Source of the DNA: Sulfobacillus thermotolerans
Lineage (GTDB): Bacteria; Bacillota; Sulfobacillia; Sulfobacillales; Sulfobacillaceae
Length of the DNA: 64,000 nucleotides
Assembly: GCA_002951815.1 (NCBI GenBank)
Contig: CP019454.1
Coordinates: forward strand, 868,001-932,000
Direction: 5' to 3'
A program made the translations under genes and the position numbers. How positions within the stretch are numbered: the stretch's first letter is position 1; each line of letters starts with the position of its first letter. Of this stretch, positions 1 to 64,000 are shown piece after piece. The notes under the pieces were generated by a model. That model was not told the origin of the DNA, made no database searches, and saw only the letters and a program-made list of their open reading frames with translations.

Positions 1-698
1 CCGAAGGCGGTCTTTGGCATATTGAGACAGACCATGGACCTGTGTCGGGCCGCACTGTTATCATTACCGCAGGCATAGGGGAATTTATTCCGAGGCGTTT
101 TAATGTTGATGCCATCGATCGTTTTGAAGGCCACGGTTTGTATTACGTTGTCAATACGCTGGAAGATTTTCGGGGACACGATGTATTGGTCGTAGGAGGG
201 GGGGATTCCGCGGCGGACTGGGCCATGGCGGTGGCGCAGGTGGCCCGACAAGTCTGGATGATTCATCGCCGCGATACGTTTCAGTGCCATGCGGACAGTT
301 TAGCCAAGTTGCAAGCGCTTCCTAACGTCACTTTACTGCCGCGCCACGAATTAGTCGCCATTGAGGGAAGTTCCGGTGGCATTGACTCCGTTAGTCTGCG
401 TGATAACCAGACACAGACTCAAGCCTCATTAGCCTTAAGTCGCGTCATCGTAGCGATAGGGCTTTTGCCGGGGACGCAAATTTTTCAGCGTTGGAACCTA
501 CAAGGCAACGGGACAGAGATTCATGTAAATTCGGCGATGCACACGAATTTGCCGGGAGTTTTTGCTGCCGGCGACATCGTGAGTTATCCAGGCAAAGTCA
601 AGTTGATTTCGGCTGGATTCGGTGAAGCGGCTACGGCCGTAGAGTCGGCACGCCATTATCTGCGAACCGCCTCCACGGTGGAATTAACGAATTTATAA
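1..698 (+). CDS. Type-2 ferredoxin--NADP(+) reductase-like flavoprotein, 5' truncated
   Basis: The reading frame is open from base 3, so the gene begins before the window; the GTG at 42 is only an internal codon. The C-terminal ~230 residues of a thioredoxin-reductase-fold flavoprotein are seen: an NAD(P)H-binding motif (VVGGGDSAADWA), a HRRD stretch typical of NADPH-phosphate contacts, and the FAD-binding GVFAAGD segment followed by PGKVKLISAGFGEA. No CxxC redox pair is present, which separates it from thioredoxin reductase and fits the FNR2 group (NADPH-ferredoxin/flavodoxin electron exchange, cytoplasm). It is a clear paralogue of the full-length gene at 44003-45007. Its stop lies 2 bp from the end of the convergent M61 peptidase gene. 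Confidence 0.8.
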   Translation, partial: EGGLWHIETDHGPVSGRTVIITAGIGEFIPRRFNVDAIDRFEGHGLYYVVNTLEDFRGHDVLVVGGGDSAADWAMAVAQVARQVWMIHRRDTFQCHADSLAKLQALPNVTLLPRHELVAIEGSSGGIDSVSLRDNQTQTQASLALSRVIVAIGLLPGTQIFQRWNLQGNGTEIHVNSAMHTNLPGVFAAGDIVSYPGKVKLISAGFGEAATAVESARHYLRTASTVELTNL

Positions 699-700
699 AA

Positions 701-2455
701 TCACGGCAAAGGGGCTCCCAACCAGTCGCGAAATTGTTGGCGGGCCTTTTCTGTGCTCTGAGCTTCGGGTTCAAGGGCCCACTTGTCGGGTTTTGGAGCC
801 TCGGGGATGAGGGTGTAGCTCTGCAATCGTTGGTGACGGAATATGGTGACGGTGACTGGGTGTCCGGGGACGCAATGCGCCAAGCGTGTGTCGAGATCTT
901 GAAAACGCAAGCGGACTTGATCCCAAGCAATCCATTCGTCGCCGGGAGCCAATCCTGCCGCCTCTCCGGGGCTTCCTTGCAGAACCGACTTAATTTTGAC
1001 ACGATCGGTTTCAGATCGTTCGACGATGAGGCCAGTAAAAGCGGGCGTCATGCGGGGATTTTTCCATTCCTTCTTTAAAGCAAGGCCAAACTCAGGCCAC
1101 AGATCGGTTTCTAAATCATCCGTACCATAGACCCACCGGCTCAGCCATGTGCGGACGATCGGGCCGCCAACCTCCTCTAGGGCGTGGTCCACGGCATTTT
1201 CAGGGTAGCCATGGTCGCCATATTGCTCCCATAATGTTTGCAGTACGGTGTCAAGGCTTCCACGGCCATTCGTGGCATGCCGCAAAGAGAGGTCCATGAA
1301 AAGCGCCACCAAAGCTCCTTTGAGGTAATAGCTGACCGTAATGTTCGGCGTATTTCCATCGGGGCGGTAAAATTTGATCCACGCATCCCATGACGCTTCT
1401 GCCACACTCTGTACCTTGTGGCCGGGAGTCATGTCCAAGATTCGAAGGGATTCGGCAAAATGTTGTAGGACAATGTCTGGGGTGACGGTGCCCGAGCGCG
1501 CTAACAATAGCCATGCGTAATAATCTGTCCAACCTTCTAGTACCCAGAGTAAATGGGTGTAGACTTCGTGTTGATAGTCAAAGGGACCTAAATTCTGTGG
1601 ACGAAGTCGTTTGACATTCCACAAATGGAAATATTCATGAGCAAACAGCGCCAAAATTTTCGGATATTGCTCCGGATTATCGAGTTGTAACGGATCGAAG
1701 ATAATACTGGCTGAGCTGCGGTGTTCGAGCCCACCACCTTGGTCTGGAACCCCCGCCACCAAAAATACGTAGCGAGTGTAGGGTAAAAGACCACCAAAGA
1801 CTGCATGAGCCGCCTCTAAAATGCGTGGGAGGTCACGCAGAAGGTTGGAAAGGTTGGTTCGGTCAAATCCCGTCAGGATGAGCTCATGGCGGACGCCATT
1901 CATTTCAAAGCTTTCTCGGCGAAATGTTCCGCATTCTACAGGACTGTCCACAAGGGTATCATAGTCAGCCGCAGTAAAAACGAAGCCTGGAGCAGCAGAG
2001 CGTTCGAGGGCCGTGGCAACATCCCAGCCTGGGAAGGGGACGACTTCAAGTTCGATCATATAAGGCACGTCAGTTTGTGGATAAAGAAAAACGTTCGCAC
2101 CATTGAAATATCCCCGTGTGGTATCTAAATAGCTTGAGCGCACGCTCAATTCGAAAGCATAGACATCGTAAGCCAATTGCCAGGTCGATGCGGAGCCGTC
2201 GTCAGGTACGAGGGACCATTCGGCCTTTCCCACCTTATCAACGCGCACGGGGTGTCCTGCGTGATGGGCATGGACTTGACTCACATTTTTGGCAAACTCG
2301 CGCACGAGATAAGAGCCTGGGGTCCAAACGGGCAACGCCCAGTGTAAGGGCATCGGATGTGGGCCGCTCCACGTAATCTCGACATGAAAGCGGTGACGGC
2401 CTGGGTCTTCCATAGAAATTTGATATCGCAATGTCGATGGAGCAGTCGTTGGCAT
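701..2455 (-). CDS. M61 glycyl-aminopeptidase family metallopeptidase with PDZ domain
   Basis: This 584-residue protein belongs to peptidase family M61. An N-terminal beta-rich M61 domain leads to a GGLEHRSS segment near residue 241 and the zinc motif HEYFHLWN at 273-280 (His273 and His277 ligands, Glu274 catalytic base). A C-terminal PDZ domain lies at about 485-550. No signal peptide is obvious, so a cytoplasmic or peripheral role is likely; family members remove N-terminal residues with a preference for Gly or Ala. The ATG start is preceded by GGAGG about 6 bp upstream. It is convergent with the FNR2-like gene and divergent from the aldolase gene. Confidence 0.88.
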   Translation of the reverse strand: MPTTAPSTLRYQISMEDPGRHRFHVEITWSGPHPMPLHWALPVWTPGSYLVREFAKNVSQVHAHHAGHPVRVDKVGKAEWSLVPDDGSASTWQLAYDVYAFELSVRSSYLDTTRGYFNGANVFLYPQTDVPYMIELEVVPFPGWDVATALERSAAPGFVFTAADYDTLVDSPVECGTFRRESFEMNGVRHELILTGFDRTNLSNLLRDLPRILEAAHAVFGGLLPYTRYVFLVAGVPDQGGGLEHRSSASIIFDPLQLDNPEQYPKILALFAHEYFHLWNVKRLRPQNLGPFDYQHEVYTHLLWVLEGWTDYYAWLLLARSGTVTPDIVLQHFAESLRILDMTPGHKVQSVAEASWDAWIKFYRPDGNTPNITVSYYLKGALVALFMDLSLRHATNGRGSLDTVLQTLWEQYGDHGYPENAVDHALEEVGGPIVRTWLSRWVYGTDDLETDLWPEFGLALKKEWKNPRMTPAFTGLIVERSETDRVKIKSVLQGSPGEAAGLAPGDEWIAWDQVRLRFQDLDTRLAHCVPGHPVTVTIFRHQRLQSYTLIPEAPKPDKWALEPEAQSTEKARQQFRDWLGAPLP

Positions 2456-2620
2456 AGGTCCTCCTTGAATTTATGATCGCGTGCCGTGCACTGAGGGAGA
2501 CACCCGCAGTTTGATGATACCCAAAAATCGCCAAAATGTCCCGCCTTATGGGGGTTGTCTTGGGTTCTATGGGGAATAGGGCGGGAATGTTCTGTCAACC
2601 GTACGTTATGGCGGTCGAAT

Positions 2621-2648
2621 TTTCCATTGCTACAGGGTTTGCTATGAT
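2621..2648 (+). promoter_or_regulatory. Sigma-A-like promoter of the aldolase gene
   Basis: TTTCCA (2621-2626) and TATGAT (2643-2648) are separated by 16 bp, matching 4/6 and 5/6 of the vegetative consensus. Transcription would begin near 2655, downstream of the upstream in-frame ATGs at 2644 and 2647. This supports translation from 2695. Confidence 0.5.
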
Positions 2649-2694
2649 GGAGACAGAACAGGAACCGACAAGAGAAAGGACTGACATATCGAAC

Positions 2695-3597
2695 ATGGCA
2701 GGTCTAGACATACGCACACATCTTGATCAATTGAGTCTTAATGCGGGAAAAAAGGCGCGCTTATACCGCCTTCTCTATGGAGCTGGCCCCGCCAATGGGA
2801 CGCTTATGATCTTACCCATTGACCAAGGACTGGAACATGGGCCGCGTGATTTTCTAGGGGCACCAGAAAGTCTTGACCCCGGATTTCAGTTTCGCCTAGC
2901 CTTGGACGGACACTTTTCCGCGATTGCTTGTCAAATCGGATTGGCTGAGAAATTTTATCCGGAATATGCGGGACAGGTTCCCTTGATTTTAAAACTCAAT
3001 GGGAAGACCGAGATTCCGGCCGATAACGAACCGTTGTCGCCTCTGACCGCATCGGTGGAGGATGCGGTTCGGCTTGGCGCAGACGCGGTGGGGTACACCC
3101 TATACGTTGGGTCTCCCCGGCAAGATGAGGATTTTGCTCAGTTTCGTCAAATCCGGGCGGAGGCAGAGCGCTTTGGAATGCCTGTCATTGTCTGGAGTTA
3201 CCCGCGTGGAGCAGCGATTGAGGCGAAGGGAGGGAAGAACACCGTCTATGCTATAGACTACGCGGCTCGCACGGCCCAAGAGCTCGGTGCGGACGTCATC
3301 AAGGTCAATGTGCCCAACGTGCAAGCAGATCTCAGCCAGGCACCTAAGGCCTATCAGCGTGAGTGGACACTTGATGCCGCATTATCTCAGATTATTCGTT
3401 CGGGTGGACGGTCTTTGGTCATCTTTGCAGGCGGGGAGAAAGCGTCAGAAGAAGAGACGTTGGCCAAGGCTCGCCAGTGCATGGATAGTGGAGCCACTGG
3501 ACTGATTTTTGGACGGACTGTATGGCAACGGTCATATCATGACGCGATGACACTAGCTGAGGAGATTCATAAATTGTTGGCAAATTATCCCGGCTAA
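2695..3597 (+). CDS. Class I (DhnA-type) fructose-bisphosphate aldolase
   Basis: This is a 300-residue TIM-barrel aldolase of the archaeal/DhnA class I type, which cleaves fructose-1,6-bisphosphate to DHAP and glyceraldehyde-3-phosphate through a Schiff-base lysine. Visible signatures are LPIDQGLEHGPRDF near the N-terminus, the segment GADVIKVNVP carrying the likely Schiff-base Lys, and the phosphate-binding C-terminal loops VIFAGGEK and GLIFGRTVWQR. The frame extends upstream to 2536, but the promoter at 2621-2648 and the AGAGAAAGGA stretch before the ATG at 2695 favour the shorter protein. It is monocistronic, with a strong terminator directly downstream. Related family members act as 2-amino-3,7-dideoxy-heptulosonate synthases, so substrate is inferred. 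Confidence 0.85.
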   Translation: MAGLDIRTHLDQLSLNAGKKARLYRLLYGAGPANGTLMILPIDQGLEHGPRDFLGAPESLDPGFQFRLALDGHFSAIACQIGLAEKFYPEYAGQVPLILKLNGKTEIPADNEPLSPLTASVEDAVRLGADAVGYTLYVGSPRQDEDFAQFRQIRAEAERFGMPVIVWSYPRGAAIEAKGGKNTVYAIDYAARTAQELGADVIKVNVPNVQADLSQAPKAYQREWTLDAALSQIIRSGGRSLVIFAGGEKASEEETLAKARQCMDSGATGLIFGRTVWQRSYHDAMTLAEEIHKLLANYPG

Positions 3598-3616
3598 TGC
3601 TCCTTGAGAAGATAAC

Positions 3617-3654
3617 GGAAAAAGGCGCAGACCTTATGGTCAGCGCCTTTTTCC
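3617..3654 (+). terminator. Rho-independent terminator after the aldolase gene
   Basis: A perfect 12-bp stem (3617-3628 with 3643-3654, GGAAAAAGGCGC and its complement) encloses a 14-nt loop, and the 3' arm contains the T-rich tract. It begins 20 bp after the aldolase stop codon. Confidence 0.85.
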
Positions 3655-3831
3655 GATGTTCCACAAAGGAATGTGGGCTGAGCCCCGGAAATGTTGCGGC
3701 CTGTTGCCAGAATTTAAATGATCTGGAGAAGACAATCTGCCTTGGTAGAAGATGACGCCAATTGTGGGCGTACCTGGGGTATGCGTTGCGCATACGTTAA
3801 AGGGTATAAACGTGCGATGGGAGAGATGATC

Positions 3832-4701
3832 ATGGCAGGGTCTGTCAACAAGAATGCACATCACGCCAACGAAGACGGCAATGGGACGTGGATTCAAAAA
3901 CCAACGCAAACCGCTGGCTCTCAGCGATTTCAACGGTTTGTCGTGCGCAGCCATCTGGTGACACCAGGGGAAGATTTGCTTAAGACGCTCGTACCCTATT
4001 TTGCGGGGAAAGTGTCGCCGCGCGATATCGTGGTGATTGGAGAAAAGGTGGTAGCGATTGCCGAAGGGCGGGCGGTTTTGCTAAATCAAGTGAAGCCGCG
4101 GTGGATGGCCCGCTGGTTGTCACGGCATGTGCGCCAGCTTGGATATGGGTTGGGCTTGCGGCGCCCCGAAACCATGGAGATGGCGATTCGTGAGGCGGGA
4201 CTGCCGCGCATTTTAGCGGCGGCAACCGCCGGGGCCTTTGATCGTCTGACGGGACGTTCGGGAGACTTTTACCGGATTGCGGGGAGGGAAGTGGCGTCGA
4301 TTGACGGGCCAGGGCCAACAACCATTCCGCCGTATAACGAATATATTGTCTTAGCACCAGAGCATGGACAAGAAATTGCCGACCGATTAGCTAAACTGTT
4401 GCATACACAGGTGGCCATTGTTGATGTCAATGATATCGGGGCGGAAGTCTTGGCAGCATCAGCGCGGGTCGACAAAGAATTGGTGCGCAGTCTTCTGCGT
4501 GATAATCCGATGGGCCAAGGTGCGCAACGCACTCCTCTGGCCGTGTTGAGGCCACAGGCTGTCGCTGAGCGACGCACCGCATGGCCAACAGCACAGATTG
4601 GCGACGAGGAGGGGGGGATTGTGGGCATGATACCGGGGGAAGGTTTAGGGGGGCTTATTTGGGCGGACGATGAGGTGGCGTCAACCAAAACCAAGAGATA
4701 G
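3832..4701 (+). CDS. CofE-like coenzyme F420-0:L-glutamate ligase family protein
   Basis: The 289-residue product resembles the F420-0:gamma-glutamyl ligase family, with the conserved N-terminal VSPRDIVVIGEKVVAIAEGR region, a PPYNEYIVLAPEHG segment, and the VAIVDVNDIGAEVLAAS strand near the nucleotide/metal site. The frame opens at 3718, but the ATG at 3832 has GGGAGAG 6 bp upstream and starts just before the conserved region. In F420 producers this enzyme adds glutamate to the coenzyme tail with GTP. No other F420 biosynthetic gene (cofC, cofD, fbiC) is in the window, so the real substrate is uncertain. It stands alone between the aldolase and LeuDH-like genes. Confidence 0.65.
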   Translation: MAGSVNKNAHHANEDGNGTWIQKPTQTAGSQRFQRFVVRSHLVTPGEDLLKTLVPYFAGKVSPRDIVVIGEKVVAIAEGRAVLLNQVKPRWMARWLSRHVRQLGYGLGLRRPETMEMAIREAGLPRILAAATAGAFDRLTGRSGDFYRIAGREVASIDGPGPTTIPPYNEYIVLAPEHGQEIADRLAKLLHTQVAIVDVNDIGAEVLAASARVDKELVRSLLRDNPMGQGAQRTPLAVLRPQAVAERRTAWPTAQIGDEEGGIVGMIPGEGLGGLIWADDEVASTKTKR

Positions 4702-4792
4702 AACGCGGATTGTTACTGGTTGCAATGCCTGTCCTTTGTCGCTAAAGTCATAGAAGAAGCGTGGGGCGTTTTTGCCGACAAGGGGGAATTCA

Positions 4793-5866
4793 ATGAATAT
4801 CTTTAAGGCTATGGCGCAGCGAGGGCATGAGCAAGTGATTTTCAACTTCGATAGGCGTACAGGATTGCGGGCGATTATTGCTATCCATGACACGACTTTG
4901 GGACCGGCCTTGGGCGGGTGTCGGCTGTTTCCCTATGGGTCTGAAGATGCCGCCATTGAGGATGTGCTCAGGCTGTCCGAAGGCATGACGTATAAGGCCG
5001 CCGCAGCAGGTATCGATTTCGGCGGCGGGCAAGCGGTCATCTTGGAAGATCCGGTGAATCGGTCAACTTCAGAAGCTCTGCGAGCATTTGGCCGCTTTGT
5101 GGAAACCCTTCAAGGTCGGTATATTACCGGGGAAGATGTTGGCATCAATGAATCAGATTTGGTCCAGGTAGCTAAAGAGACCCATCATGTGATTGGTTTG
5201 CCAAAAGCTTATGGAGGGTCCGGTGACACTGGTGATATGACGGCGCAGGGAGTGCTCACCGCTATCCGGGCATCGTTGGAATACCGATTTGGTTCGCCGT
5301 CGTTGACGGGACGTAGATTGGCCATCCAAGGCTTAGGCAAAGTAGGTTATCAACTCGCCCGCCGTGCCATGGCGGAGGGGGCGCATGTGATAGCCGCGGA
5401 TATCAACCCGCATGTCGTCGGCAAAGCCTCAGCGGAACTGAACATAGAACCTGCCGATCCTTGGACAATTTTAGAAACCCCTTGCGATGTTTTAGCACCT
5501 TGTGCCTTGGGCAATGTCGTGAACCGCGGGTCGATCGACCGATTGGCATGCCACATCATTGCTGGGTCTGCCAATAATCAGTTGGAGGACATGGAAATGG
5601 GGCGTGCGTTGCGTGAGCGGAACATTTTATATGCCCCCGATTTTATTGTAAATGCCGGCGGCCTTATTCAAGGAGCTGCTGAGCTTCAGGGCTATAGTCA
5701 GGAACGGGCTAAACGGCAGATTGAAGATATTTCCCCGTTATTAAGCGAAGTGTTTCGGCGATCAGATGAGAGCGGCTTATCGACCGTGGAAGTGGCAATG
5801 GCCATTGTTGAAGAACGCATTGATATGCTCCATGCGATTCGGCGCATATTTACACGCCCCTCGTGA
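4793..5866 (+). CDS. Leucine dehydrogenase family protein with Gln at the catalytic Lys80 position
   Basis: The 357-residue protein aligns without gaps to Bacillus leucine dehydrogenase over the first 80 residues (IAIHDTTLGPALGG; GMTYKAAAAGIDFGGG). These enzymes interconvert leucine, valine or isoleucine and 2-oxo acids with NAD+. The Rossmann motif GLGKVGYQLA and the IAGSANNQ and VNAGGLIQ segments are intact. Lys68 (MTYK) is kept, but the residue equal to catalytic Lys80 is Gln80 (codon CAA, bases GGCGGCGGGCAAGC). Start chosen at 4793, where AGGGGG lies 7 bp upstream. The mutase gene follows 116 bp later, suggesting a branched-chain catabolic context. Activity cannot be assumed given the substitution. 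Confidence 0.85.
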   Translation: MNIFKAMAQRGHEQVIFNFDRRTGLRAIIAIHDTTLGPALGGCRLFPYGSEDAAIEDVLRLSEGMTYKAAAAGIDFGGGQAVILEDPVNRSTSEALRAFGRFVETLQGRYITGEDVGINESDLVQVAKETHHVIGLPKAYGGSGDTGDMTAQGVLTAIRASLEYRFGSPSLTGRRLAIQGLGKVGYQLARRAMAEGAHVIAADINPHVVGKASAELNIEPADPWTILETPCDVLAPCALGNVVNRGSIDRLACHIIAGSANNQLEDMEMGRALRERNILYAPDFIVNAGGLIQGAAELQGYSQERAKRQIEDISPLLSEVFRRSDESGLSTVEVAMAIVEERIDMLHAIRRIFTRPS

Positions 5867-5893
5867 TCACGACGGAGGGTAGGAAAAACCGGA

Positions 5894-5922
5894 TTGCAAC
5901 CCCTAAGCTCCCTGTGTAAGAT
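5894..5922 (+). promoter_or_regulatory. Possible promoter of the acyl-CoA mutase gene
   Basis: TTGCAA (5894-5899) and TAAGAT (5917-5922) with a 17-bp spacer, each 4/6 to consensus, about 60 bp before the mutase start. Weak, and read-through from the LeuDH-like gene is equally possible. Confidence 0.35.
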
Positions 5923-5982
5923 GGAAATTATAAACTGTGCTGTAGATACGGAGGGACATTGAGAACGGGAAAGGAGCCTATC

Positions 5983-7629
5983 ATGGCAACCGAGGCATTT
6001 CACCATCATTCAGCAACCTTGCGTTCGGCACCGATTGGAGACCCCTATCAGGGGCATCGTGAGTTTCGTACATTATCTGGATTACCGGTAAAAGAGGTCT
6101 ATGGTCCAGAAGATGTCAACATAAGCCCTGAACGACCCGGTATTTATCCTTTTACGCGAGGGATTCATCCGACCATGTACCGTGGACGTGTATGGACCAT
6201 GCGACAATTTGCCGGATTTGGAACAGCACGTGAAACCAATGAACGCTTTCATTATCTTTTGGAACAAGGGCAAACGGGATTGTCCGTGGCTTTCGACATG
6301 CCAACGTTGATGGGCTACGATTCGGACGACGGGCACAGCTTAGGAGAAGTAGGTCGGGAAGGTGTGGCTATTGATCATGTCGGCGATATGCAGCGTTTGT
6401 TTGAGGGAATCCCACTGGACAAAGTGTCGACGTCGATGACGATCAATGGGCCAGGCCCCATTATTTGGGCAATGTATCTGGTGGCTGCAGAACGCCAAGG
6501 CGTGGCTTGGGATCAGTTGCGAGGGACGTTGCAAGCAGACATTTTAAAAGAATACATTGCACAAAAAGAGTGGATTTTTCCTCCCAAACCGTCGATGCGC
6601 GTTATCGTGGATATGATGGCTTATGCGACGGCTCATGTTCCTCAGTGGAACTCCATTAGTATCAGTGGATATCACATTCGCGAAGCGGGATCGACGGCTG
6701 CGCAGGAACTGGCCTTTACCTTAGCGGATGGATTTGCTTATGTGGAAGCCGGTATAGCCGCTGGCCTTGATGTCGATGCATTTGCGCCACGCCTTTCCTT
6801 CTTTTTCAATGCCCATATTGACTTTTTTGAAGAAATTGCAAAATTTCGTGCGGCTCGCCGAATCTGGGCGCGCCATCTTAAAGAAATTTATGGAGCGAAA
6901 AATCCCAAGTCCTGGACCATGCGCTTTCATACGCAGACGGCAGGTTGTTCCTTAACCGCCCAACAGCCTGAGAACAATATTGTGCGGACGGCATATGAAG
7001 CGATGGCGGCGGTATTGGGAGGAACGCAATCACTGCACACGAATTCTATGGACGAAGTGTTATCGTTGCCAACAGAGAAGGCTGTGAAGATTGCTCTGCG
7101 AACGCAGCAGATTCTGGCATATGAGACGGGTGTTCCCAATACCGTGGACCCTTTGGCAGGCTCTTATTACGTTGAAGCCTTGACAGACCAAATGGAGCAG
7201 CTGGCGGAAGAGTATTTCCAGCGCATTCACGATCAAGGTGGCGTTCTCGAATGCATTGAGAATGGCTTTTTGCAGAGAGAAATCGCGGATGCCGCCTACC
7301 GTTATCAAAAAGAATTAGAAAATCACGAGCAGATTATGGTGGGGGTTAATGCATTTGTGGAACCTCAAGAAGGAAACGTTATTCCCCTTTTGCGCATCGA
7401 CCCTGCGGTCGAACGGGAGCAAGTTCAAAGCCTTCAGGCGTGGAAACAGCAGCGGGATGCCGCCGCTGTACGGTCAACATTGTCCAGTCTTGAACGGGCG
7501 TGTGCCACGGAGTCGGCGCCATTAATGCCTGCCATTATCGATGCCGTTCGGGCTGGGTGTACCGAAGGTGAGATTGTCGAGGTGATGAAGTCAGTTTTTG
7601 GCACGTGGCGAGAGCGGCCTGTGTTCTAA
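5983..7629 (+). CDS. Adenosylcobalamin-dependent acyl-CoA mutase large subunit, isobutyryl-CoA-mutase type
   Basis: The 548-residue protein covers the substrate-binding TIM barrel of the methylmalonyl-CoA mutase family and lacks the C-terminal B12-binding domain, so it needs a separate small subunit that is not in this window. The two residues that set substrate choice can be placed: methylmalonyl-CoA mutase Tyr89 corresponds to Phe76 (TMRQFAGFG) and Arg207 to Gln194 (KEYIAQKEW). This Phe/Gln pair is the isobutyryl-CoA mutase signature and is also seen in ethylmalonyl-CoA mutases. The conserved His of [11 protein letters not shown] is present. The start at 5983 has AAAGGAG 7 bp upstream. Next to a LeuDH homologue, a role in valine-derived isobutyryl-CoA metabolism is plausible. 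Confidence 0.85.
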
Positions 7630-7690
7630 GACGATATGGGCCTTGTATTAAGTAAACGACGCCTTTTAAGTCCCAGAACGGAGTGGCGCC

Positions 7691-8185
7691 ATGCGATTTA
7701 AGCAGGCGTGGCAGCGGTTGAGATTCTTTGTAGTGGGGCGAATGCTGCCAAAACGTCTGGTTCAGTTCTTAATGTATCTAACGCAAACTAAATTCTTAGT
7801 GGCCGTCGTGGTAGTTCTGTGGCGCGATGACAAGATCTTGTTGTTGCGCCATAGCTATCGTCCTCGCTATCCATGGGGTTTGCTGACAGGCTGGGTGAAT
7901 GCCGGAGAAACGCCCGAGGCGGCCGCGTGTCGGGAAATCTTTGAGGAAACGGGGTTGCATATTGAGCATTTGAAGTATTTCTATTCAGGTGTGCCACATC
8001 ACCGTCATCTGGAAATCGGCTATTGGGCGGAGGTGTCGGAGCCAACGGTGTCTAAAAGTTCGAAAGACGGGGAGATTATGGAATCACGTTGGTTTGGTTT
8101 TACTGAACTGCCCGATCGGTTGTTGCCATCACAGTATCCCTTAATTGAGCAAGCTTACCGCCACCATCAGCATCTAGAAGCCTAA
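7691..8185 (+). CDS. Nudix hydrolase
   Basis: This 164-residue protein has a complete Nudix box: GWVNAGETPEAAACREIFEE followed by TGL matches GX5EX7REUXEEXGU, giving the Mg2+-binding Glu residues for hydrolysis of a nucleoside diphosphate linked to another group. The N-terminus is basic and fairly hydrophobic (residues 15-45), longer than in minimal Nudix enzymes. CGGAGTG precedes the ATG. It is close to the following lipoprotein gene (53 bp to that start), so the two may be co-transcribed. The substrate cannot be read from the sequence. Confidence 0.85.
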   Translation: MRFKQAWQRLRFFVVGRMLPKRLVQFLMYLTQTKFLVAVVVVLWRDDKILLLRHSYRPRYPWGLLTGWVNAGETPEAAACREIFEETGLHIEHLKYFYSGVPHHRHLEIGYWAEVSEPTVSKSSKDGEIMESRWFGFTELPDRLLPSQYPLIEQAYRHHQHLEA

Positions 8186-8237
8186 TTGCTTGCGATTAAT
8201 GTCGAAACGTCGCACAATAACGGGTGGTGATGCGACA

Positions 8238-9368
8238 ATGACAAAATGGGTTAAAAGGCTGGGCATTGTGGGGCTATTGGGTGCGCTTGCGGGTTGTGGG
8301 ACACCACCCGCGCCAACGCTATCAGTTCGGATGCCTCCGGCTTATCCAGGGATAGCAGCGACCTCCTTACAACCCATTAGCCCAGAACTAGAAGGCTATG
8401 TCGGGCGATTGGCTTTAACACCGACTGGAACCATTCGAGCGGAAGCTTTTTGGAGCAATGTGCCAGGAGCCCTGACAATGATAAGCTGGCAGCCGAGCAG
8501 CGGTGCAGTGCGTCAAACAGCATACGACGCGGCTTCTGCTTCAGCGTTGGGGATCAAGGGTCAGACTGCGGTTGAACATAAGTCAGCAGGGCTTGATGAA
8601 TTTAGCGATGTGAGTGGCCAACAAACAGTGTCTGTCCATGGACTCCTCACGCCAGCAGCCATGGCTGTGTCTGCATCCCGTGTCTACGCTGCGCTTCCTA
8701 TGGGCCATCAACGCTGGGAAATGGCTGTCACATACGGCCAGCAGGTGTCCTTGTATCCCTTGCCATCAATCACGGGACAAGTCGTAGCCATGCAACCTGC
8801 ACCCGGTGACGGGGTGTGGTTAGCCGAAGACCATCCCAATGTGGTTATGTTATGGCAAAAGGGTCGCGTGCTAACCCAGACGTCAGCAGATGGGCCCATT
8901 GTGGCCTTATCCTCTCCCCAGTTTTCTTCTTCAACCCCACAGGTCTTGGCATTAATTGCAGGGCCTGGTGCTTTCCCTCAAACGGCTAACCAAGTCATGA
9001 AAATTGGAGCACATGATACGTCTGTCACCATAATACCCTCTAGCTGGGCTGTTCCTGGGAATTCACAGTTATTTGCGGGAGGGGTCAGTCGTCTTGCCTG
9101 GGTGACGCCCCACGAAGCGGTCGTCACGTTGTGGGATGCTGGCGTCAACCAAGTGGCGATTGGTCGCGTGAATCTTGCTCGTGATGTTCTTGATGTCGTG
9201 CCTTCTAGCAATTTTTCTCCCGTTCTCCTCTACGGACAACCTCCTATTTTTCCCGTTATATCCACCCCCTCGGGGGTCATTGTGGTCGGACAGGGATATG
9301 GTCTAGCTTTTTATCTCCCATCAGCCGACGCATGGACCAAGTTCATAAAGACACCCGCCCCAGCATAA
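8238..9368 (+). CDS. Putative secreted lipoprotein of unknown function
   Basis: I do not recognise the family. The frame opens at a TTG (8190), but the ATG at 8238 gives a clean signal sequence: basic MTKWVKR, a hydrophobic stretch, and a lipobox LAGC with Cys20 as the predicted lipidated residue. The mature ~357 residues are rich in Pro, Ser, Thr, Gly and Val with repeated short beta-like strands (for example segments around 8640-8760 and 9210-9330), which could form a propeller or extracellular beta domain. There are no catalytic motifs. It follows the Nudix gene and precedes the SDR gene by 30 bp, perhaps in one transcript. Confidence 0.6.
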   Translation: MTKWVKRLGIVGLLGALAGCGTPPAPTLSVRMPPAYPGIAATSLQPISPELEGYVGRLALTPTGTIRAEAFWSNVPGALTMISWQPSSGAVRQTAYDAASASALGIKGQTAVEHKSAGLDEFSDVSGQQTVSVHGLLTPAAMAVSASRVYAALPMGHQRWEMAVTYGQQVSLYPLPSITGQVVAMQPAPGDGVWLAEDHPNVVMLWQKGRVLTQTSADGPIVALSSPQFSSSTPQVLALIAGPGAFPQTANQVMKIGAHDTSVTIIPSSWAVPGNSQLFAGGVSRLAWVTPHEAVVTLWDAGVNQVAIGRVNLARDVLDVVPSSNFSPVLLYGQPPIFPVISTPSGVIVVGQGYGLAFYLPSADAWTKFIKTPAPA

Positions 9369-9398
9369 AGTGGAGGTATCACGAGCAGGGGGTGGACC

Positions 9399-10190
9399 AT
9401 GGAACAGACCAATGACCGCGCAATTATTACGGGTGGCAGCCGCGGTATCGGTCGGGCTGTGGCTGAACAATTGGTGACCCGTGGGCACGATGTCCTTTTG
9501 GTGGCCCGCAATGCAGAGACTTTGGCTCAAAGCACGGTAGCGCTGAATGCGTTAGGGCCGGGTAAGGCGTGGTGGTTTGCCACCGATCTGACAGATCAGC
9601 CCACAGCGGCGGGTGAAGTGGTGGCTTACGCCGAGAGGGTTATGGAAGGAGTTCCAACGTTATTACTCAATGGGGCCGGAGGAGCCTCTATTACCGGTGC
9701 CCTTGATGCTTCGTGGACACTATGGCAACAGGACTTTTCCCTAAAATTCTGGGGGTATTTGGCGATGATGCGCGCTGTCTTGCCCAAAATGATGGAGAAT
9801 CGGCGCGGGGTGATTGTTAATCTGGTAGGGGTAGCGGGCAAAGATCCCAATCCAACGCTCGCTGTGGCCAGTGCCGTGAATGGGGCTTTGCGCGCGGTGA
9901 GCAAGGTATTAGCGGACGAAGCGAAAAGTGCCCACGTCCGAGTGGTTAATGTCAATCCCGGAGCGACTGATACCGATTTGCTTGTGGAAATGGCGAGAGG
10001 AATTGCGGCCAGAACGCATAAAGATCCGGCCCAGGTTCTAGCTGAAATGCGCCAAGGGGCGCCCTTGGGCAGTCTTCCGACGGCATGGGATGTGGCGTCT
10101 TTAATTGTCTTTCTCATGTCGGATGCGGCAGGGTTTATCACGGGTACTAGTATCGACATTGATGGCGGTGCCCACAGGGGTCTTGCATAA
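9399..10190 (+). CDS. Short-chain dehydrogenase/reductase fold protein lacking the catalytic Ser-Tyr-Lys
   Basis: The 263-residue product has the classical SDR cofactor site TGGSRGIGRAVA near the N-terminus, the NGAGG segment, and the C-terminal ITGTSIDIDGG typical of FabG-like enzymes. In the active-site region, FabG's SS...YAASK aligns with VG...VASAV (GVIVNLVGVAGK then LAVASAVNGALRAVSK), so Ser, Tyr and Lys appear replaced by Gly, Val and Val. NADP(H) binding may persist, but normal SDR chemistry is doubtful. A divergent subgroup with lost YxxxK motifs is known. AGGGGGTGG lies just before the ATG, 30 bp after the lipoprotein stop. A weak hairpin follows. Confidence 0.8.
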   Translation: MEQTNDRAIITGGSRGIGRAVAEQLVTRGHDVLLVARNAETLAQSTVALNALGPGKAWWFATDLTDQPTAAGEVVAYAERVMEGVPTLLLNGAGGASITGALDASWTLWQQDFSLKFWGYLAMMRAVLPKMMENRRGVIVNLVGVAGKDPNPTLAVASAVNGALRAVSKVLADEAKSAHVRVVNVNPGATDTDLLVEMARGIAARTHKDPAQVLAEMRQGAPLGSLPTAWDVASLIVFLMSDAAGFITGTSIDIDGGAHRGLA

Positions 10191-10236
10191 TTTACGGGAT
10201 AATCTCCCGACAGAATTCACAGAGTTCTACGGTATT

Positions 10237-10258
10237 GAGTGAGCCAAGGTGCTCACTC
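10237..10258 (+). terminator. Possible terminator after the SDR gene
   Basis: GAGTGAGC (10237-10244) pairs with GCTCACTC (10251-10258) around a 6-nt loop and is followed by TTGTC. The stem is clear but the T tract is poor. Confidence 0.4.
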
Positions 10259-10269
10259 TTGTCGAAGTC

Positions 10270-10433
10270 TGTGGATATAATGGGGATAACGTTGTGAAAA
10301 AACTGTGGAAAGGAAAGTAAGAAAGGCAGGAAAAGCTCTGCGGTATGTGGAAGTTTACTGTGAATAACTTGAAACCTGTGGAATGAAATGGGAGGGTTTG
10401 ATTGTGGATGATCGGTGTTCGGTTTGTGGATCA
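10270..10433 (+). repeat. Cluster of DnaA-box-like 9-mers in one orientation
   Basis: Five 9-mers match TGTGGATAA (the complement of the DnaA box TTATCCACA) at 8 of 9 positions, all on the + strand: 10270-10278, 10281-10289, 10359-10367, 10403-10411 and 10425-10433. Weaker copies with 6-7 matches lie at 10293, 10304, 10346 and 10377. The first overlaps a perfect TATAAT (10276-10281), and the last two are inside the start of the zinc-ribbon gene. No dnaA or dnaN is nearby, so this is not a normal oriC context; a DnaA-binding or titration site is possible. Confidence 0.45.
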
Positions 10434-10667
10434 GAAGAAATGGTTACTACTGGACCTTTAACAGTCGAAGGACAGAGGGCCACGATCACCGTGGTCCATG
10501 GCTGGCAATGTACCTTGTGTGGGAATTTACAAGTGATGGTGCCGCAAGCTGTGCTTGTCCGGCTGTACCCCCCTGGCATTCGGTTGCTGACAGAATCGCG
10601 GCGTAGTCGCCTTCAGGCACGCAAACGCTTAAAGCACCATAAAGCGAAAATGCTGCATGCGGATTAG
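10404..10667 (+). CDS. Small YgiT-like zinc-ribbon protein
   Basis: An 87-residue protein with two CxxC pairs (CSVCG near the N-terminus and CTLCG about 33 residues later), the arrangement of YgiT/MqsA-type zinc fingers, followed by a basic C-terminal tail (RRSRLQARKRLKHHKAK). The open frame begins at 10383, but GGGAGGG sits 7 bp before the GTG at 10404, the likely start. DNA or RNA binding is suggested only by the fold and the basic tail. No toxin partner gene is adjacent. Its upstream region and first codons carry the DnaA-box-like cluster. Confidence 0.6.
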   Translation: MDDRCSVCGSEEMVTTGPLTVEGQRATITVVHGWQCTLCGNLQVMVPQAVLVRLYPPGIRLLTESRRSRLQARKRLKHHKAKMLHAD

Positions 10668-10692
10668 GAGGCGGCTCAACGTGAGCCGCCTC
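10668..10692. terminator. Convergent hairpin between zinc-ribbon gene and DHA2 transporter
   Basis: A perfect 11-bp stem (GAGGCGGCTCA with TGAGCCGCCTC, 3-nt loop) sits at the convergence point and overlaps the last codons and stop of the minus-strand transporter. There is no T tract on the + side, so termination efficiency is uncertain. Confidence 0.45.
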
Positions 10693-12136
10693 GTCCGGGC
10701 ATGCGGGGGTGCGGTGAGGTGTCTGGATTTACTGTGGTAACAAAGGCCAGGAACGAAAAGATGATGGCCACCCAGAATACCCCGTGAAATCCGAGCAGAA
10801 ACCATGTACTGTAATGGGGATTTGTGTGCGATGGAGACGGTCCGATACCTATGAGGACCCAAATGAGAGATAAGGTTTCTGTAGCAAGGCCGACGCCAAT
10901 GGCGCGGCCTAAATTTCTTTCCGTCGCCATTAGACTCGAGGCGAGTCCCGTATCGCGTTTTTGCACGGAATTTAAGATTGCCGCACTGTTCGGTGATGAG
11001 AAGAGGCCAGCAGCTATGCCTTGACCAGCGAGCAGCGCCCAGACCCACCATAACGGGGCATGGCCAGGAATAAGCGCTAAACCTAGGTTGACAACAGCAA
11101 AAATGGCCAGACCTAACCGGGCGGGCAATAGCACGCCGTATTTGTCCGCAAGGGTTCCTCCCCAAGGAGAGACAATGATCATGGTAAGGGCTTGAGGAAA
11201 AAGAGAGACTCCAATAACTCCGACGGATAGGTGCAGCTCGTCGCGGAGAAAAAACGGTAAGAGAAAAGCGGGAAACATCATTAAAATCCAGTAAAAGATA
11301 CCGGCGATCATATTCATAGAGAAGGGCTTCACTTTAAACAGGCCCAGTGGTACTAATGGATGGTCGCCACGTGATTCAACCATGATGAATAAACCAAGGG
11401 CTACGGCGGCCAACACCATAAATAGCAACCCATACCAATTGTGCAAATTGGCGAGTCCAAATTGCAATAGTGATGTGGTGAACGCAAAGGCTAAAGCGCC
11501 TGGCCAATCAAATTTCTGACGTCTCAGGCTCTCGTCGCGTGGAAAGCGGGGAAGATACCGATACGATCCCCATAAGCCCCATAAACCAAAGGGAATGTTA
11601 ATCCAAAAAATGCTTTGCCACCCGAATGCGGCCGTGAGCACACCACCTAAGGGAGGGCCGGCCAGGGTTCCAGCAGCCACGACAGACCCAATTAATCCAA
11701 GTGCTTTGCCTCGTTGATCGGGGGCGAAGATTAATGCGATGATCGCCATGACATTGGCCATAATGATGGCCCCTCCAAGCCCTTGAAATACGCGAGCTGT
11801 GACGAGCCATTGAAAGTTTGGCGACAAGGCGCATAAAAGAGATCCAGCAATAAAGGTGGCAGTTCCCACAATAAAGACTTCTCGGCGGCCAAGTCGGTCT
11901 GCAATTTGTCCCATAACGGGCAAAACGCCGGTAATAGTCAATAAATATGCCGTGACAACCCATTGCAAAGTACCGATGGGTAGGACAAATTGATGCTGCA
12001 TGACGGGGAGTGCCACATTGACGACACTGGAATCGACATTAACCATAAAGGTACCGGTGGTGGCGGCGGCAAAGCTAAGCCATAAAGCTCGACCGGTCAA
12101 TGGTTGTTGGCGTTTAGCATGTGATGAGACAGCCAT
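10676..12136 (-). CDS. MFS multidrug exporter, DHA2 (EmrB/QacA, 14-TM) family
   Basis: This 486-residue integral membrane protein has the DHA2 hallmarks: an N-terminal TM1 with NVDSSVVNVALP (motif D1), GQIADRLGRREVF (motif A) and the motif C region AAGTLAGPPLGGVL in TM5, with hydrophobic segments consistent with about 14 helices. Such proteins export drugs or lipophilic compounds using the proton gradient. The start has AAGGAGG 6 bp upstream. It is divergent from the S9 peptidase gene across a 377-bp region. No adjacent regulator is seen, and its specificity cannot be inferred. Confidence 0.88.
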   Translation of the reverse strand: MAVSSHAKRQQPLTGRALWLSFAAATTGTFMVNVDSSVVNVALPVMQHQFVLPIGTLQWVVTAYLLTITGVLPVMGQIADRLGRREVFIVGTATFIAGSLLCALSPNFQWLVTARVFQGLGGAIIMANVMAIIALIFAPDQRGKALGLIGSVVAAGTLAGPPLGGVLTAAFGWQSIFWINIPFGLWGLWGSYRYLPRFPRDESLRRQKFDWPGALAFAFTTSLLQFGLANLHNWYGLLFMVLAAVALGLFIMVESRGDHPLVPLGLFKVKPFSMNMIAGIFYWILMMFPAFLLPFFLRDELHLSVGVIGVSLFPQALTMIIVSPWGGTLADKYGVLLPARLGLAIFAVVNLGLALIPGHAPLWWVWALLAGQGIAAGLFSSPNSAAILNSVQKRDTGLASSLMATERNLGRAIGVGLATETLSLIWVLIGIGPSPSHTNPHYSTWFLLGFHGVFWVAIIFSFLAFVTTVNPDTSPHPRMPGRGGSR

Positions 12137-12513
12137 GGGATCCTCCTTGTGTCACCTGTTCAATGACAGGATGCAACAAATACGGTGAAGTATGCCTTGA
12201 CCATACTAAAAGTTACTTTACAATGCAACTGTCAGTATATTGAGCTGACTCCTTCGCTTTGTCGCGTTTTGAAAACTTGATACCATGGCGTAGGCACCAG
12301 ATGATGAACGATCGAATGATCTTTAGATCCAGGTCGTTGTCGGCAACGATTTAGGACCGACAAGGTGTAAAATGACAGAAGCGATTGGGGATTTTTGCAA
12401 AAAGTGTTTTTGAGGTGACCTGTTTGAAGGGACGTCGGGGGATCGGCTCAAAAATGGTTCATGACTCGTAGGTTTGAGATCTGTACGGGCCTCAACTAAG
12501 TAGGAGGGTTGGG
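12137..12513. other. 377-bp divergent intergenic region with an inverted repeat
   Basis: No ORF with a credible start is present. It carries TTGTCGG (12337-12343) and CCGACAA (12357-12363), a perfect 7-bp inverted repeat with a 13-bp centre that could be an operator. The transporter RBS is at the left edge and the S9 peptidase RBS (AGGAGGG) at the right edge. I found no convincing paired -35/-10 on either strand. Confidence 0.4.
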
Positions 12514-14508
12514 ATGGACAGCAGTGATCTTCTCTTATTGAAAACATGGGGACAGTCGGTAAGCGACCCACAAGGCCGGGTTTATATGGTGGAGTCGCAT
12601 TTTGATGCAGAACAAAACCGTGTCTGTCACCAAATTATGAGAACCGAGCCGCTAGATGGCGGAGCCACGTGGGCTTCCCCGGTGCCTTTTACGACGGGGG
12701 ATTCTGATATAGCGCCTCAAATTTCGCCTGACGGTGCTTGGCTGGGTTTTATTTCGAAACGGTCGGGCAGTCGTCAGGTCTGGGTGATGTCAACCACCGG
12801 AGGAGAGCCTCGACAGGTTACAAGGTTTAAGGGGGGAGTCAGCGAATTTATCTGGCATCCTTCTTCGCGCCAGATCGCCGTCGTGGTCGCTACGTTTCGG
12901 GGACTCATCGAGTCCGAGGTGGAGTTAGCGCGTGATGATGGGGAAAGGTCCGGGCATCGGTATGGGGCTACCCGGGATGTCATGGTCATCACCGACCAGT
13001 ATTATAAGCACGACGGGATGGGTTATTTCAATCATACGATTCAGCGGGTTGTGCTAGTTGACCTGGATAGGCCCTATTTTGTGGTGTTAACGGCTGGAAT
13101 TTCAAGTGCGTCGTGCCTGGCGTTTTCGAAAGACGGTTCTGACCTGTACTACCTGCAGCGTCCTCGTGACACGGCTGATAGCAATCCTGGGGTGCAGGAT
13201 ATCTTTCGTTGTCATGTCGACACGTTGACAACGGAACGCGTGACGGATTTATCGTTGGCCATCACCCGTCTTGTTGTCGCTGGTCCATCTCAGTTGGTCA
13301 TTACGGCCGCGAATCCTAATGACTATGGCTATGGGAATGAAGAACTTTATGTGTGGGATCAGGATGAGCAGATCCTACGGCCGTTATCTCGTGAATTAGA
13401 TCGGCCGGTTGGTGATCATAGTGTCACAGATGTGGCTGGGTTAGCTTGGGATAATCCGGTAGTTATGGCAGACGCCACAACGGTTATCATGAGTGTATCT
13501 AGCGAGGGATGCGTTCATTTGTGGGCGTTTAGTTTGGAGGGAGGTCCTCCTAAGGCGCTGACGCAGGGCGATAAGGTGATTTATAGCTTTGCGCGTCATC
13601 CACATGGAGTCGTCGTGCTCTCCGCGGATGATCGTTGCCCTTCAATTCTTTCACTGGTCGGTCAGAAATCGGGGATTGAGCCGATGCTGCGGGTGGCCAT
13701 GCCCTGGCCTGCGTATCAATTGGCAGAACCACAGGCTCTTTCCGTAACGAGTGCGGACGGGACATCTGTCGCAGCATGGATGTTGTTGCCCGAAAATATT
13801 CAACAGAAAGTCCCAGCGGTGCTGGAGGTCCATGGCGGACCAATGGCCATGTATGGGCACCGATTCAATTTTGAGCTGCAGTGGCTGCGGGCGCAAGGAT
13901 ATGCGGTGATTTTTGGCAATCCTCGCGGCTCATTGGGGTATGGACAGGCTTATTGTCGTAGTATTGTGGGAGAATGGGGCGATAAAGATTATGCGGACGT
14001 AATGGCTATCATTGACGCGGCAATAGCCCATCCCTATGCATCGGTCATCGATGCGGGTCGTCTCGGGATCTTAGGTGGAAGTTACGGTGGGTTTATGGTC
14101 AACTGGGTGATTTCCCATACGAACCGGTTTCGGTGCGCGGTGACCATGCGCTCGGTTGTCAATCGATTCAGTGCGATGGGTACCAGTGATTTGGGCTGGT
14201 TACGGGTGCCCCAGTATGGAGACAAGCCATGGTGGGAGGATCCAGCGCCTTATTGGCAACAATCACCTTTACGGTATGCCTCGCAGATTGATACCCCCCT
14301 ATTAATTGAACATCAGCTCAATGATTTTCGTTTGCCGGTAGAACAGGCCGAACAGTTGTATCATGCTCTAAAATATTTGGGAAAAGAGGTCAAGATGGTT
14401 CTGTATCCTGACGAATCTCATGGCATGAGCCGCCAAGGAAAACCATGGCACCGGATTTTTCGTCTTGAACAAATTGGTCAATGGGTGAATCAACACCTCA
14501 TGGCCTAG
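12514..14508 (+). CDS. S9 family (acylaminoacyl-peptidase-like) serine peptidase
   Basis: This 664-residue protein combines an N-terminal beta-propeller region (about residues 1-400, with TolB-like strands such as DIAPQISPDGAWLGF) and a C-terminal alpha/beta-hydrolase domain of the prolyl-oligopeptidase clan. The nucleophile elbow GGSYGG places Ser523. The catalytic Asp is in QLNDFRLPVEQ and the His in DESHGMSRQGKP. There is no signal peptide, so cytoplasmic peptide turnover is likely. TAGGAGGG sits 6 bp before the ATG. A UUCG-loop hairpin about 100 bp downstream probably terminates the transcript. It is a paralogue of the gene at 38237-40039. Confidence 0.9.
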   Translation: MDSSDLLLLKTWGQSVSDPQGRVYMVESHFDAEQNRVCHQIMRTEPLDGGATWASPVPFTTGDSDIAPQISPDGAWLGFISKRSGSRQVWVMSTTGGEPRQVTRFKGGVSEFIWHPSSRQIAVVVATFRGLIESEVELARDDGERSGHRYGATRDVMVITDQYYKHDGMGYFNHTIQRVVLVDLDRPYFVVLTAGISSASCLAFSKDGSDLYYLQRPRDTADSNPGVQDIFRCHVDTLTTERVTDLSLAITRLVVAGPSQLVITAANPNDYGYGNEELYVWDQDEQILRPLSRELDRPVGDHSVTDVAGLAWDNPVVMADATTVIMSVSSEGCVHLWAFSLEGGPPKALTQGDKVIYSFARHPHGVVVLSADDRCPSILSLVGQKSGIEPMLRVAMPWPAYQLAEPQALSVTSADGTSVAAWMLLPENIQQKVPAVLEVHGGPMAMYGHRFNFELQWLRAQGYAVIFGNPRGSLGYGQAYCRSIVGEWGDKDYADVMAIIDAAIAHPYASVIDAGRLGILGGSYGGFMVNWVISHTNRFRCAVTMRSVVNRFSAMGTSDLGWLRVPQYGDKPWWEDPAPYWQQSPLRYASQIDTPLLIEHQLNDFRLPVEQAEQLYHALKYLGKEVKMVLYPDESHGMSRQGKPWHRIFRLEQIGQWVNQHLMA

Positions 14509-14610
14509 TGGCCGCTTTAAGGCACTCCTATGGCAATGCCGCGGCTTCTTATGGAGGCTTGAAACAAGGCGCCATGGTTACGCCTTGAAGGGGCCTTAGA
14601 GAGACAATGC

Positions 14611-14639
14611 GGGGGGATGACCTTCGGGTTCTCCCCTTT
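14611..14639 (+). terminator. UUCG-tetraloop terminator downstream of the S9 peptidase
   Basis: GGGGA (14613-14617) pairs with TCCCC (14632-14636), and ACC pairs with GGT across a TTCG tetraloop, with a small internal mismatch. TTTATT follows. Confidence 0.55.
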
Positions 14640-14857
14640 ATTGTGGATGGTTGCGCTGCGGGCATTCTAGACACCGGCACGCCACGGATAGGCAAAGTCC
14701 TCGGCCTAGTGTTTGGGAGTGGCGTTGAAACGTCATGAAAGGCCCCAAGGTACTTTCATCCTCGTCACCCAGAGTTATCGCGACGCGGGTTACGCAGCAA
14801 GACACGAAATCGTGTCAAGTCCAACTCATTTCCCCGCTAGTGATCCATATGGCGCAT

Positions 14858-14902
14858 ATAAAAATAGCCGCCTATTACGCATCAGAGCTGGGAATAGGCG
14901 GC
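14858..14902 (-). terminator. Terminator of the lipL-ppi transcript
   Basis: On the minus strand GCCGCCTATT (14902-14893) pairs perfectly with AATAGGCGGC (14876-14867), followed by TATTTTTAT. It lies 15 bp past the stop of the cyclophilin gene. Confidence 0.85.
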
Positions 14903-14917
14903 GGTCATTATGCGGTC

Positions 14918-15346
14918 TTAGTCTTCCTGAATGGTAACGCGGATCATATGATCGCCTTGGCGAATGTTGTCCAACACGTCAAAGCCTTCTGTAACGCGAC
15001 CAAAGACGGTATGGACTCCATCTAAGTGTGGTTGCGGACTATGGCAAATAAAGAACTGGCTACCTCCGGTGTCTTTGCCACGGTGGGCCATGGACAAGGA
15101 GCCGCGCAAGTGTTTGTGGGGGTTGCCTTCAGTTTCGCATTTGATGGTGTAACCAGGGCCGCCCGTTCCGTTCCCGTTAGGATCCCCACCCTGAATGACG
15201 AAGTTAGGAATCACGCGGTGAAAAGTTAGCCCGTCATAAAATCCCGATTGTGCGAGTTTTGCAAAGTTGGCGACCGTTCCTGGCGCTTCGTTGGGGTAGA
15301 GTTCGAGAATCATTGTCCCCTTATCCGTTTCAATAGTGGTATGCAT
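14918..15346 (-). CDS. Cyclophilin-type peptidyl-prolyl cis-trans isomerase
   Basis: A 142-residue single-domain cyclophilin that catalyses cis-trans isomerisation of prolyl bonds. The family core is intact: the [17 protein letters not shown] stretch carries the catalytic Arg, with [17 protein letters not shown] and a VFGRVTEG C-terminal motif. The longer frame from 15394 is an upstream extension. The ATG at 15346 has AAGGAGA 6 bp before it and begins the conserved [10 protein letters not shown]. This start lies 15 bp inside the end of the upstream lipL-like gene, implying translational coupling. There is no signal peptide, so it is cytoplasmic. Confidence 0.92.
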
Positions 15347-16145
15347 CGCTTGTCTCCTTGTTTGTGATATCCGCGACCAACCGCCCGGTGACAAGATTGG
15401 CGGCCGTGTCCCATTCTTCAGGGGTAAAGGGCTGCCATGCTAGGTCGAAGGTTTGCGAGAACCCCTTGATCAAGGCATCGTGAACATCGTCGATGGACAC
15501 CTTCTCAAATCCGGGCAGACGGTCTATCGCGGTGACGACAGAATCTCGCAATACTTGAGAGCTACCGGCACGTCGGTAAAATTCTTGGATCAGCGCCGTA
15601 GTGCGAACGGGATCTTGTTTGACTAGAATCATCCCAGAGACGAGGGCTGACCCGCCTCGAATCGCTTGGGCAATTCCCGAAATCTTTTGACCGTCTAACG
15701 TCACGAGGTCATAAGGACCCTCACAATACGACCCTTCCGCACGTCCAAAACGGCAAGCCACTCCGAATTGAGTAAGGGCGTCGATGACCGGCTGAGCCAT
15801 AATACGGAAGTTTTGCTCCCACACCGTGAGATCACGGCACGGCATGGACACGGCAAAGCTTAGACACTGACGATCCAATAAGACAACAGAGCCGCCACCG
15901 ACCCGCATAAATACAGGATATCCTTGTTCGGTTGCCCAACGGATAGCCTCATCGAGATGAGGTAGGCGCCGGTCTTTTGGACCGAGAAGAAGGTATGGGT
16001 TATGTTCCCGTATCATAACACCCCAACGCTGGGTACGGGCAGAATATTGTCCCATCACTTCGGCCAGCACGGGCGAGCGTTGAAAGAGAATGGGATCTAG
16101 TGTGGGGCGGATATCGATGAATCGCGCAGAGACTTTGTCGTGCAT
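15330..16145 (-). CDS. lipL: LipL-type octanoyl-[GcvH]:protein N-octanoyltransferase
   Basis: The 271-residue protein is of the BPL/LplA/LipB cofactor-ligase fold: [11 protein letters not shown] at 81-91 is the glycine-rich lipoyl pocket. The [10 protein letters not shown] segment (Cys141) followed by [10 protein letters not shown] (Lys154) matches the LipL group, where the Cys forms the acyl-thioester during octanoyl transfer from GcvH to E2 subunits (B. subtilis LipL uses Cys147). Simple lipoate ligases lack this Cys. The ATG has AAAGGA upstream. It overlaps the start of the cyclophilin gene by 17 bp. No gcvH, lipA or E2 gene is nearby, so the amidotransferase role rests on motif match; LipM/LplA remain alternatives. 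Confidence 0.75.
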
Positions 16146-16302
16146 ACCGTGTCCTTTCCCGTGTGCCGTATTTGGGGCTATCCTTGTTCATGGTACTTGA
16201 AACAAGCGGCGGGAGCAACAGGGCTTGCAAGAGGGAATGGGTGGTATTGTGTTGTCCCCTTAGCATAATTTATTGTGAAAGCGGAGAACGGAGGCAAATA
16301 CG

Positions 16303-16743
16303 ATGACGCGCAATATTGGTCGCCTATTGTGGATGATGGGCACAGGCATTTGGTTAGGTACCATTCTCTTCTTTTCGCTGGTGGTGGCGGAGGCGGTATT
16401 CAAAGTGCTACCGATGGAGGATGCGGGAAAGCTCTTGGTGCAGATTTTTCCCGCCTATTACGGGATTGGTTTGTGGGCAGGCGGCGCAGCGTTAGTGGGT
16501 GCGTTGATTGTCGCGTGGTTTTCGTCACGGCGGATGGGATGGGTACTATTTGCTCAAGCTTTCATTTCTTGGATCTTGGTATTGTATGCTAACAGCATGT
16601 TGCATGTTATGAATGAAATTCGCTCGACGTCGAGTGAATTTGCCCAGCTTCATGGTGAATCGGTGATGATTAATACGGTGATTGGAATCTTACTGATTGT
16701 CGGGTTTATTATTGAGGTCTGGTTTGTTGGCGAATCAACTTAG
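16303..16743 (+). CDS. DUF4149-like small integral membrane protein
   Basis: This 146-residue protein has four predicted membrane spans (about residues 8-30, 50-70, 75-95 and 120-142) and an N-terminal WLGTILFFSLVVAEAVFKVL segment like that of DUF4149/TMEM205-type proteins. There are no catalytic residues and the function is unknown. GGAGGCAAATACG precedes the ATG. The stop lies only 8 bp before the next gene, so these two are probably one operon. Confidence 0.6.
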   Translation: MTRNIGRLLWMMGTGIWLGTILFFSLVVAEAVFKVLPMEDAGKLLVQIFPAYYGIGLWAGGAALVGALIVAWFSSRRMGWVLFAQAFISWILVLYANSMLHVMNEIRSTSSEFAQLHGESVMINTVIGILLIVGFIIEVWFVGEST

Positions 16744-16751
16744 AAAGGGGG

Positions 16752-17480
16752 ATGCCTCTGAATCGGTGGTCGCAGTGGGTCCCGTGTGATGCCTTAACGG
16801 TTGTGGTAGATCCGTTGCCTATGAAACTGCCAGGGACCGTGCAAGGCCAGATTGACCAATTTTGGGCGGAACAAAAGAGGCGTCAACCCGGTTTGTTTCG
16901 GGGCTCTGTGCTCACTGTCACTCATATGGATCAGGGCAGTGCCCATCATTATCTCTACACAGCGCTGACGGACTATGCGCATTTCTTATTCGCTCAGCGC
17001 TTAAACGTCGATGATCCGTATTATGTACGGGTTCTGTTTGCGGCGGCATGTGTCAGAACATCTGATCGCTCTCTCATTGTGGGGGTGATGGGCTCAGACA
17101 CTGCGAGGCCGGGATGGATTCAAGCCATAGGAGGATCGGCGGATGCTCAAGATATTATGGATGGATTGTTCTTACCCATTGTTTCCGCCCGTCGCGAAGC
17201 GCGAGAAGAAATAGGCCTTGATGTTCCATACGAAGCGTGTGCGGTGAAAGGCTATACAGTCGACGAAGCAGGGCGCATTGCCATTGCGGTTGATATGGCC
17301 GTTATGGCCACGAGTCAGGAAATTCTCCGGCATTTTCGCCAATACGTTCAGCAGCCGAGCGCCGATCCCGAACTAGACGACGTGCTGGCTGTGCCATTAG
17401 GTCCTGAAGGAGTGGACTTATTGAACAACCAGCCGCGTCCTGTCGTCCGGTACTTGAAGACATTAGTCTCTGTGCTTTAG
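16752..17480 (+). CDS. Divergent Nudix-like protein
   Basis: The 242-residue product contains a partial Nudix signature: SARREAREEIGL supplies REXREEXGL in the middle of the protein, preceded by IQAIGGSADAQD, but the usual Glu five residues after the first Gly is not at the standard spacing because about eight extra residues intervene. Hydrolase function is therefore tentative. The N-terminal ~100 residues have no recognised fold. The start is uncertain: AAAGGGGG directly abuts the ATG at 16752, which is too close, and CTG at 16758 is possible. Its stop overlaps the convergent dapL stop by 4 bp. Confidence 0.55.
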   Translation: MPLNRWSQWVPCDALTVVVDPLPMKLPGTVQGQIDQFWAEQKRRQPGLFRGSVLTVTHMDQGSAHHYLYTALTDYAHFLFAQRLNVDDPYYVRVLFAAACVRTSDRSLIVGVMGSDTARPGWIQAIGGSADAQDIMDGLFLPIVSARREAREEIGLDVPYEACAVKGYTVDEAGRIAIAVDMAVMATSQEILRHFRQYVQQPSADPELDDVLAVPLGPEGVDLLNNQPRPVVRYLKTLVSVL

Positions 17481-18655
17481 GCCGGCGGGTGGTTGCGGAC
17501 GGCTTCGGCCATGCGCTCCATGCCTTCGCGCAGTCGAGGCGTGTCAATTGTTAGGGAGATACGGAGCCATCCTTGACCATGTGCGCCGTAAGCTTCACCT
17601 GGGGTTAACAGCACACCCGCTTCTTGGATAAAATAGGTAGTGGCTTCGGCCGCTGTCATACCGAATGGCGCTGGGAACCAGAGGTAAAATGTTGCAGCGG
17701 GAGTGGCTGCAGCAATTCCCATAGCATGGAGGGCACGAATGGCTATATCGCGCCGTTCCTGATAAAGTGCATTCATGTCGGCAAAAAAGGCCCTCGGATC
17801 TGATTGCAGCGCGGCTATTGCCGCATCTTGCACGGCTGTAAAGGGCCCGGAGTCTAGATTGCTCTTCAACGTTCCCAATGCGGCGACTGCCGATGAGTTG
17901 CCTACCGCGGCTGCAATACGCCAACCGGTCATGTTGAAGGGCTTAGACAAGGAATAAAATTCGATAGCAACGTCCTTCGCACCCGGAATCTCGAGGACGG
18001 ATGGTGCCTTGTAGCCATCAAAACCCATTTCTAAGTATGCCCCATCACTGCATAACAAAACGTCGTGCGTGCGGCAGAGATCGACGGCTTCTTGATAGAA
18101 ATCGTAAGGAGCTACCGCTCCCGTGGGATTGTTGGGATAGTTGAGCCAAAGCATTTTGGCTCGCGCCCAGATATCCTCGGGAATGGCGCGTAAATCCGGA
18201 AGAAAGTGATTCTGTGCCGTGAGCGGCAATGGATAAGGTTTAGCTCCCGCTAAAATAGTTTGGGTATGGTAGACCGGGTATGCTGGGTCGGGAACTAAAA
18301 CAATATCACCGGGTTCTGCCATCGCCCAAATCAGATGCGCTATGCCTTCTTTTGATCCGATAAGACCGACAACCTCATTGTGAGGATCAAGCTGGACCTG
18401 AAATCTTTGGTTATACCAGTCAGCAATGGCTTGGCGAAATTCTGGACTTCCCAAGTAATTGGGATAGCGATGCGTTTGCGGGTTGTCCACTGCGTGTTTT
18501 AAAGCCTCTACCGCAACAGGAATGGTGGGTTGATCCGGGTCACCAATGCCTAAGCTGATGATATCGCGACCTTTAGCCCGTTCCTGAGCTACAAGGTTGT
18601 CAAGTTCTAAAAATAAATACGGAGGAATCTGTTGCATTCGAGACGCCCATTGCAT
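17477..18655 (-). CDS. dapL: LL-diaminopimelate aminotransferase (DapL-like, class I PLP fold)
   Basis: This 392-residue aspartate-aminotransferase-fold enzyme converts tetrahydrodipicolinate directly to LL-diaminopimelate with glutamate. PLP features are clear: NYPNNPTGA (172-180), SDGAY (203-207) and the Schiff-base Lys238 in SLSKPFNMTGW. The N-terminal SLGIGDPDQPT and RYPNYLGSPEFR segments are DapL-like. The genome-context argument is strong, since dapA lies 490 bp away on the other strand, giving adjacent steps of the DAP/lysine route. A general class I aminotransferase is the alternative. GGTAGGG lies 8 bp before the ATG, and a second in-frame ATG follows at codon 7. Confidence 0.78.
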   Translation of the reverse strand: MQWASRMQQIPPYLFLELDNLVAQERAKGRDIISLGIGDPDQPTIPVAVEALKHAVDNPQTHRYPNYLGSPEFRQAIADWYNQRFQVQLDPHNEVVGLIGSKEGIAHLIWAMAEPGDIVLVPDPAYPVYHTQTILAGAKPYPLPLTAQNHFLPDLRAIPEDIWARAKMLWLNYPNNPTGAVAPYDFYQEAVDLCRTHDVLLCSDGAYLEMGFDGYKAPSVLEIPGAKDVAIEFYSLSKPFNMTGWRIAAAVGNSSAVAALGTLKSNLDSGPFTAVQDAAIAALQSDPRAFFADMNALYQERRDIAIRALHAMGIAAATPAATFYLWFPAPFGMTAAEATTYFIQEAGVLLTPGEAYGAHGQGWLRISLTIDTPRLREGMERMAEAVRNHPPA

Positions 18656-18893
18656 AAAGGGTTACCCTACCTTTCGTTTCATCGTAACAAAGTTATCGTT
18701 TGGCAAAGACAATACCCCGGAATCATTTCGGGGCTTTATACCGGGACGAAGAGTGCCGTCGATTGACGCACCATGGAGTGTTGGAATGATGGTGCGGGTT
18801 ACGGAATCATGCTGGCTACGACATCGTTTCATTTATGCCACAAGTGCGGCCAATCCGCAAACGCCAACGTATGCAATGACGGTGAATGATTAT

Positions 18894-18922
18894 TTGACAA
18901 GATGCGTAAGAGGTGATATAGT
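18894..18922 (+). promoter_or_regulatory. Strong sigma-A promoter upstream of the leader ORF and dapA
   Basis: A perfect TTGACA (18894-18899), a 17-bp spacer and TATAGT (18917-18922, 5/6). The start of transcription is predicted near 18929, giving a leader of about 217 nt before dapA. Confidence 0.8.
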
Positions 18923-18957
18923 CGAAAAAACTTTAACACACGGAAAGGGGAATTGCG

Positions 18958-19077
18958 ATGACCGGATATTCAGAATCTGTCTGGTTGAGCAATTTCTTTG
19001 CGATTTCGTGTGTCTCTGCAGTCTCTGAAAAGTCGTGGAAGAAGCCGGGCGTTAAGACCTGGCCGGTTCGCGCGTAA
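18958..19077 (+). CDS. 39-codon leader ORF before dapA, possible attenuation peptide
   Basis: An ATG preceded by AAAGGGG (7-bp gap) opens a 39-codon frame ending at TAA 19075. It starts about 30 nt into the predicted transcript. Its last third is Lys-rich: codons for EKSWKKPGVK contain four AAG lysines within ten residues. The stop codon lies in the loop of a CGCGCG/CGCGCG hairpin (19069-19074 with 19083-19088), and an alternative pairing joins GCCGGG (19044-19049) with CCCGGC (19090-19095). This arrangement resembles amino-acid-responsive attenuators, which would make sense ahead of a lysine-pathway gene. It may also be a small protein gene; no homologue is recognised. Confidence 0.5.
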   Translation: MTGYSESVWLSNFFAISCVSAVSEKSWKKPGVKTWPVRA

Positions 19078-19145
19078 TTTTTCGCGCGTCCCGGCGTACC
19101 TGTCTAACTACCTATCCTATCCACACTTCTAAGGAGGCTAATTTT

Positions 19146-20048
19146 ATGCTACCCCGTGTATTTACTGCGATGATAACCCCATTTAACACTGACGGTGATG
19201 TTGACTATGAAGAAGCAGGCACTATGGCCGCGTGGCTTGTGGCCCATGGAAGTGGTGGCCTGATTTTGTCCGGGACTACGGGCGAGTCGCCCGCCTTAAC
19301 CGATATAGAGCGTATGAACTTATTACGGGCGGTTCGTGCGGCAGTGGGTAATGACGTGCCCCTATGGATGGGGACAGGAACCAACAACACGCGTCACAGT
19401 CGAGAGTTATCTTGGCAAGCAGCTGAAGCTGGAGCCGATGGCGTATTGCTAGTGTGTCCTTACTACAACAAACCGCCGCAGGAAGGACTAATCCGCCACT
19501 TTGTCGATATTGCCGATGGTCTTCCCGTTCCTGCTATGCTTTATAATATTCCGGGACGTACGGGCGTCAACCTCTTGCCACAAACGGCCCGCACGATTAT
19601 TCAGGAATGTCCCAATGTAATCGCGATAAAAGAGGCGGCCGGCTCTCTTCCCCAAATGCAGGAATTGATTAACTTGTTATCTCCCGCCACGCATGTTTAT
19701 GCAGGAGATGATGCCATGTACTATCCTGCTCTGACATTGGGGGCCTATGGCGTTGTGAGTGTGGCCTCGCACTTGGTGGGTTGCAAAATTCAAGAAATGA
19801 CGCAAGCTGTGGAACAAGGAGATTTGCATGAAGCTCGCCGCATCAATGGACTTCTGATGCCGCTCTTTCAGGAACTTTTTCGTTATACCAATCCAATCAG
19901 TGTGAAATGGGCGATGAATTATCTAGGATTCCACGCAGGTGATGTGCGGCTGCCATTGGCTACGCCTGGGGATCCACGGGCTTTTGATGAATTGCGTCTC
20001 TTAATCGATCAATTGGTGCCGCAAGCAACTTGGCCTCGTGCCTGTTAG
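19146..20048 (+). CDS. dapA: 4-hydroxy-tetrahydrodipicolinate synthase
   Basis: The 300-residue TIM-barrel enzyme condenses pyruvate with aspartate semialdehyde, the first committed step to DAP and lysine. Diagnostic parts are the GTTGESPAL loop, LYNIPGRTGVNL with the catalytic-triad Tyr, and VIAIKEAAGS with the Schiff-base Lys; all are in order and the length is standard. TAAGGAGGCT lies 7 bp before the ATG. The promoter at 18894 and a structured leader precede it. It is divergent from dapL, so the two DAP steps share an intergenic region. A strong bidirectional hairpin separates it from asnB. Confidence 0.95.
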   Translation: MLPRVFTAMITPFNTDGDVDYEEAGTMAAWLVAHGSGGLILSGTTGESPALTDIERMNLLRAVRAAVGNDVPLWMGTGTNNTRHSRELSWQAAEAGADGVLLVCPYYNKPPQEGLIRHFVDIADGLPVPAMLYNIPGRTGVNLLPQTARTIIQECPNVIAIKEAAGSLPQMQELINLLSPATHVYAGDDAMYYPALTLGAYGVVSVASHLVGCKIQEMTQAVEQGDLHEARRINGLLMPLFQELFRYTNPISVKWAMNYLGFHAGDVRLPLATPGDPRAFDELRLLIDQLVPQATWPRAC

Positions 20049-20074
20049 CCGAGCGGCTTAGCAAAGCCGCTCGG
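20049..20074. terminator. Bidirectional terminator hairpin between dapA and asnB
   Basis: A perfect 11-bp stem (CCGAGCGGCTT with AAGCCGCTCGG) around a 4-nt AGCA loop directly follows the dapA stop and precedes the 3' end of asnB. Confidence 0.75.
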
Positions 20075-20080
20075 TTCCGA

Positions 20081-21925
20081 TTATGCCAGGTGTACACGAT
20101 ATTCTTTAAACCAATGATGGGCTTGAATGAGAAACGCAAACAGTTGGGCATTACCCATTAATTGACCAAACCAAGGAATTTGTTCGGCTTGAGGTCCTTG
20201 TCGCATCACCTCGCGGATTTTTGCGACATCAACAATGGCGTGAAGAGGCGAGCTTGGTTCGTGCAAGATTTCTTCGAGTTGGTCGCGCATTGCCGCAAAA
20301 TAGGTGGGATTGGGTGTAGATGGGTAAGGACTTTTTTGGCGCCAAAGGACATCCTCAGCGAGCAGGCCCCGCATTGCCTGCCTCAAAATGACCTTCCGCT
20401 GCTCCCCTTCTGTTTTCATAGCCCATGGGACGTTCCACACATATTCCACCAACCGGTGGTCACAAAACGGTACGCGCACTTCCAGACCGACGGCCATCGT
20501 CATCCGGTCTTTACGGTCGAGCAACGTGGGGAGGAACCGTGTGAGTGTAAGATAACCGATTTCACGGATTCTTGCGGCGTAAGGGTCCTCGCCCTGCAGC
20601 CGAGGCACTTCTTGCAACGCTTCGCGGTACCGTTGATCGACGTAGGCAAAGGGTTGAATGTACTCTGTGAACTCTGGGGATAAAATGGCGACGCGGTCCT
20701 TTAAGCGCCGGGCCCATGGGAAGGTGTCTGCCGCTATGGCATCCGGATGATGAAACCAAGGATATCCTCCGAAGATTTCGTCAGCCGCTTCTCCCGATAG
20801 GCCTACCGTGGCCTCTTTTTTAATTTCGCGAGCGAAGACTAAGAGGGATGTATCCACGTCGGCCATGCCCGGCAAATCCCGAGCCCGCATAGCAGCCAGT
20901 AAATTTTGCACGAGATCAGGGGTGTCTAGCACAATGCGGTGATGGCGTGTGTGTAGCGCCTCCGATACGCGCCGTGCCCACGGCGCATCCAAGTTGGTTT
21001 GAAATTTAGTGGGCTTGAAATGTTTCTCCATGTCCACAAAATCTATCGAATAGGTATTTAACGGCCCCCGCCCTTCTTGCTGAAAAGTACGGGAGGCCAG
21101 TGCAGTGACGGCGCTTGAGTCGAGCCCTCCCGACAATAATGTGATGACGGGAACATCAGCAATCAGTTGGCGTTTCACGGTATCTTCTAAAATGTCACGG
21201 ATGGTCTGTTGTGTGGTATGGAGATCGTCAGGATGTTCATGCGAGACGAGTTGCCAATATGACCGGATATTCAAGCCTCGGGCGTTAAAGATCAGAAATT
21301 GTCCTGCGGTAAGTTCTTGCACACCCTTAAACACGCCGTGCCCCGGGGTGTGCGCTGGTCCTAAGGCGAATATTTCTGCGAGCCCATCGCGACCTATCTC
21401 ATGAGGCATCTCGGGATGGGCTAATATTGCCTTCATTTCCGAGCCAAAGAGAATTCCGTGGGGAGTCCTTGCAAAAAATAGCGGTTTCACCCCTAATCGA
21501 TCCCGCGCCATGAATAAGGTCTGATCAACGGCGTCCCATATGGCGAACGCAAAAATGCCATTAAAATGTTGCAGGCAATCCGTTCCCCATGCGATGTACG
21601 CCGTGAGCAGGACTTCGGTATCTGATTCCGTGCGGAACTCGTAGCCGAGGCTTTGAAGCTCCCGACGCAGCTCGAGATAATTATAAAGTTCGCCATTATA
21701 GACAATGGTGAAGACTTTTCGCCCTTCTTTACGGGACATCGGCTGCATGCCACCTTCAGGGTCAATCACGATAAGTCTTCGGTGTCCCATGCCCGCGTGC
21801 TCTGTCACCCAGGTGCCGCTTCCATCTGGTCCACGGCAGGCCAAAGGAGATACCATGGCCTCCAATGATGATTGATGCTGGCGAATATCTTTGTTCCAGT
21901 CTATCCACCCTGCAATGCCGCACAT
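20081..21925 (-). CDS. asnB: Glutamine-hydrolysing asparagine synthetase
   Basis: A 614-residue two-domain enzyme. The N-terminal class II glutamine amidotransferase begins MCGIAGWIDW, with Cys2 as nucleophile after Met removal, and contains the YNGELYNY glutamine-binding motif. The C-terminal synthetase has the ATP pyrophosphatase motif LLSGGLDSSAV. It makes asparagine from aspartate, glutamine and ATP in the cytoplasm. The open frame extends 21 codons upstream, but the start at 21925 places Cys2 correctly and has GAGGAGGGA 7 bp upstream. AsnB paralogues can amidate other substrates such as cell-wall DAP, so the exact acceptor is inferred. Confidence 0.9.
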   Translation of the reverse strand: MCGIAGWIDWNKDIRQHQSSLEAMVSPLACRGPDGSGTWVTEHAGMGHRRLIVIDPEGGMQPMSRKEGRKVFTIVYNGELYNYLELRRELQSLGYEFRTESDTEVLLTAYIAWGTDCLQHFNGIFAFAIWDAVDQTLFMARDRLGVKPLFFARTPHGILFGSEMKAILAHPEMPHEIGRDGLAEIFALGPAHTPGHGVFKGVQELTAGQFLIFNARGLNIRSYWQLVSHEHPDDLHTTQQTIRDILEDTVKRQLIADVPVITLLSGGLDSSAVTALASRTFQQEGRGPLNTYSIDFVDMEKHFKPTKFQTNLDAPWARRVSEALHTRHHRIVLDTPDLVQNLLAAMRARDLPGMADVDTSLLVFAREIKKEATVGLSGEAADEIFGGYPWFHHPDAIAADTFPWARRLKDRVAILSPEFTEYIQPFAYVDQRYREALQEVPRLQGEDPYAARIREIGYLTLTRFLPTLLDRKDRMTMAVGLEVRVPFCDHRLVEYVWNVPWAMKTEGEQRKVILRQAMRGLLAEDVLWRQKSPYPSTPNPTYFAAMRDQLEEILHEPSSPLHAIVDVAKIREVMRQGPQAEQIPWFGQLMGNAQLFAFLIQAHHWFKEYRVHLA

Positions 21926-22067
21926 AGAAAATCCCTCCTCAAGTTCAGTGCCCAATGCGCGACGCCGCGCCATCTGTGGGCCAATCACGCAACTAAACTA
22001 TGCGGCACTGGCTAGGGAGTGAGACGGATGTGGGGAGTAAGTAATGGAGGATTAAGCAATCCTCGGA

Positions 22068-23087
22068 TTATCCTCCAATATGTGACATTTCCACTTTGGA
22101 GTGGGACGGTGTTGCGGTCGTCCGGTCGACCGAGTATTGATCATGGCGCCTGTTCCAAAGGCCCGTGAGCGCTTCTGCGACAATCTGATCGGTAAGCTTG
22201 GGATCGCGAAGGAGTGCACGGACGTCGTAACCGTCGTGGCCAAATAGGCAGGTATAGAGGCGTCCTTCCGGGGATAGACGGATACGGCCGCAGGTGTGAC
22301 AAAAAGGTTGACTGACAGAGGAAATAATGCCAAATTCCCCGCCGCCGTCTAAAAATCGAAAGCGGCGCGCCACTTCCCCTGGATGATGGGGAGCAATGGG
22401 TTCGAGGTCCCAATGGGTGGATAATTGGTGAAGGATTTCCTCGGCCGTCACAACATCTGTGAGGCGCCAACCATTGGTGTTGCCAACGTCCATATATTCA
22501 ATAAACCGCAAGATGTGTCCTGTAAATCGAAAATGACGTGCCATGGGAATAATAGCTGAGTCGGTCATGCCGCGTTTTACCACCATATTAATCTTAATAG
22601 GGCTGAGACCCGCGGCATGAGCTGCGTCAATCGCATCGAGCACGCGTTTGACAGGCACACCGACATCATTCGTCCGACCAAAAGTCTCATCATCGAGCGC
22701 GTCCAGGCTGACCGTAATACGGTTGAGGCCTGCCTGTTTGAGCTTTATAGCTTTGTCTCGCGTCAAAAAATAGCCATTTGTCGTCATGGCCAGGTCGGTA
22801 ATGCCTGGGATTTTTGCCAATTGTGCGACAAGGTGTTCAAGATTTTGCCGCAACAACGGCTCGCCGCCAGTGAGACGGATTTTTTTCACGCCGAGTGAGG
22901 CAAAAATACTGACAATTCTTTCAATCTCATCAAACGTCAGCAGCTCGTGTTTAGGCAAGAACCGGAATTTAGCCCCGTAAACCTCTTTGGGCATGCAGTA
23001 AACGCATCGGAAATTGCATCGATCTGTGACGGATAGACGCAAGTCACGTAATGGTCGTTGTTTGCTATCGATAATAGCTGTCGGCAT
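22068..23087 (-). CDS. moaA: GTP 3',8-cyclase, molybdenum cofactor biosynthesis
   Basis: This 339-residue radical SAM enzyme performs the first step of molybdopterin synthesis. The N-terminal cluster motif is CNFRCVYC (Cys24, 28, 31). The second [4Fe-4S] site is CHTCGRIRLSPEGRLYTC in the C-terminal part, and the essential C-terminal Gly-Gly is present (SHIGG). No other moa or moe gene is in this window. The ATG has GGTGAG about 6 bp upstream. It is divergent from cydA. Confidence 0.93.
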   Translation of the reverse strand: MPTAIIDSKQRPLRDLRLSVTDRCNFRCVYCMPKEVYGAKFRFLPKHELLTFDEIERIVSIFASLGVKKIRLTGGEPLLRQNLEHLVAQLAKIPGITDLAMTTNGYFLTRDKAIKLKQAGLNRITVSLDALDDETFGRTNDVGVPVKRVLDAIDAAHAAGLSPIKINMVVKRGMTDSAIIPMARHFRFTGHILRFIEYMDVGNTNGWRLTDVVTAEEILHQLSTHWDLEPIAPHHPGEVARRFRFLDGGGEFGIISSVSQPFCHTCGRIRLSPEGRLYTCLFGHDGYDVRALLRDPKLTDQIVAEALTGLWNRRHDQYSVDRTTATPSHSKVEMSHIGG

Positions 23088-23219
23088 CTTGTCTCACCTG
23101 CTTTTTGCTTGATCGTTTCGAACACATGAAGCCCCTATGGACATAGAGCTATTATAGCCCATATGGTACTTGCGGAAGCGTGGGCCAATTATGATTACTC
23201 CGGTTTTTCTTAACTTCCA

Positions 23220-23247
23220 TTGCGTGGTGTTCCTCTTGGCACATAAT
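23220..23247 (+). promoter_or_regulatory. Possible cydAB promoter
   Basis: TTGCGT (23220-23225), 16 bp, then CATAAT (23242-23247). It lies inside the upstream extension of the cydA frame, so if used it requires the downstream start at 23290. Confidence 0.35.
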
Positions 23248-23289
23248 TATGAGCCGGTCACGGCATACTTCTTGCGAGGTGATGTGACG

Positions 23290-24723
23290 ATGACGGCAGT
23301 TGGACTGGCCCGATTACAATTTGGAGGAACCTTACTATTTCACTTTTTGTTTGTCCCTTTGACCATTGGAATGGGAATTCTTATTGCTGTGTTGGAGACG
23401 TTTTATGTCCGGACGAAGGCCGAGGAATATAAAGTAGCTGTAAAATTTTGGATGAAAATTTACTTAGTTAATTTCGCTGTAGGCGTTGTGACGGGGATAA
23501 TTCAAGAATTTCAATTCGGCACCAATTGGTCGCAGTTTTCTCGGTTTGTCGGTGATATTTTTGGCGCGCCTTTAGCTATTGAGGTCCTCATGGCCTTCTT
23601 CTTGGAGTCGACCTTCTTAGGCATTTGGATTTATGGATGGGACTATCTTTCTCCGCGACTCCATCTATTATCGGTTTGGCTAACCTCGATTGCCTCGGTT
23701 ATTTCAGCGTTTTGGATTTTAACGGCTAATTCGTTTATGCAAGAACCGGTGGGCTACATGGTGCGCCATGGGCGAGCCGAAATGGTCAACTTTTTCGCGC
23801 TTTTAGGAAATCCCCAATTGTGGCTAGAGTTTCCGCATACGGTATTCGGAGCAATGGCGTTAAGTTCCTTCTTTATGGCCTCTGTGAGTGCCTATCATCT
23901 CATCCGTCACACCAATGACGCCGTCTTTGACCCAAGCTACCGTTTGGCAATGACGAGCGCGCTAATATTTAGCGTACTGGTGTTTGTATTAGGGCATGAA
24001 CAGGCCCAGCATTTAATTACTGCGCAGCCCATGAAAATGGCCGCGTCGGAAGCCTTATGGCATACGAGTCCCTTGCATGCTCCATGGACCGTTATCGGTT
24101 GGATTAACGTTGCAAGACATGCCACCCCCTTTGTTATTCAAATCCCTGACTTACTCAGCATCCTCGCCTACAACCGGTTTACGGGACGAGTGTTAGGGAT
24201 TACTGAGCTCAATCATCTATATCAAAAGAAGTTTGGTATGGCCAGCTATATCCCGCCAGTCAACCCGACGTTTTGGAGTTTTCGCATCATGATTTTTGTG
24301 GGGACGGCCATGATGCTTATTGCCATGGTGGGCACATATATGATGGCTAAAAAAGTCCGTCCGCGGTGGTTTTTGGTATTAACGGAATGGACATTAATTT
24401 TGCCCTATATGGCGACCACGTCGGGATGGCTGATGACGGAGGTTGGTCGGCAGCCGTGGATTGTGTTTGGCTTGATGTTTACCGCTAAGGCTAACTCTCC
24501 GCTCGTGAGCCTAACAGAACTTTGGACAACCGTGATCGCGTTTGGTTTGGTGTATTTGAGTGTGGGAGCGGCAGCGGTCTATCTCTTTGTCCACATTATT
24601 CACGCGGGTCCTCAAACGGAAGAAGGTCAAGAAGCACGGCCCAAACCGCAGGAATCACTGTTTGTCACTGGACAAGAGCGGCATGCTCGTGGTCAAGACC
24701 CCATTGGTGGCGAATGGCATTAA
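23290..24723 (+). CDS. cydA: Cytochrome bd-type quinol oxidase subunit I
   Basis: This 477-residue membrane protein reduces O2 to water with electrons from quinol and carries hemes b558, b595 and d. It begins MTAVGLARLQFGGTLLFHFLF, where the His is an expected heme ligand, and includes GRQPW near the C-terminal helices. The length and lack of a long central insertion suggest the short-Q-loop (CIO-like) type. The frame extends 40 codons upstream to 23170, but the ATG at 23290 with GAGGTGATG upstream begins the conserved sequence. It is followed by cydB after 46 bp. No cydCD genes are nearby. Confidence 0.9.
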   Translation: MTAVGLARLQFGGTLLFHFLFVPLTIGMGILIAVLETFYVRTKAEEYKVAVKFWMKIYLVNFAVGVVTGIIQEFQFGTNWSQFSRFVGDIFGAPLAIEVLMAFFLESTFLGIWIYGWDYLSPRLHLLSVWLTSIASVISAFWILTANSFMQEPVGYMVRHGRAEMVNFFALLGNPQLWLEFPHTVFGAMALSSFFMASVSAYHLIRHTNDAVFDPSYRLAMTSALIFSVLVFVLGHEQAQHLITAQPMKMAASEALWHTSPLHAPWTVIGWINVARHATPFVIQIPDLLSILAYNRFTGRVLGITELNHLYQKKFGMASYIPPVNPTFWSFRIMIFVGTAMMLIAMVGTYMMAKKVRPRWFLVLTEWTLILPYMATTSGWLMTEVGRQPWIVFGLMFTAKANSPLVSLTELWTTVIAFGLVYLSVGAAAVYLFVHIIHAGPQTEEGQEARPKPQESLFVTGQERHARGQDPIGGEWH

Positions 24724-24769
24724 ATAGGGCGGCGCGGGGAATAGAACAACCCAAAGGGAGGGAATTGCC

Positions 24770-25780
24770 GTGTTGAACATCACATGGTTTGTCCTAGTGG
24801 CGATAATCTTTGTCGGGTATTTTTTTCTTGAAGGATTTGACTATGGCGTGGGAATGTTGTTGCCCTTTATGGGGCGCAGTGATCGCGAGCGGCGGATTGT
24901 GTTAACGACTATTGGACCGTTTTGGGATGGCAATGAAGTATGGCTTATTGCCGCAGGTGGAGCCATATTTGCAGCCTTTCCCCAGTGGTATGCGTCAATG
25001 CTCAGCGGGTTTTATTTGGCCATTTTTCTCTTGTTAGGAGGGCTAATTCTTCGGGGCGTTGCGATTGAATTTCGCAGCCGCGTTGAAGGACTGCGCTGGC
25101 GCCGTTGGTGGGATGCCATGTTCTTCATTGGAAGTTTACTGCCCCCTTTGATTTGGGGAGTAGCGTTGGCCAATTTGGTCAAAGGAATTCCGATAAATGC
25201 GCAAGGAAACTATGTGGGGACCTTTTTAGGGTTGATTAATCCCTTCGCCATTGTGGGGGGGTTGACGGTTGTCACAGTCTTTGTGTTTCATGGAGCCTCC
25301 TTCTTGATGCTGCGAACGTCCGGTGAGCTGTATCACCGAGCCAAGCGGGCGGCGTTCACCATGGCTCCGGTCGTCGTGGGGATTTTCTTTGTTTTCATTG
25401 TGATGATGTACTATGAGACGGATGTCGTACGCCGCCTGGGGCTCGATCCTGGGCCTATTCCTCTCCTCGCGTGGTTGAGCGTGATTGGAACGTGGGCTTT
25501 TGTCCGGAGGGGTCACGACAAATGGGCCTTCATTTCATCGGGTTTGGCGATAATGCTTGGGACCGTTTCTATGTTCTTAGCGATGTTTCCCGACGTCATG
25601 ATCAGCAGTTTGAACAGTCATTGGAATTTAACGATTTATAATGCGGCGTCAAATCCTTACAGTTTGCAAGTGATGAGTATCATGGCCGCCGTTATGCTTC
25701 CCATTATTGTGGCATATCAAGCATGGAGCTATTGGATTTTTCGTAGGCGTTTAACGGATGATACCAAACTTGAGTATTAA
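24770..25780 (+). CDS. cydB: Cytochrome bd-type quinol oxidase subunit II
   Basis: A 336-residue, multi-span membrane subunit that pairs with CydA. Family signatures are FLEGFDYGVGMLLPFMGRSDRERR near the N-terminus, followed by TIGPFWDGNEVWLIAAGG, and the GRVEGLRWRR-like cytoplasmic loop. The GTG at 24770 has AAAGGGAGGG about 8 bp upstream; a TTG follows as the next codon. Co-transcription with cydA is expected from the 46-bp gap. An imperfect CCAGG/CCTGG hairpin follows at about 25793-25818. Confidence 0.92.
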   Translation: MLNITWFVLVAIIFVGYFFLEGFDYGVGMLLPFMGRSDRERRIVLTTIGPFWDGNEVWLIAAGGAIFAAFPQWYASMLSGFYLAIFLLLGGLILRGVAIEFRSRVEGLRWRRWWDAMFFIGSLLPPLIWGVALANLVKGIPINAQGNYVGTFLGLINPFAIVGGLTVVTVFVFHGASFLMLRTSGELYHRAKRAAFTMAPVVVGIFFVFIVMMYYETDVVRRLGLDPGPIPLLAWLSVIGTWAFVRRGHDKWAFISSGLAIMLGTVSMFLAMFPDVMISSLNSHWNLTIYNAASNPYSLQVMSIMAAVMLPIIVAYQAWSYWIFRRRLTDDTKLEY

Positions 25781-25967
25781 CAATGAAGTGGGACCAGGGC
25801 TTTTTATGGAGTCCTGGTGACAATTTCCATTGCATTTCTATCGCCTGAAAGAGCCCCGTCTGGTTCCGAATGTGATACGCTGTAACATAGCAAAGAAACC
25901 TGGATCCGTTCGTGACCTTCGGGACTTCTTCGGCGTTATGCAAGTAAAGGGCTCGGGAGTGAGCAGT

Positions 25968-26369
25968 ATGCGTGCAAAATTTTTCGCGATCATCATGATG
26001 GCGATTGTGGCTTCTTTTGCGTGGGTGCGGTATCATGATCCGCTCCATTTCGCTCCTAAACCTAATATTTCAGTGTCTGTATCGGCCAAAAAACTTGGTC
26101 ACCTTCCGACGATTGCGTTCCCCGAACTGGAAAATATGATAAAGCAAGGCATGGTCTATGGTGTGAACCTGCGTACCGGCTCGTCGATTGCTTTATTTCT
26201 TGCCCGAACGCCCAATAATCCAGCAAATCTTGAGATTATGCACTGGCCTCCGCAACGCTTTGCGGCCATTGCTGTCATTGCGCATCCTACGCAAAAATTT
26301 GGTACGCATTGGCGGCAAACGGAACACCAGATACACTGGTTGCACATTGCGCCTGATCTTGCCCAATGA
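25968..26369 (+). CDS. Small membrane-anchored protein of unknown function
   Basis: This 133-residue protein is not recognised. Translation from the ATG at 25968 (GGGAGTGA upstream) gives a short basic start and one hydrophobic segment (residues 5-20, FFAIIMMAIVASFAWV), likely an uncleaved signal anchor, followed by a soluble region with no Cys and no known motif. The longer frame from 25830 would hide the membrane anchor internally. It lies between cydB and purE without evident linkage to either. Confidence 0.5.
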   Translation: MRAKFFAIIMMAIVASFAWVRYHDPLHFAPKPNISVSVSAKKLGHLPTIAFPELENMIKQGMVYGVNLRTGSSIALFLARTPNNPANLEIMHWPPQRFAAIAVIAHPTQKFGTHWRQTEHQIHWLHIAPDLAQ

Positions 26370-26396
26370 CAGTGCAAGGTAGTCTTTCCTATCGGC

Positions 26397-26402
26397 TATA
26401 AT
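26397..26402 (+). promoter_or_regulatory. Candidate -10 element of the purEK operon
   Basis: A perfect TATAAT lies 52 bp before the purE start. No good -35 is found at 16-18 bp. Confidence 0.3.
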
Positions 26403-26454
26403 CAGGGAAGAATGTCATAAGGTACGTAATGGCGGAGGAATGGGGGAGCAAGAG

Positions 26455-26967
26455 ATGTCAGTAGCGGTCATCATGGGCAGCCAGTCTGATTGGAGTGTCA
26501 TGCAAGAAGCGGTGCAATTTTTGCAGACTATGGATATTCCTGTCGATGTGCATGTGTTGTCGGCGCACCGTACACCAGAACGCATGGCAGAATTTGCTCA
26601 AAATGCGGAAGCCCAAGGATATCAAGTCATTATTGCAGGGGCCGGGGGCGCCGCACATTTACCGGGTATGACGGCCGCATATACCACACTTCCAGTGATT
26701 GGTGTGCCGGTGCCGTCCAAGCATCTTGCGGGTATGGATTCTCTCTTGTCGATTGTCCAAATGCCTGGGGGCATTCCGGTCGCGACGGTCGCCGTCGGTC
26801 AAGCAAAAAATGCTGGCATCCTGGCTGCCCAAATCATCGCCCTCTCACAACCAAGGGTGCGAGAGCGGCTGCATCAATATCGAGCAACCCTCAAAGCAGA
26901 AGTTCTTCATAGTGAAGAGACCGTCAAAATAGCGGCACAGAAAGGTTTTGGAGGGCAAAACGAATGA
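26455..26967 (+). CDS. purE: N5-carboxyaminoimidazole ribonucleotide mutase
   Basis: The 170-residue class I PurE rearranges N5-CAIR to CAIR in purine synthesis. Its signature elements are IMGSQSDWSVM, VLSAHRTPERM and IAGAGGAAHLPGM. The start at 26455 has GGGGGAG 6 bp upstream; an upstream in-frame GTG/ATG adds five residues only. The stop codon overlaps the purK start in ATGA, giving tight translational coupling. The other pur genes are not adjacent. Confidence 0.95.
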   Translation: MSVAVIMGSQSDWSVMQEAVQFLQTMDIPVDVHVLSAHRTPERMAEFAQNAEAQGYQVIIAGAGGAAHLPGMTAAYTTLPVIGVPVPSKHLAGMDSLLSIVQMPGGIPVATVAVGQAKNAGILAAQIIALSQPRVRERLHQYRATLKAEVLHSEETVKIAAQKGFGGQNE

Positions 26968-28097
26968 CGACGGTGAGGCCGGGAGAGTACATAGGCATTA
27001 TTGGTGGAGGCCAGCTGGGGCGCATGATGGCGGACGAGGCACATGATCTGGGATTCAAAGTCGTGGTGCTCGATCCGGATGAAAACGCGCCGCTGTGTCA
27101 GGTGGCAGATGCCCGCATTATTGCGGATTATGGTGACCAGGCGGCGGTTGCCAAGTTAGCACAAATGGCAAAGGTTGTTACCTATGAATTTGAAAACGTG
27201 GATGCTGCGGTGTTGGCAGCGTGTGAGGCTGAGCGTCGATTATTTCCTAATACACGCTTATTGAGCATATCGCAAGATCGCATTCAAGAAAAGGCTACGT
27301 TTCGGGCTTTAGGTCTACGTACAGCCGATTACCTGGCTGTAACAGGTGTTCAAGGAGAACCATGGACGCAAGTAGCGCGGTTCCCGGTCATTGTCAAAAC
27401 GGCTCGAGGCGGTTACGACGGCCATGGACAAAGGATATGCGGATCCGCCCAAGAGCTGCAGGGCGTGCTTGAGGAGTGGCGCGACATTTCCGTGGTGGTT
27501 GAGCAAGTGGTACCGTTTGATAAAGAGGTATCCGTGGTATTAAGCCGAGACCAAGGGGGACAAATTGTCGATTTTGGATTGATTGAAAACCATCATCGGA
27601 ATGGCATTCTCGATTTTTCCATATCGCCGGCTCCTGTGGCTCCCATCGTGCGAGAACGGGCGACGTCCTATGCATATCGCCTTGCCATCGAACTCGACCT
27701 AGTGGGAACTATGGCGGTTGAATTTTTTGTCATCGGTGATGACGTCCTAGTTAATGAAATGGCTCCGCGTCCGCATAACTCGGGACATCTTACCATTGAA
27801 GCCTTTGAGTACTCGCAATTTGCACAGCATATCCGAGCTGTAGCCGGTTTACCATTGGGACAAACGCGTCAGTTGAGTGCGGCGGCCATGGCGAATTTAC
27901 TAGGAGATATATGGACGGCCTCCGATCAACCGAATTTTTCTGCGGCCCTCGCCATCCCCTCGACCCACTTGCACCTTTATGGTAAAGCCACCCCTCGGCC
28001 GGCGCGGAAAATGGGGCATCTAACGGTCTTAGCAGATAGTCCCAATACGGCCTTGCGGCGTGCGGATCAAGCGCGGCGAGCCCTTACGGGGCCTTAG
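26964..28097 (+). CDS. purK: 5-(carboxyamino)imidazole ribonucleotide synthase
   Basis: This 377-residue ATP-grasp enzyme uses ATP and bicarbonate to carboxylate AIR to N5-CAIR, the substrate of PurE. It begins with the PurK motif IGIIGGGQLGRMM and has the ATP-grasp region FPVIVKTARGGYDGHGQ and the metal-site VNEMAPRPHNSGH. It overlaps purE by 4 bp. A strong terminator lies about 60 bp downstream, so purEK is a two-gene unit. Confidence 0.95.
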   Translation: MTTVRPGEYIGIIGGGQLGRMMADEAHDLGFKVVVLDPDENAPLCQVADARIIADYGDQAAVAKLAQMAKVVTYEFENVDAAVLAACEAERRLFPNTRLLSISQDRIQEKATFRALGLRTADYLAVTGVQGEPWTQVARFPVIVKTARGGYDGHGQRICGSAQELQGVLEEWRDISVVVEQVVPFDKEVSVVLSRDQGGQIVDFGLIENHHRNGILDFSISPAPVAPIVRERATSYAYRLAIELDLVGTMAVEFFVIGDDVLVNEMAPRPHNSGHLTIEAFEYSQFAQHIRAVAGLPLGQTRQLSAAAMANLLGDIWTASDQPNFSAALAIPSTHLHLYGKATPRPARKMGHLTVLADSPNTALRRADQARRALTGP

Positions 28098-28154
28098 GAC
28101 AAAGGCCCGGAAAACTTTCGAAACTCATGAGTCGGCCGAATCCATTCATACGAA

Positions 28155-28197
28155 ATAATAACCCTCGCGTCCCAACGCGGGGGTTATTATCCTTTTT
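28155..28197 (+). terminator. Terminator of purEK
   Basis: A 16-bp stem with one G-T pair (28155-28170 with 28175-28190) closes a 4-nt loop and is followed by CCTTTTTC. Confidence 0.9.
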
Positions 28198-28369
28198 CAA
28201 GGATTTCACGTTCGCCTTTCCGCTCATCACGTGTGTACACATGAGCATTGGGCTACCACCTGCTTAACTCGATAGGTTTACATGAAATGAGTGGTTTTTA
28301 TGGCAACAATTGCCGACGGATGTCATAACGTACGGTGTAACGAAAAAAGCACGACGAGGAGGGCTGGAC

Positions 28370-29566
28370 ATGGCGTTATTTGACGAGACCTTTGCTCCAT
28401 ATGTCCCGTTTGGCAGTCGGGTCTTATCAGTGGGAGCTTTAGGGACTGATGTGGCTGTTTTGCAGGCCGTGTACAACGTGATGATACAAGCGATGAATCC
28501 CCCACAAGGTGCTCTAGGCGAGCCGATTGCGATAACAGGACGATTCGACGACATGACCGCTGTAGCGGTTGCCAACATTCAAGAATACTTTGGTTTGCGC
28601 GTGGACAATGTGGTGGGACCCCAGACATATTGGGCTTATGGACAAGGTGTCGGTCCGTATACTCCCTATGGGGGACCCGCTTATGGCAGTCGCGAACTAA
28701 AGGATGGAATGTGTGGCGGTGATGTGATGATTCTGCACAACCGCCTTAATTGTTTTCGCTATGCGTCCTTGATTGGAGGGGCTAGTGACACGTTTACGCC
28801 CCGCACGGTTGAGGCGGTGGCGGCTTTTAAGCTAGATGCCGAGAATAATGGGGATACGGGCTTTCCGCCAAACGGCATTGCCGGGTTTGGATTTTATGAT
28901 GCTTCGTGGCTCTATGCGGTGGCCGGGGGCCGTTCGCTTAGTCTCGGACGCAAGGGATTTGATGTGGTTTTTGTGCAAGTGCTACTGCAGAACTTGGGTT
29001 TTTATGGCGGCCGAATTACTGGATATTTTAACGACGAGATGGTGGTGGCGACCAAACACTTTCAAGAAGCTGTTCATATTGCAGCCGATGGTATCATTGG
29101 CCCTGTAACGTATTTTCACATCGGCAAAAACAATGCGGTTGCGGCGCCGAGTCCGTTATCGATAGCGTGGCCGCCTGCCCTGAAGCCGCAAGTGAGTGTT
29201 TGCAGTGCGCCGTTGATGACCGTAACCTCCGATTTGCATCCCTATGGCAGTGCATCGTTGGTGATTAATGAGTTAGAGGGTTTCGAAAGTTTGGATGTGG
29301 TAGCAAATTTTGTACCGGCCCCGCAAACTTTTGGTAAGAGATTTCAACGATATTTTTTTACGTTAACAAACCCGGTTACAGGAAATCTTGTGGTCACAAC
29401 TCCCATGTTTCTTACTTCCGCAAAGGAGCCTCCTCAGGATTGGGCGGGGAGTTACTCGCCAGGAGTCTCTACCATTCCTTTGGGGGTCGTAACGGTTCGG
29501 GCCGGCACAGTTGATGGAGTTTTGGGGCCAGCCGTCTTGAGCGCAAACCTTCATGATTGCCATTAA
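28370..29566 (+). CDS. Protein with three peptidoglycan-binding (PGRP-fold) repeats
   Basis: The 398-residue protein contains three PG_binding_1-like repeats: about residues 18-75 (LSVGALGTDVAVLQ ... VVGPQTYWAYG), 100-160 (LKDGMCGGDVMILHNRL) and 183-240 (LSLGRKGFDVVFVQVLLQNL ... GIIGPVTYFHIG). The remaining ~150 residues are a beta-rich domain that I cannot place. The start at 28370 has GAGGAGGG 7 bp upstream and gives no signal peptide, which is unusual for a wall-binding protein; a spore-coat or cortex role or a non-classical export route is possible. It is monocistronic with a good terminator. Confidence 0.7.
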   Translation: MALFDETFAPYVPFGSRVLSVGALGTDVAVLQAVYNVMIQAMNPPQGALGEPIAITGRFDDMTAVAVANIQEYFGLRVDNVVGPQTYWAYGQGVGPYTPYGGPAYGSRELKDGMCGGDVMILHNRLNCFRYASLIGGASDTFTPRTVEAVAAFKLDAENNGDTGFPPNGIAGFGFYDASWLYAVAGGRSLSLGRKGFDVVFVQVLLQNLGFYGGRITGYFNDEMVVATKHFQEAVHIAADGIIGPVTYFHIGKNNAVAAPSPLSIAWPPALKPQVSVCSAPLMTVTSDLHPYGSASLVINELEGFESLDVVANFVPAPQTFGKRFQRYFFTLTNPVTGNLVVTTPMFLTSAKEPPQDWAGSYSPGVSTIPLGVVTVRAGTVDGVLGPAVLSANLHDCH

Positions 29567-29944
29567 TCACGGAAAAAAGAGGGCGTAACGCCCTCTTTTT
29601 TTATTATCCTTAACAGCTCATCTGGATTGGAATACAAAGCTTTCAGCGCGCGGGCATTATAACTTGACCTAAAGCTTATCTCTGTATTGCGAGAAATGAA
29701 CAGTCTCTGCAATATTTGAGGGATCCATTCGCATATAAACGTGTTACAATTTGCTAGTACTGTTGAGTAGTTATTAAACAGGCAATAAAGGCTAGGTATT
29801 ACCAGTCATCTTAGTGAAGCAAAGATTTTTGTTAACTGTTGCTGACTCGAACAATTAAAGTTTTATAACCTCAGCAACGGTTGTTAAGTTGCGAAATACA
29901 TGGGTCTCGCCGAAGTATTGAGATCCTGTGAAGGAGGTAAAGGT
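29567..29944. other. Leader/promoter region of the oxidase operon with a 12-bp inverted repeat
   Basis: After the terminator of the previous gene, this region holds no plausible ORF. It carries AACTGTTGCTGA (29834-29845) and TCAGCAACGGTT (29871-29882), complementary at 11 of 12 positions (the twelfth a G-T pair in RNA), around a 25-bp A+T-rich centre with TTTTATAA. This could be an operator around a -10 or a leader hairpin. AAGGAGG (29931-29937) is the RBS of the cupredoxin gene. Confidence 0.5.
29573..29602 (+). terminator. Terminator of the peptidoglycan-binding-repeat gene
   Basis: GAGGGCG and CGCCCTC flank a 3-nt loop, extended by A/T pairs and followed by a run of T. Confidence 0.92.
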
Positions 29945-30598
29945 GTGGAATACGAGTCTCCCAAAGATGAGAAAACCCCGAATACTGAGAACAGTGAAGA
30001 AAATCAATGGAGCCGGCGGCAATTTCTCGTGGGCACGGCGGCGATTGGCGTGGCCGGCGCGGTGACGTTGTTTGGGCGCCAGAGCCTCGTAAATGCGGCG
30101 CGGAGCGTATTTGGGTCGCCGGTGAGTTCGGGGACCGTGCATTTGTATGCCTATGACTACTACTACATTCCGAATTACATGACCTGGCGGGTGGGCGACC
30201 GCATGGAAGTCATCTTCCAAAACCAAAGCCATACCCACTGGCATGAATGGACCATGGGCCGCCATGTCAATGAGGCCTATTTTCAAGCGTTTGGCAATCT
30301 ACCGGCCGATGCGTGGCAAGAAGACTTCTGGGATGGGGTGCCGGTGACGTTAAGTGATCCCTACGGCATCGACAACTTTGTGCCCAATCAAGCGATTGTG
30401 ACCTATGTGGGGCCCAAAGCGGCGTACAACATTCAATCGGGGGGCGATTTTAGCCCGACGTTGAAGCCCGGGGGCAGCCTGCATTTGTCGTTTACGGTGC
30501 CGAACAAGCCCGGATTGTGGGATTTCGGCTGTTTTGTGCAGCAATACATTCACTACCGCACCGGGATGCGGGGCCAAGTGATGATCCTGCCGGCCTAA
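29945..30598 (+). CDS. Tat-exported, membrane-anchored cupredoxin of the oxidase operon
   Basis: This 217-residue protein starts at GTG 29945 (AAGGAGG 7 bp upstream). A twin-arginine signal (SRRQFLVG, Arg24-Arg25) and a hydrophobic stretch (28-43) direct it to the outer face. The mature part is cupredoxin-like: SHTHWHEW (96-101) offers copper-binding His, and the C-terminal Cys196, His203 and Met208 form a type 1 copper motif (CFVQQYIHYRTGM) whose Cys-His gap is six residues rather than the usual two to four. It heads the operon with CuA oxidase subunits, so delivery of electrons to that oxidase is likely. A role in iron or sulfur respiration is inference. An additional oxidase subunit is the alternative. 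Confidence 0.72.
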   Translation: MEYESPKDEKTPNTENSEENQWSRRQFLVGTAAIGVAGAVTLFGRQSLVNAARSVFGSPVSSGTVHLYAYDYYYIPNYMTWRVGDRMEVIFQNQSHTHWHEWTMGRHVNEAYFQAFGNLPADAWQEDFWDGVPVTLSDPYGIDNFVPNQAIVTYVGPKAAYNIQSGGDFSPTLKPGGSLHLSFTVPNKPGLWDFGCFVQQYIHYRTGMRGQVMILPA

Positions 30599-30628
30599 GC
30601 GCGGCGAGGGAAAGGAGGAAGTGCCCGC

Positions 30629-31441
30629 ATGGGAGAAAATGTCGTCTTTGCGGTGCTGTGGGTTGTCTTCAGCGTGCTGGGGGAGATCGGCGACCGCGTG
30701 ATCATTCGGCACAATCCGATGTACTACATTGTGTCCAACCAAGGGCAGTTGGCGCTGCAAGCGTTTAACTTTCTGTTGGTGGTGCTGACCCCGGTATTTG
30801 TGTTTGTGGTGCTCTTTTTGGTCTTTACGATGGTCCGGTTTACCACCAAGCGGGGCGAAATGCCGCCGGCCAATAAGCGCTTTGCGATTGACAACAAAGC
30901 GTTCGTCTTGGTCTGGGTGGGCGGCTCGATTGCGTTAAATCTGCTATTTTTCCTGCATCCGACGACGTCGGCGATGGAGCAGATGTTTGCCTTGGATCAA
31001 CCCGCCGCGAATACCCACGACCTCGTCGTGGATGTGACGGCGCGGCAATGGCAATGGATTTTCAGCTATCCGCAGTATGGGCTCACCCAAACGCTGACGC
31101 CCAACGGCCAAAATTTGCTGGAGTTGCCCGTGAATGTGCCCGTGAAGTTCGTGTTGCGGTCGTATGACCCGTATCACACCTATGACCAATATGCGGATGT
31201 GATTCACAGCTTTTGGGTGCCGGCCTTTGGGATTAAAGAAGATGTGATTCCAGGCGAAACCCGCTATGAGTACCTGACGCCGACCGCGATTACGTCGTAT
31301 GCCGTGAATCCGATGGTGCGCGTGCAGTGCGCCGAAGTGTGCGGCCCGGGCCACCCGTGGATGGAATCGCCGTTAGCGGTGGTGTCGGATCAGCAATTTG
31401 CGCAGTGGGTGAAAGCCCAGAAAGCCTTAGCCAACGGCTAA
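30629..31441 (+). CDS. ctaC: Cytochrome c oxidase subunit II with CuA site
   Basis: The 270-residue subunit has hydrophobic segments at about 5-20, 46-68 and 92-110 and a C-terminal cupredoxin domain. The binuclear CuA centre is complete: His193 (DVIHSFWVP), then CAEVCGPGHPWM with Cys234, Glu236, Cys238, His242 and Met245. This indicates a cytochrome c or copper-protein oxidase rather than a quinol oxidase. The aromatic motif QWQWIF (electron entry) is present. It lies 30 bp after the cupredoxin gene with an AAAGGAGG ribosome binding site. An extra N-terminal helix compared with typical two-helix subunits is possible. Confidence 0.92.
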   Translation: MGENVVFAVLWVVFSVLGEIGDRVIIRHNPMYYIVSNQGQLALQAFNFLLVVLTPVFVFVVLFLVFTMVRFTTKRGEMPPANKRFAIDNKAFVLVWVGGSIALNLLFFLHPTTSAMEQMFALDQPAANTHDLVVDVTARQWQWIFSYPQYGLTQTLTPNGQNLLELPVNVPVKFVLRSYDPYHTYDQYADVIHSFWVPAFGIKEDVIPGETRYEYLTPTAITSYAVNPMVRVQCAEVCGPGHPWMESPLAVVSDQQFAQWVKAQKALANG

Positions 31442-31488
31442 GGGTCCCCCGCCGAGGCGCTCGGTGGGATAACGAAGGAGGGAACATT

Positions 31489-33438
31489 GTGGCACATGCT
31501 ATGACCGTGCCGGAATCCGGGCACGCGCCGCGACCGCGGAAGGCCCCCATGCCCCCCGTCTTGCGGGCGTTTTTGTGGGCGGCGATTGGGTTTTTGTTGC
31601 TGAACACCTTTGTGATTGCCGTGGATCCATTTCGTGGCCACCCCTTTGTGACGGGGCCGTCGGTGGTGTTCGGCTGGGTCGGTGCGGCGATCGGGTGGCT
31701 GTTGGGCATTGGGCTGTATGATGCGGTCTTATTGCCGTTAATGGGCTTTCCCACGCGCTGGCAGGAGCGGCAGCAGGGCTGGCGCCGGTACTGGGAATTT
31801 GCGACCGACCATAAAGTGATTGGCTTGCAGTACATGATGTTTGCCGTCGGCGGGTTTCTAATCGCCGGAGGCATTGCGATGCTGATGCGCTATGAGTTGA
31901 TGACCCCGTATTTGACGATTTTCCACTACCCGTCCAACTACCTGACGGCGGTGGGCATCCACGGGACGTTGATGATGTTCTCCTTCGCAACGGTGTTTAT
32001 GATCGGCGGCTTGGGAAACTACTTTGTGCCGTTGATGATCGGGGCGCGCGAAACCGTCTTATCGAAACTCTCCGGGATTGGCGTGTGGTTGGTGCCGGTG
32101 GGGATTTTGACGGTGTTGTTCAGCCCCTTGCTGGGGGAATGGTCCACCGGCTGGCGGGGGTATGAGCCGCTGGCGGGGCAAGATGCGAACGGGATTTTGT
32201 TCTACTATCTGGGCGTGCTGGCGCTGACCATGTCCTCGCTGATTGTGGCGTTGAACTTGGTCGCGACGGTGATGTTCCGGCGGGCGCCGGGGCTGACGTG
32301 GGGACGGTTGCCGCTGTTTGTGTGGGGGCAAGTGACCGTCAACCTGCTGATGTTGATTTGGTTTCCGGAAATCCAGACCACCTTTGTGATGGCCTTGCTG
32401 GATAAAGTGGTGCCGTTGAACTTTTTCACGGCGACGGGCAGTCCGCTCACGTACCTGATGTTGTTCTGGCTGTTTGGCCATCCGGAAGTGTACATTATCG
32501 CCGTGCCGGCGTTTGCCATCTGGAACGAAATTATTCCGGTCATGGCGCAGAAATCGCTGTTTGGGCGGCAATGGGCCGTGATTGGCTTGGTGTTCGTGAT
32601 GATGTTGTCGGGCTTGGTGTGGGCGCATCACATGTTTACCAACCTGCGGAACAGTGAGATTCTGCCGTTCTCGTTCTTTACGGAAATGATTTCAATTCCC
32701 ACGGGCTTTGCCTACATGTCGGCAATTGGAACGCTGTGGAAATCGAAAGTGCGGCTCAATACCCCGATGCTGTGGATTTTGATGAGTATGTTTAACTTCC
32801 TGATTGGGGGGTTAACGGGGGTGTTTTTGGCCGACCCGATCGTGAACTTGCAGCTGCACGACACGTTCTGGGTGGTGGGGCACTTCCACTACACGATTAT
32901 CGGGTCGATGGTGTTTAGCGGCTTTGGGGCGATCTACTACTGGTTGCCGAAACTGTCGGGGCGGACGTTTAACGAGACGTGGGGGAAGACCTTGGCCATT
33001 ATCACGTTCTTAGCGTTCAACCTGACCTTTAGCCAGTTTTTCCTGCTGGGCTTGCACGGGATGAACCGGTGGGTGCCGGCGTACCCCGCGTATCTGCAGC
33101 CGATGAACTTCGAGGTTTCGATCTTCGCGTTTATCTTGGGCGCGGCGTTCTTGGGCAATATTTTGTACATTGGCTACTGCTGGCGGAACGGCGCGCAGGC
33201 GGGGGAGAACCCGTGGGGCGCGAAGACGCCGGAATGGTTTACGAGTTCGCCGGCGCCGCGGTATAACTTCCCGGTCCAACCGGAAATTGTGGGGAGCTTG
33301 TATCTGTATGGCGAGGGCACCAAAGTGCCGGTGGTGACGACGGCGCTCGGGGAACTGGCGGCGACCAGTCGAGCGACGCAGGATCCGCAGTTTGACTGGC
33401 ACGATTACGCGCCCGACGGAGGAGGGGTCACGTCATGA
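31489..33438 (+). CDS. ctaD: Cytochrome c oxidase subunit I (A-type heme-copper oxidase) with N-terminal extension
   Basis: From GTG 31489 (GAAGGAGGG 6 bp upstream) this is a 649-residue subunit. About 100 residues with two hydrophobic spans (25-45 and 58-83) precede the canonical core that begins YWEFATDHKVIG. Heme and copper ligands are in place: His158 (HGTLMMF), His331 and Tyr335 with Glu333 (GHPEVY), His380/His381, and His465/His467 (GHFHY). Positions for proton uptake differ from model A1 enzymes: the D-channel Asp is Glu188 (GARET) and the K-channel Lys appears as Ala408 (IPTGFAY). It reduces O2 in the membrane, and its stop overlaps ctaE in ATGA. Confidence 0.92.
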   Translation: MAHAMTVPESGHAPRPRKAPMPPVLRAFLWAAIGFLLLNTFVIAVDPFRGHPFVTGPSVVFGWVGAAIGWLLGIGLYDAVLLPLMGFPTRWQERQQGWRRYWEFATDHKVIGLQYMMFAVGGFLIAGGIAMLMRYELMTPYLTIFHYPSNYLTAVGIHGTLMMFSFATVFMIGGLGNYFVPLMIGARETVLSKLSGIGVWLVPVGILTVLFSPLLGEWSTGWRGYEPLAGQDANGILFYYLGVLALTMSSLIVALNLVATVMFRRAPGLTWGRLPLFVWGQVTVNLLMLIWFPEIQTTFVMALLDKVVPLNFFTATGSPLTYLMLFWLFGHPEVYIIAVPAFAIWNEIIPVMAQKSLFGRQWAVIGLVFVMMLSGLVWAHHMFTNLRNSEILPFSFFTEMISIPTGFAYMSAIGTLWKSKVRLNTPMLWILMSMFNFLIGGLTGVFLADPIVNLQLHDTFWVVGHFHYTIIGSMVFSGFGAIYYWLPKLSGRTFNETWGKTLAIITFLAFNLTFSQFFLLGLHGMNRWVPAYPAYLQPMNFEVSIFAFILGAAFLGNILYIGYCWRNGAQAGENPWGAKTPEWFTSSPAPRYNFPVQPEIVGSLYLYGEGTKVPVVTTALGELAATSRATQDPQFDWHDYAPDGGGVTS

Positions 33439-34004
33439 CGAATGCACCGGAACAGCGCCGCAGTGCGGCGCTGACCCCGGCGAACTACCGGGCGGTCCGC
33501 TTTAGCATGTTGTTTTTCATCGCGACGCAAATCGTGCCCTTTGTGGTGCTGTTTGAAGCGAAGTATCTGTACGACGGATCCTATGTTTCACCCCAAGCCG
33601 ACCAAGGCTTTGGCGTGGCGGGGGCGGTGCTGATGGCGCTGAGCGCGTGGGTCGCGTGGCAAGCGCTGCGGGCCCGCACGGGGCCGGACGCCCGCGAGCG
33701 GGTGGCCACCCGCTTGAAAGTCGCCGCGGGGCTTGGCTTGCTGGCGATGTTGACGGTGATTTACCAGTGGGGCCTGCGGTATGCGTCGCCGCAAGGACGC
33801 TTTGGGGAAATGTATTACGTGATTTCGGGCGCGGACATGGTCTACGCGGTGGTCGGGCTGATTATGGTGGGCATCGCCATCTTACGCAACGCCCGCCAAG
33901 ACATGGCTCCGGAACGGTTTTGGACGGCGGAAGCCAGCGTGTACTTTTGGGTCTATGTGGCGTTGGCGTGGATTGCGAGCTGGGTGGTCGTGTTTTTACT
34001 GTAA
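33435..34004 (+). CDS. ctaE: Cytochrome c oxidase subunit III
   Basis: A 189-residue subunit with five predicted helices. The first span near FSMLFFIATQIVPFVVLFEAKY and the last near YFWVYVALAWIASWVVVFLL fit the short subunit III form. It supports the stability of the oxidase core; it has no redox centres. The ATG overlaps the ctaD stop by 4 bp, so translation is coupled. G+C content and codon choice match ctaC and ctaD. Confidence 0.8.
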   Translation: MTNAPEQRRSAALTPANYRAVRFSMLFFIATQIVPFVVLFEAKYLYDGSYVSPQADQGFGVAGAVLMALSAWVAWQALRARTGPDARERVATRLKVAAGLGLLAMLTVIYQWGLRYASPQGRFGEMYYVISGADMVYAVVGLIMVGIAILRNARQDMAPERFWTAEASVYFWVYVALAWIASWVVVFLL

Positions 34005-34037
34005 GCGCCAAGACGCGAGAAATGGAGGCCTGAGGAT

Positions 34038-34271
34038 ATGAGCGGAGGATTTTGGCCAACCTTACCTTTGAAGATTCCCTATAGTGAAGGGGTGCCGCAT
34101 TGGTGGGACCCGGCGTGGTGGATCTTTCAGATTGTGGTCATGACGATATTGTTGTTGACGCTCCGGCGCGTGGCGCTCAGTGTCGACAAAAGCGACAAGG
34201 CGGCGAAGACGTCCGCCAGTGGGCGTCGGCCGGGCGCGAGTTCGGACCAGCCCCCGTCGATTCCGGGTTGA
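34038..34271 (+). CDS. Small single-span subunit of the oxidase operon
   Basis: A 77-residue protein with one hydrophobic segment (about residues 26-44, WWIFQIVVMTILLLTLRRV) and a basic, Pro/Ser-rich tail. It follows ctaE by 33 bp with GGAGGCC upstream and shares the operon's base composition, suggesting a subunit IV-like accessory. Sequence similarity to a named family is not evident. A hairpin just after it probably ends the transcript. Confidence 0.6.
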   Translation: MSGGFWPTLPLKIPYSEGVPHWWDPAWWIFQIVVMTILLLTLRRVALSVDKSDKAAKTSASGRRPGASSDQPPSIPG

Positions 34272-34280
34272 TTAAGGAGG

Positions 34281-34308
34281 AGGCTGGTATGCAAATGCCA
34301 GCCTTTCC
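34281..34308 (+). terminator. Terminator of the oxidase operon
   Basis: AGGCTGG (34281-34287) pairs with CCAGCCT (34298-34304) around a 10-nt loop that can extend the stem, followed by TTTCC. The T tract is short. Confidence 0.55.
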
Positions 34309-34319
34309 ATATTCACCGC

Positions 34320-34348
34320 TTGGCAAATAGGAATCGGCAAGTTATAGT
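34320..34348 (+). promoter_or_regulatory. Sigma-A promoter and hairpin leader of ctaB
   Basis: TTGGCA (34320-34325), 17 bp, TATAGT (34343-34348): 5/6 and 5/6. Transcription from about 34355 would carry a palindromic hairpin (GTGCCCAA with TTGGGCAC, 34373-34390) just before the GGAGGT ribosome binding site of ctaB. Confidence 0.7.
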
Positions 34349-34414
34349 TAGTTCGATAGTATTACTAATTGAGTGCCCAATTTTGGGCACAAGCTACAAA
34401 TGGAGGTCGCGCTA

Positions 34415-35314
34415 ATGTACGCCCAGTCGGTATCTGTCCCGCGGAGCTTCTCGTCTGTCTTGATGGACTACGTGACGCTCATGAAACCACGAATTATTTC
34501 TTTATTGGTCGTGACCGCCTATTGCGCCATGGTTGTCGGGGCAGGCCGCCTGCCTTCTATTGGACTGACGCTGTTGACGCTGGGAGGTCTTACGTTGTCG
34601 AGCGGTGGAGCTCACGCTGTCAATATGTGGTACGATCGTGATATTGATAAGGTGATGCGCCGCACGAAAATGCGTCCTGTAGCACAAGGTCGAATCCCTG
34701 GTTCGCATTCCTTGGCATTTGGCATCATATTGCAAGCGATATCCTTTGTCGGATTGGGCCTATGGGTCAATTGGACTACGGCGTTGTGTTCATTAGGCGG
34801 GTTTTTATTCTATGTTTTCATTTATACAATGTGGTTAAAGCGACGGACGCCTCAAAATATTGTTATCGGTGGTGCAGCAGGAGCCTTTCCGCCTTTGGTG
34901 GGGTGGGCTGCTGTCACGGGTACAATTGGTTGGCCCGCTATTTTGATGTTTTTAATAATCTTTTTATGGACGCCACCACACTTTTGGGCACTGGCCTTAT
35001 ATAAGCAGGATGATTACCGTAAAGCCGCTATTCCCATGATGCCCGTAGTTCGCGGTGAGCACGTGACAAAAGTGCAAAGCATGGTGTATACATGGTTGCT
35101 CTTAGCTGCTTCAGTGGCCCTATATTTTACGGGTACGGTGACATGGGTATACTTGGCAATTGCTGTAGCACTTGGAGTTACCTTTATTGGCTATCATGTT
35201 TTTTTGCTCCGGGAGCATGAGCCTGATACAATATGGGCCAAGCGGACCTTTAAATTTTCTTTGCTGTACATGATGGCGATTTTCTTTGCCATGGTTGTTG
35301 CGATTCCGCACTAA
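34415..35314 (+). CDS. ctaB: Protoheme IX farnesyltransferase (heme O synthase)
   Basis: The 299-residue polytopic UbiA-family prenyltransferase adds farnesyl to heme B to make heme O, needed for aa3-type oxidases. The Asp-rich substrate motif NMWYDRDIDKVMRRTKMRP and the second loop MWLKRRTPQN are visible, and MKPRIISLLVVTAY forms the first helix. The start at 34415 has GGAGGT 8 bp upstream. It has its own promoter and terminator but lies next to the oxidase genes; ctaA (heme A synthase) is not in the window. Its composition is like the chromosome average rather than the oxidase genes. Confidence 0.93.
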   Translation: MYAQSVSVPRSFSSVLMDYVTLMKPRIISLLVVTAYCAMVVGAGRLPSIGLTLLTLGGLTLSSGGAHAVNMWYDRDIDKVMRRTKMRPVAQGRIPGSHSLAFGIILQAISFVGLGLWVNWTTALCSLGGFLFYVFIYTMWLKRRTPQNIVIGGAAGAFPPLVGWAAVTGTIGWPAILMFLIIFLWTPPHFWALALYKQDDYRKAAIPMMPVVRGEHVTKVQSMVYTWLLLAASVALYFTGTVTWVYLAIAVALGVTFIGYHVFLLREHEPDTIWAKRTFKFSLLYMMAIFFAMVVAIPH

Positions 35315-35331
35315 CTGCAATGGAAACAGTC

Positions 35332-35362
35332 AACAGGCCACGTGCCCGTGGCCTGTTTTTGA
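35332..35362 (+). terminator. Terminator of ctaB
   Basis: AACAGGCCACG pairs with CGTGGCCTGTT around a TGCC loop, with the arm running into TTTTT. Confidence 0.92.
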
Positions 35363-35456
35363 TGTACTGGTAGTGATAGTAAAATTTGAAAGTGGGAAAA
35401 CTGTTGTTGCCGGGGTATAGTGGGACAGGAGACAAGCAAGGGAGGGAGGATCTGGG

Positions 35457-36785
35457 GTGAAACCGAATTACAAAGTCTTGACGGTGTATCTACTTGGTGT
35501 GTTTATCGGCGCTTTGGATACAAACGTATTAGGCCCGGTCTTTCCTGTGATTGCACGGAGCTTTCATGTGACGCTCGAAGGCGCTGCATGGACAGTGACG
35601 GCCTACACGGTTGCTTATATTGGCTCGACGGTTATGGCGGGCGCACTGGGTGACCGATTGGGACACCGCAAGGTGTTTATTTGGGGAGTGAGTTTGTTTG
35701 CCCTGGCCTCGCTGACGGCGGCCTTAAGCCGGGTGTTTACCTTATTTGTCATCGCGCGAATTGTGCAAGGAGCGGGTGCCGGAGCGGTCTATCCTAACGG
35801 ACAGGCCGAGGGCTTAAAACAGTTTCCACCCGAAAAGCATGGAATGGCGTTAGGGATGTTTGGAGCGGTTTTTGGATTGGCTAGTATTATTGGTCCAACG
35901 CTTGGCGGTGTCTTGGGTCAGTATTTTGGATGGCCTGCCGTGTTTATTATTAACTTGCCGATTGCTTTAATTGTCTTGGCCATGTTGCGGAAAGCACCGC
36001 CATCGGAAATTGTGACGCGCCCTTTGCCCGATTGGGTTGGTGGGTCAAGTTTCAGCGCCGGTCTGGCGAGCGTGCTGTTGGTATTGATGGGCCAAGGGAC
36101 TGTCCGTCTTGTGTTTTTGGTATTGGCGGTCTTTTTCTTTGGGATTATGGCATGGCGGCAAAAAGTGGCTCGGACGCCGTTTTTGGATACAACACCGTTG
36201 GCCAATAAGGCTGGCATTGCGGTAATGGTCGGAGCGGGCCTTATTGGTTTAGACATGTCTGCGGCGATCTTTGTTCCTGCTTTAGTGCAGGCCGACTTGC
36301 ATTACTCGGTACTGGAGTCGGGGCTCGCGCTCTTGCCAGCTGCCTTTACAGGGGCCCTGCTGGCAGGGGCAGGGGGTGTGATGGTGGATCGCGTGGGAGC
36401 TAAACGTATTCTTGCCGTCGGACTAGCAGCAGCGGCTATTGGAGGCGTTTTATTAGCATGGCCGCCGTTGACATTTTTACGATTTATTTTGGCTATGATA
36501 GCACTGGGCATGGGGACCGCGTTCACTATGGGAGCTCCGCTAAATCGCTTGGCGTTGGATTTGTACCGATCAGAGCAAGCAGGCGAAGCGTTGTCCTTGA
36601 TGGCGGTATTTCGCGCCACAGGCCTCGCGGCAGGGCCTATCTTGCTTACCGCTGCTAAAGTCCTGCACGGATTTACCGGTATGTACGGAGCTGTTGCACT
36701 CGCCTCCGTGCTCGGGGTCTTTGTCTTTCTTGTGGTGCCTGAGAAGCCGCGGGGTATGGGCCCGGCGTTTATTCAGAAAACCTAA
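35457..36785 (+). CDS. MFS transporter (drug:proton antiporter-like)
   Basis: The 442-residue membrane protein has MFS motif A (GALGDRLGHRKVF), an antiporter motif C (FGLASIIGPTLGGVLG) and about 12-14 helices, and resembles bacterial drug exporters. GTG 35457 has GGGAGG upstream. Its stop overlaps by 4 bp the stop of the convergent TlpA-like gene. No substrate can be inferred. Confidence 0.82.
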   Translation: MKPNYKVLTVYLLGVFIGALDTNVLGPVFPVIARSFHVTLEGAAWTVTAYTVAYIGSTVMAGALGDRLGHRKVFIWGVSLFALASLTAALSRVFTLFVIARIVQGAGAGAVYPNGQAEGLKQFPPEKHGMALGMFGAVFGLASIIGPTLGGVLGQYFGWPAVFIINLPIALIVLAMLRKAPPSEIVTRPLPDWVGGSSFSAGLASVLLVLMGQGTVRLVFLVLAVFFFGIMAWRQKVARTPFLDTTPLANKAGIAVMVGAGLIGLDMSAAIFVPALVQADLHYSVLESGLALLPAAFTGALLAGAGGVMVDRVGAKRILAVGLAAAAIGGVLLAWPPLTFLRFILAMIALGMGTAFTMGAPLNRLALDLYRSEQAGEALSLMAVFRATGLAAGPILLTAAKVLHGFTGMYGAVALASVLGVFVFLVVPEKPRGMGPAFIQKT

Positions 36786-37369
36786 GGTGTCCCAAAGGCC
36801 GCTTCAATCGTGCTAGCAGGCGTTGTACCTTGAAATGAGCGCGTAATTTGTCCGTGCTGATTTAAAAGGAAAATGGCGGGAATCATTTCCGCTTTTTTAG
36901 CAAAGGGAGTGGCGTCGGTCGGGTCGATTGTGAACGCCGAGAGAGGAAGATGATAGATGGCCGCATATTCCTGCAAGGTGTGGTCAAGGGCTTTTATTCC
37001 CGACCGACTAGCTCCATAAAATGGCCCCGTCCCATCATGCCCAGCGGCGGCGTTATTGGCCGGGCCGGCCACTCCAATCCCTCCCCGGGGTGAAATATCG
37101 ACGAGAGTTATGCGGATATGGTGCGCCTGACCCCAATGAAAGAGCTGGGGTTCTTGCCACTTAGCTTCCCATGCGCAGTATTTGCACCATGAGGCCATGG
37201 CGATGACAACGGCCCCGTTAGTATCTACGAAAGAAGTCTTCTGCCACTTATCTGCAGCGACGGACCACACTTTATATTTGGGTGGCGCCGCCTGGGGGGC
37301 CGTGCCACACCCTGAGAGCCCGATAACGGATAGGGAAATGAAAATACTAGCACGTAAACGTATGTGCAC
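36782..37369 (-). CDS. TlpA-like thioredoxin-fold lipoprotein
   Basis: A 195-residue protein with a signal sequence ending in the lipobox LSGC (Cys21 lipidated) and a thioredoxin active site WCKYC (Cys62, Cys65), with the cis-Pro segment MIPAIFLLN near the C-terminus. It probably acts outside the membrane as a thiol-disulfide protein, for example in cytochrome or CuA assembly, an inference supported only by proximity to the oxidase genes. GTG start with GAGGTG upstream. Between the active site and cis-Pro there is a Gly/Ala-rich insertion (about residues 95-115). Confidence 0.75.
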   Translation of the reverse strand: MHIRLRASIFISLSVIGLSGCGTAPQAAPPKYKVWSVAADKWQKTSFVDTNGAVVIAMASWCKYCAWEAKWQEPQLFHWGQAHHIRITLVDISPRGGIGVAGPANNAAAGHDGTGPFYGASRSGIKALDHTLQEYAAIYHLPLSAFTIDPTDATPFAKKAEMIPAIFLLNQHGQITRSFQGTTPASTIEAAFGTP

Positions 37370-37566
37370 AATGCTACACCTCGCGTGTTTTGTGGTTATT
37401 GTAGCATGCCCAGTTCGGTCGGACTAGTTTTCATGGCTAGGGGATAGCGGAAGAGTTTGTCTGCCAAATAATGGGGCATATTGATTCTATAAGAGATTTC
37501 TTTTATTATATAATTCATATCTGTTGTTAGCCTAACATTCAGACAACGGCAGTGGGAGTGGTACAA

Positions 37567-37857
37567 ATGGGCACGGTGGTATTGAGCGCTGTCGGGGTCG
37601 ACGTGGGTGATGCCTTGTGGATACTCATTCCGACAGCAATGTTTGTCAGTTTCGGATGGTGGATGCTTAAGTGGCTAGGTAATGGGCCAAAAGAATCAGC
37701 CTACGGCGATGAGTATCCGAAATGGTTGCAGCCGCCGTCTGAGGACAGACCCCGCACATTACCTCCCACATGGGCAGTAATTCGGGGAGGAAAGCGCAAT
37801 ACTGCCGTTACGGTACGTCCAAGGCGCAAGACCGAAAGCCACCATAGTTCTTCTTAA
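37567..37857 (+). CDS. Small single-span membrane protein of unknown function
   Basis: This 96-residue protein has one hydrophobic helix (about residues 15-36, WILIPTAMFVSFGWWMLKWL) and a basic C-terminus. The ATG at 37567 has GGGAGTG 6 bp upstream; in-frame GTG codons at 37552 and 37558 are less well placed. The function is unknown. A clear terminator follows. Confidence 0.55.
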   Translation: MGTVVLSAVGVDVGDALWILIPTAMFVSFGWWMLKWLGNGPKESAYGDEYPKWLQPPSEDRPRTLPPTWAVIRGGKRNTAVTVRPRRKTESHHSSS

Positions 37858-37864
37858 TCGCATC

Positions 37865-37896
37865 CCACCCGAATAGTCGACTGTTCGGGTGGTTTT
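37865..37896 (+). terminator. Terminator of the small membrane protein gene
   Basis: CCACCCGAA and TTCGGGTGG form a 9-bp stem, followed by TTTTGC. Confidence 0.8.
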
Positions 37897-38187
37897 GCAT
37901 GTGAGCTCTGATTTCTCTATCCGCCCATAAAAGGACTCATTTCCGTCTCTTCCTTTAGGTTATGACGTGGACTCTTTTCGTGTGTATCGAGGCGTCTTAG
38001 TATGAGCGTTTTTGGATGGGTATCGCTGCGAACCACGAAACGATGTTGCTAAAGAGCCCCCGAAGCACGTTTGTTGTCCGATCTCCGGTATGTTAGCGAC
38101 TCGGTGTAGCATCCAAGCGACATCGTTTGAGATATGGATCCGTTGTACCAAGGTTTAGACCTTGGTGAAATTACGGGTGACTCGACA

Positions 38188-38216
38188 TTGAGGGTCCGTG
38201 CAAAAACATTCATACT
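38188..38216 (+). promoter_or_regulatory. Candidate promoter of the second S9 peptidase
   Basis: TTGAGG (38188-38193), 17 bp, CATACT (38211-38216); each 4/6 to consensus. The inverted repeat ACCAAGGT/ACCTTGGT lies 22 bp upstream and may bind a regulator. Confidence 0.4.
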
Positions 38217-38236
38217 AGAGACCAAGGGGTGATCTT

Positions 38237-40039
38237 ATGAGTGAATGGGAGTTTAATCCACCAGATTTAGAGGATTTTTTTCGCTATGCCACGATTAGTG
38301 CCTATGCCGCTAGCGAGGATGGCGCCCAGATTGTTCTTGGAACAAATTTAGGCGGCGTTTTTGATGTGTGGGGTGTGCGACCCGAAGTGGGATATCCTCA
38401 CCAACTGAGTCATATGGGGCAAATGGTTCACGACTTGCATTATGACCCGCAAGGTCGATACATATTGGTGAGTGCTGATCACGACGGGGACGAGAATACC
38501 CAATTATATTTACTACCACCGCGTGGGGGTTCTCTTAAACCCTTGCGTACCGCGCCAGGGCATCGACATATTGTTCTTCATGTATCTAAGGATGGGAACC
38601 GCATTTACTATGCTTCCGATAAAGAGAATGCCATGTTTATGAACAACTACCGGTTCCATCTTGACACTGGTCAAGAAGAAACATTGATTGTGGGCGCCGA
38701 AGGACCCACCTATATTGCTCAGGTGTCGGAAGATGAGACATGGGTTGTTGTGTTGAAGATGTTCTCTAACACATACGTGATGGGACTCTTCGGAAAACTG
38801 GGTGAGGACACGATGCGTCCGTTGGTTCCAGATCCATCCATCCCCCATGTCATCTATGGGGCACAGTTTTACAAAGAAAGCACCATTTTTGTCACGACCA
38901 ATTATCAAGAAGAGTTTAGCTATCTAGCCCGGTATGATATCGCGACAGGCACGTTAACTAAGCTTATCGCTCAAGAACGCGAGGATTTGCGCGATATTCA
39001 AATCGACCGTAAGCGAAACCGGCTATTTATTATGGGGACAGGTGGCGTAGAAGATCACCTCTATATGGTGGATTTAGACAGCGATGATTGGATCTTGCAA
39101 TCATGGCCTCTCCCTGTGAGCGTCGTCGCGAATTGGAGCGTTACCAATGACGGAGTGGTTTATGTTTTAGGGCAATCGGAAATTCTCCCCAATAACTTAT
39201 ACCGTGCGGAACCGTTTCACGCTTGGACTCCGTTGACGGATAATCGCTCCATGGGCATCTCCCCTGCGACAGCCACCAAGGCGACTATTGTTCGTTATCC
39301 TTCTTTTGATGGCACGCTTATCGAAGCCTTGTGGTTTTCACCCCAAGCTGATCGTCGCAATGGCTATACCATTATTTGGCCGCACGGGGGCCCGCAAGCG
39401 GCCGAACGCAAACAATTTCGTAGCGTTGTCCAGTATTTGGTGAGTCAAGGTTATCAGTTTTTTGCTCCGAATTTTCGCGGGAGTACCGGATATGGAAAGA
39501 GTTTTGCGCGCCTCGTAGAAGGTGATTGGGGAGATGGGCCGCGGCGTGACCTGATTGCCGGAATTGAATGGTTGATAGAGCAGAGAATGGTTGAGCCTGG
39601 GCATTTGTTCCTGCTTGGAGGAAGTTACGGGGGGTATATGAGTCTACTGCTCCATGGACGGCATAGTGAATATTTTCGTGCGGTGGTGGATTTGTTTGGG
39701 CCTTCAGACTTGCGCACCTTTTATCATTCCGTGCCAGATTCCTGGAAACCCGTGATGAATCAATTTTTGGGGAATCCCGAAGAAAATCCGGAGAAATTTG
39801 TTGAAGACTCACCTATAACGTATGTGGAATATATGACGCGACCGATGCTCGTCATTCAAGGGGCCAATGATCCTCGGGTTGTTCAACACGAATCAGACCA
39901 ACTGGTCGATGCGTTGCGCAAACGCGGACGAGATATTGAGTATATGGTGTTGCCTGATGAAGGACATGGGTTTAGCAAAAAGGAAAACGAGATCGCGGTG
40001 TACCGCCAGATTGTGGATTTCCTTAAACGTCATCAATGA
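38237..40039 (+). CDS. S9 family prolyl-oligopeptidase-like serine peptidase
   Basis: This 600-residue enzyme has an N-terminal beta-propeller (about 1-345) and a C-terminal alpha/beta-hydrolase domain. The nucleophile elbow LGGSYGGYMS puts Ser463; the Asp is in VIQGANDPRVVQHES and the His in PDEGHGFSKKEN. There is no signal peptide. AAGGGGTGATC lies 3-4 bp before the ATG. It is a second, diverged copy of the fold at 12514-14508. Dipeptidyl- or acylaminoacyl-peptidase activity is likely; specificity is unknown. Confidence 0.9.
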   Translation: MSEWEFNPPDLEDFFRYATISAYAASEDGAQIVLGTNLGGVFDVWGVRPEVGYPHQLSHMGQMVHDLHYDPQGRYILVSADHDGDENTQLYLLPPRGGSLKPLRTAPGHRHIVLHVSKDGNRIYYASDKENAMFMNNYRFHLDTGQEETLIVGAEGPTYIAQVSEDETWVVVLKMFSNTYVMGLFGKLGEDTMRPLVPDPSIPHVIYGAQFYKESTIFVTTNYQEEFSYLARYDIATGTLTKLIAQEREDLRDIQIDRKRNRLFIMGTGGVEDHLYMVDLDSDDWILQSWPLPVSVVANWSVTNDGVVYVLGQSEILPNNLYRAEPFHAWTPLTDNRSMGISPATATKATIVRYPSFDGTLIEALWFSPQADRRNGYTIIWPHGGPQAAERKQFRSVVQYLVSQGYQFFAPNFRGSTGYGKSFARLVEGDWGDGPRRDLIAGIEWLIEQRMVEPGHLFLLGGSYGGYMSLLLHGRHSEYFRAVVDLFGPSDLRTFYHSVPDSWKPVMNQFLGNPEENPEKFVEDSPITYVEYMTRPMLVIQGANDPRVVQHESDQLVDALRKRGRDIEYMVLPDEGHGFSKKENEIAVYRQIVDFLKRHQ

Positions 40040-40100
40040 CACACCACGCTGAGATGACTATGATTAAAGCAAGTACTGTCAAACAACGCAGGTGAGGGAG

Positions 40101-40316
40101 ATGTCATATCGGTCTACGGTTGACCAACTTGTCGGGGCGCCTGGGATAGCCATAACAGCCATTCCTGAAGACCGAACTGGTCTGGGCATTGTGAAGGTGA
40201 ATGGCCAGCAATGGTCGGCGGCAACCGAGGATCCGGTCGCTATCGCGGCCGGTACAAAGGTGTGGGTTGTCGCGCGTGACCGGGTGGTCCTGATCGTTGT
40301 CGCGGCCCTGTCTTGA
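40101..40316 (+). CDS. NfeD-like OB-fold protein, short form
   Basis: A 71-residue protein matching the C-terminal OB-fold domain of NfeD (IPEDRTGLGIVKVNGQQW, then AAGTKVWVVARDRVVLIVV) without its membrane or ClpP-like domains. The ATG at 40101 has AGGTGA 5 bp upstream; a GTG at 40092 is an alternative. It precedes an SPFH/slipin gene by 12 bp, the usual pairing of NfeD proteins with stomatin-like partners in membrane quality control or microdomains. Confidence 0.7.
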   Translation: MSYRSTVDQLVGAPGIAITAIPEDRTGLGIVKVNGQQWSAATEDPVAIAAGTKVWVVARDRVVLIVVAALS

Positions 40317-40328
40317 AAGGGAGTGCCC

Positions 40329-41306
40329 ATGATGGTCGAGTTTTTGATTGGAATGGTATTAATCGTTGTCGTTGTCGTGTTGATTTTGCGGGGGACTTTA
40401 CGCATCGTCCCGCAAGGCTCTGTAGGGGTTATTCAACGTCTAGGAAAATTTCATCACGAAGCGCCGCCTGGCTTGACGATTAAACTGCCGTTGGTCGACT
40501 CGTTAAAACTCGTGAGTACGAAATCAGTCACGGTGGCCTTATCTCCTGAACCGGTTATCACAGCGGACAACGTGAGCCCTGTGATTGATGCGTACTTTTT
40601 ATATCAAGTCGTCGATGCAAAAAGCTACCTCTATGAAATTGCAAACCCGGAGCTCGCCATTAAGAACATTGTGTCGTCGACCCTGCGTTCGGAGGTGGGG
40701 CAGCGTAAGCTGGCCGAGGTTATGACACATAGGGAGCAGATTAATACGGCATTGCGCAACGAATTAGATGAGATAACAGGTCCTTGGGGGATTCGCATTG
40801 TTCAGGCTTCGATTCGCCAGGTGGATTTGACTGACGAAATGCAAAAAGCGATGGAGGCTCAGAAGAAGGCGGATGCCAATAAATTAGCAGCTATTGAACA
40901 GGCGCAGGGACAGAAGGAAGCAAGCATTTTGCAAGCGGAAGGCATGCGGCAAGCCGCCATTGCGCAAGCCGAAGGAGACAAGCAAGCTATTGTCATGCGG
41001 GCCGAAGCCGCGAAACAAGCCCGTATTTTTGAGGCAGAAGCGGAGTCCATTGCCATTCGCAAATTGGCTGAGGCCCAAGCAGAGGCGACTCGCGTGATGA
41101 ATACTGCAGTCTTGAGCCTCGCTGAAAACGAGGATCATGATTGGCGCCCAGAACGCATGCATGCGTTGTTGCAATTGAAGTCCCTTGAAACGTTAACCAC
41201 TGTTGGCCAATCGCCGTCCTCTAAGCTCATCTTGCCCGGGGATGTGACAGGATTGGCAAGCTTGGTTGATATCTTGCGTCCGCAAGATACGGGTGCGAAT
41301 TCTTAA
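40329..41306 (+). CDS. SPFH/slipin (stomatin-like) membrane protein
   Basis: This 325-residue protein has one N-terminal hydrophobic helix (about residues 3-22), an SPFH domain (FLYQVVDAKSYLYEIANPE, then LRSEVGQRKLAEVMTHREQ) and a long helical coiled-coil region rich in Ala, Glu and Gln (about 180-265), followed by a short C-terminal segment. It probably forms oligomeric rings or microdomains on the membrane with the NfeD-like partner. The start chosen has AAAGGGAG 5 bp upstream. A near-perfect bidirectional terminator follows. Confidence 0.9.
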   Translation: MMVEFLIGMVLIVVVVVLILRGTLRIVPQGSVGVIQRLGKFHHEAPPGLTIKLPLVDSLKLVSTKSVTVALSPEPVITADNVSPVIDAYFLYQVVDAKSYLYEIANPELAIKNIVSSTLRSEVGQRKLAEVMTHREQINTALRNELDEITGPWGIRIVQASIRQVDLTDEMQKAMEAQKKADANKLAAIEQAQGQKEASILQAEGMRQAAIAQAEGDKQAIVMRAEAAKQARIFEAEAESIAIRKLAEAQAEATRVMNTAVLSLAENEDHDWRPERMHALLQLKSLETLTTVGQSPSSKLILPGDVTGLASLVDILRPQDTGANS

Positions 41307-41309
41307 TCA

Positions 41310-41357
41310 CCAAAGGGAGCAGACCAGGCTTCATCTCCGTTGGTCTGCTCCCTTTGG
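41310..41357. terminator. Bidirectional terminator between slipin and MFS genes
   Basis: A perfect 17-bp stem (41310-41326 with 41341-41357, CCAAAGGGAGCAGACCA and its complement) around a 14-nt loop serves both converging genes. Confidence 0.85.
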
Positions 41358-41367
41358 TCTGTTGGTA

Positions 41368-42834
41368 TTATTGACTAGCCGCGTGGGCTTCATGTAGCGC
41401 GGCCGCGTGCTTGGGCTCCCTCAAAAATGATAAGGCCGCAGAGATAAAGGCCATCATCGCCATAACCGAAAAGGCCAGGCTCAAGCCGCGTAAAAAGTTT
41501 GTCAACGCCGTATGGTCAACATGGGCGGGTTGACCCGAAAAAATGGCCAACATGACGGGGTGTGGTACTGTGGACGCTACAAGCGCCAAGACCATACCAA
41601 TCGAAAAGACGTTGCCGGTATTTAAAAGCATGGTCCGGGTACCAGCAGCAATTCCCCGTTCATGAGCGTTGACCGCGCGCATAATGGCGCTGGTATTCGG
41701 GGAGTTAAACAAGCCGTTGCCGATGCCGGCGATAACCAACCATGAGGCAATATCGATATAGGGCGTGTTGAGAGAAATTGTGGTGGCAAACCCAATAAGC
41801 CCTATCCCCATGACGATGGCGCCAGCTGTGGCCAACATACGGGCCCCAATGCGGTCCGCAACCCATCCCGACACGGGGGCAATGATTCCCATGGCCATGG
41901 CCATGGGAATGACGGAAATGCCGGCTTCTAAGGCATCTTCCCCACGAGCGCCTTGAAAATAAAAGATGAACAGCAGAACGATCGCCCCGCGAGCCATGGC
42001 AATAAACAAATTAGAGAGGTTTCCCATGGCGAATGCCCGGATGCGAAATAATGAGAGGTTTAAAAGGGGGCTCGGCGCGGTGTTTTCCCAACGAATGAAG
42101 AACGCAAATCCAGCTGCCGCACTTATGGCTGCGATCAAAACGACCGGGGCGTGCCATCCAACGATCCCGCCCCATGTTATCGCGATAAGGGCCCCTAACA
42201 AGCTCAACATATAACTAACGTTGCCAGCGAAATCGATGCGCTGTCCTTGTAAAGGTTTCGTTACGTCATGCAGCTGGCGCGCAGCCCACAAGGTTCCTAC
42301 GATACCCACGGGGACATTGAACCAGAAGACCCACCGCCAATTGAACAACGTGACTAATAGCCCCCCCAATACGGGACCTAATACCATGCCGACGGCGATG
42401 ACAATACTATTAATGCCGAGGGCGAGTCCTAACTGTTTTCGAGGAAAGGCGTCGGCCACAATAGCAGTGGCATTGCCCAATACCAGGGATCCTCCGATTG
42501 CCTGAATGGCACGGATTATCAACAAAGCTAGCCCGTTGGATACAAAACCGGCGGCCAAACTGGCCGTTGTAAAGAGCGCAAACCCCGCAACATACCACCG
42601 CTTGCGTCCGTACATGTCAGAAAAGCGTCCGACCGTGAGCACCAATATGGTTTGGGTGACCATGTAAGACAGCATGACCCAAATTGCCAACAATGATGAC
42701 ATATGTAGCACACGAATCAATGTCGGCAGGGCCACTAACAACGTGGTGTCGTTCAGCACAGCCATAAACATTCCCATGCTGGTTGCCGACAACGCCCACC
42801 ATTTATAGGCCGAATCCGGTACGTGTCTGTTCAA
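41368..42834 (-). CDS. MFS multidrug exporter, DHA2 family
   Basis: A 488-residue membrane protein with TM1 motif LNDTTLLVALPT, motif A VGRFSDMYGRKRWYV and motif C GMVLGPVLGGLLV, with hydrophobic spans for about 14 helices. The frame extends to 42912, but GGAGGTGA lies 5 bp before the TTG at 42834, the likely start. It is divergent from a LysR gene 109 bp away, an arrangement that often means local regulation of the exporter. It is a paralogue of the gene at 10676-12136. Confidence 0.86.
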   Translation of the reverse strand: MNRHVPDSAYKWWALSATSMGMFMAVLNDTTLLVALPTLIRVLHMSSLLAIWVMLSYMVTQTILVLTVGRFSDMYGRKRWYVAGFALFTTASLAAGFVSNGLALLIIRAIQAIGGSLVLGNATAIVADAFPRKQLGLALGINSIVIAVGMVLGPVLGGLLVTLFNWRWVFWFNVPVGIVGTLWAARQLHDVTKPLQGQRIDFAGNVSYMLSLLGALIAITWGGIVGWHAPVVLIAAISAAAGFAFFIRWENTAPSPLLNLSLFRIRAFAMGNLSNLFIAMARGAIVLLFIFYFQGARGEDALEAGISVIPMAMAMGIIAPVSGWVADRIGARMLATAGAIVMGIGLIGFATTISLNTPYIDIASWLVIAGIGNGLFNSPNTSAIMRAVNAHERGIAAGTRTMLLNTGNVFSIGMVLALVASTVPHPVMLAIFSGQPAHVDHTALTNFLRGLSLAFSVMAMMAFISAALSFLREPKHAAALHEAHAASQ

Positions 42835-42942
42835 TGCGGTCACCTCCGTTCTTTTTCTTACTTTATTAAAGACCGCATTCTGTAGACGACCAAGGCATTT
42901 TGGGGTATACATAGATATAGAAATAATTTATAGGAGAAAGTG

Positions 42943-43839
42943 ATGGATATCACGCTACGACAGTTAACATGTCTCGTAGCGGTCGCTGATCATGGATCCA
43001 TTTCTGCGGCCGCTCAAGCCCTTGATGTGGCTCAGCCGACAGTGACTCATCAAATCCAATTACTCGAAGATTTCATTGGACATCGGCTAATAGACCGGAG
43101 CGCCAGAGGGATTACCGTCCGCGCAGAGGGGCAAATCGTTGTCGATCGCGCTCGAGCCATTTTACGGGACGTCGGATCCTTAGCCGACGATTTGGAGGAT
43201 ATCCGCAAAGTTCATGGCGATGTCAAATTGGGCATTATACCAACGGCCTCAGCGTCGCACTTTCCCTTTGTCTATCGTCGTATGCTGACCTTATATCCTG
43301 ATGTTCATTTGGTTGTGTCGGAGGGCCGTTCGTTGGATTTGGTGGAACAAGTCCGCCAAGGTGATCTGGATTTGGCGGTTGTCACCTTGCCTATTCATTA
43401 CACGGATATCGATATTGTCCCGTTATGGCGTGAAGAACTCGTCGTGATTGACAGTGCCCAGTCAGGGTTTGCTGAGGAGCCCTTATTGGTGAAAACGTTG
43501 GGGGGATATCCTTTTATTGGTCTCGATTCCGGCACAGGTTTGCAGCGTACGGTCCTATCTCTGTTTCACGAGCATGGGATTCAACCGAACATTATCTTTC
43601 AAGCGACCAGTATTGCTACGGTCATTGGATTTGTGGCCTCCGGTCTGGGGATTTCCATTGTTCCGAATCAGGCGGTTCGGGTATTTGCGGATGTGGGCCA
43701 GGTCGTCGTGAGGCACTTGAATCCGACCGCTTTCCGCCAACTTGCGTTAATCCATCGCCCGCTAGATACGATGAGTACGGCGCTTCGCGTGATTTCCCAA
43801 ACATTCGCCGCACAAGCACGACGTTTTCCGCAAGGCTGA
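42943..43839 (+). CDS. LysR-family transcriptional regulator
   Basis: This 298-residue protein has the N-terminal winged helix-turn-helix (TLRQLTCLVAVADHGSISAA ... LDVAQPTVTHQIQLLE) and a type 2 periplasmic-binding-like effector domain (from about residue 90). It probably senses a small ligand and controls the divergent exporter. ATG 42943 has AGGAG about 6 bp upstream. The A+T-rich intergenic region is short and likely holds the LTTR site, but I could not fix a clear T-N11-A motif. Confidence 0.92.
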   Translation: MDITLRQLTCLVAVADHGSISAAAQALDVAQPTVTHQIQLLEDFIGHRLIDRSARGITVRAEGQIVVDRARAILRDVGSLADDLEDIRKVHGDVKLGIIPTASASHFPFVYRRMLTLYPDVHLVVSEGRSLDLVEQVRQGDLDLAVVTLPIHYTDIDIVPLWREELVVIDSAQSGFAEEPLLVKTLGGYPFIGLDSGTGLQRTVLSLFHEHGIQPNIIFQATSIATVIGFVASGLGISIVPNQAVRVFADVGQVVVRHLNPTAFRQLALIHRPLDTMSTALRVISQTFAAQARRFPQG

Positions 43840-44002
43840 ACGTCAACACGTGGTGCAGAATTCTTGCCAACAACGACTTAATACGCTAAATTAAATGACT
43901 AAAGTGCTTTTTTGCATCATCTAGTGCCTGAGTCTTGTACATGGAGGAGCCGTAGCTGTCTGCGGTCGGCATGCCGCCTGGAAGAGCCGGGGAACTACAG
44001 AG

Positions 44003-45007
44003 TTGGAGGCGGTTAGGACGGAACTATTTGACTTAACGATAGTTGGTGGAGGCCCGGTGGGCATGTTTGGTGCCACATTAGCCAGCCTTCACGGCATGAA
44101 AGTAAAAATTATTGAGAGTTTGCCGGAATTAGGAGGGCAATTATACGCCCTATATCCTGAAAAGCCTGTGTACGACGTGGCGGGATTTCCTGCTGTACCG
44201 GCAAAAGACCTTGCTCTGAGCCTAGTCGCGCAAATGGAGCGCTACCGGCCCGAAGTGGTGTTGAAGGAGTCCGTTGAAACGGTAGAAGCGTTGGCAGATG
44301 GCACGTTCCTTTTACATTCGAACAAGGGTGTACACGGTACGCGGGCAATTTTGTTGGCCGTGGGTATTGGGTCCTTTTTGCCGCGGCGAATCCCCGCTCA
44401 AGGGGCGGAGAGTTGGGAAGGGAAGGGCCTGCATTATTTTGTGCCTCCCTTAGATACGTTTGCGGGCCAACATGTGTTGGTTGTCGGGGGCGGAGACACG
44501 GCCGTGGACTGGGCTTTAGCTGTGGCGGGCAAGGCGCGGCAGGTGACGGTGGTGCATCGTCGGAATGAATTTCGTGCCCAAGAGGACAGCGTGCGACAGA
44601 TGCACGAGACGGACAATATCAACGTGGTCACGCCCGCTGAAGTTGAAGAGATTTTAGGGGCGGACGAGGTTTCGGGTGTGCGTATTCGCCATCAAGAAAA
44701 GGGTTCGCACGAATTGAGTGTGGATGCAATTATCGGAGGTTTGGGCTTTCATCCGGATTTGGGTCCTGTGAAAACGTGGGGGCTTGAATTAAAAGGTTCG
44801 ACCATTAAGGTGGCCCCAGAGTCGATGATGACGACTCGACCGGGCATTTGGGCCGTAGGGGACGCCGCTTTTTACCCCGGTAAGGTGAAACTAATTGCGA
44901 CGGGATTTGGTGAAGTAGGAATTGCCGTGGCACAAATTCGCACCTTCTTGCACCCAGGTGTCAGCGGGCTGCCTCACAGCACCACGCTTAAGAACAAGAA
45001 TCGTTAA
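44003..45007 (+). CDS. Type-2 ferredoxin--NADP(+) reductase
   Basis: The 334-residue flavoprotein transfers electrons between NADPH and ferredoxin or flavodoxin. FAD-binding GGGPVGMFG at the N-terminus, PELGGQLYALYPEKPVYDV (typical of FNR2), NADPH-binding VVGGGDTAVDWA with HRR, and GIWAVGD near the C-terminus are present, with no CxxC pair. Start uncertain: the only in-frame initiator before the FAD motif is TTG 44003, while GGAGG sits just after it. The 163-bp upstream region has no gene. The paralogue is the truncated gene at 1-698; a 7Fe-type ferredoxin gene lies 1.6 kb downstream. Confidence 0.88.
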   Translation: MEAVRTELFDLTIVGGGPVGMFGATLASLHGMKVKIIESLPELGGQLYALYPEKPVYDVAGFPAVPAKDLALSLVAQMERYRPEVVLKESVETVEALADGTFLLHSNKGVHGTRAILLAVGIGSFLPRRIPAQGAESWEGKGLHYFVPPLDTFAGQHVLVVGGGDTAVDWALAVAGKARQVTVVHRRNEFRAQEDSVRQMHETDNINVVTPAEVEEILGADEVSGVRIRHQEKGSHELSVDAIIGGLGFHPDLGPVKTWGLELKGSTIKVAPESMMTTRPGIWAVGDAAFYPGKVKLIATGFGEVGIAVAQIRTFLHPGVSGLPHSTTLKNKNR

Positions 45008-45030
45008 GGGGTTGTGGAATATTTCCGATC

Positions 45031-45063
45031 GCCGCCTCGGGTAACCGGGAGCGGCTGTTTTCT
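45031..45063 (+). terminator. Terminator of the FNR2 gene
   Basis: An imperfect G+C-rich stem (GCCGCCTCGG with CCGGGAGCGGC) is followed by TGTTTTCTT, 24 bp after the stop. Confidence 0.6.
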
Positions 45064-45167
45064 TGTTCACTGATGTGTGTCTCAGCCGAAAAATCCCTCA
45101 GCTCTCTAGGATCCATGGGGGAATGACATGGTACACTATTTGCGGCGGAAAAGGAGGGCCAGATATC

Positions 45168-45686
45168 ATGTGGCATCACCGACTGCATTATCACCGGTTT
45201 CAATTGCCTTGGTTTGTTTACGTGTGGTTTTTTCTTATTTTGGGGCTTTTTGCTGCCGTAGATCATCTCCCATGGCGAGTGACCGCATTTCTTGTGCCAC
45301 CTTTTGGCGCAACGCTTAGCCTCATCGTGTCGTTACCGCAACAACACGTGTCGCAGCCCTTTCCCATCATTGCCGGGGGCACTGTGGGCGCTGGGATTGG
45401 CAGTCTGATTGCTCTATGGGGACACGGACCATTTCTGGCTGCGCTGGCAGCTTTGGTGGCGTTTGTCATTCTGCCGCCCTTGGGCATGTATTTTCCTCCG
45501 GCGGTGGCATTCGCCATTTTTCCTGTGCTGATTAAAACAAGCCCATGGTTTCCGTTCCTATCGGTCTTTCCCTTTACGGTGGTCGCGACGGGCTCGTCCG
45601 CTCTTTTGAGTCGATATTGGAAAGGGTGGCCGTCGTATCCTTATGGAAGCCACGCGGAGCCACTGTCCACAGAAAAATCTCTGTAG
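45168..45686 (+). CDS. HPP family membrane protein
   Basis: This 172-residue protein has about five hydrophobic spans and the HPP-family block TAFLVPPFGATLSLIVSLPQ followed by QPFPIIAGGTVGAGIG. Some HPP proteins transport nitrite; function here is unknown. The start at 45168 has AAAGGAGGG about 9 bp upstream; the frame extends upstream to 45063 without a good start. Confidence 0.75.
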   Translation: MWHHRLHYHRFQLPWFVYVWFFLILGLFAAVDHLPWRVTAFLVPPFGATLSLIVSLPQQHVSQPFPIIAGGTVGAGIGSLIALWGHGPFLAALAALVAFVILPPLGMYFPPAVAFAIFPVLIKTSPWFPFLSVFPFTVVATGSSALLSRYWKGWPSYPYGSHAEPLSTEKSL

Positions 45687-45831
45687 ACGTTACGAAAGCA
45701 CACAAATTTAAGAAAAAAGCGAGGAAAGGCTATACTTCTGCGGGAAGATCGGCCATAATTCTTTATGCTCTATCTTGTCCACTATTGTCATGAAGCGGCA
45801 CTCCGTGTCGTTTTCTGATGGAGGCGATACG

Positions 45832-46029
45832 ATGGTTCTGCCTTTAACTTGTAAATTGAATCTATCCATTAAAACAGAAATTTATCAGGCACTTGCCGAA
45901 AAAGCACAAAGTTTACAGAAGGATGAAGATACGCTGATCGCGGAAGCTCTTGAATGGTACCTTAATCCCGAGACCAACAAGGTGTCCAGTAATGCGCCGC
46001 GGATGGCCTTACAAAAAAGGCGATCCTAG
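45832..46029 (+). CDS. Small ribbon-helix-helix-like protein
   Basis: A 65-residue protein beginning with a beta-strand-like LPLTCKLNLSIKTEIYQALA followed by helical KAQSLQKDEDTLIAEALEWYL, a pattern like CopG/Arc DNA-binding folds. The ATG at 45832 has GGAGG 7 bp upstream. A regulator or antitoxin is possible, but no toxin gene is adjacent. Its last 4 bp overlap the 3' end of the convergent membrane protein gene. Confidence 0.5.
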   Translation: MVLPLTCKLNLSIKTEIYQALAEKAQSLQKDEDTLIAEALEWYLNPETNKVSSNAPRMALQKRRS

Positions 46030-46316
46030 CGGCGCGAGCTGTCCGTCATATGAGACTCTTTATTGCGGTACGCCGTAAGGTCAATAACCCGTCCGGGACG
46101 ACGAGTACGTGGGGGCGCAATTTGGTGAGCGCGCATCCAAAATAACCAAAAGCCCAAGGCCGATTGGCCAATAAAGAATATCGCCGCAAGGGCTATAGTG
46201 ATTCGCCATGACGTATGCATCGGCAAGCCTGATTCCGACCGAAACATGAGCACAAAAAGCGCAGTGCTAACCACGGGCCAAGCTAACCACAATAACCCTT
46301 TCCGATTAGAATCCAT
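46026..46316 (-). CDS. Small two-span membrane protein of unknown function
   Basis: A 96-residue protein with two hydrophobic helices (about residues 7-25 and 38-60) and a basic C-terminal tail (RTRRPGR ... DSSRR). AGGTGAG precedes the ATG. There is no recognised family or linked function. Confidence 0.5.
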   Translation of the reverse strand: MDSNRKGLLWLAWPVVSTALFVLMFRSESGLPMHTSWRITIALAAIFFIGQSALGFWLFWMRAHQIAPPRTRRPGRVIDLTAYRNKESHMTDSSRR

Positions 46317-46509
46317 GTTAAACTCACCTCATATTCATGGTACGTCGTTTCACCATTTTTACGGATAGTCCCAAAGAACTATTCTTGGGGCGTCTTGTGA
46401 TCTTTGGTGGGAACGACCGTGTTCCCGATGAAATGAGGCAATAGGTGAATGCAAATTTTTAGCGGTGAAGAGCGTGCGGCGTAAGACTGCTATAGGCCCG
46501 GAGGGGGAT

Positions 46510-46543
46510 GTCAAAAAAGCCGAGCGCTAAAAAGCGCTCGGCT
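46510..46543 (-). terminator. Terminator of the ferredoxin gene
   Basis: A perfect 11-bp stem (AGCCGAGCGCT with AGCGCTCGGCT) around AAAA, followed on the minus strand by TTTTTTGA. Confidence 0.92.
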
Positions 46544-46561
46544 GGAACACAACATAGAATG

Positions 46562-46831
46562 CTATTTTCGATAAAAGGCGGCATTGATTTCAATGTATTT
46601 TTCGTCTTCGGGAGCGAGGTCTTCCTCCATGAAGATAGCACCAACGGGGCATTCAGGGACACACGCGCCGCAGTCTATGCACACGTCAGGATCAATATAC
46701 AGTTGGGGCGTTGCTTCAAACGCCTCGTCTCCGTCCAAACTTTGCGCCGGGTGAATGCAGTCGACAGGACAAACTTCCACGCAGCTCTGATCTTTGGTGT
46801 CTTGGCATAACCCGGTAATGACATGAGCCAT
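46562..46831 (-). CDS. Seven-iron-type ferredoxin
   Basis: The 89-residue protein has the N-terminal set C-x7-C-x3-CP-x2-C (CQDTKDQSCVEVCPVDC), where the usual third-position Cys is Thr, as in [3Fe-4S]/[4Fe-4S] ferredoxins, and a second CIDCGACVPECP set. It transfers low-potential electrons in the cytoplasm; the type-2 FNR at 44003 is a plausible partner. The ATG has AAGGAGGA about 6 bp upstream. A strong terminator follows. Confidence 0.9.
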   Translation of the reverse strand: MAHVITGLCQDTKDQSCVEVCPVDCIHPAQSLDGDEAFEATPQLYIDPDVCIDCGACVPECPVGAIFMEEDLAPEDEKYIEINAAFYRK

Positions 46832-46946
46832 AAATCTTCCTCCTTAAATTGTGGGGGATGTCTCCCTAATAGTGCCGTAAAGCTCCCGAGCTGTCAAACA
46901 AAATTATACAACGCACTGCATAAGAGGGCGCTTGTTGAGACGCTGT

Positions 46947-47906
46947 CTAATCGGGTTCCGACATGGACCAATCATAGACAAATGCGCCTTCAAGATACTT
47001 TTCCACATCCATGGCGGCTTTGCATCCGCTGCCAGCGGCCGTAATGGCTTGACGGTAGTGGGGATCCATCACGTCTCCACAGGCAAATATACCTTCGACG
47101 CTGGTCGCAGAATTATGCAAATTGGTTTTGAGGTACCCCACTTTGTCCGTTTTGAGTTGGTTATTGAGAAAGCTGGTGTTGGGCTTGTGACCAATGGCAA
47201 TAAAAAGCCCTTCTGCGGGAATGATATGTTTTTGACCGGTTTTGTTGTCTTGGACTTCGAGACCCGTGACGTGATTGTCTTCCGAGACGACACGAATGGG
47301 GGTCTGATCCATAGCCCATTTGATTTTCGGGTTCGCATGCGCCCTGTCTTGCATAACTTTTGAGGCGCGTAAGGTTTCCCGGCGGTGGACGATGGTGACT
47401 TCGGAGGCGAATTTCGTCAGGAAGCTGGCCTCTTCCATGGCCGAGTCGCCGCCTCCGACAACGATAATGGGCTTATCCCGAAAGAAAAAACCATCACAGG
47501 TCGCACAAGTAGATACACCATGGCCAATCAATTCCGCTTCGCCGGGAATTCCCAGCATTTTGGCCGATGCTCCCGTAGAAATAATCAAAGCGTCAGCAGT
47601 GTACGCTTCATCGTCATTGACTGTAACGTGAAATGGACGGTTATGGGTATCGACGGCGGTGGCCATTCCAAAAACGAATTCCGCTCCGAAACGTTCGGCC
47701 TGTTTGCGCATGTTGTCCATCAGATCAGGACCTAAAATGGCGTCCGGGAACCCTGGGAAATTTTCAATTTCTGTTGTTAACGTCAGCTGGCCGCCTGGTT
47801 CGTTGCCTTCAATGACAAGCGGCTTTAAATTAGCCCGTGCGGCATAAATAGCAGCGGTGAGGCCTGCGGGGCCCGTACCCAGAATGATAACTTTACGCCG
47901 ATCCAT
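46947..47906 (-). CDS. trxB: Thioredoxin-disulfide reductase
   Basis: The 319-residue flavoenzyme reduces thioredoxin with NADPH. FAD motif ILGTGPAGLTAAIY, redox-active CATC (in STCATCDGFFF), NADPH motif VVGGGDSAMEEA with HRRETLRA, and IFACGDVMD near the end are all present. The start at 47906 has GAGGTGAT upstream; the longer frame to 48017 adds unconserved residues. It is divergent from the amidase gene. Confidence 0.95.
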   Translation of the reverse strand: MDRRKVIILGTGPAGLTAAIYAARANLKPLVIEGNEPGGQLTLTTEIENFPGFPDAILGPDLMDNMRKQAERFGAEFVFGMATAVDTHNRPFHVTVNDDEAYTADALIISTGASAKMLGIPGEAELIGHGVSTCATCDGFFFRDKPIIVVGGGDSAMEEASFLTKFASEVTIVHRRETLRASKVMQDRAHANPKIKWAMDQTPIRVVSEDNHVTGLEVQDNKTGQKHIIPAEGLFIAIGHKPNTSFLNNQLKTDKVGYLKTNLHNSATSVEGIFACGDVMDPHYRQAITAAGSGCKAAMDVEKYLEGAFVYDWSMSEPD

Positions 47907-48141
47907 GAATATCACCTCATCTAATGACATGATGTCTCCGGTTATCTTGTCCCGAAGACTCCAATTCAACCTGGGAATGCAGCTTGCCGCCCTGCATGTG
48001 TCGACGTCACGGACCATGATTGCTCAAGGGGGGTGCGCTCGCGTCCCATTTCAAGTGCCTGGCATTTCCAGTAATTTTTATGATACCCTTGGAGGGTATC
48101 GACGTCAATTCGGAGAATCGTCGGTGCGCATCCACAAATTA

Positions 48142-49581
48142 ATGACGGGGGGTTCGCGTGTGTCAGCCATTCAGGAATTTTGGCAACGGCGCCATAAGGG
48201 AGTGGAAACCGCGGAAGAGTGGGTTTGGACATGTTTAACCGCGATCGCGTCACACAATGCCCGGTTAAATGCTATTAAAGAACTAAATCCATATGCGATG
48301 GGTCTAGCGCAAACGGCTGACCGTACGTATGGCCAAGGGGCGGTAGGGCCGCTGCACGGGGTGCCGATTGTGGTGAAAGACAATGTCGCGGTGCAGTCGG
48401 ACATGCATACAACAGCCGGATCATTGGCTTTGGCCGAGGCGTATGCGACGGGGGAGGCTTTTATTGTCCGAAAACTCCGTGCTGCGGGGGCTATTATTTT
48501 AGGCAAAACCAATTTAACGGAATGGGCGAATTTTATGGCAGACCATATGCCCAATGGGTACAGTGCTCTGGGGGGCCAAGTTTTGAATCCCTACGGGCCG
48601 GGAGTCTTCGATGTCGGCGGATCAAGCTCCGGGTCTGGGGCCGCTGTCGCAGCAGGAATGGCTCCTGTGGCCATTGGGACGGAAACATCGGGATCGATAT
48701 TAAGCCCGTCTTCACAAAATTCTTTAGTGGGCATCAAGCCTACGGTAGGACTGGTGAGTCGTGCGGGGATTATTCCCATTGCGTATTCGCAAGATACCGC
48801 GGGCCCCATGGCCAAAACCGTGGCAGATGCGGCGCTAGTCTTAAGCGTATTACAAGGATACGACTCGGCTGACCCCGTCACCGCGATGGCCCCAGGATAT
48901 CCCGATTACGTGAGGGATTTAGATCCCCAAGGCCTCCGTCAAGTGCGTATTGGCGTGCCGCGGCATATCTATTGGGACGATACGACAGACGAAGAGCGGG
49001 CCTTGTTTGAGCAGGCCTTGGATCTGATGCGCAGGCATGGGGCGACAATCATCGACCCGGCAGATATTGACACCGCGGGAGCTGATTGGACTTATGATGT
49101 CCTCTTATATGAATTCCGGGTCGCAGTGAACGCCTATTTAGCGCAATGGCTGCAAGGGGGGCCTCGGACATTGCAAGAGGTCATCGCATTTAATAGCAGT
49201 CATCCTGCTAAAGCGCTAAAATATGGACAGGCTGTACTTATTGAATCTGAAGGAACACAGGGACGCTTGACGGATGCACGTTACTTGCGTGCCCGCCACC
49301 AAGACCTCATATGGTCGCGCCAAGAAGGGATTGACCGGACCTTAGCTCGGCACGACCTCGATGCGCTCGTGTTTTTAGGTGCAAAAGGGGCTGACATTGC
49401 CGCGAGGGCCGGCTATCCGTCGGTCACCGTGCCATTAGGATATACGCGTGAGGGCCGCCCCTTGGCGATGACATTTACCGGAAGCGCGTTTCAGGAAGCG
49501 CGGCTCATACGTATGGCGTTTGCTTTTGAGCAAGCGAGCCAAGCACGCCGAGATCCACAAAAACCGCGGCTGACTGTGTAA
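48142..49581 (+). CDS. Amidase-signature family hydrolase
   Basis: This ~479-residue amidase has the Ser-cisSer-Lys machinery: the Lys in GVPIVVKDNVAV, the Gly/Ser-rich core DVGGSSSGSGAAVAAGMAPV, and the nucleophile segment GTETSGSI followed by PSSQNSLVGIKPT. The architecture resembles peptide amidases and other stand-alone AS enzymes rather than GatA, since no gatB or gatC is adjacent. The start is ambiguous: ATG 48142 or GTG 48160, the latter with a G-rich stretch upstream; the frame extends to 47857 across the trxB promoter region. The substrate is unknown. Confidence 0.85.
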   Translation: MTGGSRVSAIQEFWQRRHKGVETAEEWVWTCLTAIASHNARLNAIKELNPYAMGLAQTADRTYGQGAVGPLHGVPIVVKDNVAVQSDMHTTAGSLALAEAYATGEAFIVRKLRAAGAIILGKTNLTEWANFMADHMPNGYSALGGQVLNPYGPGVFDVGGSSSGSGAAVAAGMAPVAIGTETSGSILSPSSQNSLVGIKPTVGLVSRAGIIPIAYSQDTAGPMAKTVADAALVLSVLQGYDSADPVTAMAPGYPDYVRDLDPQGLRQVRIGVPRHIYWDDTTDEERALFEQALDLMRRHGATIIDPADIDTAGADWTYDVLLYEFRVAVNAYLAQWLQGGPRTLQEVIAFNSSHPAKALKYGQAVLIESEGTQGRLTDARYLRARHQDLIWSRQEGIDRTLARHDLDALVFLGAKGADIAARAGYPSVTVPLGYTREGRPLAMTFTGSAFQEARLIRMAFAFEQASQARRDPQKPRLTV

Positions 49582-49645
49582 TTAGTCGCTATAATACTGA
49601 GCAGAACCAATGGGTTTGATTTAAGGGGCAAGTGAGGGTGAGTCA

Positions 49646-50494
49646 ATGGCGTTCCTATTTCAGCATTATAATTTCTTTGCGTTATGGCACCCAGAAGTCA
49701 TGCTGCTGGTTATCATCTTGTTGGTGGTATATTTTCAGCTTCTCGGGCCGCTAAAGGCGCGGTTTGGTGACGACCTGCCTGAGACGCCACTGTTGCAGAA
49801 AATTTATTTTGTCGCGGCTCTATTGACCTTTTATATTGCGATGGGGACGCCCGTAAAACTGATAGCCGATGACTACCTTTTTTCGGGGCACATGGTGCAA
49901 TATGCATTGTTAAGCCTGGTATTGCCGCCATTATTATTGGCTGGGATTCCGCAATGGATGATGAATGCGCTGTGGAAAACGCGGTTTTGGTCAAGATTAT
50001 TGCGCATTACCACGAACCCACCCTTTGCCATTATTGCCTTTAATGTGATTTTCTCTGCCATAGAATATCCGGCTTTGCTAGATGCCAGCTTACGGTTGGA
50101 TTGGCTCTATGTTCTAGAATCGTATATTATGCTTTTTGCTGCTATCTTTATGTGGTGGCCCATTTTGGCTCCCATTGAACAGCGTAAAAATCGGCGCTTA
50201 TCTGTGGTCCGCAAGCGAGGGTATTTGCCTGAATTAGGCATGATTTCCCGAGGCTATCAATTGGTGTATATTTTCTTCAACTTTGATTTAATGATGCCCG
50301 CCTTAGTGTATATTATTGACACAAGCAGTCCTTTTTACACATTTTATATTCATGCACCGCGCATTTTCGGTATATCTCCCCTTGCAGACCAGCAACTCGG
50401 GGTGCTAATTATGGGATTGTCGATGGCTACCGCGTATATTACCGCCTTCATTGCGGCTTATACCAAATATGATGACTCCCATTGGTACGAGTAA
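49646..50494 (+). CDS. ctaG: CtaG-type cytochrome c oxidase assembly factor
   Basis: A 282-residue polytopic protein of the caa3_CtaG family needed for copper delivery or assembly of aa3/caa3 oxidases in Bacillota. Family features are ALWHPEVMLL near the N-terminus, LISDDYLFSGHMVQ-like ADDYLFSGHMVQYALL, and WWPILAPIEQRK. About seven membrane spans are predicted. GTGAGGGTGAG precedes the ATG. It is separate from the oxidase genes at 29.9-34.3 kb but presumably serves them. Confidence 0.85.
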   Translation: MAFLFQHYNFFALWHPEVMLLVIILLVVYFQLLGPLKARFGDDLPETPLLQKIYFVAALLTFYIAMGTPVKLIADDYLFSGHMVQYALLSLVLPPLLLAGIPQWMMNALWKTRFWSRLLRITTNPPFAIIAFNVIFSAIEYPALLDASLRLDWLYVLESYIMLFAAIFMWWPILAPIEQRKNRRLSVVRKRGYLPELGMISRGYQLVYIFFNFDLMMPALVYIIDTSSPFYTFYIHAPRIFGISPLADQQLGVLIMGLSMATAYITAFIAAYTKYDDSHWYE

Positions 50495-50531
50495 AAATAC
50501 AAAGCAAAGGTTAGACAAAGGAGCGCTATGG

Positions 50532-51353
50532 ATGTGGTTTGACCATCATGTGCATATGGAACATGGCCCATACTCGCCATTAGAATACCCTATTGCATGG
50601 TTGGAAGAGTTTCTCGCAGTGGGGGAAGGCCGTGGAGTGAGCGGCATAGGAATTGTAGAACATGCTTACCGCTTTACGGAGGCACAAGGGCTGTTGCCCG
50701 GAGAGTGGTCGCGCCAACGGTGTCGTTATCCTTTAGCGGGGTATACAGCGTTTTTGGATGTGGTGCGCCCTAGCTATCCCATCGCCGTCGGTTTGGAAAT
50801 GGATTATGTTCCCGAAAACGAAAATGGCATTCGGACATTTTTGTCGCGGTATCCTTGGGATTTTGTTTTAGGGTCGATTCATTTTATTGGCGATTTTGGG
50901 CTGGACGTTAGCGAGATGAAAGAACAATATTTTCACCAGCCCGTGGAAGAAATCTGGACGCAGTATTATGCATATTCAATGAAGGCGGCGCAATCGGGTC
51001 TCTTTCAAGCGATTACTCACCCTGACTTGCCAAAAATTTATGGATTCCAGAAGCCACCTGAGTCCTTTCTGCTCGGCCTTTATCGGGAATTTGTGGAAGT
51101 TTTAGCCGATATGGGTGTGGCGTTGGAGATAAATACCGCGGGTCTCAGACGGCCTGTTAAGGAAATTTATCCACATCCCGCATTGCTTGCTGAAGCGAAT
51201 AGAGCCCATGTGCCCATTACCTTTGCTTCGGACGCGCACGAACCAGAAAATGTTGGGCTGTATTTTCCACAGGCGCGGGTACTAGCTCGCGAAGCCGGGT
51301 ATGATACCGTGGTATTTTTTGGTCCTCGCGGTATGGAGCACATTGCGTTGTAA
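50532..51353 (+). CDS. PHP-domain phosphoesterase (histidinol-phosphatase-like)
   Basis: The 273-residue PHP-family metalloenzyme has the N-terminal HxH motif (DHHVHMEH), a GIVEHAYRF segment, ITHPDLPK and the C-terminal FASDAHEPENVG, all metal-ligand regions of HisK-type histidinol phosphatases. No other his genes are nearby. The ATG at 50532 has AAAGGAG 8 bp upstream, 37 bp after ctaG. The substrate could be another phosphoester. Confidence 0.75.
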   Translation: MWFDHHVHMEHGPYSPLEYPIAWLEEFLAVGEGRGVSGIGIVEHAYRFTEAQGLLPGEWSRQRCRYPLAGYTAFLDVVRPSYPIAVGLEMDYVPENENGIRTFLSRYPWDFVLGSIHFIGDFGLDVSEMKEQYFHQPVEEIWTQYYAYSMKAAQSGLFQAITHPDLPKIYGFQKPPESFLLGLYREFVEVLADMGVALEINTAGLRRPVKEIYPHPALLAEANRAHVPITFASDAHEPENVGLYFPQARVLAREAGYDTVVFFGPRGMEHIAL

Positions 51354-51447
51354 TGTCATCATACTATGGCAAAGGAGATATGGTTGAGAGAGGAAAGGAG
51401 AACGAGACACAGATCCGACCTGCTATCTGGTCTCTATGCAGAGTGTC

Positions 51448-52410
51448 ATGAAAGCGATTGGGCTGGGTATCTTGGCGTCTTTGTTTTTTGCCAGTACGTT
51501 CGTCTTGAACCAAACCATGTCGCTTCATGGGGGTAGTTGGCTCTGGACGAGTTCGTTACGGTATTTTTATACCGTGCCTGTTTTGGCTATCTGGGTTGCA
51601 TGGCGCGGGGAATTGCCCAAACTGGCCTCCTTGATGACTCGTCGGCCATGGCCTTGGTTTTTGTGGGGCACGGTTGGATTTGGTTTATTTTATGCCCCAC
51701 TGACTTTTGCTGCTGTATATGGGCCATCATGGGCGGTTGCGAGCACGTTTCAACTCACCATCATTATTGGAAGTCTTCTTGTGCCCTTTACAACCCATCA
51801 GAAGATTCCTTGGCGTCACTTATGGCCCTCGGTGCCGATTCTTGCAGGGATCGCGATGGTGCAGTGGCAGAGTCATGTCGCGTTGAATCAATCGTTGTTT
51901 GTGAGCTTGGCCGCCGTTTTACTGTCAGCCGTAGCCTATCCGTTAGGAAATCGGAAGATGATGGCATTGACGACTGGAGACATTTCCGCCGTAACTCGCA
52001 TTTTAGGGATGACCATTGGTAGTTTGCCGTTTTGGATTGTATTGGCTGGGATTGCTTCGGTCTCAGCTGGAAGGCCACCCGTTTGGCAATGGGAAGAAAC
52101 CTTTTGGGTAGCTATGTCATCAGGGATTGTGGCTACGGCACTTTTTTTCCGCGCCACAGACCAGGCTCAAGGCAGGCCGGACACGCTAGCTAAGGTGGAA
52201 GCCACGCAGTCTATGGAAATCGTGTTTACATTGCTGTTGGCCCTTATTTTTCACCTACCGGGCCATGCCGACGTGGCCAGTATAGCGGGCATGGCGTTGG
52301 TCATGGGAGGCATGGTATGGCATGCAGTGGGACGTCCTCTTAGTAAATGGGGGCAAACTCGACCTGTAGCGGATGCGTCCAACGTCACAGCAAGCCTACT
52401 GGATAACTGA
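51448..52410 (+). CDS. DMT-superfamily (EmrE/EamA-like) efflux transporter
   Basis: This ~320-residue protein has about ten hydrophobic spans in two repeats, with GLGILASLFFASTFVLNQ in TM1 and VEATQSMEIVFTLLLALIFH in the second half, as in the multidrug resistance efflux (EmrE-associated) group. The start is uncertain: ATG 51436 and ATG 51448 both lack a close ribosome binding site. A short frame from ATG 51380 (23 codons, AAAGGAG only 2 bp upstream) ends in an ATGA overlap at 51448-51451, which may couple translation to the 51448 start. Confidence 0.7.
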   Translation: MKAIGLGILASLFFASTFVLNQTMSLHGGSWLWTSSLRYFYTVPVLAIWVAWRGELPKLASLMTRRPWPWFLWGTVGFGLFYAPLTFAAVYGPSWAVASTFQLTIIIGSLLVPFTTHQKIPWRHLWPSVPILAGIAMVQWQSHVALNQSLFVSLAAVLLSAVAYPLGNRKMMALTTGDISAVTRILGMTIGSLPFWIVLAGIASVSAGRPPVWQWEETFWVAMSSGIVATALFFRATDQAQGRPDTLAKVEATQSMEIVFTLLLALIFHLPGHADVASIAGMALVMGGMVWHAVGRPLSKWGQTRPVADASNVTASLLDN

Positions 52411-52428
52411 GAAGGCAGGGGGATGCGA

Positions 52429-52719
52429 ATGAGCAAAGTGCCAGCGCGCAGTGCCGTAAAAACGGCTATTCAGATGATTCACCGACTGAAGCCAGGGACG
52501 AGCCTTCAAATTTTGAATTTCAAAAGAGATCGGAGTGTCTCTATTGTTCGCCACCCAAACGGGCACATGGACGTGATTGAACAGGGATTCGTGCAACAAG
52601 TATGGTCTGTGGACGACGATACCGCATCGACTGTTTTGAAAGAGGCTATTCCCCGGGAATTTCCACGCAGCCATGAATTGCGATTTACCGTAAAGAATGC
52701 CCATGAAAAAGCAGAATAA
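52429..52719 (+). CDS. Small hypothetical protein
   Basis: A 96-residue basic protein with no recognised domain. AGGGGG lies 6 bp before the ATG at 52429; an ATG at 52423 is an alternative. It follows the transporter by 18 bp and precedes the HAD gene by 22 bp, so it may share their transcript. Confidence 0.5.
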   Translation: MSKVPARSAVKTAIQMIHRLKPGTSLQILNFKRDRSVSIVRHPNGHMDVIEQGFVQQVWSVDDDTASTVLKEAIPREFPRSHELRFTVKNAHEKAE

Positions 52720-52741
52720 AGAATTGTTGGAGGGATGAGCA

Positions 52742-53374
52742 GTGGGCTTGGTCATTTTTGATTTAGATGGTACCTTAATCGACACGGTGCCATTGATTAC
52801 GCGGTGTTTTCAAAAGGTTTTTCGCAAATATGGCCATCGCGAGTTGACGGATGAACAAGTGCATGCCATGTTTGGCCCAGGCGAGTCTGTGATCTTCGCC
52901 CGAGAATTTGGCGAGCGCTGGCCGGAGATTCTCGCGGATTATCTTGAGTGTTACCAAGCGGGACACGATACGGTCACGCTGTCGCCGGAAATTGTTGGCG
53001 TTTTGGATGGCCTCGCTAATCTTGGCATTAAGATGGCTATTGTGACAAATAAAGAACGCGATACCACAGATATTACGTTGGCCCATTTCAATTTGCGTCA
53101 CTATTTTATAAAAATAGTGACGGCAAAGGATGTGGCTCATCCCAAGCCGTCGCCCGAGGGCATCAATTTGGTATTAAACACCTGTGAAGAGAATTCTGCT
53201 GACGCGATTATGATTGGCGATACGAATAATGATCGCGAGGCGGCCTTGGCCAGTGACGTGCCCTTTATTCGCGCTTTGTGGTTTGTGCCGTCCCGTGAGT
53301 GGGATAAGGACACTACGGAAGTCAAAGCGGAGACTATTCATGATTTGAAAGAAATTCTTCCTTACGAACTCTAA
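52742..53374 (+). CDS. HAD-family phosphatase (phosphoglycolate phosphatase/PpaX-like)
   Basis: The 210-residue enzyme has HAD motif I FDLDGTLIDT with nucleophile Asp8, motif II IVTNK, the Lys of HPKPSPE and motif IV MIGDTNNDREAA, with a helical cap between motifs I and II. It hydrolyses small phosphoesters; pyrophosphate or phosphoglycolate are common substrates for this subgroup. GTG start with GGAGGG 8 bp upstream. Confidence 0.85.
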   Translation: MGLVIFDLDGTLIDTVPLITRCFQKVFRKYGHRELTDEQVHAMFGPGESVIFAREFGERWPEILADYLECYQAGHDTVTLSPEIVGVLDGLANLGIKMAIVTNKERDTTDITLAHFNLRHYFIKIVTAKDVAHPKPSPEGINLVLNTCEENSADAIMIGDTNNDREAALASDVPFIRALWFVPSREWDKDTTEVKAETIHDLKEILPYEL

Positions 53375-53447
53375 TGGCAAGAGACGGCTCGTATGAAACC
53401 GAATGCTTCCCTTTGGCGTTATGTTTTATATAAGGGGGGCGTGGATC

Positions 53448-53633
53448 ATGCCGTTTGTGACATTTCTAACAGGACTGTTGGTGGCCGGAGCGGTGGTGGT
53501 TGTGGGATCTGCTCTCGTTGTGGTGTGGGCCGTGGCATACGGTTCTGGGCGATATTGTCGGCAGCAGATCCAAAATAGCGGGTCAAAACCTCCGTCAACA
53601 AAGGCATGGCAAGTGCGGCAACGTGTATCTTAG
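53448..53633 (+). CDS. Small single-span membrane protein
   Basis: A 61-residue protein with one hydrophobic helix (residues 4-30, LTGLLVAGAVVVVGSALVVV) and a basic tail. AAGGGGGG lies about 8 bp before the ATG. The function is unknown. A terminator follows 7 bp after the stop. Confidence 0.5.
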   Translation: MPFVTFLTGLLVAGAVVVVGSALVVVWAVAYGSGRYCRQQIQNSGSKPPSTKAWQVRQRVS

Positions 53634-53640
53634 CAGGGGG

Positions 53641-53667
53641 GGCGGGTGACCGCCTTCTTTTTTATTT
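53641..53667 (+). terminator. Terminator after the small membrane protein gene
   Basis: GGCGG and CCGCC close a GTGA loop, followed by TTCTTTTTTATTT. Confidence 0.8.
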
Positions 53668-53760
53668 GAAGGTTACCTAAAAAGAAATCCCCAACCATCT
53701 GTGTTAGCGAGAAGGTTCGGGATTAGAAGCGAGATAGCGGTAGCCATGCCTCTTATCATA

Positions 53761-53940
53761 TTAAGCAGAGGGCTGCATGGCAGCATGATCGCGGGCAGGA
53801 TTGTCTAAGCGACTGACATACGAGCATTCTGGGTAATTTTCGCAAATGGCATACACATCGCCGGTCAACTTTAGCGTTTGATAACGTACGGTGTAACGCC
53901 GACACACGGGGCAAAGCACTTCGTTGGATGTATTCTTCAT
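53761..53940 (-). CDS. Small topoisomerase-type zinc-finger protein
   Basis: A 59-residue protein with a four-Cys zinc site: CPVC near the N-terminus and CENYPECSY later, like the C4 fingers of type IA topoisomerases and related small proteins. AAGGAGG lies 9 bp before the ATG at 53940. Nucleic-acid binding is suggested by the fold alone. Confidence 0.6.
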   Translation of the reverse strand: MKNTSNEVLCPVCRRYTVRYQTLKLTGDVYAICENYPECSYVSRLDNPARDHAAMQPSA

Positions 53941-54167
53941 CAATATCGGCCTCCTTGTGAACTCTTTCACATTTTGTACGCATTCATTATAGCACGGATC
54001 ACAACAATGAGGCGGTGACTAGAGGCATTTTATTTAATTATTTAGCAGATATTTTCTGAATTGGCCTCAATGAGGCTCCATAGGGTCCTTATCAACAAGA
54101 AGACATACGTCCTCACCCGAAAGGGCGTAAGAAGAGCGGCCCATGATTTTTTGCGTTGTGGTAGACG

Positions 54168-55349
54168 TCATAACCACGGAATTAAGCGCTTGAGACGATC
54201 GACCGTTTCCCGATTTTGTTGGGTGATGGCAAAGGATTGGGCTACGGGTGGAAAGGATTCAGGAGGATCAAAAAAGGTGGTTGGCAATGGGGGAGATGAC
54301 AGCGGTTGCCAGGTGTCGAGCCAGGATTGCGGAAGGGGCGTATTCACGTCTAAGGACTGGTCGGACATCTCCGCCCATAACAGGGTCCATGCCCGCGGCA
54401 CGACACGCCAAATTTCGTATCCTCCACCGCCAGTGGCGAGCCACCGACCGTGTGCATAGGTGTGGGCCCATTGGTGGACAAGAGCTGGAACTTTTGCGTA
54501 GAAATCGGTCGTGGCAAACAAGTCCGTCAAGGGATCCCAATAATGGCCGTCGCAGCCGTGCTGACTAATGATAATATCGGGTTGGAAATGCTGTAAGGCA
54601 GCAGGGACAATGCGTTCCAAGCATTCAAGCCACGACTGGTTATCCGTATAAGGACGGAGGGGGACATTCAACGCGTAGCCTTGTCCGGCCCCTGTGCCCG
54701 TTTCTTCAACGCTGCCTGTGCCCGGAAATAAATACTGGCCGGTTTCGTGAAATGAGATCGTTAGGACATGGGGATCATCATAAAATGCTTGCTGCACGCC
54801 ATCCCCGTGATGCGCATCTGTATCGATATAAGCAATTCGCCATTGTGTTTTTTCTCTCAGCCAATGAATTGCAACCGTCAAATCATTGTATATACAGAAA
54901 CCAGAGGCTTGGGCGGCCTTAGCATGGTGCAAGCCTCCAGCGAGGTTAAGCGCATGCATGGCCTCGCCTTGAGCAATGACTTGAGCAGCAGCCAGCGTAC
55001 CGCCCACGGCCAACCGGGCAGCGTCATGCATCCCGGGAAAGACAGGGTCGTCTTCGGTGCCTAGACCGTATGCAGCTGCGCGCTTAAGCAAAGTAGGATT
55101 ACTCACATCCTCCAGGTTGGTGAAGTGCTGTACCATGTCAATATACGAACGGTGATGAGCACGGACTAGATCGTCTATCGTGGCCGGGGCGGGAAGCACC
55201 AGTTGGTCATCAGAGACTAGATGCAAAGCGTCGATTAAACTTTTGGTAGCTCTTAAGCGAACCGGGTTAAAAGGGTGGGTTGCACCAAAATCATATTGGC
55301 TGTACGCGTCGCTATATATAAACTTGGCAGTATCGGTCATTGTCCGCAT
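54168..55349 (-). CDS. acuC: AcuC-type histone-deacetylase-fold deacetylase
   Basis: The 393-residue protein of the zinc-dependent class I/II deacetylase fold begins with the FDAC/AcuC pattern YSQYDFGATHPFNPVRL. Active-site elements are GGLHHAKAAQASGFCIYND (His pair), IAYIDTDAHHGDGVQ (zinc Asp and His) and ISQHGCDGHYWDPL (second zinc Asp). In B. subtilis AcuC deacetylates acetyl-CoA synthetase. It is divergent from a GNAT/acyl-CoA-synthetase fusion 90 bp away, a natural acetyltransferase/deacetylase pair. Start at ATG 55349 or at an ATG 9 bp later. Confidence 0.88.
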   Translation of the reverse strand: MRTMTDTAKFIYSDAYSQYDFGATHPFNPVRLRATKSLIDALHLVSDDQLVLPAPATIDDLVRAHHRSYIDMVQHFTNLEDVSNPTLLKRAAAYGLGTEDDPVFPGMHDAARLAVGGTLAAAQVIAQGEAMHALNLAGGLHHAKAAQASGFCIYNDLTVAIHWLREKTQWRIAYIDTDAHHGDGVQQAFYDDPHVLTISFHETGQYLFPGTGSVEETGTGAGQGYALNVPLRPYTDNQSWLECLERIVPAALQHFQPDIIISQHGCDGHYWDPLTDLFATTDFYAKVPALVHQWAHTYAHGRWLATGGGGYEIWRVVPRAWTLLWAEMSDQSLDVNTPLPQSWLDTWQPLSSPPLPTTFFDPPESFPPVAQSFAITQQNRETVDRLKRLIPWL

Positions 55350-55439
55350 CCGTTCATTTTTCTTCTATTATAGGGGAGCATGGTCTTTGTTGAGAAGCCC
55401 AACGTAATATAATCGAAGCAAGCGGGCAAGACAAAGGGG

Positions 55440-57800
55440 ATGGAAGGCTTGGCTAGAATTATTCTCCGAGATGGACGGGTAGCTGAACTGCGGGAAGCAA
55501 GGGATACACCAGAGGATCGGAGAATGCTTCATGAGCTCTTTCGCCATGCTTCTGCGGATGATTTGTATTTTCGGTTCTTCCATATGGTTAAAGAGGTTTC
55601 GGATCGGGATATTGACCAAATGATCCGGATTGACGGCCAAGGAAAGTCTCTCATTTGCGTAAGTCAGGATCAAATCTTAGGGATTGGGCACTACATTATG
55701 ACGGATGGGGCTAGCGCCGAAGTGGCATTTTTTGTGGATGACCGCGTGCAAGGAAGAGGCCTGGGAACACTGCTGCTGGAACATCTTGCGCAAATCGCAT
55801 GGCGCCGGGGTCTCAAACAGTTTGAGGCCTATGTTTTAAGCGATAACCGCCGCATGTTACGTGTATTCCAAGATAGTGGGTACGAAATTCATGAGCAACA
55901 TGAGTCCGGTGTTATTCATCTCGTGTTGCCTTTACAGCAGACAGAACGCACTCGGGCATTGCAAGAAACGCGGGAAAAGTTGGCGACGGCTGCTTCCTTG
56001 CGGCCCTTTTTTGAGCCAGCGGTAGTCGCCATCGTGGGAGCATCTCGGGATTCTCACCGCTTGGGCCACTTATTGCTGCGTCACGTGCTTGAAGGCTCCT
56101 ATAATGGGGTCGTATATCCGGTTAACTCAAGTGCTAAAGCCGTGTTGGGGGTTCGCGCATATCCTTCAGTGCAAGCTGTGCCCGACGCTGTTGACCTTGT
56201 GGTCATTGTGGTCGCGCGTGACCAAGTCCAGAGTGTGGTTCAGGATTGCATTATAGCAGGGGTTAAAGCCGTGTTGATCACTTCTGCAGGATTTTCCGAC
56301 CTGGATGCAAATGGCGCGGCCTTAGAACAGGATATTACCGCTGATCTGAGACGCCATGGCATTCGTTTGGTGGGCCCTAATTCATTGGGCCTGCTCAATG
56401 CGCACCCAGAGCATCCGTTGAATGCGAGTTTTGCACCAGCTCTGCCGCCGGCAGGGTCAGTGGCCATTGCTAGTCAATCGGGCGCGTTAGGCATTGCCAT
56501 CTTAGACTATGCGGCGCGCATGGGTGTGGGTGTTTCGAGTTTTGCAAGCACTGGCAATAAGGCTGATGTGTCCTCCAATGATTTGCTGCAATACTGGGAA
56601 GATGATCCGGCGACAGCCATGATTTTGTTGTATTTGGAATCATTTGGCAACCCGAGGAAGTTTTCCCGTATTGCTAGGCGATTGACGCAGCGTAAGCCGA
56701 TCCTTGCAGTAAAGAGTGCGCGCACCGTCCATACCAGTGTGCCCACTGAGTCGGGATTGCAGCCTGTGGATAATGAGGTGGCCGTGCAGGCCTTATTTCA
56801 GCAGAGCGGCATTATTCGGGCTGACACTTTGCAAGAATTATTTGATATCGCGGCCTTGCTTGGTACGATGCCATTACCAGACGGTAATAGGGTTGTGGTC
56901 ATTACCAACGCTGCGGGCGCTGCCGTCATTACCGTTGACGCATTGGGGGCGGTGGGACTGACCTTGGCTGAACCACCAGTCGATTTGGGTGTGGATGCTC
57001 TGGGGCAACGGTACTATGAGGAAGTCGCCAGGGCTTTAAGGCAGTCCGATGTTGACGCGATTATCGTGCTATTTATCCCGGTGGGGATATCGGAGGCTCA
57101 GGGGGTGTCCGATGCGATCCGTCAAGCTGTGGAAGAGCAAGGTCTTAGCAAGCCGGTGCTGGCGAACTTTCTCATGATGGGCCATGGACCCATTGACTAT
57201 ATTGAAAGCCCTACATTTCGCATACCCGTGTATCCTTTTCCCGAATTGGCGGTGAGAGCCTTAGGACAAGTGGCCCGTTATGCAGAATATCGGCGTCAAC
57301 CCATGGGACGATTACCAGATTTGGAGCATATTCATGTGGATGAGGCGAGAACTTTAGTACAACAATGGCAAAGCCCGGACGAGGCGGTATGGACGGGACC
57401 CGTGCGAGCGAGTCAAGTGTTGGACATGGTGGGTCTGCGTAGCCAATTGGCGTTAACGGAGGAGGATCAGGGATTTTGTCGGCTCCGCATCCGTTGTCAT
57501 ATGGATCCTTTGTTTGGCCCGATTCTTACGGCGACACCGGTGGATCAAGAAAATATCAGTCGGAGTCGCTTGATTCCTTTAACGGACCGGGATGCGGAAG
57601 TTTTTGCTCAGGCTTGGTTGAGAGGGCAGAAGGGCGCTCCATTTTGCAAGAAGGTGTTAAGCGAGTTGTTTCTGCGGGTGTCTCGGCTGATTGATGAAGT
57701 CCCTGAAATTACGGAACTAGAGATTGATGAGGCATGGGTTTGCCATGCTGACACAAAAATTGTAAGTGCAAACGTGTTATTGGAGCGGCGGACCCTGTAG
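55440..57800 (+). CDS. Pat-like fusion: N-terminal GNAT acetyltransferase with NDP-forming acyl-CoA synthetase domains
   Basis: The 786-residue protein has a GNAT domain at about 9-165 (Glu in SAEVAFFVDD and acetyl-CoA loop VQGRGLGTLLLEHL), a CoA-binding domain at about 190-290 (VAIVGASRDSHRLGH), and a succinyl-CoA-ligase-like domain from about 295 (SQSGALGIAI near 344, then GNKADVSSNDLLQYW). The final ~150 residues resemble only the C-terminal half of an ATP-grasp domain (SRLIDEVPEITELEIDE), so ligase activity is probably lost. The domain order is the reverse of Salmonella Pat. With AcuC divergent next door, it is likely a lysine acetyltransferase controlling acetyl-CoA synthetase or other enzymes. 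TTG 55449 is a possible better-spaced start. Confidence 0.82.
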   Translation: MEGLARIILRDGRVAELREARDTPEDRRMLHELFRHASADDLYFRFFHMVKEVSDRDIDQMIRIDGQGKSLICVSQDQILGIGHYIMTDGASAEVAFFVDDRVQGRGLGTLLLEHLAQIAWRRGLKQFEAYVLSDNRRMLRVFQDSGYEIHEQHESGVIHLVLPLQQTERTRALQETREKLATAASLRPFFEPAVVAIVGASRDSHRLGHLLLRHVLEGSYNGVVYPVNSSAKAVLGVRAYPSVQAVPDAVDLVVIVVARDQVQSVVQDCIIAGVKAVLITSAGFSDLDANGAALEQDITADLRRHGIRLVGPNSLGLLNAHPEHPLNASFAPALPPAGSVAIASQSGALGIAILDYAARMGVGVSSFASTGNKADVSSNDLLQYWEDDPATAMILLYLESFGNPRKFSRIARRLTQRKPILAVKSARTVHTSVPTESGLQPVDNEVAVQALFQQSGIIRADTLQELFDIAALLGTMPLPDGNRVVVITNAAGAAVITVDALGAVGLTLAEPPVDLGVDALGQRYYEEVARALRQSDVDAIIVLFIPVGISEAQGVSDAIRQAVEEQGLSKPVLANFLMMGHGPIDYIESPTFRIPVYPFPELAVRALGQVARYAEYRRQPMGRLPDLEHIHVDEARTLVQQWQSPDEAVWTGPVRASQVLDMVGLRSQLALTEEDQGFCRLRIRCHMDPLFGPILTATPVDQENISRSRLIPLTDRDAEVFAQAWLRGQKGAPFCKKVLSELFLRVSRLIDEVPEITELEIDEAWVCHADTKIVSANVLLERRTL

Positions 57801-57889
57801 TGCGAGAAAAAATTCTTACGAATAGATATAGGATGCAGGAATATTCTTCATGAATGTCGAAAATTTGTATCTGATAATTTGGGGGGTGG

Positions 57890-58231
57890 ATGGGTACGCT
57901 TGCAGCTTGCGCGCAAGAACCCTTGCGGTTGGAGCGGGGTTACGTTTATTGGAATATGAGTGTTAAGACCTGCGAGGGAACTCCGGTGATTGCGGTGGAT
58001 ATTATTGGCCGTATGCCGGCAAGACTGTTTATGCGCCTGAAAAATCGTGGCCAATGTCCCAAGACTTATGCCGAGGTTTTTGTAGCGCATGCCTTGCAAT
58101 ACGACGCGGATGCGACAGAGTATCAAGTTCTGAGAGACACGGGACGTTATTTGGTGACAATTCCCGACAGTCTGCGAACGTTGCAAAAGGTCTTTGAGAC
58201 GTTCAAGATGTTGGCAGCGACACGAGCCTAA
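57890..58231 (+). CDS. Small hypothetical protein
   Basis: A 113-residue protein with no recognised domain; GGGGGGTG precedes the ATG by a few bases. It has two Cys (CAQE, KTCEG) near the N-terminus and a third at about residue 56, and a helical C-terminus. It ends about 38 bp before the Nudix gene start and may be in its transcript. Confidence 0.5.
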   Translation: MGTLAACAQEPLRLERGYVYWNMSVKTCEGTPVIAVDIIGRMPARLFMRLKNRGQCPKTYAEVFVAHALQYDADATEYQVLRDTGRYLVTIPDSLRTLQKVFETFKMLAATRA

Positions 58232-58268
58232 TTCGAGATCGCTTCAAAAGCCAAAGGAGGGCGGACGC

Positions 58269-58868
58269 GTGAAATCCCCGGAACAGCCATTGACTCCTGC
58301 GCGTATTGCTCATATTCTCGAAGGCTTAGCGATTGATGGCCAGCATTATGCGAATAACACCTACGATCAGCATCGTTATGCGCGTATCCAAGAGTTGGCA
58401 AGGATTTTGGGCGGAATTTCTAAGGATGCACCTCCTTTAAGTACGATTACGCCTGTCACTCCTAAAGTGGGAGTGGATGGGGCCGTCTTTAAGCAACGGG
58501 AACTGTTATTGATTCGCCGTCGCGACTCTCATCAATGGGCACTACCTGGCGGCGCGGTAGAAATCGGTGAAACGCCGAGTGAGGCGGTTATCCGTGAGGT
58601 TGTCGAAGAAACGGGTATCGTGATGCAGGCCGATTACGTTGTAGGGGTGTTCGATAACTGGATGGATCGCCGAGAGACGTCACATCATTTATACCATATT
58701 GTCATTCGCGGGCACTATGTAAGCGGGGAACTCTTGCCACAACCAGAAGAGATTGCTGACGTCCAATGGGTGCAGCCGGAGGAATTGCCTCCTCCAGACC
58801 AGTTTCACCCGGGACATTATGACCGCGTTGTGAAAGTGCTTGATGGGGCGATTGGCGTGATGGATTAG
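58269..58868 (+). CDS. Nudix hydrolase with NUDIX_N-type N-terminal domain
   Basis: A 199-residue hydrolase. The N-terminal ~70 residues (TPARIAHILEGLAIDGQHYA ... RIQELARILGG) match the helical NUDIX_N domain, and the catalytic domain carries a full Nudix box GGAVEIGETPSEAVIREVVE followed by ETGI. GTG start with AAAGGAGGG 8 bp upstream. ADP-ribose or sugar-nucleotide hydrolysis is typical for this architecture; the exact substrate is not shown. Confidence 0.85.
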   Translation: MKSPEQPLTPARIAHILEGLAIDGQHYANNTYDQHRYARIQELARILGGISKDAPPLSTITPVTPKVGVDGAVFKQRELLLIRRRDSHQWALPGGAVEIGETPSEAVIREVVEETGIVMQADYVVGVFDNWMDRRETSHHLYHIVIRGHYVSGELLPQPEEIADVQWVQPEELPPPDQFHPGHYDRVVKVLDGAIGVMD

Positions 58869-58924
58869 AGACGCCTAAGGTTCCATACCCCTTGTGTCAA
58901 GAGACCAAAGTCCAAGACATGCGT

Positions 58925-58972
58925 AAGAAAAGAAGAGGAGAAGCAGCATATCGCTTCTCCTCTTCTTTTCTT
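58925..58972. terminator. Bidirectional terminator between Nudix and LysM-NlpC/P60 genes
   Basis: A perfect 20-bp stem (58925-58944 with 58953-58972) of purine-rich and pyrimidine-rich arms with an 8-nt loop, running into T-rich sequence on the + side and A/T on the other. Confidence 0.9.
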
Positions 58973-58985
58973 AGTAAGGGCCCAT

Positions 58986-60140
58986 TTATTGATTAACAAA
59001 ACCTGCCCCGTAATAATGGTCGACATAAAAAGGCGCATCAAGGTTGGAAACCATGACGGTCTGACCGGGAGCTGGCGCTTCAATAAAAGCTTGAGAATAT
59101 CCAAGAGATGGATCCGAACCAATATATATACCGACGTGGGAAGCACCCGGGCCGTCAGTGCTGAAGAATACAAGGTCCCCGGGTTGTAATTGCGACTCTG
59201 GTATCTTAGTAACATAGTCGTACTGGGCCCAACTGGTGCGGGGCATGGGAATTCCGTTTTGTTGGAACACATATTGCACCAAACCAGAGCAGTCAAAGCC
59301 AGTAGCCGGAGAAGCGCCTCCCCAGACGTAAGGCACGCCCAAGTACCGTTCGGCCGTTTGCACAATGGCTTGTCCAAAACTAATGGAAGCATTTTGGGCA
59401 GGCAATTGAACAGCAGCGCTCGTAGAAGCCTGTGCGCCAGAAGGAATCGCGAGGACTTGTCCTACGTTTAATACATTGGGGTTACTAAGATGATTGTACG
59501 ATGCAAGAGTCTCCCAAGAAAGTCCGAATTGCTGCGCAATTCCGGCCAAAGTGTTTCCCGCTTGTACCACGTATTCGCTACGATTTCCGGAGGCGGAAGG
59601 CGCTGGAGCCGGTGTCGATGGGGCTTGCGCCGCAGGACCTGCGATGGTCAACACTTGCCCGACACTGATGAAATTGGGATTGGATAAATTGTTCCAAGAC
59701 ATCAGTTGTGATACGGTAACGTGAAATTGAAAAGCAATTCCGCCAAGCGTATTTCCCGGTTGAACGGTATATGTTGACCGTGCGTCTGTGAACGGCAAGG
59801 CTGCGCTTGATACTGCGGTTCCGCGGTCAGCACCACCGTACCCAATGGTCAATACTTGTCCAACACGAATTTCATTGGGGTTGGCGATGTGGTTCAAGGT
59901 AGCCAGCGCTGATACAGTCGTGTGAAACTGCCACGCAATGCTGCTTAGGGTATCTCCGGGTTGTACGGTAAACATACGCGCCGACAAATACCGCGGCGTT
60001 GCGCTAGCGGAAGCTGCTGCCAGCGTGTGGGGAGAAGGGGAAGTGTGGTGAGATGTTGGAGACATTCCCATAGCGAATGGGATTGCCATTAAACCCACAG
60101 CCATACTGGCAACCGCTTTCTTAGACGGCAATAGATTCAA
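58986..60140 (-). CDS. Secreted LysM-NlpC/P60 peptidoglycan endopeptidase
   Basis: The 384-residue protein has an N-terminal signal sequence, three LysM peptidoglycan-binding repeats (57-99, 124-166, 190-232; each like YTVQPGDTLSSIAWQF) joined by Ser/Ala/Pro linkers, and a C-terminal NlpC/P60 cysteine peptidase domain (256-384) with Cys284 in FDCSGLVQYVF and His335 in SHVGIYIG. It cleaves stem-peptide bonds in the cell wall. A c-di-AMP riboswitch lies directly in its 5' leader, giving a clear regulatory link between second messenger and wall hydrolysis. Confidence 0.93.
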   Translation of the reverse strand: MNLLPSKKAVASMAVGLMAIPFAMGMSPTSHHTSPSPHTLAAASASATPRYLSARMFTVQPGDTLSSIAWQFHTTVSALATLNHIANPNEIRVGQVLTIGYGGADRGTAVSSAALPFTDARSTYTVQPGNTLGGIAFQFHVTVSQLMSWNNLSNPNFISVGQVLTIAGPAAQAPSTPAPAPSASGNRSEYVVQAGNTLAGIAQQFGLSWETLASYNHLSNPNVLNVGQVLAIPSGAQASTSAAVQLPAQNASISFGQAIVQTAERYLGVPYVWGGASPATGFDCSGLVQYVFQQNGIPMPRTSWAQYDYVTKIPESQLQPGDLVFFSTDGPGASHVGIYIGSDPSLGYSQAFIEAPAPGQTVMVSNLDAPFYVDHYYGAGFVNQ

Positions 60141-60162
60141 GAAATAGGCTCCCTTCCTTCGG

Positions 60163-60290
60163 GTATTGCCTTCGAGGTTAGTTCGCTGGTTCGGGCTGAA
60201 GGAGCCCTACTGTCCCAATTGTGACAGATTCACCCTGGATTTTGGTCCAGTAATCCCCCGTACGTAATTGTGCAATTACGATTCGGCGTC
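60163..60290 (-). promoter_or_regulatory. c-di-AMP (ydaO/yuaA) riboswitch of the LysM-NlpC/P60 gene
   Basis: Read on the minus strand, the leader contains the ydaO aptamer pattern in order: GCCGAATC at the 5' end, a GGGTGAATCTGTC...GGACAGTAGGG stem region, a GGGCTCCTTCAGCCC hairpin, then CCCGAACC, CTAACCTCGAAGGCAAT. These match conserved blocks of the Thermoanaerobacter aptamer (GCCGAATC, GTAGGG, ACCCG...AGCTAAC...GGAGGCAAT). Pairings GTAATTG/CAATTAC, CTGGA/TCCAG and TGTCA/GGACA-type stems are visible. In known cases c-di-AMP binding switches expression off. It lies 22 nt before the gene start, so control may act on the ribosome binding site. Confidence 0.87.
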
Positions 60291-60304
60291 GTGGAGTCGC
60301 CGAA

Positions 60305-60333
60305 ACTATACGAAAAACCGGTGATTTTGTCAT
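60305..60333 (-). promoter_or_regulatory. Promoter of the riboswitch-controlled LysM-NlpC/P60 gene
   Basis: On the minus strand ATGACA (60333-60328), 17 bp, TATAGT (60310-60305); each 5/6 to consensus. Transcription would begin near 60298, just before the aptamer. From here to 60610 the + strand (277 bp) holds no ORF I can support. Confidence 0.65.
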
Positions 60334-60610
60334 TCCATGCCAAAGGCAATAAAGTGCCAAAATTGGCGATGAGAGACCAAGAAATGAAAATATAGTCCTC
60401 AGTCTCAAAATTAGATATATATGGAAGAAAATTCCAGGAGGATAAAAGCGAGGAGTGTATAAATAATAACAGATAATAGGACTAGGTGCCAAGGCCATTG
60501 TTCCTCGTAAGGAATATTTGGCTTTTAGGCTCAAAAGACAAGGATTTATAGAAGTTGTGCGCTAAAATTTTTTGTCGGGAGAATTTTGGTGAGAGGGGAC
60601 AGACAAAGAA

Positions 60611-61888
60611 ATGGACGCGAGCGGCTCATTGCGTATTGCAAATGTTCGAATAGAGGGCGATTCGGAATTGCGTCAGGTCGTCATAGAAGAGGGTGTGATT
60701 CGGTCCATTCAGCGCCAAGACAAAAATTTTGCAGCTGATTTAGATGCCGAAGGTGGTTTGTTGGTTCCGTCTTTGGTGGATCCCCATGTGCACTTGGATG
60801 CGGTGCTGACCGAGGGATTTCCCGCACCTAATTACAGTGGGACTCTTATTGAAGGCATTGAGCGCTGGAGTCAGCGCAAACCTTACTTAACCGAAGAGGA
60901 CGTTATTACCCGAGCGGAAGAGGCGATTCGGTGGCATATGGGGCAGGGCGTATTAAAAATTCGGTCGCATGTAGATATTTGCGATCCGAATTTAACGGCG
61001 TTAAAGGCGTTAATAACCGTTCGGGAACGGGTCCGCGACGTCGTGACCCTGCAGTTGGTCGCTTTCCCGCAAGATGGCATTTTTTGTTTTCCCGACGGGC
61101 CGGAGTTGATGGACGAAGCAATGCGGTTAGGGGCTGATGTCGTAGGGGGAATTCCGCACTACGAATGGACAAGGGAGGATGGCATTCGGGATGTTGAGTA
61201 TGCATTTAAACTTGCGGAAAAATATGATAAGCCCATTGATATTCATTGTGATGAGACCGACGACGATCAATCGCGTTTTGTCGAAACGATGGCCAAGCTC
61301 GCCTACGAGCGGGGATGGGGACAGCGTGTTACGGCCAGCCACACCACGGCGATGGGTTCATATAACGACGCCTATGCGTTTAAATTAATTCGTATTCTTG
61401 CCCGGTCTGGAATGGCTATTGTTGCGAATCCGCTCGATAACGTGGTCCTGCAAGGACGATTTGATACCTACCCGAAACGCCGTGGAATGACACGCGTAAA
61501 GGAATTGATGGCGGCTGGGGTGCCTGTCGCCGCGGGCCACGATTCGATTATGGATCCCTGGTATCCGCTTGGCACCGGCAGTCAGCTATTTGTCGCATCC
61601 ATGCTTGCGCATGTGGGACAACTGACGGGTACCGAAGAGCTTAAGCAATGTTTCAACAGCATTACATATGCAGGAGCTCGGGTTATGGGACTTGAGGATT
61701 ATGGTGTGGCTGAGGGTAAAAAGGCGGATTTAGTGATTTTTGATGTCCCCTCCTCAACGGATGCGATTCGCCTGTTGCCTCGTCCGAGGTGGGTAATCGC
61801 TGGCGGGAGAGTCGTGGCGTCAACACCGCCGGTGACAACCGATGTCTTGTGGAACGGAATCGAACAACGAGTGTCTTATTTGCGATAA
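60611..61888 (+). CDS. codA: Cytosine deaminase-family amidohydrolase
   Basis: The 425-residue enzyme matches E. coli CodA with a constant offset of two: His59, His61 (PHVHLD), His212 and Glu215 (DIHCDET), His244 (ASHTTAMGS) and Asp311 (GHDSIMDPWYPLGTG) correspond to His61, His63, His214, Glu217, His246 and Asp313. It would hydrolyse cytosine to uracil and ammonia, or related pyrimidines. ATG start; no nucleobase permease gene is nearby. Confidence 0.88.
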   Translation: MDASGSLRIANVRIEGDSELRQVVIEEGVIRSIQRQDKNFAADLDAEGGLLVPSLVDPHVHLDAVLTEGFPAPNYSGTLIEGIERWSQRKPYLTEEDVITRAEEAIRWHMGQGVLKIRSHVDICDPNLTALKALITVRERVRDVVTLQLVAFPQDGIFCFPDGPELMDEAMRLGADVVGGIPHYEWTREDGIRDVEYAFKLAEKYDKPIDIHCDETDDDQSRFVETMAKLAYERGWGQRVTASHTTAMGSYNDAYAFKLIRILARSGMAIVANPLDNVVLQGRFDTYPKRRGMTRVKELMAAGVPVAAGHDSIMDPWYPLGTGSQLFVASMLAHVGQLTGTEELKQCFNSITYAGARVMGLEDYGVAEGKKADLVIFDVPSSTDAIRLLPRPRWVIAGGRVVASTPPVTTDVLWNGIEQRVSYLR

Positions 61889-61890
61889 AG

Positions 61891-61914
61891 TAGGACGACA
61901 TATACCACGTCCTA
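61891..61914 (+). terminator. Hairpin after the cytosine deaminase gene
   Basis: TAGGACG pairs with CGTCCTA around a 10-nt loop, 3 bp after the stop. No T tract follows, so it is only a weak terminator candidate. Confidence 0.4.
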
Positions 61915-62162
61915 AAGGGGGCATGGCTTTAGCGCCAGATATTGCTAGAGCTTGCCCCCTATTAAAATTGTCATGGCTATCGTAAAGTTTTAAATGAGAG
62001 AACAGCGGATTTAGGTGGGTTTTTAAGCATTTTTTTGTCGAAAAAAGGCTTAGGTCGCTAGGATTTCTGATTGATGACGTAATAGGTCGTAACCCAAGAG
62101 GTGTTCTGGGCGTTTTTTCTATGGGTTTTATACCGAGATCTTTTTTGAAAGGGGCTTGGAGT

Positions 62163-63341
62163 GTGGCGCGATGGGGATATCTTGCTGGAATAGGGGCCTT
62201 GGTGGTGGTAGCGTTTGGGGTCCAAATGGTGCGTCCCGTGGGAGCCGCTCGTGTTCGCACAGTCATCGAACCGCCCACCATGGCGTCGTCTTTACACATG
62301 GCATGGCCAAGTGGCGCTGAATCTTACCTTGCGGTCAGCCCGGTTGGAAAGGTCGGTCAAGCCGGACCGGATCAGGCGATTCCCATCGGGAGTGTTACAA
62401 AGATGATGACGGCCTACTTGTTGTTAAAAAAATATCCACTGAGCGTATATAGTTCGGGACCTTCAGTGACCATTACAGCCAAAGATGTTCAAGAATATCA
62501 ACAAGACATCAAGACGCAACAGTCTGTGGCAATGGTTACGTTAGGCGAGAAAATTTCTGAACGTAAACTGCTCGAGGGTCTACTAGTGGCTTCGGGGAAT
62601 AATATTGCCCACATTGTCGCTCGTTGGGTTGCAGGATCGACACCGGCCTTCACGCGCGAAATGAATCAAGAGGCGCAGGCTATGGGGATGACTCATACGC
62701 ACTTTGTCGGACCCAGTGGGCTGAATCCGGGCAATGTGAGCACCCCCAAGGATGAAACACTCTTTGCTGAACAAGCGATGACCATTCCAGTTTTTCGTGA
62801 AATTGTCGCGATGCCTCAAATTTCGTGGCCGGGCGGAAATCAGCCCATTGAGAACTACAACTACCTAGTCGGGCATGATGGGATTACAGGGGTGAAAACC
62901 GGTTCAACGCTATACGCCGGCGGATGTTTTGTGTTTTCCGCGCCGCGTACGGTGGATGGCCAGCCTGTCACCATTTATGGTGCAGTGCTTGGACAACAAG
63001 GAACCCAATCCATTCCCCAATTGCAAAGGTCTTTAGACGATGGGGAAAGTTTGATTAATCAAATTGCTGCCCAGTTGCGGGTTGACTCTATCGTGCACAA
63101 AGGGGAAACGGTGGCACAGGTGGACGTTCCATGGGGCCATTCGGTATCCTTGGTGGCGGATAAATCATTGAGTGCTGTGGTGTGGCCGGGTCTTGCTGTG
63201 CATGAATCTTTGCATTGGTCCGGTGGACCAGATGGCGTTCTAGACGTTAACGATGGGCGCCAGCATTGGACTATTCCGGTATCATTGACTGCCCCCGTTC
63301 CCAAGCCCAGCCTTATTTGGCGACTTAAACGCGGACTTTAG
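62163..63341 (+). CDS. D-alanyl-D-alanine carboxypeptidase (DacA/PBP5-like)
   Basis: A 392-residue penicillin-binding protein of the S11 family. Signal/anchor segment at about 4-28, SxxK at Ser77-Lys80 (IGSVTKMM), SxN in VASGNNIAH, and KTG in TGVKTGSTLYAGG. It removes the terminal D-Ala from peptidoglycan pentapeptides. GTG 62163 has AAAGGGG 8 bp upstream and gives the best signal sequence; ATG 62121 is 14 codons upstream. A terminator follows. Confidence 0.88.
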   Translation: MARWGYLAGIGALVVVAFGVQMVRPVGAARVRTVIEPPTMASSLHMAWPSGAESYLAVSPVGKVGQAGPDQAIPIGSVTKMMTAYLLLKKYPLSVYSSGPSVTITAKDVQEYQQDIKTQQSVAMVTLGEKISERKLLEGLLVASGNNIAHIVARWVAGSTPAFTREMNQEAQAMGMTHTHFVGPSGLNPGNVSTPKDETLFAEQAMTIPVFREIVAMPQISWPGGNQPIENYNYLVGHDGITGVKTGSTLYAGGCFVFSAPRTVDGQPVTIYGAVLGQQGTQSIPQLQRSLDDGESLINQIAAQLRVDSIVHKGETVAQVDVPWGHSVSLVADKSLSAVVWPGLAVHESLHWSGGPDGVLDVNDGRQHWTIPVSLTAPVPKPSLIWRLKRGL

Positions 63342-63360
63342 GCGCCCACTAAGCGCCCAG

Positions 63361-63412
63361 TAAGGAGTGCGAATGCGGCCTTGGTGTCCTGTTCGCACTC
63401 CTTATTTGTTTG
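63361..63412 (+). terminator. Terminator of the dacA-like gene
   Basis: TAAGGAGTGCGAA pairs with TTCGCACTCCTTA across an 18-nt loop, followed by TTTGTTTG. Confidence 0.85.
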
Positions 63413-63472
63413 GGGGGGAACCCGCTTGCTGGCCAACATCTAAAGCCCTAGACTAAATGGAGGGTGATCGGC

Positions 63473-64000
63473 ATGGCGTATCACGATGAGATGGTGAAAG
63501 TACGGCGCAAACTCCTCGAACAGTATTGGCCGCGAGTTCTGCCTGCCGTGCAGCGCCTAATGAAACAACAAAATGCACCGTTAACCGCCAATCAATTTGA
63601 AGCCGTCTGTCTTTGGCTTCAACAGGACTTTCACATGGGTCAAGTGGACCGGGCTTATCTGGATTTGCTGATTAAGAATGCTGAAGCAGAAGTTCTGTAT
63701 GGCCAAACAACTCGTGCGACGTTCGGACGTTACGTGACAGTAGCCGATTGTGAAGATATGACGGCCCCCCAGTTTGCGCGTGTGATTCACAAACTCTTTG
63801 AACATTTTGGTTATCAGGTTGACCCGTTAGATGAGAGCGGGCTGATATTGCGTGCTCCCATGCGCCCACCCATACTGGTGGGCCTAGAAGTCCACAACAT
63901 TGTCATCCATCAGCCGGTCATCGACCACGTTATCCAGCGTCAGCGCGAGCATAATATGTCCCACGCGATTTTGGTGACGGTCGGGCGCTTTGGTGAGGAT
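63473..64000 (+). CDS. Mrr-like protein, truncated by the window end
   Basis: An ATG with GGAGGGTGATC 5-6 bp upstream opens a frame that continues past 64000; 176 codons are seen. The first ~100 residues are helical (RKLLEQYWPRVLPAVQRLM). Then ARVIHKLFEHFGYQVDPLDE, a strand ILVGLEVHN and AILVTVGRFGED recall the core of Mrr-type PD-(D/E)xK nucleases, where the last segment follows the catalytic strand. In that strand the expected Lys appears as His/Asn (LEVHN), so nuclease activity is uncertain. The family call is tentative until the rest is seen. Confidence 0.45.
   Translation, partial: MAYHDEMVKVRRKLLEQYWPRVLPAVQRLMKQQNAPLTANQFEAVCLWLQQDFHMGQVDRAYLDLLIKNAEAEVLYGQTTRATFGRYVTVADCEDMTAPQFARVIHKLFEHFGYQVDPLDESGLILRAPMRPPILVGLEVHNIVIHQPVIDHVIQRQREHNMSHAILVTVGRFGED

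Follow-up and report, generated by a model that had tools for sequence, protein, structure and literature searches.

Replaced proton-channel residues in an AcoP-associated cytochrome oxidase of Sulfobacillus thermotolerans, a candidate for weak or absent proton pumping

The K-channel Lys of subunit I and a Glu of subunit II are taught as being needed for the reductive half of the cytochrome oxidase cycle. A coxA gene of Sulfobacillus thermotolerans was predicted to lack this Lys, together with the Asp at the D-channel entrance, which raises the question of how the enzyme takes up protons and which electron donor it serves. The gene lies in the window, the stretch of 64,000 nucleotides analysed here (positions 868001–932000 of a single-contig genome of 3,317,203 bases). 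The operon on the plus strand is ordered cupredoxin, coxB, coxA, coxC, and ctaB. Its features are as follows, in window coordinates.

29900–30598, plus strand: cupredoxin of the AcoP type (sequence and predicted fold), predicted to be TAT-exported
30629–31441, plus strand: coxB, subunit II; CuA motif present, K-channel mouth Glu absent
31489–33438, plus strand: coxA, cytochrome oxidase subunit I, 649 aa, GTG start
33435–34004, plus strand: coxC, short subunit III
34373–35314, plus strand: ctaB, haem o synthase
30008–34267, no strand assigned: repeated block, 99.95% over 4260 bases versus genome positions 3119868–3124127 (minus strand)

As subunit II carries the CuA motif, electrons are expected to come from a soluble or bound redox protein and not from quinol. 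The repeated block comprises most of the cupredoxin gene and coxBAC, its second copy (L041) differs by 2 mismatches, and it reflects a recent duplication or gene conversion. Two close copies are also present in other species of the genus. The genome has five COX1 genes: the window copy, an identical copy, paralogues at 75% and 63%, and one at 36%. The type of coxA described below occurs at four places in this genome, versus the three coxBAC clusters given for S. thermotolerans Kr1 in the published genome description (PMC6803676).

We examined the channel residues of the window CoxA by pairwise alignment to solved A-family oxidases, by multiple alignment and with a predicted model (mean pLDDT 88.8). 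A superposition of residues 98–594 of the model on the Rhodobacter sphaeroides oxidase, spanning 496 residues, gave Z 52.1 and rmsd 1.3. The positions discussed are listed below.

31555–31623, plus strand: first extra N-terminal helix, residues 23–45 (predicted model; hydropathy peak)
31654–31740, plus strand: second extra N-terminal helix, residues 56–84 (predicted model; hydropathy)
32050–32052, plus strand: Glu188 at the D-channel Asp132 position, variable among relatives
32071–32073, plus strand: Ser195, aligned with Asn139; 43 of 44 Sulfobacillaceae-type proteins have Ser here
32368–32370, plus strand: Glu294, in 44 of 44 Sulfobacillaceae-type proteins and nowhere else in the set
32485–32493, plus strand: Glu333 and Tyr335, the retained D-channel Glu286 and cross-linked Tyr288
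32683–32685, plus strand: Glu399, replacing a non-acidic residue in Lys-less relatives
32692–32694, plus strand: Ser402, accompanying Glu399
32710–32712, plus strand: Ala408 at the K-channel Lys362 position
32833–32835, plus strand: Asp449, at the end of helix IX, occurring with Glu399

The names Ser299, Met353, Ala356, and Trp366 and the metal-ligand numbers of the model enzyme are R. sphaeroides numbers. For residues listed in Table 2 of PMC12901375, R. sphaeroides numbering follows that table.

The structural claims of the original prediction held throughout. Pairwise alignment placed Glu188 at the D-channel Asp (GARET against GAPDV) and Ala408 at the K-channel Lys (PTGFA against PTGIK), and the combined alignment and predicted-structure check found no Lys at the K-channel position and no Asp at the D-channel entrance. 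The metal ligands His158, 331, 380, 381, 465, and 467, together with Tyr335 and Glu333, were retained in the multiple alignment. Two additional N-terminal helices were present in the predicted model, with the normal first helix beginning at residue 108. Misalignment of the channel residues was ruled out, as the multiple alignment agreed with the pairwise one and positions 396–412 were ungapped in 190 of 190 rows. A one-off oddity or a sequencing error was ruled out as well, the replacements being common to 58 Sulfobacillaceae-type rows among the 216 aligned. That the proton-uptake routes differ from those of model enzymes, as had been proposed, is supported, and more strongly than had been claimed, as subunit II has lost its K-channel mouth Glu too and the changes are fixed branch-wide. 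Changes that the original prediction did not list are Ser195 for Asn139, Asn346 for Ser299, the loss of the subunit II mouth Glu, and the gain of Glu399, Ser402, and Asp449.

We compared the protein with the feature list of A-family (A1) oxidases in the footnote to Table 2 of PMC3084760, in Paracoccus denitrificans numbers. The A1 fold and the haem, CuB, and Tyr-I ligands are present (PF00115, 372.7 bits; six His and Tyr335 retained). Among D-channel residues, Glu278, Asn113, and Asn199 correspond to Glu333, Asn177, and Asn256, whereas Asp124 and Asn131 are replaced by Glu188 and Ser195. What is probably the Ser193 region holds Ser249 and Ser250. Among K-channel residues, Thr351 and Tyr280 are kept as Thr405 and Tyr335, whereas Lys354 and Ser291 are replaced by Ala408 and Asn346. 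In R. sphaeroides numbers, the window CoxA thus shares the fold, metal ligands, Tyr288, Glu286, Asn121, Asn207, and Thr359 with the A1-type aa3 oxidases of Paracoccus, Rhodobacter, and mitochondria, but differs from them at Asp132, Asn139, Lys362, Ser299, and the subunit II mouth Glu. It scored 467.2 bits against the equivalog model TIGR02891 (CtaD_CoxA), under the curated cut-off of 670.75.

To place these replacements, we aligned 216 COX1 proteins and dropped 26 at 95% identity, leaving 190 rows; extracted pieces shorter than 400 aa (L114 and L195) had been excluded beforehand. In a set of 61 genomes, the relatives whose match began near the N-terminus formed a block at no less than 53% identity, followed by a drop to 40%. 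The 190 rows comprised 95 with the K-channel Lys and 95 without it. Glu399, on helix VIII nine residues ahead of the missing Lys, was found in 90 of the 95 Lys-less rows and in none of the Lys-bearing rows. Asp449 had the same distribution (90/95 versus 0/95), and Ser402 was found in 94 Lys-less and 5 Lys-bearing rows. All three residues were invariant in the 90 Glu399 rows, which include proteins from Chloroflexota, Actinomycetota, and Sulfobacillaceae genomes.

The loss extended to a second gene. A CuA-bearing subunit II could be paired with 158 of the 190 proteins, the other 32 having none within 4 kb. The K-channel mouth Glu, three residues before a conserved Trp, was present in 74 of 76 Lys-bearing systems versus 1 of 79 Glu399 systems, where 2 of the 76 and 1 of the 79 lacked the reference Trp and are unscored; the window coxB has Val at this position. 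Because the Lys of subunit I and the mouth Glu of subunit II, encoded by separate genes, are lost together, the K-channel is gone as a unit.

Two unrooted trees were built by a quick method with SH-aLRT support only: one of 141 of the 190 rows with six trait columns removed, and one of 76 rows, from which the near-copy L298 was omitted. In the 141-row tree, a single branch (SH-aLRT 98) set the Glu399 proteins off from all other rows, and the states Lys-bearing, Glu399, and other needed four changes in total. A single origin of the Glu399 state fits this tree. The counts of 90 of 95 therefore reflect repeated sampling of one event, along with smaller independent losses.

Two extra N-terminal helices define a 2TM COX1 clade of family A that includes iron oxidisers, and several K-channel losses and variants in this family are mentioned in the same paper (PMC8239418); both points are thus in print. 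The window CoxA resembles this clade, which that paper places at the base of the bacterial COX1 tree, in its predicted helices. The main text of the paper does not name Sulfobacillus, and no mention of Glu399, Asp449, or the subunit II Glu was found in it. In 89 of the 95 rows without the Lys and 28 of the 95 rows with it, at least 70 residues preceded the position of residue 98, so the extra length is not specific to the Glu399 branch.

The D-channel separated the sub-branch of the window protein from the rest of its branch. Asp132 and Asn139 were present in all 95 Lys-bearing rows. Among the 46 other Glu399 rows, 31 retained both residues, so neither Fe(II) nor uncoupling is bound up with K-channel loss alone. 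The remaining 15 had lost Asp132 and carried Glu at 139. These Chloroflexota and Actinomycetota relatives (L203–L207, L214, L236, L239, L241–L243, L245, L248, L252, and L253, with Arg, Lys, Asn, or Gly at 132) are a natural counterpart of a laboratory double mutant, with Asp132 lost and Glu at 139, that reportedly regained pumping. Asp was absent from position 132 in all 44 non-redundant Sulfobacillaceae-type proteins (Glu 18, Gly 8, Thr 6, Arg 5, Ser 4, Asn 2, and Lys 1), and position 139 was Ser in 43 and Gly in 1. Since position 188 is this variable, Glu188 is not a conserved substitute, and inspection of the clade-specific residue list found no conserved new acid near the D-channel mouth. 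The metal ligands, the branch-specific residues, Glu333, Asn177, and Asn256 were retained in 44 of 44.

We then examined the cupredoxin. It had no match to a cupredoxin family in Pfam, but matched AcoP of Acidithiobacillus ferrooxidans in sequence (E 8.7e-21), and AcoP ranked first in a Foldseek search with its predicted model (E 2.2e-14; pLDDT 73.4). His115, Cys211, His218, and Met223 were invariant in the five aligned proteins. The cupredoxin gene adjoined 49 of 54 Sulfobacillaceae-type cox loci; four of the other five (L049, L050, L054, and L055) run off a contig end, and L078 does not. Weaker matches were observed near L101, L104, L200, L229, and L230. Plasmid records gave no cupredoxin match and, in 932 records, no oxidase match at or above 60% identity.

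A cupredoxin search of 369 gammaproteobacterial genomes gave a match in four, and the gene order was acoP-coxB-coxA-coxC-ctaB in all four. Their CoxA proteins all carried Glu399 and lacked the Lys, Asp132, and Asn139; Asn121 was lost in three. The subunit II mouth Glu was absent from L295, L297, and L298, and the subunit II of L296 was not readable in one frame. In the 76-row tree, three of the four joined the Sulfobacillaceae type with a support of 100. A rusticyanin-like gene, scoring under the curated cut-off, follows ctaB in L297 and L298 (E 1.5e-9 to rusticyanin for L298), and an upstream ORF with one haem motif in L296 presumably resembles Cyc2. No Glu399-type protein was present in the 29 best places read for residues in a draw of 398 Pseudomonadota genomes; as 4 of the 369 gammaproteobacterial genomes carry one, that draw had missed them.

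We take the cup gene of the Acidithiobacillus rus operon to encode AcoP. This operon is ordered cyc2-cyc1-cup-coxBACD-rus (PMC10654088), with cup directly ahead of coxB-coxA-coxC, as the AcoP-type cupredoxin is in the window. Expression is raised by Fe(II) for this operon and by sulfur for the bo3 and bd quinol oxidases (PMC2754497). The four gammaproteobacterial acoP-cox operons, which hold relatives of the window CoxA, add to this likeness. In contrast to the rus operon, the scanned neighbours of the window operon (28310–29566 and 34373–37857) include no cyc2, cyc1, or rus; they encode a peptidoglycan-binding protein, CtaB, an MFS transporter, a thioredoxin-like protein, and one unassigned protein. 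The first of these, immediately 5′ of the operon at 28310–29566, is a 418-aa protein with peptidoglycan-binding repeats. The likeness to the A. ferrooxidans oxidase drawn here is one of cupredoxin and gene order.

Transcript data from S. thermosulfidooxidans bear on the electron donor. Without a strong iron oxidiser, four cox I/II pairs had more transcripts, one of them beside a sulfocyanin gene, and with such an organism present a four-subunit cluster had more transcripts (PMC6315122). Judging from cluster make-up, the pairs would belong to the Glu399 branch and the four-subunit cluster to the quinol type. By analogy with these transcripts, the window operon may be used with Fe(II).

We give about an even chance to the explanation that the operon of the window serves Fe(II) respiration in the manner of rus, and that its terminal oxidase pumps protons weakly or not at all. 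The AcoP-type cupredoxin and CuA subunit II would hand Fe(II)-derived electrons to haem a and then to haem a3-CuB. The N-side part of the K-channel is gone, through loss of the Lys and Ser of subunit I and the mouth Glu of subunit II, and a buried Glu399 has been gained along with Ser402 and Asp449; in the acoP-cox sub-branch, the D-channel mouth Asp and the Asn139 constriction have been replaced likewise. Protons for water formation would pass from the cytoplasm through the remaining D-channel body (Asn177, Ser249, Ser250, and Asn256) to Glu333, and Glu399 may help charge balance near haem a3. By helix direction, Glu399 sits closer to the level of the haem than the lost Lys did, and a role in charge balance is more likely than one at a channel mouth. 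An electron passing from Fe(II) to oxygen releases too little energy to cover a pumped proton, so weak or absent pumping would suit Fe(II) electrons. Fe(II)-oxidising acidophiles also maintain a large standing proton gradient.

Mutants of model enzymes offer a parallel. Replacement of Asn139 by Asp, Thr, or Ser abolishes pumping with O2 reduction kept, and Asn139Asp or Asn139Thr restores the step blocked by Lys362Met (PMC12901375). The window CoxA likewise combines loss of the Lys with a change at Asn139, but here the combination is natural, the two residues are Ala and Ser, and they are accompanied by Glu399, Asp449, and the loss of the subunit II Glu. This combination comes near that of a laboratory-built uncoupled enzyme, whose effect may carry over to the window enzyme. 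Glu188 of the window copy, still an acid, could serve at the D-channel mouth and would then argue against uncoupling.

A fully pumping oxidase with re-routed inlets is a tenable though somewhat unlikely alternative. In such an enzyme, Glu399, Ser402, Asn346, and Asp449 would form a K-like route, and Glu188 or another surface group would feed the D-channel at normal stoichiometry. The strict conservation of Glu399, Ser402, and Asp449 (90/90) and of Glu333, Asn177, and Asn256 (44/44) speaks for this, as do the 15 of 46 other Glu399 rows with Glu139 and Asp132 lost, a pairing that reportedly restored pumping in a laboratory double mutant. The sub-branch itself, however, has Ser and not Glu at 139, its position 132 varies freely to include Gly, Thr, and Arg, and no new acid is conserved by the mouth. 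In cytochrome c nitric oxide reductase, protons for the chemistry come from outside (the P side), and glutamates of nitric oxide reductase or of the C-family channel were considered as possible equivalents of Glu399. P-side uptake for oxygen chemistry through Glu399, Asn436, and Asp449, and in Sulfobacillaceae also Glu294, would agree with the alteration of both inner mouths and with the branch-specific polar residues that helix direction places in the outer halves of helices V, VIII, and IX. Yet no charge would be separated in this way, to the detriment of growth on Fe(II), and the inner D-channel residues are kept in 31 of 46 other Glu399 rows; we regard it as highly improbable. A decaying, dispensable extra copy with drifting channels is the least credible reading: there are several copies per genome and position 188 is variable, but all 44 Sulfobacillaceae-type proteins keep the metal ligands and the branch-specific residues, the reading frames in this genome are open, and the cupredoxin accompanies 49 of 54 loci.

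The original prediction attributed the changes to the very large proton gradient faced by an acidophile, and this part is not supported for the K-channel. The Lys loss also occurs in the Chloroflexota and Actinomycetota draws. The quinol oxidase of the same genome (L044; QoxB, 931.7 bits, under the cut-off of 1015.5; subunit II without CuA cysteines) retains Asp132, Asn139, Glu286, and Lys362. As L044 is intact in the same membrane and pH gradient, the gradient does not force the change; what differs is the electron donor. Acid adaptation as the sole cause was thus rejected. Direct adaptation of the inlets to the gradient is very unlikely, even though the loss of Asp132 and Asn139 without Glu139 was confined to the Sulfobacillaceae-type and gammaproteobacterial acoP-cox proteins; because these mouth changes occur in just such operons, an explanation by the electron donor fits better. 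A bolder reading, in which a new A-family mechanism gave up both N-side inlets for an internal relay (Glu399, Ser402, Asn436, and Asp449), evolved once, spread among phyla with the acoP-cox operon, and is uncoupled in Fe(II)-respiring members, seems to us rather doubtful.

Glu399, Asp449, the co-loss in subunit II, and the fixed Asn139Ser replacement were not found in the main texts and passages searched, and we do not claim priority. These also yielded no proton-pumping measurement on the Glu399 branch. A whole branch without the K-channel Lys and the subunit II Glu, and with a matched new Glu, constitutes a set of natural mutants tested by evolution. Absence of pumping in its Fe(II)-type members would show that the oxidase matches the protons it spends to the energy that its electron donor supplies. 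Such tuning has been argued for acidophilic iron oxidisers; a measurement of it was not found in the literature searched. From its sequence, the window oxidase is a natural candidate for an enzyme that pumps few or no protons. Glu399 and Ser195 are open to single-residue tests, with the quinol oxidase of the same cell as a built-in control.

Five Lys-less rows lacked Glu399: L095, L096, L145, L192, and the distant L198. L095 and L096, from one genome (G056) of the same class as the window, have Leu at the K-channel Lys position and Lys at 399, form a separate tree branch, and in L095 the subunit II retains the mouth Glu; here the K-channel Lys seems to have moved nine residues. L145 (Candidatus Binataceae) and L192, from one genome, lie outside the Glu399 branch; in both, position 399 is Ile and the K-channel Thr is replaced by Phe. 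An independent oxidase line in four Pseudomonadota genomes (L258, L260, L267, and L270) has Gln for the K-channel Lys and Asn for Asp132, with the subunit II mouth Glu and Glu399 both absent. As this line lost the Lys and the subunit II Glu without gaining Glu399, Glu399 is not always needed.
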